Shown here one piece after another: positions 1-41,504 of a DNA stretch of 41,504 nt (position 1 is its first letter; every line of letters starts with the position of its first letter). Origin of the DNA: Candidatus Contendibacter sp. (GTDB lineage: Bacteria; Pseudomonadota; Gammaproteobacteria; Competibacterales; Competibacteraceae); contig JAJHPN010000072.1 in the NCBI GenBank assembly GCA_020890855.1, positions 1 through 41,504 of the forward strand, read 5' to 3'. The position numbers and the translations under genes are program-made. The notes beneath the pieces are model-generated. The model had not been told where the DNA came from and searched no databases. It saw nothing but the letters and a program-made list of their open reading frames with translations.

Positions 1-290
1 CCCTTTATCAAGCCTTCGAGCCGGTCGTGGCTCGGCGTCTACTCGAACGACTGGAGATTCATCACACCCCCAAACACGGTAGTTGGCTCAACATGGCCGA
101 AATCGAACTGAGTGTCCTGAGCCGGCAGTGCTTGGACCGCCGTATCCCCGACGCCGCCACCCTGGCCCGCGAGGTGGCCGCCTGGCAAAAGGCTCGTAAC
201 GCCGATCCCCGGCCGGTGAATTGGCGCTTTACGACCCCCGATGCCCGCATCAAGCTCAAACGCCTTTACCCGTCAATTCAGAGCGGGTGA
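1..290 (+). CDS. IS630-family transposase, C-terminal part (5' end outside window)
   Basis: The reading frame is open from the left edge (first full codon at 3) and ends with TGA at 288-290. It encodes the last ~96 residues of a DDE transposase of the IS630/Tc1-mariner group. The stretch HHTPKHGSWLNMAEIELSVL is the typical sequence around the last catalytic acidic residue of this family, with the glutamate of NMAEIE as the likely third carboxylate. The protein would cut and join IS ends at TA targets. The rest of the gene and the left end of the element lie outside the window. The right end must fall in 291-306, because a CRISPR repeat starts at 307. I cannot define the terminal inverted repeat without the other end. 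Whether the element is intact is unknown. Confidence 0.9.
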   Translation, partial: LYQAFEPVVARRLLERLEIHHTPKHGSWLNMAEIELSVLSRQCLDRRIPDAATLAREVAAWQKARNADPRPVNWRFTTPDARIKLKRLYPSIQSG

Positions 291-306
291 TGCACTAGGT
301 TCTCGC

Positions 307-579
307 CCGTTCCCCACATGCGTGGGGATGAACCGTGTGTGTTGCTCATGCGTTCTCCATCATTAATCCGTTCCCCACATGCGTGGGGATGAACCGCTGA
401 TCGGATCACCTTCGCCGTCCAAATCGTGCCGTTCCCCACATGCGTGGGGATGAACCGCTACCCCAATTCCGCCCGCCGCTGAATCAGCACCGTTCCCCAC
501 ATGCGTGGGGATGAACCGGAAGCGGGAAGATGAACAAGTACATCGAACAGCCGTTCCCCACATGCGTGGGGATGAACCG
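307..579 (+). CRISPR. CRISPR array, type I-E-like, five repeats and four spacers
   Basis: Five identical 29-bp repeats lie at 307-335, 368-396, 429-457, 490-518 and 551-579, an exact 61-bp period that leaves four 32-bp spacers. Each repeat begins CCGTTCCCC, has a hairpin of CCCCACATG / CGTGGGG, and ends GGGGATGAACCG. This is the pattern of type I-E repeats (family knowledge: GTTCCCC...GGGGATAAACCG, 28-29 bp with 32-bp spacers). By analogy with E. coli the crRNA reads on the plus strand and the leader should lie to the left. Instead, the end of an IS630-type element sits there, within about 17 bp of the first repeat. No cas gene is present in the window. A sixth, degenerate copy lies at 1866-1895, past a block of foreign sequence. 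Confidence 0.95.
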
Positions 580-657
580 GGGCTGGACGATCATGTGGTG
601 AACGTGGCGGCGCTGGCTCTGTCCTTGCCCCTGACCATTGCCTTGGAGCGCGGCTGA
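580..657 (+). pseudogene. 3' end of a phage-like gene, cut off by the CRISPR repeat
   Basis: From the base after the fifth CRISPR repeat the plus strand reads as a 25-codon C-terminus (beginning GLDDHVV, ending IALERG) that stops at TGA 655-657. That stop overlaps the ATG of the next frame by an ATGA junction, the packing typical of phage structural modules. The 5' part of the gene is missing: upstream of 580 there is only repeat and spacer. I cannot assign the family from 25 residues. It is called a gene remnant because of the tight junction with the following phage-like frame and the absence of any other start. Confidence 0.5.
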
Positions 658-1074
658 TGAGCGATCCGATGGCGGTTCTGAATGCCCTGCTGATTCCGCT
701 GGCCGCTATTCCCGGCGTGAACACCTGCCGGATTGGCCTGGAGGCGAACCTGACGCCTGACGATTATCCGATCATCCGGCTGGTCCCCAGCAGTCTGGCT
801 CCGAGTAGCCTGGGCGCGATCAACGGCCCGCGCATCTTGAGCCTGACCGTGTACTTCGGAGCGCAACTGCTGGAGGCGACGGAGGGCTGTCTGCGGTCTA
901 TGCGGAGCTGTTCCGGCTGGATGCGGCGATTCGGGAGGCCTTGCTGGTGACGGCGATTGCCGCCGGACTGGAGGCGGGTGTCTATCGGCAAATCACCTAT
1001 CGGGATACGGTGATGGATGAAGACCGCTTGCCACATTACAAGCTCATGGCGGCAAGGTTTGAGGTGGTGGGTTA
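657..1074 (+). pseudogene. Phage tail-module-like protein, frameshifted
   Basis: The frame starting at ATG 657 encodes MSDPMAVLNALLIPLAAIPG and continues through a hydrophobic beta-rich stretch to about position 885. There the sense continues in a different frame (GLSAVYAELFRLDAAIREAL onward) until TAG at 1072-1074. Joined, the product would be about 139 residues. Its composition resembles small phage tail-terminator or minor-tail proteins; this is an impression from pattern, not an identified family. The break lies in the run GGAGGGCTG near 880-890 and could be a true mutation, a sequencing error, or a programmed shift. The gene is translationally coupled to the truncated frame before it, which supports a phage origin. 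Confidence 0.5.
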
Positions 1075-1095
1075 GGGGTTGCAGTAAGGGCGCGG

Positions 1096-1323
1096 TCAAG
1101 CCGCCTTGCGCTGGGGTGGCGCGCCTAGCAATGAATCGGGATTAAAGTCCGCCATCCCGATTTCTTCAGGAGAGACCCCCCAAACATTTGCCTCAGAAAG
1201 CGCCACATCGATCAATTCGTAGCAAACGCTGGCAACCTCACCGCCTGGGTTTTCTAACCCGCGTTTTTTTGCAACTTCTAACACCATGTTCAGCACGGAA
1301 GCATATCGATCACTGGTTGCCAT
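1096..1323 (-). CDS. Small acidic protein, possible immunity protein of a toxin pair
   Basis: A 75-residue protein starts at ATG 1323 with a good ribosome site (AGGAG, 7 bases upstream) lying inside the end of the preceding gene, which it overlaps by 14 bases. The N-terminus is helical and the middle (ELIDVALSEANVWGVSPEEI) is acidic. I do not recognise a named family. The small size, overlap with a larger upstream frame and position directly after what looks like a toxin C-terminus suggest an immunity or antitoxin protein; this is inferred from arrangement only. It may instead be an ordinary phage hypothetical protein. Confidence 0.55.
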   Translation of the reverse strand: MATSDRYASVLNMVLEVAKKRGLENPGGEVASVCYELIDVALSEANVWGVSPEEIGMADFNPDSLLGAPPQRKAA

Positions 1324-1879
1324 ACTGTTTCTCCTGAATAACGCCTTTCAAAATCTCAATCGAATCCCGATGCCGCTGAATATCATCGGGCCAATGCTTT
1401 TCAAGCAGATGCTTTTGTTGCCCAATCGGAAGTTGATAAAAATCGGGATTTTTGCGCATTGGGTCTTCTAGCCATGATTCATGATCCGCAATTTGTTTTT
1501 CAAATGAACGAATCCCTTTTTCAAGTAAGTGAACCGGCAAATTCCGCTGCTGTTGTAGCCAGCCGTGATACTTCCCGCTCTTGGCCTTCGCCGCCTCATA
1601 TGCATTGGACACCTTCTGGCTTGCCTCGGTTGCGCCTGCTGCCGTCAGTACATCCCCCACCCTTCGCCACTTGTATAGCTCATCCTTCCCCTCGTTGTAG
1701 ACCTCCTCGATGGTCGCCTTACCGGCCAGAATCCGATCCCGCTTGTCGATACTCCCGGCCACTTGCCGCGCCTCATTGCCCGGCAACGCCGCCAGAAACG
1801 CCCGCTCGGCTTGGGGATTGAACCGAGGCTTGAGTTTCGGATTCAGCGCTATCATCGGCGCAGTCCCGTTCCCCCACAT
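1310..1879 (-). pseudogene. Toxin-like C-terminal fragment whose reading frame begins in a CRISPR repeat
   Basis: The frame runs from an ATG at 1879, which lies inside the degenerate CRISPR repeat 1866-1895, to a stop at 1310. Its first residues (MWGNGT) are repeat sequence. Real protein sequence begins after about position 1865, so the gene is probably the 3' part of a longer one cut by the repeat. The remaining ~180 residues are charged and helical. The C-terminal half, with KGIRSFEKQIADHESWLEDP and HWPDDIQRHRDSIEILKGVI, resembles C-terminal domains of large polymorphic toxins, and a small overlapping gene follows it as immunity genes usually do. The toxin assignment is tentative. The ATG in the repeat has no clear ribosome site and need not be used. 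Confidence 0.45.
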
Positions 1880-1895
1880 GCGTGGGGATGAACTT
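1866..1895 (+). repeat. Degenerate sixth CRISPR repeat
   Basis: This copy matches the array repeat but has one extra C in the C-run (CCGTTCCCCCACATG instead of CCGTTCCCCACATG) and ends AACTT instead of AACCG. A degenerate last repeat is common at the leader-distal end of arrays. It lies 1,286 bp beyond the fifth perfect repeat, with phage-like sequence in between. Confidence 0.9.
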
Positions 1896-1939
1896 ACCTT
1901 GTTCCTTTTTTAGTCAATGCGATGGGGATTAGTGTGGTT

Positions 1940-3106
1940 TTATTTCCCCGTCAGCACGATGCGCAACAGCGCCCCTGGGTCCTCATCCGTCAGCACATAC
2001 AGATACCCGTCCGGTCCCTGGCGCACGTCCCGCACCCGTTTGCCGAAGGTCAGCTTCTCCTCGCCAATGACCCGGTCGCCGTCCAGATCAATGCGGCGAA
2101 TCTGACCAAATTTGAGTGCGCCACTGAAGAGATCACCCTTCCAGTGCGGATAAACATCGCCGGTGTAGAAGGTCAAGCCACTGGGAGCCTTGGACGGAAT
2201 CCAGACCAACTGGGGATCGGCCATGCCTGGACGATGGGTTTCATCAGAGATTTTCGGTCCCCAGTATTCGGCGCTATAAGTCACCACCGGCCAGCCATAA
2301 TTACGGCCGCCTTCGATGATGTTGAGTTCGTCGCCGCCCCGAGAACCATGCTCGTTGGCCCAGATCCGGCCATTCAGCGGATGGCGGGTCAAGCCCTGGA
2401 TATTGCGATGGCCGAGCGTCCAGATCTCGGGTTTGGCGCCCGGCCGGTTGAGGAACGGATTATCGGGATGGGGCGCACCGTCGTCTTTTAATCGCAACAC
2501 TTTGCCAAAATGAGCGCCCAGGTTTTGCGCCTGATCGCGAATATTGCCATCGCCAAAGCGGGTCGGCGGATTACCGCCATCGCCAATGCTCATGAGCAGG
2601 CTTTTGTCGGGCAGCCAGACCAGGCGGGAGCCAAAATGCTGTCCTCCGGATTTGGGATCGGCGTTCTGGAAAATGATCGTGGCGTCCCGCAAGGCATGGT
2701 CCTCAAGGCGTCCACGCACCAGCGCCGTGCGATTCGCTTCGGGAGTCCCGGTGGCGATGGTCAAGTAGACCAGCCGGTTATCGGTGAAATCGGGATGCAG
2801 CGCGATGTCGAGCAGTCCGCCCTGCCCGAAGGCCAATACCGGCGGCAGACCAGCGACAGGTTTCGGGTCGAGTCGCCCATCGCGAATCAGGCGCAGACGT
2901 CCGGGACGTTCCGTGACCAGCGCTGAACCGTCCGGGAGCCAGGCGATGGACCAGGGGTGGCTCAGCCCGTCAACGACGACTTCAGCCTGCCAACCTGGAG
3001 TTTCCGGGACCTCCCCACTGATCGGCGCAGGCTCCGTCTGCGCCGTGCAACCCATGCTGAATATACCGAATAACCCAAAAGTGATCAGCGATTTAAACAG
3101 TTCCAT
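1940..3106 (-). CDS. PQQ-dependent sugar dehydrogenase (glucose/sorbosone dehydrogenase family) lipoprotein
   Basis: The 388-residue product is a six-bladed beta-propeller of the soluble aldose sugar dehydrogenase (Asd/YliI) family, which oxidises sugars in the periplasm with pyrroloquinoline quinone. Family landmarks are HPWSIAWLPDG (about 50-60), VTERPGRL, GHRNIQGL and EHGSRGGDELNII. The start chosen is ATG 3106 because it has GGAGGA about six bases upstream and begins a lipoprotein signal (hydrophobic 4-17, then SMGC with Cys20 as lipidation site). An in-frame upstream ATG at 3244 would only add residues encoded by an intergenic repeat. No pqq biosynthesis genes are visible, so the cofactor would come from elsewhere. 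The gene appears monocistronic and lies just past the CRISPR region. Confidence 0.88.
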   Translation of the reverse strand: MELFKSLITFGLFGIFSMGCTAQTEPAPISGEVPETPGWQAEVVVDGLSHPWSIAWLPDGSALVTERPGRLRLIRDGRLDPKPVAGLPPVLAFGQGGLLDIALHPDFTDNRLVYLTIATGTPEANRTALVRGRLEDHALRDATIIFQNADPKSGGQHFGSRLVWLPDKSLLMSIGDGGNPPTRFGDGNIRDQAQNLGAHFGKVLRLKDDGAPHPDNPFLNRPGAKPEIWTLGHRNIQGLTRHPLNGRIWANEHGSRGGDELNIIEGGRNYGWPVVTYSAEYWGPKISDETHRPGMADPQLVWIPSKAPSGLTFYTGDVYPHWKGDLFSGALKFGQIRRIDLDGDRVIGEEKLTFGKRVRDVRQGPDGYLYVLTDEDPGALLRIVLTGK

Positions 3107-3187
3107 CAGAGTCCTCCGCGCCGGATCGTCAGTGATCCAATCATAGACCACTCTTGAACCAGGCCTTTCGCTGACCTGCCTTTTTCC

Positions 3188-3257
3188 GTCATACCCGCGC
3201 AAGCGGGTATCCATTCTTTTCAACGAGTGACTGGATTTCCGCATACGCGGGAATGAC
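3188..3257. repeat. Inverted pair of REP-like palindromic elements
   Basis: Two copies of a palindromic element face each other: one begins CGTCATACCCGC and ends GCGGGTATCCA (3188-3213), the other is the inverted form TGGATTTCC...GCGGGAATGACG (3232-3257). A similar single element is at 25282-25318. CGTCATTCCCGC-type palindromes are widespread in proteobacterial intergenic DNA. It lies between hppA and the dehydrogenase gene, both on the minus strand, where its hairpins could stabilise or end the hppA transcript. Confidence 0.75.
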
Positions 3258-3331
3258 GAAAAGTGAAAGTCCTGTGAGTGCTTCGCTTCTCAAAGACCTA
3301 ATGAGTTACGAGGCGGCGCAGGGACAAACGC

Positions 3332-5890
<2,559 letters not shown>

Positions 5891-6189
5891 AAATCTTCCC
5901 CTAGAAGCGATCCGAGCGGTGAATGCGCCAACGGCGCATCCGACCCGCTACCGCCCGGAAACGGACGGCACCCGGCCGGTAGCAATTGCCATGCCTGATT
6001 TATTGATTAATTAACCAATTGTTTAATATTGTTTTTTGTTGGGAAGGTGTTGAATGACGCAGTCGTTATCATTACGCGGCGGCGATGATTGTTGATAACG
6101 GCACAAGGTTTGAGGCGGCGGTTGGCCGCGCTGGGGGGTAGGTCGTCAATGCAGCGAAAGGAGGTTTCCTGGTCAGGCCCAGGAAGCGA
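5891..6189. other. Intergenic region upstream of hppA
   Basis: About 300 bp without a gene between the hppA start and the ridA stop, both on the minus strand. The part at 5998-6045 is very AT-rich (TTGATTAATTAACCAATTG and following) in an otherwise GC-rich window and is the best place for the hppA promoter. I could not fix -35 and -10 boxes with confidence. Confidence 0.5.
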
Positions 6190-6576
6190 TCAGTTTCCCA
6201 ATACCAGCACTGCATCCATTTCGACCAGTGCGCCACGCGGCAATGCTGCGACGCCAATCGCCGCCCGAGCCGGGTAAGGTTCCTTGAAATACCCGGCCAT
6301 GATTTCATTGACCCGCGCAAAATGGCTGAGATCCGTCAGAAATACATTGAGTTTGACGGTATCGGCCAAACTGCCGCCCGCGGCGGCAGCGACCGCCGCC
6401 AGATTGTCGAATACCCGGCGAATCTGCGTTTCCATTCCACCTTCCACTAATTGCATGGTTTGCGGGTCGAGCGGAATCTGGCCGGACAGATAAACCGTAT
6501 CGCCGACTCTGACCGCCTGGGAATACGTACCGATCGCCGCCGGGGCCTGATCGGTGTTGATGATGGTGCGAGGCAT
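6190..6576 (-). CDS. ridA: RidA family enamine/imine deaminase
   Basis: A 128-residue cytosolic protein of the YjgF/YER057c/UK114 family, which hydrolyses reactive 2-aminoacrylate-type enamines released by PLP enzymes. Family marks are [20 protein letters not shown] near the N-terminus, [21 protein letters not shown] near the C-terminus with the substrate-binding Arg and the glutamate that completes the active site, and full normal length. The start is ATG 6576 with AAGGAG nine bases upstream; the longer in-frame ATG 6627 would overlap the spoT stop. It lies 50 bp downstream of spoT on the same strand, the common proteobacterial order rpoZ-spoT-ridA, so it is probably cotranscribed. Confidence 0.95.
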
Positions 6577-6626
6577 GATGGAACGCTCCTTGGCGAGTTC
6601 CCGAAAGTCCTGAAAGAAATGAAGCA

Positions 6627-8834
6627 CTAACCGCGCCGGGCCAGTTTCAGCACTTCCGGCAGGGTCCGTAATTGCCGCATGACCCGCGCCAGATGGGCGC
6701 GGTCGCGGACATCCAGCAGCAAGTGAACCGTCGTGGCGCTGCCGTCCCGTTCCGAGGTGTTAATGGTTTCAATGTTGGCGTCAGCGGCGGAAATAGCGGC
6801 GGCGATGGTGGCCAGCACTCCGCGCCGGTTGGCGACATCCAGCCGCAATTCGGCGCTGAAATCGGCGCTGGCGTGCGGCTCCCACTCCACTTCAATCCAT
6901 TTTTCCGGGCTTTTCTTGTAATTGGCGACGTTCCGGCAATTGTCGCGGTGAATGACAATGCCGCGCCCGGCGTTGATATAGCCGATGATCGCGTCGCCCG
7001 GCAGTGGCCGGCAGCACTTGCCGAAACCGACGACGGTGCCTTCGGTGCCTTTGATCAGCAGCGGCTGGATACTCGTGTCCAACCCGGCGGCGTCTTCATC
7101 GCCCTCCGGCAGCAACCGCTTGGCGATCAGCGCCGCCACCCGGTTGCCCAGCCCGATATCGGCCAGCACCTCATCGAAGTTGTTCAGATTAAATTCCCGC
7201 ACCAGAGCTTTGATGCGTTTGTCCGGCAGTTCGCCCAGCCCGCCCAGTCGCCCGGCCAGCGCCTTTTCCAGCAGCCGCTTGCCCAGCAGCACGGCTTCAT
7301 CACGCTGCAAGTGCTTGAGGTAGTGACGGATACTGGCGCGGGCCTTGGCCGTGACCACAAAACTCAGCCAGGCCGGGTTGGGCCGGGCAGTGGGGGTGAT
7401 AATGACCTCGACGGTCTGGCCGGTGGCTAATGGAGTTCGCAGCGGCGCCAGTCGCCGATCCACCTTGGCGCCCACGCAGGTGTTGCCGACATCGGAGTGA
7501 ATGGCGTAGGCGAAATCGACCGCCGTTGCGCCGCGCGGCAATTCAATAATCTCGCCACGCGGGGTAAAGACATAAATTTCGTCGGGAAACAGATCGACCT
7601 TGACGCTTTCCAGAAACTCGACCGGATTGCCGGCGCGGCGCTGCATATCGAGCAGATTGCGCAGCCATTCACGGGCGCGCTGCTGGGCGTGACCGCCCTG
7701 ACCCTCGCCGCCGGATTTGTAGCGCCAATGCGCAGCGACGCCGACCTCGGCCATGATGTGCATGTCTTCGGTGCGGATCTGCACTTCGATCGGGACGCCA
7801 TTGGGACCAAACAGCACGGTGTGCAGCGATTGATAACCGTTGGCTTTGGGGATGGCGATGTAGTCCTTGAACCGGCCCATGATCGGCTTGTACAGGCTGT
7901 GCATCATCCCCAGCGCCCGGTAGCAGGCGTCTACCGTATCGACAATCAGCCGCACCGCGTAGACATCATGGACGTCACGGAACGGCAGGCGCTTGTCGCG
8001 CATCTTCCGGTAAATGCCCCACAAATGCTTGCTGCGCCCGACCACCCGGGCCTTGATGCCGCCCTCATCATCCAGTCGGGTCTGAATGCGGGTTTCCAGT
8101 TGGCTGACGATCTCGCGCCGGTTGCCGCTCATCTTGCGCACTGCATCCTGCAAGACCCGGAAGCGCAATGGATGCAGGTGGCTGAAGCCGAGGTTTTCCA
8201 GTTCCTGGCGCAGGTGGTTCATTCCGAGCCGCCCGGCGATCGGTGCGTAGATCTCCAGGGTTTCGCGAGCGATGCGGCGGCGCGATTCCGGGCGCATCGC
8301 CCCGAGGGTGCGCATGTTGTGCAGCCGGTCGGCCAGCTTGATCATGATGATCCGCAAGTCTTTGGCCATCGCCAGAAACATTTTGCGGAAATTTTCGGCC
8401 TGCGCTTCCAGCTTGGAGTTGAACTGGATTTGGGTGAGCTTGCTGACGCCGTCCACCAGCTCAGCGACCTCTGGCCCAAACCGGCTGCTGAGTTGTTCCT
8501 TGCCGTAGTGGGTGTCTTCGATCACGTCGTGCAGCAGAGCGGCTTGCAGGGTTTCATGATCAAAGCGAACGTTGGCGAGGATGCGGGCTACGGCCAGCGG
8601 GTGAAAGATGTACGGCTCACCGCTCTTGCGATAGACCCCGGCATGAGCTTCAGCGGCAAACCGGCCGGCCTCGCGCAACCGTTCAACCTGGGCCGGTTCA
8701 AGGTATTCGCCGGCAATCGCGCACAAGTCGTCAATGCGCAACTGCAAATCATCCAGCCACTCGTCATCCACGGCCAGTTTAGGGCGTTGTAGCGTTTCAT
8801 CCAGGGTTTCGCGCACTGCCGCCGCGCTCAACAT
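6627..8834 (-). CDS. spoT: Bifunctional (p)ppGpp synthetase/hydrolase SpoT
   Basis: The 735-residue protein controls the stringent-response alarmones. The HD hydrolase domain is intact, with His78 (FHPLAV), His102-Asp103 ([10 protein letters not shown]) and KLADRLHNM (166-174). The synthetase domain (about 250-375) has [20 protein letters not shown]; the R-F-K-D form is the RXKD type of bifunctional enzymes, not the EXDD of RelA. A TGS domain follows (about 415-475, [20 protein letters not shown]), then the conserved helical region with [12 protein letters not shown], and a C-terminal ACT domain (about 655-735). It follows rpoZ by 30 bp and precedes ridA by 50 bp. Confidence 0.97.
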
Positions 8835-8864
8835 GCTCGTTCTCCCACTGCGGATCGCTGGTTC

Positions 8865-9131
8865 CTACTCCAGTGGGTCCAGAGAGTCGGAGACCGGCGT
8901 TTCGACCGGCGACTGACTGGCGACCGGACGGCGGTATTTTTCCTGAAGGAGGTGATCGAGCTTGCCATCGGCCAGTTCGCGCAGGGCGACCACCGTGGGC
9001 TTGTCGTTTTCCCAGGGCACCAGCGATTCCCGGCCCATCGCCAGATCGCGGGCGCGGCGGGAGGCGACCAGCACCAGCTCAAAGCGGTTGTCTACCCGGT
9101 CAAGGCAGTCTTCAACGGTAATTCGGGCCAT
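8865..9131 (-). CDS. rpoZ: RNA polymerase omega subunit
   Basis: An 88-residue protein that starts [20 protein letters not shown], the standard omega N-terminus, followed by ASRRARDL and [11 protein letters not shown]. It binds the beta-prime subunit and helps assembly of RNA polymerase and its ppGpp response. It has a normal C-terminal tail. It is the first gene of the rpoZ-spoT-ridA group. The usual upstream partner gmk is not present; instead the upstream DNA is non-coding up to a divergent transporter gene. Confidence 0.96.
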
Positions 9132-9493
9132 CAGCAGGATTCTCCACGCTTACCATCAGTCTGTTGCAGCCAGCGATAATTCATGATTGATGTTGACATT
9201 CTCTCTATCCTGAAGGGCGGAGCTTTCTGAATCTGACGATTCAAGAGATCAATGATTCGCTTCTCAGTTTCCCATGCTTCCCTATCGAAAGGAAGCCAAC
9301 AGTGGACGGGCTGAACGGTTGCCCCGCCGTTGGCGGTTGGTCTTTGGCGCATCAGTGGCGGATCGTCGATCAGTCCGGGAGCCGGTTCCGTCTCAACGGG
9401 GCTGAACCGCGAACGTGGGCATCGGTTCAATGTCAACGGAACGCGCAGTTCTTGCCGGTAACGCCACCACGCCGGTGGCCCTTGGGGTTATTG
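9132..9493. other. Intergenic region between rpoZ and the divergent transporter gene
   Basis: About 360 bp without a convincing gene. A minus-strand frame (9131-9436, 101 codons) ends with a TGA that overlaps the rpoZ ATG, but its protein has no recognisable features and no good start. A GC hairpin (GCCACC / GGTGGC) lies at 9463-9479, just before the transporter start. Promoters for rpoZ and the transporter must lie here. Confidence 0.5.
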
Positions 9494-10741
9494 ATGAACC
9501 GTTTGTCAGTAGATGCTGCATTTCTGTTTGCCGCACGCATGATTCGACTTTTTGCCTATGGGGCGCTGTCGGTAACGCTGGTGCTGTATCTGGCGGCACT
9601 GGGTCTGGACGAGGCGCTGATTGGCGTGGTGCTCGCCGCAACCCTGCTGGGCGATGCGGCGATCTCGCTGGCGATGACCACAGCGGCGGATCGGTTGGGC
9701 CGGCGGCGGATGCTGTTGCTTGGGGCGCTGCTCATGACCGTGGCCGGGCTGGCGTTTTTACTGACCGCGCAACCAGTCTTATTGATTCTGGCCGCTATTG
9801 TTGGCGTGATCAGCCCCAGTGGCAACGAAATCGGCCCGTTTCTTTCCATCGAACAGGCGGCGCTGGCGCAGTTGCTCCCGGATCGACAGCGCACCCGCGT
9901 GTTTGCCTGGTACAACCTGGTCGGTTCGTTCACTACTGCGTTGGGTGCGCTGGGTGGTGGCTGGCTGGCGCAGGCGCTGCAAGCTGACGGAATGTCGGCG
10001 CTGGACGCTTATCGGGTAGTGCTGGTCGGTTACGCGCTCAGCGGCGGGGTGCTGGCGCTGCTGTTCATGAATCTGTCGCCGGGCGTGGAAGTTGCTCCGG
10101 TGATCGAACCAGAGGGCGCCCCCCATCGTTTCGGGTTACGCCGCCCGGAGTCAAAACAAGCGGTTATGGCTTTAAGCGCGCTGTTTGCGCTGGATGCTTT
10201 CGCGGGCGGGTTTGTGGTGCAGAGCCTGCTGGCCTACTGGTTTTATCTGCGGTTTGGGGCGGACGTTGGGCTGATCGGCGGAATTTTTTTCGGCGCGAAT
10301 GTTCTGGCCGGGATTTCCGCGCTGCTGGCCGCCCGACTGGCGGCGCGGTTTGGGCTGATGAACACCATGGTGTTCACCCACATCCCGTCCAATCTGCTGT
10401 TGTGCCTGACGCCGCTGATGCCGAATCTGCCACTGGCGATCACGGTGCTGTTGCTGCGGTTCAGCATTTCGCAGATGGATGTGCCGACCCGGCAGTCCTA
10501 TACCCTGGCGGTGGTCGCGCCCGATGAACGCTCGGCGGCTTCGGGCATCACCACCATCGCCCGTTCGCTCGGCGCCGCGCTGTCGCCGCTGCTCAGCGTG
10601 CTGCTGCTGGCTAACCCGCTGCTGATTAATACGCCGCTGTTTCTGGCGGGCGGCCTCAAAATCGCTTATGACCTGCTGCTCTATCGCCGGTTTCGCGCCC
10701 TCAAACCGCCGGAAGAGCAGCCGGGCGCTGGGGCGGGTTAA
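9494..10741 (+). CDS. Major facilitator superfamily transporter
   Basis: A 415-residue inner-membrane protein with about 12 hydrophobic segments in two halves. The loop after the second helix carries the MFS signature DRLGRRRMLLLGALLM (residues about 62-77). Residues near 390-405 (PDERSAASGITTIARSLGAA) match the equivalent region of sugar- or drug-type MFS permeases. The start is ATG 9494 (MNRLSVDAAFLF), which gives a short cytoplasmic N-terminus before the first helix; in-frame codons further upstream encode an arginine- and tryptophan-rich stretch that does not look like protein. The substrate cannot be read from sequence. It converges on the lipoprotein gene with only 6 bp between stops. 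Confidence 0.85.
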   Translation: MNRLSVDAAFLFAARMIRLFAYGALSVTLVLYLAALGLDEALIGVVLAATLLGDAAISLAMTTAADRLGRRRMLLLGALLMTVAGLAFLLTAQPVLLILAAIVGVISPSGNEIGPFLSIEQAALAQLLPDRQRTRVFAWYNLVGSFTTALGALGGGWLAQALQADGMSALDAYRVVLVGYALSGGVLALLFMNLSPGVEVAPVIEPEGAPHRFGLRRPESKQAVMALSALFALDAFAGGFVVQSLLAYWFYLRFGADVGLIGGIFFGANVLAGISALLAARLAARFGLMNTMVFTHIPSNLLLCLTPLMPNLPLAITVLLLRFSISQMDVPTRQSYTLAVVAPDERSAASGITTIARSLGAALSPLLSVLLLANPLLINTPLFLAGGLKIAYDLLLYRRFRALKPPEEQPGAGAG

Positions 10742-10747
10742 ACCGGC

Positions 10748-11488
10748 TCACCGGTAGCCGACGATCCGCACTTCGCTGTTCCAGTCGCCAAAGAACGGTT
10801 CGCCCTCGGCCTGTAGAATCAACTCGCGGTTTTTGGGCATGGGCAGCCAGACATTGTCGGAGTTATAGGCCCAGCCCGCTTGCGGCTGGCCGACCGCATA
10901 CAGAAAAAACGCCGCTTCCCGGTCGCCTTGCGTCTGTACCGCCAGCCGGAACCGATGCGGACCGCCCTTGACATAGCCGGTCGCCACTTGGGCATACACC
11001 AGAATTTCCCGGGCCTGATCCGGCACGAGCGCTGGAATCCGCCGGGTTTCGCGCTTGCCGCCGTTGGGCAACTCGCCCAGCGGCGCATCTACCGCCCAGA
11101 AATCAGCGGTCCCGGTTCCACCCGGCGGCGCGGCGTTCTGCTTCATCGTTCGCTGGACCTCGCTGACTGCGATGCGGGCGCCCCGCATCTCCTGACGCAG
11201 ACCACCGAGAGCTTGCCGCGCCTGTTGATCCTGTTTTTGGCGCTGGCGGCCCTGTTCCTGCACCGTGACCAGGGTCTGCTCGATCCGCGCCAACTGGCCG
11301 CTCATCGCGTCCAATTTGGCCCCCAGCGCGGGGGAGGGCGCCGACGGCGCGGCGGCTGGCCGGGTCGCTGGCGGCGCTGGTTTTCCGATCAGCGCTTGCC
11401 ACCAGGCGCAACCCGGCGTCAACGCCAGGATCAGCGCCGGCGCGATCCAGGTTCTTAACTGCCTTCCGATTAACTTCATTAACTTCAT
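10748..11488 (-). CDS. Putative lipoprotein with a coiled-coil segment
   Basis: A 246-residue protein with a lipoprotein signal: basic start ([12 protein letters not shown]), hydrophobic core and LTPGC as lipobox. A Pro/Ala-rich linker follows, then a coiled-coil-like helix (about 55-110, rich in Gln and Arg) and a C-terminal domain of about 120 residues with many aromatic residues ([35 protein letters not shown]). I do not recognise the family. The start is ATG 11488; an in-frame ATG at 11548 would add a hydrophilic Arg-rich tail before the signal peptide. It diverges from the VWA/PP2C/kinase operon across 113 bp, so the two may share a control region and a process at the envelope; that link is inference. 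Confidence 0.7.
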
Positions 11489-11601
11489 CCGGCTTTTCCG
11501 GTCTACTTCCGCGGATACACGCCGTTTATTATACCGGGGCCGATTCATTGGCGCGGTATTTCCGCATGGCGGACTCCACGCCGCCCGAGAGGATTCATCT
11601 G

Positions 11602-12303
11602 ATGCATGAACTTGACCTTGATCTTTCCCGACAGACCCCGTTTGGGGTGGATTTCAGCGGCGCTGAATTTGCCGACAACCCGGAGCCGCGCTGTCCCTGT
11701 GTCCTGCTGCTCGACAATTCCTGGTCGATGAACGGTCAGCCGATGGCCGAACTGAATCACGGGCTGGCCGCGTTTAAAGAGGAATTGCTGGCGGACAGTC
11801 TGGCCGCCAAGCGGGTTGAAATCGCGATTGTCACCTTTGGCCCGGTGCAGGTCGTGACCGAATTCCAGACCGCCGAGCAGTTCATTCCGCCGCCGCTGAC
11901 CGCGCAAAAGGACACGCCAATGGGTCAGGCGATCATTCAGGGTCTGGACTTGCTGGATCAGCGCAAGGCGCTCTACCGGGAACATGGCATTCCGTTTTTC
12001 CGCCCCTGGGTGTTCCTGCTGACCGACGGCAGTCCGACCGATGACTGGAAAGTCGCGGCGGATGCGGTGCGGCTGGGCGAGGAGAAACGCGCCTTCGCCT
12101 TCTTCGCGGTGGGGGTGGACGAAGCCAATCTCGACATCCTGCAACAGATTTCGGTGCGCCGGCCGTTGCGGCTGAAAGGACTGCGCTTTCGTGAACTGTT
12201 CCAGTGGCTGTCAAACTCGATGCGCTCGGTGTCGCGCTCGATCCCGGGGACGGAGGTGCCGCTGGTCAATCCGGCCAGTCCTGACGGCTGGGCCTCGGTG
12301 TGA
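11602..12303 (+). CDS. von Willebrand factor A domain protein, TerY-like
   Basis: A 233-residue cytosolic VWA protein. The metal-ion-dependent adhesion site begins with DNSWS (Asp38-Ser42), continues with a Thr in QKDTPMG, and has the later aspartate in [10 protein letters not shown]. It matches the TerY type, in which the VWA protein stands alone. The start is ATG 11602 (MHELDLDL), with GAGAGGA upstream; earlier in-frame starts overlap the likely promoter. The stop overlaps the GTG of the PP2C gene by four bases, and a kinase gene follows, so the three proteins are made together. In the TerY-P triads described by Anantharaman and co-workers the VWA protein is a likely scaffold or substrate of the kinase/phosphatase pair. 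Confidence 0.88.
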
Positions 12304-13184
12304 GCGGAGCCAGCGGCTGGCGCTATGTCGGCGCCAGCGTCCCCGGCGTGGCCCATCTGGCTGACCACATTGACTGTCAGGACGCCTGGGCGGCGCAACG
12401 GCTGGAGGCTGATTCGGTGCTGGTTCTGGCGGTCGCTGACGGGGCGGGCAGCGCCGCTGAGTCCCGCGCCGGGGCGGCGCTAACCTGTCAGACCCTGCTG
12501 ACCGAATGTGTGGCCTGGCTATCCCGGTCGCCCGCGGGCGACTGGACGCCGGCGGTCGCACTATCGATGCTGCAACACATTCAGAACGTGTTGGCGCAGC
12601 AGGCGGCGCAACTCCAGCAGCCGGTTCGGGAATTAGCCTGCACCCTGCTGGGCGCAGTGCTGACGGTGGATCGGGCGCTGTTCCTGCAAGTCGGCGATGG
12701 CGCCATCGTGATCGGCGATGGCGCCGGTTATCGCCCGGTGTTCTGGCCGCAGGGCGGCGAATATCCCAATGAAACCCACTTTGTCACCGACCCGACCGCC
12801 GCCGCCCGGCTCGAATGCGTCATCCTGGCCGAACCGGTTGCTGAAGTCGCCTTGTTGACCGATGGGTTGCAGTCGCTGGCCCTGCACTATCACAGCCGGC
12901 AGGCGCATCTCCCCTTTTTCCGCCCGCTGTTTCAGCGGCTGCGCGACTATCCCGCTACCGGCGAGTCGGCGGAGCTGACGACGGCGCTGGAGCGGTTTCT
13001 GTCCAGCCCGGCGATTAACCAGCGCACCCATGATGACAAGACCCTGATTCTGGCGGTTCGCTTGCCGGCTGACCTCCCGCTGGCGGAAGCAGGGTTGGCG
13101 ATTGAACCCCTGGCCAAGGTCGCCGATCCCCTTCACTCCGCCCCATCCATACTTCAGGAAGATGGCCCTGATGAGGCTGGTTAG
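12300..13184 (+). CDS. PP2C-family protein phosphatase
   Basis: A 294-residue metal-dependent Ser/Thr phosphatase. [15 protein letters not shown] (Asp47-Gly48) gives the first metal-binding aspartate; [12 protein letters not shown] is the central strand with the G-D-G motif; ALLTDGL and [11 protein letters not shown] are the later aspartate motifs. The start is GTG at 12300, overlapping the VWA stop (GTGA), and the stop overlaps the kinase gene by 14 bases, so translation is coupled through the triad. It probably removes phosphate placed by the neighbouring kinase. No membrane segment is seen. Confidence 0.88.
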
Positions 13185-15162
13185 CGGCGCCGATCATCCG
13201 GTGGAGCTGGGCAAGGAGCTGGGGCGCGGCGGTGAAGGCGCGGTTTACGAGATCGTGGGCCGGCCCGGTTTCGTCGCCAAGCGCTATCACCAGCCGGTGG
13301 ACGCCGACAAGGCGCTGAAGCTGCAAGGCATGGCCCGCCAGGCCCACCCCAGCCTGCTGGCGATTGCCGCCTGGCCGGTGGATGTGTTGCGCGCTGGTTC
13401 GCACGGCCCGATCCAGGGTTTCATCATGCCCAGGGTCAGCGGCTATCAGGAGATTCACAGCCTCTATGGTCCCTCGCATCGCAAGCGCGCCTTTCCCCAA
13501 GCCGACTGGTCGTTTCTGGTGCACGCCGCCCGTAATCTGGCCAGCGCCTTCGAGACCATCCATGCCCGAGGTCATGTCATTGGCGATGTCAATCCCGGCA
13601 ATGTGGTGGTGTCGGCCCAGGCGCTGGTCAAGCTGATCGACTGCGATTCGTTCCAGATTACCGTCGGTGAGCGGCTCTTTCTCTGTGAAGTCGGCGTGCC
13701 GCAGTTTACCGCCCCGGAGTTGCAGGAGCGGCCTTTTCGCGGCTTGCGGCGCAGCCCGGATCACGATGCGTTCGGCTTGGCGTTGCTCTGCTTCCACCTG
13801 CTGTTCATGGGTCGCCACCCATTCGCCGGACGCTACCGGGGCAAGGGCGACCTGCCGATTGAACGCGCCATTCGCGACTACCGCTTCGCCTTCGGCCAGC
13901 ACGCCGCCGCCCAATCGATGGAGCCGCCGCCGCACACCCTGCCTTTTTCCGCGCTGCCCCGTCCGGTCGCGGGTTTGTTCGAGCAAGCGTTTGTCCCCCT
14001 GACTCCCGGCCAGCGCCGCCCGGCGCCCCGGGAATGGTTGCTGGCGCTGGAGCGGCTTAATCGCGAGCTGCGATCTTGCCGGCGCAACGCCCTGCATAAA
14101 TATCCCGGTTCGTTGCCGGACTGTCCCTGGTGCGCCCTGGAGCAGGCCAGCGGGACGGTTTTTTTCGTGGCGCCGCGTCTGGCTGTAGTCAGTCCGGTCG
14201 CCGGTCATCCGGACTTTGATGTGGAGCGGGTCTGGAGCCAAATCATGGCGGTCGCTCCGCCCGGTGGTGAGGCGATGCCTCATCCGGAAGCGCCGACGCT
14301 GGTGACGGCAACCCCGCTGCCGGACGTGTTGCAGCGCGCCCAACACGATAACGCGCTCAAGGCGGCGGTCCTGGTCGGCATGGCTTTAGCGGCTTTGCTG
14401 ATGCAGCCAGGACTGTTCTGGCTGTGGCCGCTATTGGCTGCCGCCGGCTGGTCGTTATTACGAAATCCGGTGGTGCGGCGTGAGTACCAGCGTCGTCGGC
14501 TAGCGCTGTTCGCCGCCCGCCGGGAACTGACCCGGTTGCGAGGCGAGTGGCGGGAACATGCCACCGAACAGCCGTTTCTGAACCGGTTGCAGGGTTTGCA
14601 AACCCTGCGCGACCGTTACCGGAGTCTGGCGGCGGATTTACAACGGGATTTGCAACAGTTGGACGCCGACCAGCGCCGGATGCAATTGCAGACGTTTCTG
14701 GAAGGCTTCTTTGTGGATGCCGCCCAACTTCCCGAAATCCGGGTGACGGACCGCATGGCGCTGGAATCCTATGGAATTGAGACCGCCGCCGACGTCACTC
14801 CCGAAGTCCTGCGGATGGTTCCGGGTTTTGGTCAGCGGCTGGGCCGGCAACGGACAGCGGCGCTGCTGGCGTGGCGTCAGACCCTGGAGCGGCAGTTCCG
14901 CTATGATCCTCGCCAGGGCGTCGATCCTGCTGCGATGGCGGATTTGCGCCAGCGTTACGCCCAGCGCCGGGCGCATCTTGAGCAGGAGCTTATGGCGGGC
15001 GGCGAAGAACTGGCTAAACTCAAAGCGGATATTCTCAAGCGCCGCGCCCAGATCAACATCGCCCTGATTCGTCAGGCCATGCTGGAGAGCCAAGCCCAAG
15101 CCGATCTGCGGGTGTTTTATCCCGGTCCTGGCGAGCTTTGGCGACGGCGCAACCGCAGCTAA
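13171..15162 (+). CDS. Membrane-anchored Ser/Thr protein kinase with zinc-ribbon-like and helix-hairpin-helix regions
   Basis: A 663-residue protein. Kinase domain at about 10-300: glycine loop LGRGGEGAVYEI (17-28), ATP-binding Lys37 in FVAKRYH, catalytic Asp139 in GDVNPGNVVV and metal-binding Asp158 in LIDCDSF (DCD in place of DFG). A possible zinc site follows (Cys303, Cys318, Cys321 in PDCPWC). Two hydrophobic segments lie at about 397-427, a coiled coil at about 435-510, and a helix-hairpin-helix at about 533-570 (LESYGIETAADV, VPGFGQRLG). This order matches the kinase of TerY-P triads, whose C-terminal HHH suggests nucleic-acid binding (family knowledge). ATG 13171 is preferred over 13162 because AGGAAG lies nine bases before it. 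Confidence 0.88.
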   Translation: MRLVSGADHPVELGKELGRGGEGAVYEIVGRPGFVAKRYHQPVDADKALKLQGMARQAHPSLLAIAAWPVDVLRAGSHGPIQGFIMPRVSGYQEIHSLYGPSHRKRAFPQADWSFLVHAARNLASAFETIHARGHVIGDVNPGNVVVSAQALVKLIDCDSFQITVGERLFLCEVGVPQFTAPELQERPFRGLRRSPDHDAFGLALLCFHLLFMGRHPFAGRYRGKGDLPIERAIRDYRFAFGQHAAAQSMEPPPHTLPFSALPRPVAGLFEQAFVPLTPGQRRPAPREWLLALERLNRELRSCRRNALHKYPGSLPDCPWCALEQASGTVFFVAPRLAVVSPVAGHPDFDVERVWSQIMAVAPPGGEAMPHPEAPTLVTATPLPDVLQRAQHDNALKAAVLVGMALAALLMQPGLFWLWPLLAAAGWSLLRNPVVRREYQRRRLALFAARRELTRLRGEWREHATEQPFLNRLQGLQTLRDRYRSLAADLQRDLQQLDADQRRMQLQTFLEGFFVDAAQLPEIRVTDRMALESYGIETAADVTPEVLRMVPGFGQRLGRQRTAALLAWRQTLERQFRYDPRQGVDPAAMADLRQRYAQRRAHLEQELMAGGEELAKLKADILKRRAQINIALIRQAMLESQAQADLRVFYPGPGELWRRRNRS

Positions 15163-15185
15163 GGTCGCGCACCCGGAGAGTTATC

Positions 15186-15791
15186 ATGGGCAGACGCAAC
15201 GAACATACCCGCGAGGAACTCCGCGAAATTGCGCTACGAGCCGCCGAGAGCCTAGTGGCCGCGCAGGGACTGGCCGGCTTGAGCGCCCGCAAGGTGGTGG
15301 GGCGCATCGGCTATACTGTGGGTAGCCTCTATATGGTGTTTCGCAGTCTTGATGAACTGATCCTGCAGACCAATGAGCGAACTCTGGACGCTCTGTACGA
15401 GAAACTGGCCGCAGCAGTGGCGGATCGGCCACCGCCGGGAGTGGCTATCCGGGCGCTGGCGCGGGCCTACATTGCCTTTGCGCTGACTGAAACCCCCCGC
15501 TGGCTGGCGATTTACCAGCACCGGTTGCCGGAAGGACAAATCGTGCCGGACTCGTTCAGTGAGAAGGTGGCGCGAATGTTTGAGCTGGTGCAGCGCGAGT
15601 TGGCGCTGCTGGCGCCTCGACGTTCCCCGGACGACATCGCCCTGGCCGCGCGCGCCCTGTGGAGTGGGGTTCACGGGGTTTGCATTCTGGGGTTTGATCG
15701 GAAGCTGGAGTCTGTCGGTGGTCGTTCGGTTGAGCAGGTTGCCGATTCACTGCTGGACAACTATCTGTCCGGATTTATCGACGCTGATTAA
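15186..15791 (+). CDS. TetR/AcrR-family transcriptional regulator
   Basis: A 201-residue regulator. The N-terminal helix-turn-helix covers about residues 8-55, with LSARKVVGRIGYTVGSLYMV as the recognition part typical of TetR proteins. The C-terminal domain has the TetR_C-like pattern with ALTETPRWLAIYQHRLPEG, where an inducer would bind. The start is ATG 15186 with GGAGAG upstream. It lies 23 bp after the kinase gene on the same strand and could be read from the same transcript, or it may control the downstream thiolase gene; neither is proven. Confidence 0.88.
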   Translation: MGRRNEHTREELREIALRAAESLVAAQGLAGLSARKVVGRIGYTVGSLYMVFRSLDELILQTNERTLDALYEKLAAAVADRPPPGVAIRALARAYIAFALTETPRWLAIYQHRLPEGQIVPDSFSEKVARMFELVQRELALLAPRRSPDDIALAARALWSGVHGVCILGFDRKLESVGGRSVEQVADSLLDNYLSGFIDAD

Positions 15792-15894
15792 GAAAGCGCT
15801 GTCGATATCCGAAACCTGGCGCTGGAACGTTATCCGGTAATTTATATCATCATCAGATACCGCCATCCTCCCCGAAATTTCATCCGGGGAAAAA

Positions 15895-15931
15895 TTGACA
15901 GACAGCAAAGATAGGCTTTACTTTGCAAAGT
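15895..15931 (+). promoter_or_regulatory. Candidate phaA promoter with overlapping palindromic operator
   Basis: TTGACA at 15895-15900 is a perfect -35 box. With a 16-bp spacer it is followed by TTTACT (15917-15922), a fair -10 box. A perfect 12-bp palindrome, ACTTTGCAAAGT (15920-15931), overlaps the -10 region and is well placed for a repressor. Which regulator binds is unknown; the adjacent TetR protein or a PHA-pathway repressor are candidates. The leader to the phaA start is about 130 bp. Confidence 0.5.
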
Positions 15932-16059
15932 CAACCCGTGCAGTTAGGCCAACCCGCGCGGATACAGGGAATCAAGACTTTTACCAACCCGGTTTGGAAT
16001 CAGCCAAACCAACACCCCAACCCTCTCACCACAAACTACGAAAATTTGAGGAAATACTG

Positions 16060-17265
16060 ATGGCTCTTAAAGAAGTCGTAATTGTTAGCGCCGCACGGAC
16101 CGCTATTGGCAAATTTATGGGCACCCTGAAAGATGTCTCAGCCCGTGAGTTGGCGATGACCGCCGCCAAAGGCGCGATTGAACGGTCTGGCGTTCCTGCT
16201 GACCAGATCGACGAAATCTGTATGGGTCAATTGTACGGCGGTATGCAGGGTTCGCTGCCGGCGCGGCAGGTTGGCAAGCGGGTTGGATTGCCGGATCGCA
16301 GCAGTGCGGTTTCCGTCAATCAGAACTGCACCTCCGGGATGCGCGCGCTGGAAATCGCCTGCCACAACATCATGCTGGGCCAGACTGAAATCGGGCTGGT
16401 GGTTGGTGTTGAGAGCATGACCAACGCCCCTTATCTGCTGCCCAAGGGCCGGATGGGCTATCGGATGGGCCAGGGCAACATCGAAGACAGCATGATTCAC
16501 GATGGTCTGTTCGATGAGTTGGTGCCGGGTCACATGGCGATGACCGCCGAGAATGTCGCGGTCAAGTATGGCATTACCCGCCAGGAATGCGACGAACTGG
16601 CGTTGATCAGTCACTCACGCTGCACCGAGGCGACCAAGAACGGGACGTTCAAACGCGAGATCGTCCCGGTTGAACTCAAGTCCAAGAAAGGCTCGACTTT
16701 CTTCGATACCGACGAGAATTTCATCCCCGACGCCAGCATGGAGAAAATCGCCAAGCTGTCGCCGGCCTTCAAGAAAGACGGTGTGGTGACTGCGGCGAAT
16801 GCCTCCAGCATCAATGACGGCGCCAGCGCGGTAGTGGTCATGTCGTTGGACAAAGCCAAGGAACTGGGCATCAAGCCGTTGATGAAGCTGGTCAGTATTT
16901 GCAATGCCGGCGTTGCTGCGGAAGTGATGGGTCTCGGTCCGGCGGCGGCGATTCCCAAGGCTCTCCAGCAGGCGGGTCTGAAGTTCACCGACATCGATTA
17001 TTGGGAGGTCAACGAGGCGTTTGCCGCGCAGTGGCTGGGCGTAGGGCGGATGCTGAAGGAAGACCACAATATGATCCTGACTCCCGATAATTGCAATTTC
17101 AATGGTTCCGGGATTGCGCTAGGCCATCCGGTGGGTTCCACCGGTCTGCGGATCGTGGTGAGCCTGTACTACGAACTGGAGAAGCTGGGCAAGACCACGG
17201 GCGGCGCGTCGTTGTGCGTCGGCACCGGGCCAGCGATGGCTTCGCTGTGGACCCGCAATATCTAG
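16060..17265 (+). CDS. phaA: Acetyl-CoA C-acetyltransferase (thiolase)
   Basis: A 401-residue thiolase that condenses two acetyl-CoA to acetoacetyl-CoA, the first step of polyhydroxybutyrate synthesis; it can also run in the degradative direction. Active-site residues are all present: Cys90 in NQNCTSGMRAL, NEAFA, His356 in GHPVGSTG and Cys386 in CVGTGPA. Normal length. The start is ATG 16060 with GAGGAAA upstream; an in-frame ATG at 15895 would fall on the promoter. The name phaA rests on the presence of phaC 6 kb away and full-length biosynthetic-type sequence; phaB is not in the window. A clear terminator follows. Confidence 0.93.
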   Translation: MALKEVVIVSAARTAIGKFMGTLKDVSARELAMTAAKGAIERSGVPADQIDEICMGQLYGGMQGSLPARQVGKRVGLPDRSSAVSVNQNCTSGMRALEIACHNIMLGQTEIGLVVGVESMTNAPYLLPKGRMGYRMGQGNIEDSMIHDGLFDELVPGHMAMTAENVAVKYGITRQECDELALISHSRCTEATKNGTFKREIVPVELKSKKGSTFFDTDENFIPDASMEKIAKLSPAFKKDGVVTAANASSINDGASAVVVMSLDKAKELGIKPLMKLVSICNAGVAAEVMGLGPAAAIPKALQQAGLKFTDIDYWEVNEAFAAQWLGVGRMLKEDHNMILTPDNCNFNGSGIALGHPVGSTGLRIVVSLYYELEKLGKTTGGASLCVGTGPAMASLWTRNI

Positions 17266-17286
17266 GCTGAAGCGGGTTCAGGAAAG

Positions 17287-17309
17287 GCGGCCCAAGAGGG
17301 CCGCTTTTT
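17287..17309 (+). terminator. Rho-independent terminator of phaA
   Basis: A perfect 7-bp GC stem (GCGGCCC / GGGCCGC) with a 4-base loop AAGA is followed by five T residues, 22 bp after the phaA stop. Confidence 0.9.
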
Positions 17310-17366
17310 AAATCCCCATTTTTATATCATCATCTATTATGACAGGACATCATCAATCTGATTTGA

Positions 17367-20049
<2,683 letters not shown>

Positions 20050-20151
20050 GGTCGGTCACCGGCTAGTGCAACGCCGGCAACAGGGCGGGGCAGTGATAAT
20101 ATGCCGCCTCCAACACATCTTTCGCCATCCACTACAGGAACGAATACAACG

Positions 20152-21270
20152 ATGATCGTCATTCTGGATTCCAGCATTACCGAACAGTCCGAGGAATATC
20201 GACAGACCTTTGAATACCTGTCTCGATTGCCCAATGTCACTATCCACGTTCACAACGTGCAGGGCGCCCAGAAGACGCTGACTGAAATTTACCTGATTGG
20301 CGATACCCACCAATTATCGATTGAAGATATCGGGATGCTGCCAGGGGTGGAGCGGGTGATTCGAGTATCGGAAGAATACCGGATTCTGGGCAGACATCGG
20401 GATGGACAGCGAGCCAGCGGGTTTGAATATAACGGGGTGCTATTTAGTCAGGATAATCTGAACGTGTTCGCCGGACTCTGCGCCGTCGATACCCCGGAAC
20501 ATGTGGAGCAAATGCTCAGGGCGCTGCGAGATCATGGTCAGGTGTGCACCCGGATGGGCGCGTACAAGCCCCGCACCAGTCCCTACGCCTTTCAGGGCCA
20601 CGGCAAGGCGTGTTTGCCCTATGTTTTTGATCTGGCCGGAAAATATGGAATGAAAGTGATCGCAATGGAAGTGACGCACGAAAGCCATGTCGAAGAAATT
20701 CATGAGTGTTTGGAACAGGCGGGTCACCCGACAGGGGTGATGGTGCAGATCGGCACCCGCAACACCCAGAATTTCGAGTTGCTGAAAGCGGTTGGGCGAC
20801 AGCAGGCGTTCCCAGTGCTGTTTAAACGCGGTTTTGGCATTACCCTCAATGAATCGCTGAACGCCGCCGAGTATCTGGCCAGCGAGGGCAATTCGCGGGT
20901 GGTGTTCTGCCTGCGCGGGGTGAAGACCAATATGGGCGATCCGCACCGCAACCTGGTGGATTTCAGCCAGACACCGGTATTGAAGCGGTTAACCCGAATG
21001 CCGGTGTGTGTGGATCCTTCGCATTCGGTGGGTTCCCGCGAGCGATCGCCGGACGGCATTTTTGATCTGATGCATGTCGCCGCACAGGGCGTCGTCGCCG
21101 GAGCGAACATGGTGCTGATTGACTTTCACCCGGAACCGGCCAAGGCGCTGGTGGACGGCCCGCAGGCCATGTTATTAAGCGAGCTGGGCTGGTTTCTGGA
21201 GGATGTGGCGCTAGCGCGGGAATGCTATGAAAAGCGTCAAGTACGGGCAGAACGGCAACGGGTGGGTTAA
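20152..21270 (+). CDS. aroF: 3-deoxy-7-phosphoheptulonate synthase, type I-beta with N-terminal regulatory domain
   Basis: A 372-residue DAHP synthase that joins PEP and erythrose 4-phosphate as the first step of aromatic amino acid synthesis. The N-terminal ~75 residues form a ferredoxin-like domain as in Thermotoga-type enzymes, where it gives feedback control. The barrel follows with GAYKPRTSPYAFQGHG (137-151) for PEP phosphate, FKRGFG, CLRGVKT and CVDPSHSVGSR. CLRGVKT replaces the more usual CERGIRTF, so it is somewhat divergent within the family. The start is ATG 20152 (MIVILDSS), which matches the domain start; an ATG at 20101 would add a Pro/Thr-rich stretch. Confidence 0.9.
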   Translation: MIVILDSSITEQSEEYRQTFEYLSRLPNVTIHVHNVQGAQKTLTEIYLIGDTHQLSIEDIGMLPGVERVIRVSEEYRILGRHRDGQRASGFEYNGVLFSQDNLNVFAGLCAVDTPEHVEQMLRALRDHGQVCTRMGAYKPRTSPYAFQGHGKACLPYVFDLAGKYGMKVIAMEVTHESHVEEIHECLEQAGHPTGVMVQIGTRNTQNFELLKAVGRQQAFPVLFKRGFGITLNESLNAAEYLASEGNSRVVFCLRGVKTNMGDPHRNLVDFSQTPVLKRLTRMPVCVDPSHSVGSRERSPDGIFDLMHVAAQGVVAGANMVLIDFHPEPAKALVDGPQAMLLSELGWFLEDVALARECYEKRQVRAERQRVG

Positions 21271-21305
21271 GAAACCAGGCGAAATTCTCTCGCGCTATGC
21301 GGTGT

Positions 21306-21355
21306 AAGGAGGGTATTTATAACATCATCTTCTTCTTTCCAATAAGACCCTCCTT
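21306..21355. repeat. Inverted repeat at the 3' ends of aroF and the J-domain gene
   Basis: AAGGAGGGT (21306-21314) and ACCCTCCTT (21347-21355) are perfect 9-bp arms around a 32-base AT-rich loop. The right arm lies within the last codons of the minus-strand J-domain gene. It may act as a weak bidirectional terminator between the two convergent genes. Confidence 0.4.
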
Positions 21356-22035
21356 GCCTGATTTAACCTCGCCGCCAAATAAGCAGAACCGCCATGATCC
21401 GGGTGCAAACGCTGCATCAAGCGGCGATACGCCTCTTGAATCTGCTCCTGACTGGCGTCCGACGACAAGCCCAGCACTTCATAAGCTTCGTCCCGATCCA
21501 TCATCCTGCTACGAGCAGCGGTTCCAGTCGCAGCTTCGGCCTGCCGGAACCGCTCCCGCCAATCCGGATCGCCCTGCCGATCCAGATAAGCTTCCAGCAC
21601 TGCAATCGATTGCGGATCAAGCTGACATTCCCGCCACAACGCCAACAGATCCGGAAAGGACAAATCCAGCAGCAAGCGCCCGGCAAAGCGCCCGGTCTGC
21701 ACCACGCCCGACATCGCGCCTGTCGCATGATCCAGAGTCATCCGCAGAAAACGGGTTGTCACCTCTGACGCGCCGCCAGCACCCGGCGCCGACCCTGATG
21801 AAGGGGAGGGCAAAGACGGATTCAACCAACGCCACAGAAAAGGCGCCAGCACCGTCAGCAGCGGCAACGCCACCTCGGCGCCGCCGCGAACCGCCAACAG
21901 CAGCAGCACCGCGCTAACCCCAACAACAACAGCAATCCGCCGAATTTTCTGGCTCCAGCCCAGACGATGCAACTGGCGAAACAGAAAGTAAGCTCCGATC
22001 AGCGCGGCAAGCAGCAAAATCAGCCGAGGCAGCAT
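21325..22035 (-). CDS. Membrane protein with C-terminal J domain
   Basis: A 236-residue protein with two N-terminal hydrophobic segments (about 3-18 and 33-69), a linker, a middle helical region (about 95-170) and a C-terminal J domain (about 180-236) with the HPD tripeptide at 211-213 in RLHPDHGGS. The layout resembles the Tim14/Pam18-like J proteins of proteobacteria. The middle region FLRMTLDHATGAMSGVVQTG is shared by the family (from memory, not searched). It would recruit and stimulate an Hsp70 at the inner membrane. It lies 9 bp downstream of the VWA gene and so probably in an operon with it and phaC. Confidence 0.85.
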   Translation of the reverse strand: MLPRLILLLAALIGAYFLFRQLHRLGWSQKIRRIAVVVGVSAVLLLLAVRGGAEVALPLLTVLAPFLWRWLNPSLPSPSSGSAPGAGGASEVTTRFLRMTLDHATGAMSGVVQTGRFAGRLLLDLSFPDLLALWRECQLDPQSIAVLEAYLDRQGDPDWRERFRQAEAATGTAARSRMMDRDEAYEVLGLSSDASQEQIQEAYRRLMQRLHPDHGGSAYLAARLNQARRVLLERRR

Positions 22036-22044
22036 GACAGAACC

Positions 22045-22737
22045 TCACCTCTGCCGGATCAACTGACGAACCAGTTCACCCTGCTGGCCAAGCGCCGCCA
22101 ATGCTTGACGACCGCCAACAGCATACACAGCAACCGCTTTCAGCAACTCACGCAATTGCTGAGCGCTACCGGCATCAAAGGCGCAATACGCGCCATGCGT
22201 AAGCCGGGCAATTTCCCGGAAACCCCGCGCCGCCTCCGGATCACCGCCTTCCTGAAAGGCAAACACCGGCACTCCCAGCACACCTAATTCCCCAGCGACA
22301 TGACACAACGGATCGATGGATTCCTCCAGACAATCGCCCACCAGCGCCAGCGCATTGATCCGATGCCGACGAGTTTCCTGAAGCGTGTGTTGCAACACCC
22401 GACCGATTTGGGTCAGACCGCCACGACATTGAACTCCAGTCATCCGCTGCTGCAATTGAGCGGAATCCGTCAACCACGGCTCCACCTGAAACTCACCATA
22501 ACCCCGATACCAGACCAGTTGCAACGCCAATCCGCCCAGCGCCGCCACCGCTGCAAACATATCACCCTGTAACTGACAGGCGCGATCCCAAGTCGGTTGG
22601 CGACTGGCCGTAGCGTCCAGGGCAAAGATCAGTCGACCTCGGGATATTGCGAGAGCCGGTGTCCGCGCCACCTGCTTTAAAAACTCAGCCACCTCGGACG
22701 GACGGGAGGAGGCAGCAACGTCAAGCAGTTTCTTCAC
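22045..22737 (-). CDS. von Willebrand A-like domain protein
   Basis: A 230-residue cytosolic protein with a Rossmann-like VWA fold. LIFALDATASRQPTWD (about 36-51) takes the place of the usual D-x-S-x-S with D-A-T-A-S, and the middle has TQIGRVLQHTL (MIDAS Thr) and NALALVGDCLEESID. It lies between phaC (9 bp before) and the J-domain gene (9 bp after) on the minus strand. I see no signal peptide. The role is unknown; the close spacing suggests cotranscription with PHA synthase, so it may take part in granule-related chaperone work, which is inference. Confidence 0.75.
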   Translation of the reverse strand: MKKLLDVAASSRPSEVAEFLKQVARTPALAISRGRLIFALDATASRQPTWDRACQLQGDMFAAVAALGGLALQLVWYRGYGEFQVEPWLTDSAQLQQRMTGVQCRGGLTQIGRVLQHTLQETRRHRINALALVGDCLEESIDPLCHVAGELGVLGVPVFAFQEGGDPEAARGFREIARLTHGAYCAFDAGSAQQLRELLKAVAVYAVGGRQALAALGQQGELVRQLIRQR

Positions 22738-22746
22738 GGCGCGACC

Positions 22747-24639
22747 TTATTGCTGAAGAACATACAGACCCGGCGCATCGTCAACCGGATGCAAACCCTT
22801 ATCGGGAGCGCCCAGCGTCGGCGGCGACACCTGATGTTCCGCCGAATGCTTGACCAGCCACGCCTGCCAGGCCGGCCACCACGAGCCTTGCTGTTTGGGT
22901 GTCGTAGCCTGCCAAGTGTCCGGATCGATATAGCGATCCTGATCGGTGCGGCCAGCCACCTGATAAGCCCGTCGGCCATGACCCGGCTCGCTGACAATCC
23001 CGGCATTGTGACCGCCGCTGGTAAGCAGGAAGGTCACTTCGTCAGCATCCGCCAGCAGGTTGATCTTGTACACCGACCGCCACGGCGCGACATGGTCCTG
23101 TTCAGTAGCGACGGTAAAGATCGGGGCGCGAATATCAGAGATCGCAATTGGTCGATCCTTGACCTTGTAATGACCAGTCGCCAATTCATTACCAAGAAAG
23201 ATATGGCGCAAATATTCCGAGTGCATCCGGAATGGCATCCGGGTTTGGTCCGCATTCCAAGCCATCAAATCGTTGATCGGTTGCCGTTGACCGAGCAGAT
23301 AGTCATACACCAGCCGCGACCAGATCAGATCATTGGAACGCAATAGCTGGAAGGCCCCGACCATCTGGCCGGCATCAAGATAGCCCTGATCCCACATCAT
23401 GTCTTCCAGGAAAGCGACCTGACTTTCATTGATGAACAGCAGCAGTTCGCCGGCTTCGACAAAGTCGGTTTGGGCGGCGAACAGCGTCATGGTCTTAACG
23501 CGATGATCGCCATCACGCGCCATAGCCGCAGTCACAATCGTCAAGAGAGTGCCGCCAAGGCAGTAACCCACCGTATGAATCTTGCGCCCTGGCAGGATCA
23601 TGGAAACTGCGTCCAGCGCGGCCATGACGCCCTGTTCCCGGTAATCATCCATCCCGGTGTCGCGATCCTCGGCAATAGGATTTTTCCAGGAGATGGTGAA
23701 CACGGTATGGCCCTTCTCGACCAGATAACGAATCATCGAGTTGTGTGGGGACAGATCCAGAATGTAGTACTTCATAATCCAGGCCGGTACGATCAATATT
23801 GGCTCAGCATAGACCTGTGGGGTAGCGGGCTGGTACTGGATTAATTCGATGAGCGAGTTGCGAAACACTACCTTGCCGGGAGTAAGCGCCACATGACGTC
23901 CCACAACAAATTGTTCCTCGCCTTCATCCAGCCGTTTCCCGGCAATCAGTTTTTCCATGTCGGCCATAAAGTTGGCCCAGCCCCGCGTCAGGTTTTGCCC
24001 ACCTTCCTCCATAGTGGCCCGAAGAATCTCCGGGTTGGTCAAGGGCGAGTTCGAGGGCGAAAACATGTCGAGAATTTGCCGGGTGACAAAGGACACAATG
24101 GCTTCGTTCTGCCGATTGACGCCCCGGGTATGGGTGGTCGCGTTGTACCACCATTGCTGGGTCAGCAGGAACGACTGATAAATCAGGTTATAAGGCCATT
24201 GCCGCCAGCCTTCACCATCAAAACGATGATCCTGGCGCAACGGTTCAATACAGGGCGGAGTCTCGGGATTCTGGCTGGATTTGAAGGCGTATAACGCCAG
24301 GCGAATCATCTTGCGCACGGCCTTTTCATTCAGCAGCGCCTGTTTGCCCGGCGCCATGCCCAAATGCATCAGCCAGTCAGAGTAAGCCATCGCCAGCACC
24401 GCCGGGGAAATGCCACCGGTGCCACGAGCCAGATTGGCGTTGACCATCCGATCAATCGTTTCGGGAATATGAGCGCCAAGCAGGGAACGCTCGATGCCAT
24501 AAGCCCGATGCGCCGAAGAGCCTTGACCGGATCGGCTATGACCGGGATGGTGATGCGCGATTTTAGCCGGGGCAGGGGATGGATTAGCGGTGGGTGGTTG
24601 GGTTGCGGGAGTTGAGGTCGTTTCATTCGAGCTGGCCAT
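22747..24639 (-). CDS. phaC: Class I poly(3-hydroxyalkanoate) synthase
   Basis: A 630-residue synthase that polymerises hydroxyacyl-CoA on PHA granules. The lipase-like box GYCLGGT carries the catalytic Cys360; Asp515 in EQDHVAPW and His544 in GGHNAGI complete the triad. The core (about 150-600) is full length. The first ~45 residues are a low-complexity Pro/Thr/His/Ser tail not shared by typical enzymes. The start is ATG 24639 with a near-perfect site AGGAGGT eight bases upstream; an in-frame ATG at 24669 is rejected. It leads a tight minus-strand group with the VWA and J-domain genes. phaA lies 5.5 kb away; phaB, phaR and typical phaP are not seen. Confidence 0.96.
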   Translation of the reverse strand: MASSNETTSTPATQPPTANPSPAPAKIAHHHPGHSRSGQGSSAHRAYGIERSLLGAHIPETIDRMVNANLARGTGGISPAVLAMAYSDWLMHLGMAPGKQALLNEKAVRKMIRLALYAFKSSQNPETPPCIEPLRQDHRFDGEGWRQWPYNLIYQSFLLTQQWWYNATTHTRGVNRQNEAIVSFVTRQILDMFSPSNSPLTNPEILRATMEEGGQNLTRGWANFMADMEKLIAGKRLDEGEEQFVVGRHVALTPGKVVFRNSLIELIQYQPATPQVYAEPILIVPAWIMKYYILDLSPHNSMIRYLVEKGHTVFTISWKNPIAEDRDTGMDDYREQGVMAALDAVSMILPGRKIHTVGYCLGGTLLTIVTAAMARDGDHRVKTMTLFAAQTDFVEAGELLLFINESQVAFLEDMMWDQGYLDAGQMVGAFQLLRSNDLIWSRLVYDYLLGQRQPINDLMAWNADQTRMPFRMHSEYLRHIFLGNELATGHYKVKDRPIAISDIRAPIFTVATEQDHVAPWRSVYKINLLADADEVTFLLTSGGHNAGIVSEPGHGRRAYQVAGRTDQDRYIDPDTWQATTPKQQGSWWPAWQAWLVKHSAEHQVSPPTLGAPDKGLHPVDDAPGLYVLQQ

Positions 24640-25039
24640 AACGATGTACCTCCTGCGAGTCCATTTCAAACGTGTATCGCTTTTTTATACGGATAAACTG
24701 GATTGAACGCTATTCTACTGCCGAGTAATTATCAGAGGCTGATTTCCTGCCTCTGTTCCATTACTCATCACTTTACGGTTGCGCTCGATGCAGGCCAGCC
24801 GGTTGCAGAACGCGATATGGGCGCTGCATTTGACCGATTCAGTCTGCAATCCTGATCGGATAGCCCCGCAATGACGCTGACACAACGAGCCAACCGGTTA
24901 TGCTGCGGTTGGCAATAGTGAAATACAATTTTTAATCCTACGCTCGGGAATGGTGGCATTTCACGTTGGCGAACACGCTATTCCCGGACATTTCTTGCTT
25001 TGACTTTCCAGTGCAGTAACTACCGACGGGGACTTAGCG
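24640..25039. other. Intergenic region between phaC and a small divergent gene
   Basis: About 400 bp without a supported gene. It holds the phaC ribosome site (24648-24654) and an AT-rich patch at 24679-24700 that includes TATAAA on the minus strand, a possible -10 for phaC. I found no convincing -35 box and no RNA gene. Confidence 0.45.
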
Positions 25040-25273
25040 ATGACTGAAGAAGAACAGAACACCCGCGCCTTGATTGCCGCCTGCGCCAAGGAGGCCAGTG
25101 GCTATATTCTATCCTGCGCCGAGCAGGCCGGGCAGGATCGGCTCTCGTTTCTCATGAATGTGAGCACCGTGTTGGCCGCCTCGGCCTTGGCGGCCCAACC
25201 GCAAGACCAGTTAGCGGCAGCTTCGCAGCATATTCAACATGCTTTGGGGCTGGTGCATTGTCGGGAAGGTTGA
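25040..25273 (+). CDS. Small helical protein of unknown function
   Basis: A 77-residue protein preceded by GGGGA about 10 bases before ATG 25040. It is almost wholly alpha-helical and rich in Ala and Gln (SYILS-type helix, then NVSTVLAASALAAQPQDQLA), with three cysteines (Cys15, Cys26, Cys74). No signal peptide or membrane segment is clear. I do not recognise a family. Composition resembles small phasin-like or regulatory proteins near PHA genes, but that is only an impression. It is followed by a REP-like element. Confidence 0.55.
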   Translation: MTEEEQNTRALIAACAKEASGYILSCAEQAGQDRLSFLMNVSTVLAASALAAQPQDQLAAASQHIQHALGLVHCREG

Positions 25274-25281
25274 ATCGTTAT

Positions 25282-25318
25282 CCGTCATTTCGGGTTCCCG
25301 CATTCGCGGGAATGACGG
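25282..25318. repeat. REP-like palindrome
   Basis: CCGTCATT and AATGACGG flank a hairpin TTCCCGC / GCGGGAA (25295-25312, loop ATTC). It is the same kind of element as the pair at 3188-3257. The last codons of the minus-strand gene 25285-25629 lie in it. Confidence 0.75.
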
Positions 25319-25629
25319 CAGGTGAGTTCAATGACTGGCCGTATTATCCCGAGCAACCGTTGCGCTATCGCGCCCAGCAGGGTGTCGGCGATGAAGCTGG
25401 AGCGGATGCCCAAATCCAGCAGGCGCGGGATGGTGATCAGAGCACCCATGATGTGCAGGGTGGAAAACACCAGATGGCCAATGACCCCGAAGACAACCAC
25501 CAGACCCAGCAACAGAGAGCGGGGTAGCACGGACTTGCGCCAAGCCGCGATCTGCCGGGCGATCGCCTGGGCTTCCGCCTCGACGCTGGGTATGGATTTC
25601 TTTCGGGGCGGCGGAGACCGCCTGCTCAA
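25285..25629 (-). CDS. Small membrane protein, start uncertain, 3' end inside a REP element
   Basis: Residues about 35-65 form a strong hydrophobic segment (LLLGLVVVFGVIGHLVFSTL) and a second lies at about 66-95 (GALITIPRLLDLGI...LLGAIAQRLLGII), so it is an integral membrane protein. The last residues (RHSRECGNPK) are encoded by a REP-like palindrome, so the gene may have lost its original end. The annotated start is a TTG without a good ribosome site. A start in another frame, ATG 25657 (MTDQSSHSHLEQ), looks more natural, so a frameshift near 25600 is possible. Function unknown. Confidence 0.45.
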   Translation of the reverse strand: MSRRSPPPRKKSIPSVEAEAQAIARQIAAWRKSVLPRSLLLGLVVVFGVIGHLVFSTLHIMGALITIPRLLDLGIRSSFIADTLLGAIAQRLLGIIRPVIELTCRHSRECGNPK

Positions 25630-25809
25630 GATGAGAGTGGGAGGATTGATCGGTCATGATCATCATCTTCAGGGTGTGCAGGGGAGCGTTCAAGGGACAC
25701 GGGATCAGTCCGACCTGCGCCCGGTCCGGTAACGCTCCACTTTTGCTCAACCGTATAGGCTTGATTGGAAATCGCCTAACCGCGCCTCACTCCCGGAAAT
25801 TGAACCGCC

Positions 25810-27273
25810 TTAATTGGCGCGTTCTATTTTCACCACCTTAATCATGTTCGCGCCGCCGATCACGCCAACCGGCATTCCGGCGGTGAACACCACAATCTCG
25901 CCTTCCTGAACCAGACTCTTGTTGAGCAGCAGGGCGGCAGCCGATTCGAGCAGTTCATCCACGGCGCTGACCGCGCCCAGTTGCAGCGGCGCTACGCCCC
26001 AGACCAGCGCCAGTTTGCGGAGCGTGGCTGGTTTTGGACTGAAGGCGATCAGCGGTTTCAGAGGTCGGAACTTGGCTAAACCGAGGACGCTGGCGCCGCT
26101 GTTGGTGAACACCACCAGATAGCGGGCGCAGACCTTGCTGGCCAGCTCTATGGTGGCGAAGTACACCGCGTCCTCGATCCGCAGGCAGGCATTGGCCAGC
26201 AATTCCTCCTGGGTCAGCACATTTTTACGCATCAGAGTCTTGAAGATATCGCTGGCTTCGACGCTCTGGGCGATGGCGGTCATCATCCGCACCGCTTCGA
26301 CCGGGTATGCGCCGGCAGCGGTTTCCGCCGACAGCATCACCGCATCGGTCCCATCAAGAATAGCATTGGCGACATCATTGGCTTCGGCGCGGGTCGGACG
26401 AGGATTGGCAATCATCGACTCCAGCATCTGAGTGGCGGTGATCACCGGTTTGCCGACGATGTTGCATTGGCGGATGATGGTTTTCTGCATCAACGGCACG
26501 TCCTGCGGCGAGGTTTCTACGCCGAGATCGCCCCGCGCCACCATGATCGCGTCACTGACGGCAATGATGGCGCCGATCCGCTGAAACGCCTCCGGCTTCT
26601 CAATCTTGGCGATGATCGGCAGCTTGTGGCCATGGGTGGTCAGCATGACGTCGATCAGTTCCCTGATATCGTCGGCGTCGCGGACAAACGACAGCGCCAC
26701 GTAGTCCAGTTCATGGTCGTAGGCGAACGCCAGATCCCGGCGATCCTTGGCGGTCATTGCGGAAATATTGAGCTTGATGTTGGGCAGATTGACGCCTTTA
26801 TGCGGCTTCAAGCGGCCACCGTTGATGACGGTGGTGAATATGTCATGGCCGGCAAGCCGCTCGACCTTCAGTTCAAACAGGCCATCGTCAATCAGAATCC
26901 GGTCGCCGGGTTTCACTTCCTCGTGCAGGCTGCGGTGATCGATAGCGACCTTCTTCACTCCGTCATGGATGCCGCCGACCAGATCATCCGTCGTCAACAC
27001 CAGCGTTTCAGCCGTCGCCACCTCCAGAAATTCCCCGGCCAGTGCGCCAAGGCGAATCTTGGGACCCTGTAAATCCTGGAAAATGGCGATGTGCCGGTTC
27101 AGCTTCTGCGCTGCGTCCCGCACCAACTGCACCGACCGCGCATGATCATCATGGCTGCCGTGGGAAAAGTTGAGCCGGATGACGTTCACGCCTTCCTGCA
27201 ACAGTTTCTCGATGATTTCGGCGCGCTGGGAGCTGGGTCCCAGAGTGGCGACGATTTTGGTGCATTTCATCAT
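25810..27273 (-). CDS. pyk: Pyruvate kinase
   Basis: A 487-residue glycolytic enzyme that makes pyruvate and ATP from PEP and ADP. Landmarks are TKIVATLGPSS at the start, NFSHGSHDDH, the catalytic lysine in IIAKIEKPEAF, MVARGDLGVE with metal-binding residues, and GKPVITATQMLESMI. The C-terminal allosteric domain is present. AAGGAG precedes two adjacent ATGs; translation may begin at 27273 or 27270. It follows the anti-sigma gene by about 75 bp on the same strand. Confidence 0.96.
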   Translation of the reverse strand: MMKCTKIVATLGPSSQRAEIIEKLLQEGVNVIRLNFSHGSHDDHARSVQLVRDAAQKLNRHIAIFQDLQGPKIRLGALAGEFLEVATAETLVLTTDDLVGGIHDGVKKVAIDHRSLHEEVKPGDRILIDDGLFELKVERLAGHDIFTTVINGGRLKPHKGVNLPNIKLNISAMTAKDRRDLAFAYDHELDYVALSFVRDADDIRELIDVMLTTHGHKLPIIAKIEKPEAFQRIGAIIAVSDAIMVARGDLGVETSPQDVPLMQKTIIRQCNIVGKPVITATQMLESMIANPRPTRAEANDVANAILDGTDAVMLSAETAAGAYPVEAVRMMTAIAQSVEASDIFKTLMRKNVLTQEELLANACLRIEDAVYFATIELASKVCARYLVVFTNSGASVLGLAKFRPLKPLIAFSPKPATLRKLALVWGVAPLQLGAVSAVDELLESAAALLLNKSLVQEGEIVVFTAGMPVGVIGGANMIKVVKIERAN

Positions 27274-27349
27274 TATGCTCCTTCAGGCTGATCCGTCGCC
27301 GCCAGTGCGCCGCAACGGCGGCCCTGGCCGGCGGTGCAACCGCGTCGGG

Positions 27350-27547
27350 TTATTCAGCATCGCCGGCGTTGGGAGGCGCTACTGAATAGCGGCGACACGC
27401 TTGCCGCAGAAAATCCATCTGTTGGCGAAAATGGTCGCACCCTGAACAGATCAGCAGATGGAGTTTGAGGGGCCATTGCTCCTTCAGTCGCAATTTGCGG
27501 TCCTGTGCTTCGGACAAAAGGCGCGTCGCTTGCTGGCAGGTCAACAT
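27350..27547 (-). CDS. Small zinc-finger anti-sigma factor
   Basis: A 65-residue protein with the motif His-x3-Cys-x2-Cys (HLLICSGC), the zinc-binding anti-sigma signature, plus an early MLTCQQAT that provides another Cys. It has no membrane segment, so it is a soluble one-domain type. The start is ATG 27547 with GGAGAAT upstream, overlapping the sigma gene stop by 7 bases, so the two are translationally coupled. Such proteins hold an ECF sigma factor until a redox or metal signal releases it. Confidence 0.85.
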   Translation of the reverse strand: MLTCQQATRLLSEAQDRKLRLKEQWPLKLHLLICSGCDHFRQQMDFLRQACRRYSVAPPNAGDAE

Positions 27548-28152
27548 ATTGGATTCTCCGGGGTAAACCAGCGCTGCTCCAGGCACAGCCGAAGCCCCAT
27601 GCGGGCGCGGTGCAGGATGACGTGACAGTGGCTGGGGGTTAAAGCCAATTCCAGACAGATGTCCGGGGTCTCCAGGCCAAGGAATTCGCGCATCATGAAC
27701 ACCCGTGCCGTATTTTCAGGCAGCCGGGTCAGACAGACTTCGAACACCACCCAGAATTGTTGTTGCGCGAAGGTTGCCTCCGGGTCGCCCCAATGCTGGG
27801 GACGATCCGCCGGGTTCCAATGTCGCCCCGGATTGAACAGCACCGCGAAATCATCCTCTTGCTCATCATCATCCGGGACCAGGCTGGTGATCGTCGCCGT
27901 GCGCTGGCGGCGGCGCAGAGTGTCTACGATCTTGTTTTTCAGAATCGCGAACACCCAGGTTTTTAACGCGGCCTGCCCTGCAAACCGATCCTGTCCACTC
28001 AGCGCCGCCGCCAGCGTTTCCTGAACGGCGTCTTCAGCGGCGGCCTGGTCACGAAGCTGCAATTCGGCAAAGCGGAGCAGGTCGCGCCGCAAGTCCGCCA
28101 GGAAGGACGGATCCCGTAACGCGTCGCCGGCTGGACTATCGTTTGCGCTCAT
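27541..28152 (-). CDS. ECF sigma factor (RpoE/SigJ-like)
   Basis: A 203-residue extracytoplasmic-function sigma factor. Region 2 covers about 25-90 (RDQAAAEDAVQETL, KTWVFAILKNKIVDTLRRRQR), and region 4 covers about 130-190 (LTRLPENTARVFMMREFLGLETPDIC, then the helix-turn-helix LTPSHCHVILHRAR). It pairs with the overlapping zinc-finger anti-sigma gene. It follows the membrane/disulfide reductase gene by 121 bp and lies in the same orientation as the bufferin genes, which makes it a candidate regulator of them; in Caulobacter a bufferin-type operon is under an ECF sigma factor. Confidence 0.92.
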   Translation of the reverse strand: MSANDSPAGDALRDPSFLADLRRDLLRFAELQLRDQAAAEDAVQETLAAALSGQDRFAGQAALKTWVFAILKNKIVDTLRRRQRTATITSLVPDDDEQEDDFAVLFNPGRHWNPADRPQHWGDPEATFAQQQFWVVFEVCLTRLPENTARVFMMREFLGLETPDICLELALTPSHCHVILHRARMGLRLCLEQRWFTPENPIC

Positions 28153-28273
28153 CCCCTTCCTCTGATGGCAAGGGCCGACCCAATGCGGCCATGACGCTGA
28201 ATCATGGCGTTACCAGAGGAAATGGGCAAGCGACTGGCGACTGGTCGGGTTCGATCTGACGGTCGCTCTGTCT

Positions 28274-30415
28274 TCAGCCGCGCCGCCAGGCATGAAAGCG
28301 TTCTACCCAGGTCAGCAGTTTTTCGGGGGCATGAGCCTTTTTCCAAACACCCGCGACGTATTTATTGGCTTCCGCCAGGGTCGGGTAGATATGAATCACG
28401 CCGAGGATTTTGTTCAGGCCGATACCGTGGCGCATGGCCAGCACATATTCCGCCAGCAGATCGCCGGCGTGTTCACCGGCGATCGTGACGCCGAGAATGC
28501 GATCCTTGCCGGGGACGGTCAGCACCTTGACGAACCCGTGGGCCTCGCCATCGGCAATCGCCCGATCCAGATCATCGAGGCCGTAGATGGATACTTCACA
28601 GGGAATGCCTTTTTCCTTCGCCTCCTGTTCATTCAGGCCGACCCGGGCGACTTCGGGATCGACAAAGGTTGACCAGGGAATCACTGAGTAATCAATCTTG
28701 AATTTCTTGAGCGGATCGAACAGGGCGTTGATCGCTGCGCACCACGCCTGATGTGCGGCGGTGTGAGTGAACTGGAATGGTCCGGCCACGTCCCCGGCGG
28801 CATAAATGTTGGGGTAGAGGGTTTGCAGATACTCGTTGGTTTCCACAGTGCGGGGCGCGGAAATCCCTAATTCCTCCAGTCCATAACCGCGGGTATTCGC
28901 TACCCGCCCGACAGCGACTAACACCGCATCAAAGGGAATCCGCACCTCCTGGCCTTCATGTTCAGCGATCAGCGTCTTCTCGCCGTTTTCCACCACGAAC
29001 TGCTGAGCCTTGTGGTTGATGAGGACGTTGACGCCTTCTCTACGGAACCGCTCGGTCACTAACTCAGAAACTTCCGGGTCTTCGCGGATCAGGAGACGTG
29101 GGGCCATTTCGACCTGGGTCACCTGACTGCCAAGGCGGGCGAAGGTCTGGGTCAGTTCGGAGCCAATCGGTCCGCCGCCCAGCACCACCAGTCGCTTGGG
29201 CAACTCGCGCAGATTCCAGATGTTATCTGACGTGAGGTAGTCAAGATCGGTGAGTCCCGGAATCGGCGGAACGAACGGTCGAGCGCCAGCGGCAATGACG
29301 ATGCTGCGGGTGGTCAGCGTTCGCGCGCCTTCGGCGGTAGAGATTTCCACCGACCACGGCGAAGTGATTTTGGCGGTTCCCTGCACCACATCCACGCCCA
29401 GAGCGATATAGCGCTCCACGGAATCATGCGGCGCGACTTCACGGATCACCCGCTGGACCCGCTCCATCACTTCGGCAAAGTCAAAATCGGCGGCGGCTTT
29501 ACGAATCCCGAATTCCGCAGCGCGACGAATATGCGAGAGCAGTTTGGCGGAACGAATCAGCGCTTTGGACGGGACACAGCCGGTGTTCAGGCAGTCGCCG
29601 CCCATCCGGTGTTTCTCGATCAACGTGACCTTGGCCTTGACCGTTGCCGCAATGTAGGCCGTCACCAGCCCCGCTGAACCGCCGCCGATGACCACCAGAT
29701 TGCGGTCAAACTGCGCTGGCTTGGACCATTTCGCATAGACGCGCCGCGCTTTTACGAGGGCGACGATTTTCCTGGCGATTAACGGGAAAATGCCTAGCAG
29801 CGCGAAGGACGCCAGCAATTCCGGCGACAAAATGCCTTTTAGCGAGTTAATTTGCGCCAGTTGAGTGCCCGCATTCACATAAACCAGAGTGCCGGCCAAC
29901 ATGCCGATCTGGCTAACCCAATAGAAAGTCCAGGCGCGGATCGGGGTCAGTCCCATGACCAGATTGATGACGAAGAACGGAAAAATGGGGATCAACCGGA
30001 GCGTGAACAGGTAGAAACCGCCTTCCTTCTCCACCCCGACATTAATCGCTTTCAGCTTGTCGCCCAATTTGCCCTGCACCCCGTCGCGCAGCACGAAGCG
30101 CGATGCCAGAAAGGCCAGCGTCGCGCCGATGGTGGAAGCAAAAGAGACCATAACCGTCCCCCACAACACACCGAAGATCGCTCCAGCAGCCAGGGTCATG
30201 ATTGCTGCGCCCGGCAGCGACAGTCCGGTGACCGCGACATAAACCGCGAAGAAGATGCCCGCCGCCCGCATGGGCTGCGCAGCGCGCCAGGCGTCAATCG
30301 CCGCCTGCTGGCTTTTCACGAAGTCCAGGCTGAAAAAGCGGCCCAGATTAAAGGCGAAGAAGATGCCGACCAGGGTGGCGATAATGACTATGAGCAAGAG
30401 TTTACGAGGGTTCAT
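28274..30415 (-). CDS. Fusion of a VTT (SNARE-associated/DedA-like) membrane domain with a mercuric reductase-like FAD disulfide oxidoreductase
   Basis: A 713-residue protein. Residues about 1-220 form a TVP38/VTT membrane domain with about five hydrophobic segments and the family stretch GLSLPGAAIMTLAAGAIFG. Residues from about 238 form a class I pyridine-nucleotide disulfide oxidoreductase: FAD motif GGGSAG (244-249), redox pair Cys275/Cys280 in GGDCLNTGCVPSK, NAD(P) motif VVLGGGPIGSEL, second FAD motif IYAAGDV, and a C-terminal dimer domain with HIYPTLAEANKY. There is no extra N-terminal heavy-metal domain. The fusion is known in some bacteria, but its substrate is not established. The gene stands between the bufferin cluster and the ECF sigma gene. 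Confidence 0.9.
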   Translation of the reverse strand: MNPRKLLLIVIIATLVGIFFAFNLGRFFSLDFVKSQQAAIDAWRAAQPMRAAGIFFAVYVAVTGLSLPGAAIMTLAAGAIFGVLWGTVMVSFASTIGATLAFLASRFVLRDGVQGKLGDKLKAINVGVEKEGGFYLFTLRLIPIFPFFVINLVMGLTPIRAWTFYWVSQIGMLAGTLVYVNAGTQLAQINSLKGILSPELLASFALLGIFPLIARKIVALVKARRVYAKWSKPAQFDRNLVVIGGGSAGLVTAYIAATVKAKVTLIEKHRMGGDCLNTGCVPSKALIRSAKLLSHIRRAAEFGIRKAAADFDFAEVMERVQRVIREVAPHDSVERYIALGVDVVQGTAKITSPWSVEISTAEGARTLTTRSIVIAAGARPFVPPIPGLTDLDYLTSDNIWNLRELPKRLVVLGGGPIGSELTQTFARLGSQVTQVEMAPRLLIREDPEVSELVTERFRREGVNVLINHKAQQFVVENGEKTLIAEHEGQEVRIPFDAVLVAVGRVANTRGYGLEELGISAPRTVETNEYLQTLYPNIYAAGDVAGPFQFTHTAAHQAWCAAINALFDPLKKFKIDYSVIPWSTFVDPEVARVGLNEQEAKEKGIPCEVSIYGLDDLDRAIADGEAHGFVKVLTVPGKDRILGVTIAGEHAGDLLAEYVLAMRHGIGLNKILGVIHIYPTLAEANKYVAGVWKKAHAPEKLLTWVERFHAWRRG

Positions 30416-30556
30416 CGGTAGTTCCCGACGGTTGCGGTTGATGCGTTGATGCGGATAACGGCGTGTACTTGCTCGATAGCATCGTCGGGATCGTGGACGA
30501 TTTGATTGAAATAGGAACAGATGGGCCCTGAATGACGGGCATTGCGCGACGATCTT

Positions 30557-31084
30557 TCAGACGGATCGATAGCGGCGGGCGATTCCGTGATCGATGGCGA
30601 ACACCCCTGGTCCCTTGGCGAGCAGGTACAACAGCACCGCCGCCCAAACTCCGTGAGTCGAATAAGCGCCGGGATAGACGAAGATCTGAATCACCAGCGT
30701 CATCCCGAGCAGGGCCAGGGCGGAGAAGCGGGTCGCCAAACCGAGCAGAATCAGGATCGGAAAGACATGTTCGGCGAACGCGGCCAGCGGCGCCGCGAGT
30801 TCCGGCGAAACCAGCGGCAACCGGTATTCGTCCTGGAACAGGACGACCGCCGATTCGGACAGTTTCGGAATGCCAAGGCTGAAATTGCCATCGATCAAAT
30901 CAATCGTCAGACCTTCGATCTTGGTTTGCCCCGATTTCCAGAACACGGTAGCGATAGAAAATCGCCCGATCAGGGCAATGAGCGAATCAGGAATCCGCCC
31001 GAACCAGGCGATGGTTGACTCAATGAACAGCGCCCAGGGCGGGATCGGCGCCGCAGTTGACGGGGTGTGGCCGGTTGAACTCAT
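30557..31084 (-). CDS. DoxX-family membrane protein of the bufferin cluster
   Basis: A 175-residue protein with four hydrophobic segments (about 35-50, 100-120, 125-140, 148-165) and the DoxX-type stretch HVFPILILLGLATRFSALAL. The start is ATG 31084, four bases overlapping the bufC stop (ATGA). It matches GigD of the gigABCD operon in Caulobacter, where DoxX is the fourth gene after the DUF2282, DUF692 and DUF2063 genes. A role in membrane redox or quinone chemistry linked to peptide maturation or export is likely but not shown. Confidence 0.88.
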   Translation of the reverse strand: MSSTGHTPSTAAPIPPWALFIESTIAWFGRIPDSLIALIGRFSIATVFWKSGQTKIEGLTIDLIDGNFSLGIPKLSESAVVLFQDEYRLPLVSPELAAPLAAFAEHVFPILILLGLATRFSALALLGMTLVIQIFVYPGAYSTHGVWAAVLLYLLAKGPGVFAIDHGIARRYRSV

Positions 31085-31857
31085 GACGGGATTTCCGTGG
31101 GCAACGAGAAAGAAGACAGCGCACCGCAGCGTAACAACAGCGCCAGATGAGCGGTCAGGTCGAAATCCGGGTGGGCGGCGATCGCTAATCCTGCCGCTTC
31201 GCCGAGGGGTAATCCGGCGGCGAAACCGGCGATTAATACGTCGCCGCCCGGCGGCAGGGCGATGACTTGCACCGCCAGCCCGACGCGAATCACCAGCGCA
31301 ATTTCCGGAAGGGCGGGATTGACGCTCGCCAGATCGCCGAGGCCCTGATGCGCGGCCCACAGCGCTACGATGGCGTAGCGTGAACTCAGTACGCCCAGTG
31401 ACGGGTGGCAGGTCACTTGAAGCATCGGTAGTCGTTCCGGGTCAGCCAGCGCCTGGGCGATCTGTTCCGGGGTCAGCGGATCGGCGTCTGCGGCATGGAA
31501 GGCCCGGACCCGCAGCCGTTCCAGTCGCGCCACATCGGCCAGATAGGGGACAGTGGACGCCGGTTCAAACTGCGCGATAAAGGCGGGCAAGCCGTCGCCA
31601 TACTCGACCAGTCGGGCGGATTGGGGCGGCGCCTGACGGACAAAGACGCCGGCCATCGCCCGGAAAAATTCTTCTCCCACCAGTTGTTGGGCGACCGGAA
31701 AGGCATCGGCCAGCGCATCGATCAGGGAGACGATGACATTGTTGCGGTAGACGGCAAAACGCCGGGCTGGATCTGAATGGTTCCAGGCGATCAGCCCATC
31801 CGGGCAGGGCGCATCGGGATCGAGCAGGGCGGTGGCGAATCGCCGTTGATCGCTCAT
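31081..31857 (-). CDS. bufC: BufC, DUF2063 partner protein for bufferin maturation
   Basis: A 258-residue protein of the HvfC/DUF2063 family. The N-terminal conserved stretch [22 protein letters not shown] is the family signature; [15 protein letters not shown] and [11 protein letters not shown] follow. It is the partner protein that presents the precursor peptide to the MNIO enzyme BufB, according to published work on bufferins. The start is ATG 31857, overlapping the bufB stop by four bases; an earlier in-frame ATG at 31899 lies inside bufB. The stop overlaps the doxX start. Confidence 0.9.
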
Positions 31858-32768
31858 GCGACAGCCTCCGCCCGGTCCTGCTGTGCGCATCCAAGCCATC
31901 GTTCAGCGCATTGCGCTTCGGCGAGCAAAACCGCCAGCGTCGGGATGTTGTGGTCGCGTTCGATCAGGGTCGGCGTCGGGCCGAGCCGTTCCAAGGTGAA
32001 GGCGTATAAATCCCATACGGCGGCGGCGATGGGCGCGCCGTGCGTGTCGATCAGCAGTGGTGCGCCCGCAGCATCCTGGTCTTCAGCGAACCCAGCCAGA
32101 TGAATTTCCCCGACGGCGGCCAGCGGCAGGGCGGCGATATAGCCGTGCGGATCACGGTGATGATTGATGGCGGAGACATAGGCGTTATTTACGTCGAGCA
32201 GCAGCCCGCAGCCGGTGCGGCGCACGATCTCGGTAATAAAGGTCGCTTCATCCAGCGTAGACGCGGCGAATTCAATATACGTGGCCGGATTTTCCAGCAG
32301 GATGCGGCGCTGCAAATGGTCCTGAGTTTGATCGAGGTGATCGCAGACGCGGTTCAGGGTGGGCAGGTCATACGGTAGCGGTAACAGGTCGTTGAAAAAA
32401 TGGCTGTTATGGGTTGACCAGGCCAGATGTTCGGAGAAGGACTGTGGTTGGTAGCGGTCGAGCAAGGCCGCCAGCCGGTCAAGATGAGCGGTGTCCAGCG
32501 GCTCATCCGCGCCGATAGAGAGTCCCACCCCGTGAATCGACAGTGGATAGCGGTCACGGATGCGGCGCAAATAATGATGAAACGGGCCGCCAGCGACCAG
32601 ATAGTTTTCAGCGTGTATCTCGAAGAAACCGAGATCCGGGCTGGTCGCCAGGATCTCGGCGAAGTGCTGGGGTTTGAGGCCAAGGCCCGCCCGGTTGGGC
32701 AGGCGGTGGCGAGGTTGCGGGTTCGGGGCGCCGGGCGTTGCGTGGGTAAAGAGAGATGGCGTTGTCAT
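31854..32768 (-). CDS. bufB: BufB, MNIO (DUF692) multinuclear iron enzyme
   Basis: A 304-residue DUF692/MNIO enzyme with a TIM-barrel fold. Metal-binding His, Glu and Asp residues are visible in [55 protein letters not shown] and HNIP. In bufferin systems it oxidises cysteines of BufA to thiooxazole rings. It starts 32 bp after the bufA stop and overlaps bufC by four bases, so the four genes form an operon with coupled translation of the last three. Confidence 0.92.
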
Positions 32769-32800
32769 TGCGGGCGCCCCGTCCAGTCAGATGGTTACGC

Positions 32801-33106
32801 TCAGGATTTCTTTTCTGCGAACGCGGCTAATTGACCATGACCGGTCGGCGAGGTCGGCGAGGCGGTCTTTTCACAACTGCCCTTGGGGACGTTCTTCCAG
32901 GCGCCGCCTTGGTAATCCACTTTGGAGGTGCCGGCACAGGTCGTGCCTGGCCCGGCGGCGCAGTCATTCTTGCCTTTCAGGGCGACGCCGAAGCATTTTT
33001 CCATTTCCGCCCCAACGGCGGGGGCAGTGCTCAGCGTCAGCGCCGAACCTAAAGCCAAAGCCAGCGCCGCAGCGGACAGGGTGGTCGAAGTCAGGGTGTT
33101 GCTCAT
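32801..33106 (-). CDS. bufA: BufA, DUF2282 bufferin precursor peptide
   Basis: A 101-residue precursor with a Sec signal peptide (about 1-33, cleavage likely after VGA) and four cysteines at 38, 49, 57 and 78: EKCFG, KGKNDCA, TTCAGT and GSCEK. This is the four-Cys bufferin-1 pattern of DUF2282. In characterised systems the two middle Cys become thiooxazoles and the peptide binds Cu in the periplasm. The GAGGA ribosome site lies seven bases before ATG 33106. An extra ~20-residue C-terminal tail ([20 protein letters not shown]) is unlike the usual short end. Leads bufB-bufC-doxX. Confidence 0.93.
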
Positions 33107-33387
33107 GGGCGATTCCTCATCGTCAGTCGTGGGTCAAACTCAAGGGCGATCCTCCGGCAGTGGGAGGAGCAGGGGTTAAACGCGCCAGCATTGTTGCGTT
33201 CAATGCAGGTTAGTCGCAGCCACCCGGCGTTTCTTACAGCGGCAGTGAAAAAAAGTGGATTTTTGATCAATGGCAAGCGATTCAATCAGATCGCTGGCTG
33301 GCGGCAATGGGCAGATCACTGGTGATTTCGAGTGTGGGTTAGCGCGCTGGTCGCCTGCAAAATGACCCACAGGGGGAAGTCATACCC

Positions 33388-34353
33388 TCACGCCGCCAGC
33401 GCCCCGCCGCAACTGCTGCCCTGGCCGGCGGTGCAGCCGTAGCAGTGATCGGCGACCCGCACCTGAGCGCCGGTCAAGTCACGGTCCAGCAGATCGGCCA
33501 GATGGGTGTGACCGGGGCCATTCGCGCCCAGGGGCAGTTTCAGCATCTGGTTAAAGTCGCAATCGTAGACGTAGCCTCGCCAGTCCACCGAAATCAGGTT
33601 GCGGCACATCACTGCGTCCAGATTCTCGTTGCGATGAGCCGCTTTGAGCAAGTCCATGTAGGGCGCGAATTGCCCTTTGGAGAGGAGTTGACTGCCAAAA
33701 CGCTGGATCGGCATGTTGGCGAGGGCGAACAGGTGGTTGAACACGATCCCGTAACGGGTCGCTAACTCCTGCTGGTAAGCGGCTTCCAGCCCCACTTGAT
33801 CGGGGGGCAGGCTTGGCCCGAGCGGGTTGTACACCAGATTCAGCATCAGGTTGCCGCCGGGCTGGCCGTAGCCGTGGGTGTTGAGTTGCCGCAAGCCGGC
33901 TAGACTGGACTCGAACACGCCTTTGCCGCGCTGTTGATCGACATTTTCCTCCAGATAGCAGGGGAGGGAGGCGGTAATTTCAACCTGCTGATCGGCCAGG
34001 AACGCGGCCAGATCGGTTTGACCGGGTTCGTTGAGGATGGTCAGGTTGCAGCGGTCGATGACGTGGACGCCTTGACTTCGGGCGCGGACCACCAGGTGGC
34101 GGAAGTGCGGATTCAGTTCAGGAGCGCCGCCGGTCAGGTCCAGCGTCGCCACCCGGCGCAAGGTCAGGTAACGCAGCAGCAGATCTACGGTTTCGCCGCT
34201 CATCTCTTCGGTGCGCTGGGGACTGGCGGCAACATGACAATGGGTGCAGGACTGGTTGCAGCGATAGCCGAGGTTGGCTTGCAAAGTGTCGATGCGGGCG
34301 CGGTAAACCGTGGGAAAGTCGGTTTTCACCAGCAGGGGAAAGGTGTCGCGCAT
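33388..34353 (-). CDS. arsS: Radical SAM protein of the ArsS (arsenosugar biosynthesis) family
   Basis: A 321-residue enzyme. The 4Fe-4S site is Cys32, Cys36, Cys39 in YRCNQSCTHCH, followed by DLTGGAPELNPHF. The C-terminal ~100 residues are the ArsS-type domain (DUF3641) with CRNLISVDWRGYVYDCDFNQ and a final cysteine cluster CYGCTAGQGSSC. In arsenosugar makers ArsS adds a deoxyadenosyl group to dimethylarsinous acid and is next to arsM; no arsM is seen here. It lies upstream of bufA on the same strand, with a gap of about 280 bp, so cotranscription is possible but unproven. Whether its true substrate is arsenical is open. Confidence 0.88.
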   Translation of the reverse strand: MRDTFPLLVKTDFPTVYRARIDTLQANLGYRCNQSCTHCHVAASPQRTEEMSGETVDLLLRYLTLRRVATLDLTGGAPELNPHFRHLVVRARSQGVHVIDRCNLTILNEPGQTDLAAFLADQQVEITASLPCYLEENVDQQRGKGVFESSLAGLRQLNTHGYGQPGGNLMLNLVYNPLGPSLPPDQVGLEAAYQQELATRYGIVFNHLFALANMPIQRFGSQLLSKGQFAPYMDLLKAAHRNENLDAVMCRNLISVDWRGYVYDCDFNQMLKLPLGANGPGHTHLADLLDRDLTGAQVRVADHCYGCTAGQGSSCGGALAA

Positions 34354-34567
34354 GGCGGTTCTCTCGCAAAGGGAATTTCCCCTTGGTCGGGGAAGGGAAT
34401 GAATCCTTACAGATCAGCGCGAAGGTTCAATTCGGCGCGTGCCACGGTTATTTAGTCAACCAACATTTCCGGAGGGCCGGGTTTAATCCGCCTACGCCAT
34501 CATCCGGTCCAGCTTGGGCGCCCAGCCCGCTTCACGGGCGATCGACACTGAGGGAAACTGTTTTCAC

Positions 34568-35344
34568 ATGGAACTATATCTATCCAAGATTCTGCCGATC
34601 TTCGTCTACCCGGTCGGCCTGACGCTCTGTCTGGCCTTGTTTGCCGGACTATGCAGCTGGTGGCGCTGGCGGCGGTTGGCCCGATTCAGCCTCTTTCTGG
34701 CGGTCGCCATCCTCTGGATCGCCGCTACTCCCGCCGTTGGCGAATTTCTCTATCGTCAGCTTGAACGCCAATATCCGCCTCTCGCCATCGCCGACACCCC
34801 GGTCGCCGATGCCGTCATTCTGCTCGGCGGCGTCCTGCGCCCACCACTTTTTCCACGACAGACTGCTGATCTGAACGACGCCATTGACCGGGTGGTTCAG
34901 GCCGCCCGGTTATACCGTGCTGGCAAAGTGCAATGGATTCTCATCGCTGCGGGTAACTTGCCCTGGAGCCGCGCTTCCCGGAGCGAGGCCGAATGGATCG
35001 CCGATCTGCTGATCGAATGGGGCATCCCCCGCACCGCGTTGTTGCTCGATACCGCCAGCCGCAACACGGCCGAGAACGCTACCTATGCTCGAGCGCTGAT
35101 GCTCCAGCACGGTCTACGCACCGGTCTGCTGGTGACCTCGGCGGGACACATGCCTCGGGCGCTGGCGCTTTTTCAGGCGGTCGGAATCGACGTGACGCCC
35201 TGCGCAACAGACCTGCGAGCTGCTGGCGACCAGCAAGGAACCGTGTTTTATTGGTTGCCCGATGTCACCGCTCTGGAGCTGACCACGCTGGCTATCCGGG
35301 AATGGCTTGGGATCATGGTCAACCGCTTTCGAGCGGCGAGATGA
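34568..35344 (+). CDS. ElyC/YdcF-like DUF218 envelope protein
   Basis: A 258-residue protein with two N-terminal hydrophobic segments (about 8-30 and 39-58) and a DUF218 domain (about 75-250) exposed to the periplasm. DUF218 marks are ADAVILLGG, RVVQAARLYRAGKVQWILIAAG, TASRNTAENATYARAL and LLVTSAGHMPRALALF. This size and two-helix layout match ElyC, which affects envelope biogenesis and undecaprenyl-lipid metabolism in E. coli. ATG 34568 fits the first helix; a GTG or ATG upstream adds nothing membrane-like. Confidence 0.88.
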   Translation: MELYLSKILPIFVYPVGLTLCLALFAGLCSWWRWRRLARFSLFLAVAILWIAATPAVGEFLYRQLERQYPPLAIADTPVADAVILLGGVLRPPLFPRQTADLNDAIDRVVQAARLYRAGKVQWILIAAGNLPWSRASRSEAEWIADLLIEWGIPRTALLLDTASRNTAENATYARALMLQHGLRTGLLVTSAGHMPRALALFQAVGIDVTPCATDLRAAGDQQGTVFYWLPDVTALELTTLAIREWLGIMVNRFRAAR

Positions 35345-35390
35345 AACATCGCTATAACGCCCAAAATGATTAGATTTTGGATAGCCATGA

Positions 35391-35948
35391 TTAGCCTCCA
35401 GACTTCACTGTCTTCTCCGAAGCCTGCGATGCCATGATGCGGTTTTCCGCCGCCAGCCATAAATCCAGTGCGGACTGGTGCTGACTTTCCGCCGTTTCCC
35501 ACAGGTGGTAGGCGGTCTTGCGGATTTGTTCCAGGTAATCCGCTGGTGAGAAGGTTTCAAAGGTTTTGGCCAGCGCTTCTTCTCGGCCAAGGTAGGCGCC
35601 GGCGGCGCGCGCTGCTGATTCGGTCAGCAGGCGCAAATGCTTTTCCGCCGCCAGCCAGAAATCCATCGAGCGATCGCGCTGTTCCGTGCTGGCGGACCAC
35701 ATGCAGCGGGCCAGTTCGCGGACGCGATAGACGTAAAGCGCGCGCAGCGCCGGGGGCCAGGCCGTCGCCGTTTCAACCACGGCCGCGGTGGCCGCATTCG
35801 TTTGACGGACCGAGTTGGCCGTGATCTCGATGATCATCTGCTCAGCCATCACCCAGAAATCGAGGGCTGTTTGACCAAAGTCGCGCCCAGCCGTCCGCCA
35901 GAGGTCATAGGCCAAATGGCGGATATCCTGTTCCAGATCGTTTTCCAT
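35391..35948 (-). CDS. Protein built of three DUF2934-like repeats
   Basis: A 185-residue, wholly helical protein with three tandem units at about 7-41, 76-109 and 138-172. They share I-R-x-x-A-Y-x-L-W followed by about ten residues and then A-x-D-x-W-x-x-A-E: IRHLAYDLWRTAG...ALDFWVMAEQ, VRELARCMWSAS...SMDFWLAAEK and IRKTAYHLWETA...ALDLWLAAEN. DUF2934 units are normally single and short, so three copies are unusual. No signal peptide or membrane helix. The start is ATG 35948, with AGGA upstream; the longer frame before it is in the next gene. It could be granule-associated or regulatory; the function is unknown. Confidence 0.75.
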   Translation of the reverse strand: MENDLEQDIRHLAYDLWRTAGRDFGQTALDFWVMAEQMIIEITANSVRQTNAATAAVVETATAWPPALRALYVYRVRELARCMWSASTEQRDRSMDFWLAAEKHLRLLTESAARAAGAYLGREEALAKTFETFSPADYLEQIRKTAYHLWETAESQHQSALDLWLAAENRIMASQASEKTVKSGG

Positions 35949-35992
35949 AGAACGGTGATCCTGTTTGTGCGTTTTGCCGGGATTAATGCGCC

Positions 35993-36547
35993 TCACTGCC
36001 CATCGCGGAAGTGCTTCACTTCCATTTCCGCCGCGCCGGGGTCGGACGTGTAGAAGTAGGTTTTGCCTTCGAAGACGAACTGGGTATTGCCTTCCGAGGT
36101 GCTGAAAGTCGCTGGCTGAACTTTCATGCCTTCGAAGGTCACGTTGACGCGCTTGCCGCCGCGCCAGTTTAAAGTGATGTTCTGGTCCGGGTAATGGACG
36201 ACGGTCTTGCCCGAACCGCCGGGTGCGGGAACGCTGTCGGACGCGCTGTTGACCTGGCAATCCGCCTCCGGCGCTTTGACGAGGGACTGATAGCGACCAT
36301 CGGCAGTCTGCACAATGACGCACTGTCCAGTACGGGTATGACGCCAGTTCGTATAACTGGCGCCGCCCGATTTTTCGCCCTTGATAAACTGATAGCCGCG
36401 CTTCTGGAGCGTTTGTTCACCGCTGCTGCCTTTGGCTCCAACCAGGTCCTGCAAGCCGGGGGCAGGGTCTTGAGCTTGGGCGGCTTGCGCCAGAAGGAAA
36501 ACAGCGGCGAGCGCTCCGGTAAAATAGCCGATGACAGGATGCTTCAT
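35993..36547 (-). CDS. Secreted small protein of unknown function
   Basis: A 184-residue protein with a Sec signal peptide (MKHPVIGYFTGALAAVFLLAQAAQA, cleavage after AQA). The mature part has GLQDLVGAKGSSGEQTLQKR, then YQFIKGEKSGGASYTNWRHT and CVIVQTADGRYQSLV, two cysteines (about 84 and 105) that could pair, and a C-terminal beta-rich half. It looks like a family of periplasmic proteins I know only as hypothetical. The start is ATG 36547; an ATG at 36568 lies before the signal. It is 44 bp upstream of the DUF2934-type gene on the same strand, so they may be cotranscribed. Confidence 0.7.
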   Translation of the reverse strand: MKHPVIGYFTGALAAVFLLAQAAQAQDPAPGLQDLVGAKGSSGEQTLQKRGYQFIKGEKSGGASYTNWRHTRTGQCVIVQTADGRYQSLVKAPEADCQVNSASDSVPAPGGSGKTVVHYPDQNITLNWRGGKRVNVTFEGMKVQPATFSTSEGNTQFVFEGKTYFYTSDPGAAEMEVKHFRDGQ

Positions 36548-36865
36548 GGGGTGCGAACTTCGGATCAATAGGTTGAGCGATTGGGAAAAAAAGCAGGGCT
36601 AGGCCAGTCGGACAAGTGGTAAAGATCAATGAGCATTGCGCCTTGGCTTTCGGATCGACGGTATTGGGTGGGGTTTGCATAATCTTATTTAAGTAGGCCA
36701 AAACCATGGTGTCTACAAAGGCATGTAACCGTTACTTCAGGATGGCGCTGTTCCGGGAGACTGCCTAACGCGCCCTGATCCTGGCGCTGGTGACGCACTG
36801 CGTGGAGGGCTTACGGAAGGCGGGGCTCAATACATCAATCTTGCCGATCGGGTGCGGCTTCTGGA
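36548..36865. other. Intergenic region with no recognised gene
   Basis: About 320 bp between the secreted-protein gene and the ATPase remnant. A plus-strand frame with ILALVTHCVEGLRKAGL near 36775-36830 looks like worn coding sequence but has stops on both sides. It may be a degraded mobile or toxin-antitoxin region. Confidence 0.4.
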
Positions 36866-37123
36866 TCAAGCCGGGTTGACCGGAGCATCCAGGGGGATGG
36901 ACGCAGCGAACATGGTTACTGAGCGTTCTACAAACTGCTGCCAGGGAACGATATGGATGTCGTCGGTACGGTAGGTGTGCTGCCCACGGTAAATGACGGA
37001 TAGCGGCACATCGGGATGCTCGCTGCGGAAAGCGCGCAAACCGGAAAAGTCGGAGCCGCCCACCTCAGCGGCAGACTTGAATTCATGATGCAAGAATGTA
37101 AGACGTTCCTGCAACGTCTTCAA
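36866..37123 (-). pseudogene. Remnant of a DUF4143-type AAA ATPase, C-terminal end
   Basis: An 85-codon frame whose residues 15-65 (EFKSAAEVGGSDFSGLRAFR, then DVPLSVIYRGQHTYRTDDIH, IVPWQQFVE) match the C-terminus of DUF4143 AAA+ ATPases, proteins of about 400 residues that are often on mobile islands. Only the last fifth is present and no ATPase domain exists upstream. The first 14 residues may not belong to the original gene. It is therefore a decayed fragment. Confidence 0.6.
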
Positions 37124-37208
37124 TAAACCAGTGGTTGACGAGTCGGATCGCCCGCAAAATCCCCTCCTCTAAATTTTCCTGTGATCATCCAGGTGGGGAA
37201 GATTTGAA

Positions 37209-37246
37209 TCACGGATAGCCACGGATGACGCGGATTTCACGGATTT
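37209..37246. repeat. Short direct repeats of ACGGAT
   Basis: ACGGAT recurs at 37211, 37221 and 37239, with CGGAT at 37231 (about 10-bp spacing). Such ATCACGGAT-type tracts are common in intergenic DNA of environmental bacteria. It lies just past the recombinase gene stop. Confidence 0.5.
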
Positions 37247-37284
37247 TTCTGTGTCATCCAGTCATCCCATGGATAACGCCGCCT

Positions 37285-38460
37285 TCACCCCTTGAGCCGA
37301 TGCCGTTCCATATTTTCATGCCACTCCTTCTCCTCGGCGTGGAGATACAGGCCGGTGGTGTCGATGCGGGCGTGGCGGGCGTTGCGTTGCAGGAATTGGA
37401 GGTTGATCCCGGCGTCGGCTTGGTGGGTGATGCTGGTGTGGCGGAACCAGTGGGTCGAGGCCCGCCGCAACTTTTCGGCCTGGTGCGGATCGTCCGCTTG
37501 CAACCGGGCTGCGCCTTTGGCGACCAGCATTTTGACAATCCGGTAAATCATGTTGTCGCCAATTCCGGTGGCGCCTTTCAGATTCAACACCAGCGGAATG
37601 GTCTCGTCCGGGGCCGGCAGCGGCGGCAGACCGTGGAAGCGCCGGTACTCGCGCAGCGCTTCCAACATGTCCTGATTGACCGGGACCCGCGCTTCTTTTT
37701 GGCCCTTGCCGGTGACTTGCCACCACCAGCGCCCGCGCACCTGCACAAAGCTGCTCATGGTATGGCCAGCCACTTCGCTGACCCGTGGGCCAAGCAGGTA
37801 CAGCAGGGCGACCAGATAGCGGGCGCGGGCGTAGTGCTGGCAAGCCCGTTCCGTGTCACGGGGCAGATCTTCAATGGCGGCGAGCAGAGCTTGCCATTGA
37901 TCCTGTTCAAGAAAGCGTTCAATTTCACGCAAAGGTTGATGACCCCGGCTGCGGCGGCGGGCCAGCGCCAGCGGGTTGCCGGCCAGATAGCCGGCCTTAA
38001 CCAGATAATTGAACAGGGCGTTGATGATCAGCAGCGCCATTTTGCAACTGGCGGGACTGAGCGGCCCCATGAACGGTCGCCACCGGCCGCTGAACCGGGG
38101 CGCTTTAGGGCCGCACCAGCGGTCGCGGGGCTGCGGGTTGGCGAGAAAGGCTTCATAGCGCAGGCAGTCTTCGCGGGTCAGGCTCGACAGCGGTTTGCCG
38201 CGCTCCATGATCGCCCACAGCAATAACCGTTCAGCTTCCTTACGGTAAGTTCGCAAGGTTTGCGGCGAATCGTGGAACTCGGCCAGCCAGGTTTGCACGG
38301 CGTCCAGATCGTTGCTGGCCGCCAGTTGGCAGACTACTTCCGGCCCGGCCCGGTTGCCGCCGGTGCGGCCATCCAGATCTTCGGGCAGGCGCAGGCGTTC
38401 CAACGGCAGGGGCGGAGAGTGCGGAGCGATGGAGATCAGGGAGGGAGTCAGGGTGGGCAT
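37285..38460 (-). CDS. Tyrosine recombinase/integrase (XerC/D-like)
   Basis: A 391-residue phage-integrase-family enzyme. The N-terminal SAM-like core-binding domain is at about 50-155. The catalytic residues are all visible: Arg226 (GPRVSEV), Lys252 (GKGQKEARVP), His337 and Arg340 (THWFRHTS), His363 (ARHARIDTT) and Tyr372 (GLYLHAEE). It is longer than XerC/XerD (~300) because of a ~50-residue N-terminal tail and a loop at about 108-130. No attachment site or cargo is visible. It is divergent from the small ORF and the PPDK-like gene by 33 bp, so the regulatory region is very short. Confidence 0.9.
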   Translation of the reverse strand: MPTLTPSLISIAPHSPPLPLERLRLPEDLDGRTGGNRAGPEVVCQLAASNDLDAVQTWLAEFHDSPQTLRTYRKEAERLLLWAIMERGKPLSSLTREDCLRYEAFLANPQPRDRWCGPKAPRFSGRWRPFMGPLSPASCKMALLIINALFNYLVKAGYLAGNPLALARRRSRGHQPLREIERFLEQDQWQALLAAIEDLPRDTERACQHYARARYLVALLYLLGPRVSEVAGHTMSSFVQVRGRWWWQVTGKGQKEARVPVNQDMLEALREYRRFHGLPPLPAPDETIPLVLNLKGATGIGDNMIYRIVKMLVAKGAARLQADDPHQAEKLRRASTHWFRHTSITHQADAGINLQFLQRNARHARIDTTGLYLHAEEKEWHENMERHRLKG

Positions 38461-38493
38461 GGCGGCATCACTTTTCTCGCGAAATCAGGAACG

Positions 38494-38625
38494 ATGACAA
38501 TGACTAGCAAGCGCTATCGAAAAGATCATAGCTTCGACTATCGGCTATTATTGCGCGGGTATGGGTTGAGCCGGCGATCTGGCGGGCTGACGCCTCGAAC
38601 CGTAAACAGAGTGGGGAGCGCGTAA
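38494..38625 (+). CDS. 43-residue ORF coupled to the ATP-grasp gene
   Basis: ATG 38494 has AGGA upstream (GAAATCAGGAACG). The 43 codons (MTMTSKRYRKDHSFDYRLLL... GLSRRSGGLTPRTVNRVGSA) are basic and end with TAATG, in which the stop overlaps the start of the next gene by one base. It may be a coupling leader peptide or just a chance frame. No family is recognised. Confidence 0.4.
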   Translation: MTMTSKRYRKDHSFDYRLLLRGYGLSRRSGGLTPRTVNRVGSA

Positions 38626-41255
38626 TGGCGGCGATTGATGCACAAGTCAGTACCGGGCTGGCAGGGCTGGACCGGGTGTTCCGGGGGGTCATGGCCGGCG
38701 ACAACATCGTTTGGCAGGTCGATAGCATTGAGGATTACCGGCCGCTGGTTGAACCCTTTTGTCAGTATGCCCGCGATAAGGGCCGGCGGCTGGTCTATTT
38801 CCACTTTGCCCGCCATGCGGCGCTGGTCCTGGAAGGGCCGGGGGTGGAGATTCATACTCTGGACCCCGGCGAGGGCTTTGAACCGTTCCTTACCGCCATT
38901 CACAAGACCATCGAACTGACCGGGCGCGGCGCTTATTACATCTTTGATGGACTGTCGGATCTGGTGGCGGACTGGTACAGCGATCAGATGCTCGGCAATT
39001 TTTTCATGCTGACCTGTCCGTACCTGTACGACCTGGAAACGGTGGCCTATTTCGCGCTGGTGCGCGGTCATCATTCCTTCCATGCGACCGCGCCGATTCT
39101 CGACACCACGCAGTTATTCAATGATGTCTATCGGCATCACGGCGAGTTGTACGTCCGGCCATTGAAAGTGCAGCAGCGTTATTCGCCCACCATGCACATG
39201 CTCCATGTCTGGCGCGGCGAAGAGTTTCTGCCAGTCACCGACAGCGCCACCATTGCCGAGATTTTGACCCTGACCCCATGGACCGGATTGAAAACCAATG
39301 ATCCACGGCTGGACATCTGGAACCGGACCTTTCTGGAAGTGGAAGAGGTGCTGGAGGCGCAGCGCGATAATGTCCATTGCGCCGAACCGGCGCACAGGCT
39401 GTTGCAGCACACCTTGCGAATGATGGTGTCGCGGGATGACCGGGTGATCCGGCTGGCCGAGCAGTACTTGTCGTTGACCGATATTCTGGCGATCAAGCGG
39501 CGGATGATCGGCGCCGGCCTGATCGGCGGCAAGGCGGTGGGGGTCTTGCTGGCGCGGGCGATCCTGAAAAAAAACCTGCCGCGCTGGAATGATTTGCTGG
39601 AGATCCACGATTCGTTTTTCATCGGTTCGGACGTGTTCTACACCTTTCTGGTCCACAACGGCTGCTGGTGGGTGCGGGACAAGCAGAAGCATCCCGCCAC
39701 CTTTCTGGACGGGGCCGAGACGGCGCGGCGGCGGATTCTGCGCGGCGATTTCCCCGATGACACCTTGCAACAGTTCTCGGACATGCTGGATTACTTCGGC
39801 CAGTCGCCAATGATCGTCCGCTCCAGCAGTTTGCTGGAGGACGACTTCGGCAATGCCTTCGCCGGCAAGTACGACAGCGTGTTCTGCGTCAATCAGGGGC
39901 CACGGGAAAAGCGGCTGGAAGACTTGCTCTCGGCGGTGCGAACCATTTACGCCAGCACCATGAGCGAGCGGGCGCTGATGTACCGGGCGCGGCGCGGGAT
40001 TCTGGATCGCGATGAACAGATGGGTTTGCTGGTGCAGCGGGTGTCGGGGGTGCAACAGAGCAATCTGTTCTATCCGCATGTGGCCGGAGTGGCGTTGTCG
40101 TTTAACCCCTATGCCTGGAGCGAGCAGATTGATCCGACGATGGGGATGGTGCGGCTGGTGATGGGCCTGGGAACGCGGGCGGTGGATCGATCGGATGACG
40201 ATTACACCCGGGTGGTGTCGTTGAGCGACCCGGAACGGCGCCCGGAGAGCAATTTCGATAGCGTGCGTCAGTATGCGCAGAAGCGGATCGATGTTCTTGA
40301 TCTGGAACATAACCAATTGGCTACCTACGCCTTTACCGAGGTCGCCAAACTCAGTCCGGACCTGCCACTGGCGATGGTCGCCACCGTGGATGATGCGCTG
40401 GAGCAGCGGGCGCGGGGGATGAAAGAGGTGTTTCCGTGGGTGCTGACCTTTGAGCAGTTGTTGCGGAACACGCCGTTTGTGGCGGATCTGCGGGAAATGC
40501 TCAAGACCCTGCAACACGCCTACGATTACCCGGTGGATGTCGAATTCACCGCCAACTTCATTGATGACCACCGCTACAAGATCGATCTGGTGCAGTGTCG
40601 TCCGTTCCAGGTCCACGAAGCAGGCACGATTCCCAATCCGCCCACGCCTCTTGATCCGCAGCGGCTGGTGCTGGAGGCGCATGGGGCGGTGATCGGCCAT
40701 AGCCGGATTGGCACGGTGGATCGGCTGGTTTATGTGGTTCCAGGAGTCTATGGGCAGTTGCCGCTGAATGATCGCCATCAAATCGCCCGATTGATCGGCC
40801 AGATCACCCGGTTGCGCAGTCCCGATGCGGCTAACGCGCTGTTGCTGATTGGGCCGGGGCGGTGGGGAACGACTTCACCGGAACTGGGTGTGCCGGTGCG
40901 ATTCGCTGAAATTAGCAGTGCGGCGGCGCTGTGCGAGATCGTGACCCGGCGCGAGGGGTTGGCGCCGGATGTGTCGCTGGGAACCCATTTTTTCAGTGAT
41001 TTGGTCGAGACTGACATTCTGTATCTGGCGATTTTCCCGCAGCGGCAGGACAACCAGCTTAATGAGGCCTTTTTCGATCAGCAGCCCAATCGGCTGGCGG
41101 AGTTGTTGCCGAACGCAGCCGAGTGGGCCGATTGTGTGCGGGTTATTGATCTGCCGAATGCCGCGCATCCGATGGTGCTGCGCTTGAATGCGAATACCTT
41201 GGAACAGCGGGTGTGCTGTTATCTGGAAGCGGTGGGAACAGCTGAGGAGGCTTGA
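38625..41255 (+). CDS. Large ATP-grasp protein related to PEP synthase/PPDK N-domain, with degenerate KaiC-like N-terminus
   Basis: An 876-residue protein. Residues about 1-230 resemble a RecA/KaiC-like domain (STGLAGLDRVFRGVMAGDN) but the P-loop is lost (GDNIVWQVDS instead of GxxGxGKT). Residues about 290-665 match the ATP-binding domain of PEP synthase and pyruvate phosphate dikinase: IGAGLIGGKAVGVLLA, SPMIVRSSSLLEDDFGNAFAGK and GVALSFNPYAW. The His-swivel and PEP-binding barrel of a full enzyme are absent. A C-terminal domain (about 670-876) has LLIGPGRWGT and GTHFFSDLVETDILY. So it may phosphorylate or ligate something else; the substrate is unknown. The gene is preceded by a 43-codon ORF with TAATG coupling. 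Confidence 0.8.
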   Translation: MAAIDAQVSTGLAGLDRVFRGVMAGDNIVWQVDSIEDYRPLVEPFCQYARDKGRRLVYFHFARHAALVLEGPGVEIHTLDPGEGFEPFLTAIHKTIELTGRGAYYIFDGLSDLVADWYSDQMLGNFFMLTCPYLYDLETVAYFALVRGHHSFHATAPILDTTQLFNDVYRHHGELYVRPLKVQQRYSPTMHMLHVWRGEEFLPVTDSATIAEILTLTPWTGLKTNDPRLDIWNRTFLEVEEVLEAQRDNVHCAEPAHRLLQHTLRMMVSRDDRVIRLAEQYLSLTDILAIKRRMIGAGLIGGKAVGVLLARAILKKNLPRWNDLLEIHDSFFIGSDVFYTFLVHNGCWWVRDKQKHPATFLDGAETARRRILRGDFPDDTLQQFSDMLDYFGQSPMIVRSSSLLEDDFGNAFAGKYDSVFCVNQGPREKRLEDLLSAVRTIYASTMSERALMYRARRGILDRDEQMGLLVQRVSGVQQSNLFYPHVAGVALSFNPYAWSEQIDPTMGMVRLVMGLGTRAVDRSDDDYTRVVSLSDPERRPESNFDSVRQYAQKRIDVLDLEHNQLATYAFTEVAKLSPDLPLAMVATVDDALEQRARGMKEVFPWVLTFEQLLRNTPFVADLREMLKTLQHAYDYPVDVEFTANFIDDHRYKIDLVQCRPFQVHEAGTIPNPPTPLDPQRLVLEAHGAVIGHSRIGTVDRLVYVVPGVYGQLPLNDRHQIARLIGQITRLRSPDAANALLLIGPGRWGTTSPELGVPVRFAEISSAAALCEIVTRREGLAPDVSLGTHFFSDLVETDILYLAIFPQRQDNQLNEAFFDQQPNRLAELLPNAAEWADCVRVIDLPNAAHPMVLRLNANTLEQRVCCYLEAVGTAEEA

Positions 41256-41359
41256 TCGCCTGGTTGATGCGGAGGCGGAAACCCGGTTGCGGCGAGCGGT
41301 AGGCATTCGGGTAATAGTCGCTGACGGGCGCTCTTAACATTCTTTGTGGAGTTTTCATT

Positions 41360-41504
41360 ATGGGACAACCACTCCGTAAACCGCTTGGATTCACTTATGC
41401 CGATGTTCTCACCTGGCCGGAAGACGAACGCTGGGAATTGATTGACGGCGAGGCTTATGCGATGTCCGCGCCCGGTCGCGTTCATCAGACGGTGGTCGGT
41501 GAGG
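41360..41504 (+). CDS. Uma2-family (DUF820) endonuclease-like protein, N-terminal part
   Basis: Starts at ATG 41360 with GGAG about nine bases upstream. The 48 visible residues (MGQPLRKPLGFTYADVLTWP, then DERWELIDGEAYAMSAPGRVHQ) match the N-terminus of the Uma2/DUF820 family, a PD-(D/E)XK-fold group mostly common in cyanobacteria and other environmental bacteria. ELIDGE is the family signature. The rest is beyond the window. Confidence 0.88.
   Translation, partial: MGQPLRKPLGFTYADVLTWPEDERWELIDGEAYAMSAPGRVHQTVVGE

Follow-up and report, generated by a model that had tools for sequence, protein, structure and literature searches.

The window, which is the whole 41,504-nucleotide stretch of DNA that was analyzed, carries on its forward strand a single unbroken open reading frame (ORF) of 876 codons at positions 38625–41255. 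The source genome, a metagenome-assembled genome (MAG), totals 3.26 Mb over 453 contigs and contains one copy of this gene. Comparison of the 876-residue polypeptide with Pfam gave a sole match, to the ATP-grasp domain PPDK_N (PF01326, E = 4e-45, residues 299–667), and no match to either the PEP-utilizers (PF00391) or the PEP_C (PF02896) domain; NCBIfam returned sub-threshold matches, far under their cut-offs, that covered essentially only the ATP-grasp part. An alignment-based AlphaFold model (pLDDT 85, pTM 0.84) was submitted to Foldseek, which retrieved KaiC for the N-domain and both rifampin phosphotransferase and HpeI for the ATP-grasp domain, the matches being allotted to domains by their lengths and by the Pfam result. 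The layout of the gene is a dead KaiC-like domain, an ATP-grasp domain (PPDK_N), and a C-terminal domain bearing GPGRWG and GTHFF motifs. An earlier note on this DNA had largely drawn the same domain picture, but its proposal of a coupled short upstream ORF fell, and the glutamate dehydrogenase (GDH) context described below was missed.

The upstream ORF in question comprises 43 codons (38494–38625, forward strand) and had been taken as coupled to the main gene through a TAATG stop/start overlap. A tblastn search with the short ORF yielded no match in any relative, even one whose main gene is 93% identical, and relatives do not keep the overlap. Judged by this pattern of conservation, it is probably a chance ORF outside the system, and the proper start of the feature is 38625 rather than 38494. 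Little is shared by the upstream regions of close relatives apart from a Shine-Dalgarno-like block, GGGAG, and a stretch that resembles a promoter. One block, CTATCGGCTATTATTGCGCGG at approximately 38541–38565, is common to the window and one other locus (L003) and takes the form GTATGGGTTATGATTGCGCC in other Competibacteraceae; it is promoter-like, with a −10 element of TATTAT/TATGAT. Divergent from the main gene lies a tyrosine recombinase (PF00589; 37285–38460, reverse strand), which is conserved beside it in several Competibacteraceae, stands between GDH and the ATP-grasp gene at five loci (L004, L005, L006, L010, and L011), and gave no PADLOC match. It is lineage-specific and probably lies functionally outside the system. 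A role of the locus in anti-phage defence was considered and rejected, there being no PADLOC match. Downstream, positions 41360–41504 on the forward strand hold the start of a Uma2-type gene (PF05685, under the curated cut-off for the fragment), which is cut by the window end.

The N-domain (residues 1–225; 38625–39299, forward strand) adopts a KaiC/RecA fold in the predicted model, with a Foldseek match to KaiC at E = 1.7e-9. A motif scan for the Walker A P-loop, GxxxxGK[ST], found it in none of 38 family members, and the degenerate P-loop position is tentatively placed, by comparison with KaiC, at residues 31–38 (38715–38738, forward strand). A Walker-B-like aspartate, Asp108, is invariant among aligned relatives. 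The KaiC-like domain without a P-loop that had been read from the sequence is therefore borne out; KaiC itself shares the modelled fold but keeps its P-loop, whereas the domain here lacks it in all members and occurs as a single copy. The N-domain also differs by subfamily, being a dead KaiC domain, a tandem receiver-like domain, or another type on a common ATP-grasp and C-terminal portion.

The ATP-grasp domain (residues 299–667; 39519–40625, forward strand) was delimited by Pfam and by alignment with PEP synthases, in which Lys303, Arg399, Glu405, Glu640, Gln657, and Arg659 are conserved. The main catalytic residues are invariant across 46 aligned members from three subfamilies, and, together with the PF01326 match, this upholds the claim that the domain is complete. 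PEP synthase (TIGR01418) and pyruvate phosphate dikinase (PPDK) have the same GGK, VRSS..ED, DxE, and QxR elements in their ATP-grasp domains but also possess a PEP-utilizers domain and a PEP barrel, neither of which is present here. The ATP-grasp fold is likewise found in rifampin phosphotransferase and in the HpeHI/CreHI/PpsAB enzymes, and the catalytic residues of the protein match those of the PEP synthases to which rifampin phosphotransferase and these split dikinases are related. Those enzymes also carry a swivelling domain with the motif T/SxxGGxxxH as well as a distinct domain for the substrate (PMC12167813); neither can be recognized in the window protein. The combination of ATP-grasp, substrate, and His domains seen in rifampin phosphotransferase, PigC/RedH, and HpeHI was accordingly not found, the NCBIfam match being to ATP-grasp only.

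The C-terminal domain (approximately residues 680–872; 40662–41240, forward strand) belongs to no Pfam or NCBIfam family. It contains the motifs GPGRWG (residues 743–748; 40851–40868) and GTHFF (residues 786–790; 40980–40994), both on the forward strand and invariant or nearly so; across 46 sequences from three subfamilies they take the forms GPGRWG and G[TS]HFF/L. The domain is common to the three subfamilies despite their unlike N-domains, and His788, within GTHFF, is the sole invariant histidine among the 46 aligned members. Comparison of the domain with the PF00391 swivel domain by hhalign gave a probability of 0.4%, against 99.4% for a positive control in which EI-type and PEP synthase His domains were compared. 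A motif scan of the domain for T/SxxGGxxxH, the motif described for swivel domains (PMC12167813), was negative, and the domain is too short for a PEP/pyruvate barrel and unlike one in sequence. These results support the earlier view that a different C-terminal domain replaces the swivelling-His and PEP domains and, with no swivel domain detected by Pfam or hhalign and no PEP barrel by Pfam, that the protein is not a PEP synthase. It can be neither a PEP synthase nor a PPDK, and it is unable to make phosphoenolpyruvate.

Identification of the C-terminal domain as a diverged swivelling-His domain was rejected on the negative PF00391 profile comparison, for which the control worked, and is entertained as a hypothesis only. 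The predicted order of secondary-structure elements is nevertheless similar in the two, and so is the position of His788, at the start of a helix in the model. From its invariance and predicted position, His788 is a candidate phospho-acceptor, which is put forward as a guess because the domain has neither PF00391 profile similarity nor the T/SxxGGxxxH motif. Reading the domain as a dead nucleotidyltransferase, with GPGRWG resembling the GS motif of such enzymes, was also rejected, since in a paralogue the true NTP_transf_2 is an extra domain after GTHFF.

The window protein belongs to a family, unnamed and defined here by a PPDK_N domain followed by GPGRWG ... G[TS]HFF, of which a contig scan recovered 51 loci; full-length homologues at 46–93% identity occur in about ten phyla. 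The loci included Competibacteraceae, Dechloromonas, Geobacter and other Deltaproteobacteria, Planctomycetota, Verrucomicrobia, Lentisphaerae, Armatimonadota, Sumerlaeota, Hydrogenedentota, and Actinomycetota records, nearly all of them from MAGs. Complete homologues in this set keep the layout at roughly 870 residues, and the nearest relatives, at 92–93% identity, are in Competibacteraceae MAGs. The gene is patchy: it was found in 12 of 39 Competibacteraceae genomes (one fragment included), in 2 of the 398 genomes from the phylum as a whole and, with a second subfamily counted, in 28 of the 148 from the phylum to which L040 belongs. This pattern refutes a decayed PEP synthase/PPDK or a misannotated fragment, a reading with next to no chance of being correct: the ATP-grasp sequence does resemble that of PEP synthase, but the full-length layout and the separate C-terminal domain are conserved in about ten phyla, the ORF is uninterrupted, and another gene in the same genome encodes a canonical PPDK, which is truncated at the end of its contig.

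A search of named plasmid records revealed Bacteroidota homologues that have receiver-like N-domains and are 26–28% identical to the window protein over the ATP-grasp and C-terminal domains. An architecture termed REC-PPDK_N has been noted in Bacteroides and Heimdallarchaeota (PMC5847659), and the sources consulted describe no function for it. One such protein, WP_041525632.1, is 27% identical to the window protein over the ATP-grasp domain and has the same GPGRWG/GTHFF C-terminal domain, the difference being the receiver-like in place of the KaiC-like N-domain. Its gene also adjoins gdhA, as do relatives of the window gene. Two records from human faeces filed as 'Bacteriophage sp.' (MT835667 and MT835811) contain a Bacteroidota homologue; both look bacterial and are marked UNVERIFIED.

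The recurrent neighbour of the gene across phyla is GDH. When fetched flanks of up to 8 kb per side were searched by tblastn, GDH was found near the gene at 32 of the 51 loci. These loci come from many phyla and show at least four arrangements, with GDH either upstream (co-directional or divergent) or downstream (convergent or co-directional). The adjoining GDHs are mostly of the NADP-specific type, and the three that were checked exceed the NCBI equivalog cut-off. Several Competibacteraceae loci have the order gltB, GDH, recombinase, gene, and in a gammaproteobacterial outsider (L095) the homologue directly follows the end of GDH on the same strand. Two Actinomycetota loci have no GDH and instead read gltB-gltD-gene-glnA. 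Where GDH was missing from the locus (two cases with gltB/gltD/glnA only), 11 of the 12 genomes searched carry it elsewhere. Two of three Bacteroidota records showed the link as well: in Parabacteroides distasonis the homologue is divergent from an annotated gdhA and a second GDH lies about 3.5 kb downstream, an arrangement repeated in Phocaeicola massiliensis, whereas a Prevotella record had no GDH within 6 kb of the homologue. In a Parabacteroides record (L090:7749–12476), genes for RapZ, a nucleotidyltransferase, and an endonuclease/exonuclease/phosphatase family protein lie between the homologue and the second GDH.

The first set had been found solely by sequence but was unevenly sampled, and therefore 148 genomes of another phylum were taken, picked blind to neighbouring genes. 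This replication sample contained 29 loci, 21 of them full-length members and 8 of the second subfamily. GDH lay within 8 kb of 14 of the 21 full-length members, and an archaeal-type GDH stood beside 6 of the 8 second-subfamily loci. Collectively, GDH was near 20 of 29 loci, compared with none of 20 loci in a control set built from PF00391 proteins of the same phylum with the same flanks (Fisher p = 5e-7, a value that ignores relatedness). The second-subfamily gene and the archaeal-type GDH are only 4 bp apart on one strand at L148, and the gene and GDH are co-directional and about 50–110 bases apart at three further loci (L149, L151, and L154). All nine genomes checked among replication loci without a nearby GDH carry the enzyme, two of them 12–15 kb away on the same contig. 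Co-occurrence within Competibacteraceae genomes at least 90% complete pointed the same way: 8 of the 10 genomes that carry the gene have GDH, against 0 of the 15 that lack it, counts that are uncorrected for relatedness. The distances among the genes and among the GDHs correlate (r = 0.78), which shared ancestry can explain and which is not counted as evidence. The link to GDH is strong, and no description of such a link for a PPDK-like protein was found in the open-access literature searched.

There are exceptions. The source genome of the window, a fragmented MAG, showed no GDH and no PF00208 match, and a genome search of a second fragmented MAG, that of a relative (G050), gave no NADP-GDH match. 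Both retain the gene, and the G050 locus (L097) reads gltD-gltB-recombinase-gene with GDH gone from the series. Because its own genome shows no GDH, the gene in the window's organism may act on another target, or GDH may fall in an assembly gap.

Given that the gene adjoins GDH in so many phyla, the protein most likely controls, or works with, this enzyme. Proximity to GDH fits regulation and a metabolic step alike and does not distinguish between them. The main rival, which we consider rather unlikely, is accordingly a metabolic enzyme of a glutamate/2-oxoglutarate pathway, in which the ATP-grasp and C-terminal domains phosphorylate or ligate a small molecule under regulation by the N-domain. 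Most characterized PPDK_N relatives (rifampin phosphotransferase, HpeHI, and PigC/RedH) do use small molecules, and linkage to GDH, GOGAT, and GS suits a pathway enzyme too, but the C-terminal domain, at about 190 residues, leaves no clear second substrate-binding domain, and the swapping of sensory-type N-domains between subfamilies is more usual for a regulator.

A regulator without phosphotransfer, whose ATP-grasp domain binds ATP/ADP and reports the energy state to GDH by contact, would agree with the genomic link and with an N-domain that has already lost its P-loop. Invariance of the main catalytic residues in 46 members of three subfamilies is unexpected for a pure binder, and such a nucleotide sensor is less probable still than a pathway enzyme. 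More improbable again is that the protein is one half of a split dikinase and passes phosphate to the swivel histidine on another protein, for example an EI/PtsP-type protein of the phosphotransferase system, as HpeI does for HpeH. Stand-alone HpeI-type ATP-grasp proteins match it structurally, in the predicted model (PMC12167813), and a PF00391 His domain occurs in four proteins encoded by its own genome, of which the two read through (L053 and L055) are EI- and PtsP-like. No stand-alone swivel/His-domain partner was seen in that genome, however, where a check for any gene that could provide the absent PEP domain gave no obvious candidate; no recurrent His-domain neighbour was seen, whereas GDH recurs; and the C-terminal domain carries its own invariant histidine.

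The intact phosphotransfer-type ATP-grasp domain, the lack of PEP chemistry, the exchangeable sensory-type N-domains, and the repeated link to a cognate class of GDH together point to a regulator or partner dedicated to GDH. We put the probability that the protein is a phosphotransferase or regulator of the ATP-grasp kind that is dedicated to GDH and has an exchangeable sensory N-domain at roughly 0.5. All of the observations, including the exchange of N-domains between subfamilies, fit the earlier suggestion of a new ATP-dependent phosphotransferase or ligase with a regulatory N-domain. In the proposed mechanism, ATP would be bound by the PPDK-type ATP-grasp domain, which would hand a phosphoryl group to a histidine as in characterized dikinase relatives; the likely acceptor would be His788, with the GPGRWG/GTHFF domain standing in place of the swivelling domain. 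The phosphate, or a conformational change, would then act on GDH, and perhaps on GOGAT and GS too, switching ammonia assimilation on or off, and the N-domain would serve as an exchangeable sensory or docking module.

The closest working precedent is VadK (Rv1127c) of Mycobacterium tuberculosis, a PPDK without the pyruvate domain that autophosphorylates on His422, whose gene is close to methylcitrate-cycle genes and which interacts with their enzymes (PMC13400623). Both proteins combine a PPDK-type ATP-grasp domain with the absence of a pyruvate/PEP domain. VadK is encoded beside enzymes that it reportedly binds, and relatives of the window gene adjoin GDH, although in the window itself no GDH lies beside the gene. 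VadK differs in that it has a canonical swivelling-His domain, which is not recognizable here, in that it lacks both the KaiC and the GPGRWG/GTHFF domains, and in that its partners are methylcitrate-cycle enzymes rather than GDH.

Of the two main routes by which ammonia enters organic nitrogen in bacteria, one is GDH, whose post-translational control is, to our knowledge, poorly known outside a few model organisms. An ATP-grasp protein that adjoins GDH in many phyla, with varied gene arrangements and sensory domains, is a concrete and testable candidate for such control. Work on Bacteroides fragilis in the 1980s reportedly described a reversible inactivation of GDH in vivo, and a Bacteroidota family member would be an obvious candidate for the agent. 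A fuller proposal, which is possible but doubtful, is that the family constitutes an unrecognized, multi-phylum control of ammonia assimilation in which an ATP-grasp kinase forms phosphohistidine on a new GTHFF carrier and acts as a reversible GDH switch, with N-domains swapped between lineages including gut Bacteroidota. If so, the PPDK ATP-grasp module would have been widely co-opted for regulation.

The paralogue containing NTP_transf_2 is about 1060 residues long and occurs at L020 (10740–13925, reverse strand), L039, and L046. It has the same ATP-grasp and GTHFF domains, with NTP_transf_2 as the extra C-terminal domain, and in Verrucomicrobia/Lentisphaerae it is flanked by the main gene on one side and by an archaeal-type GDH on the other.
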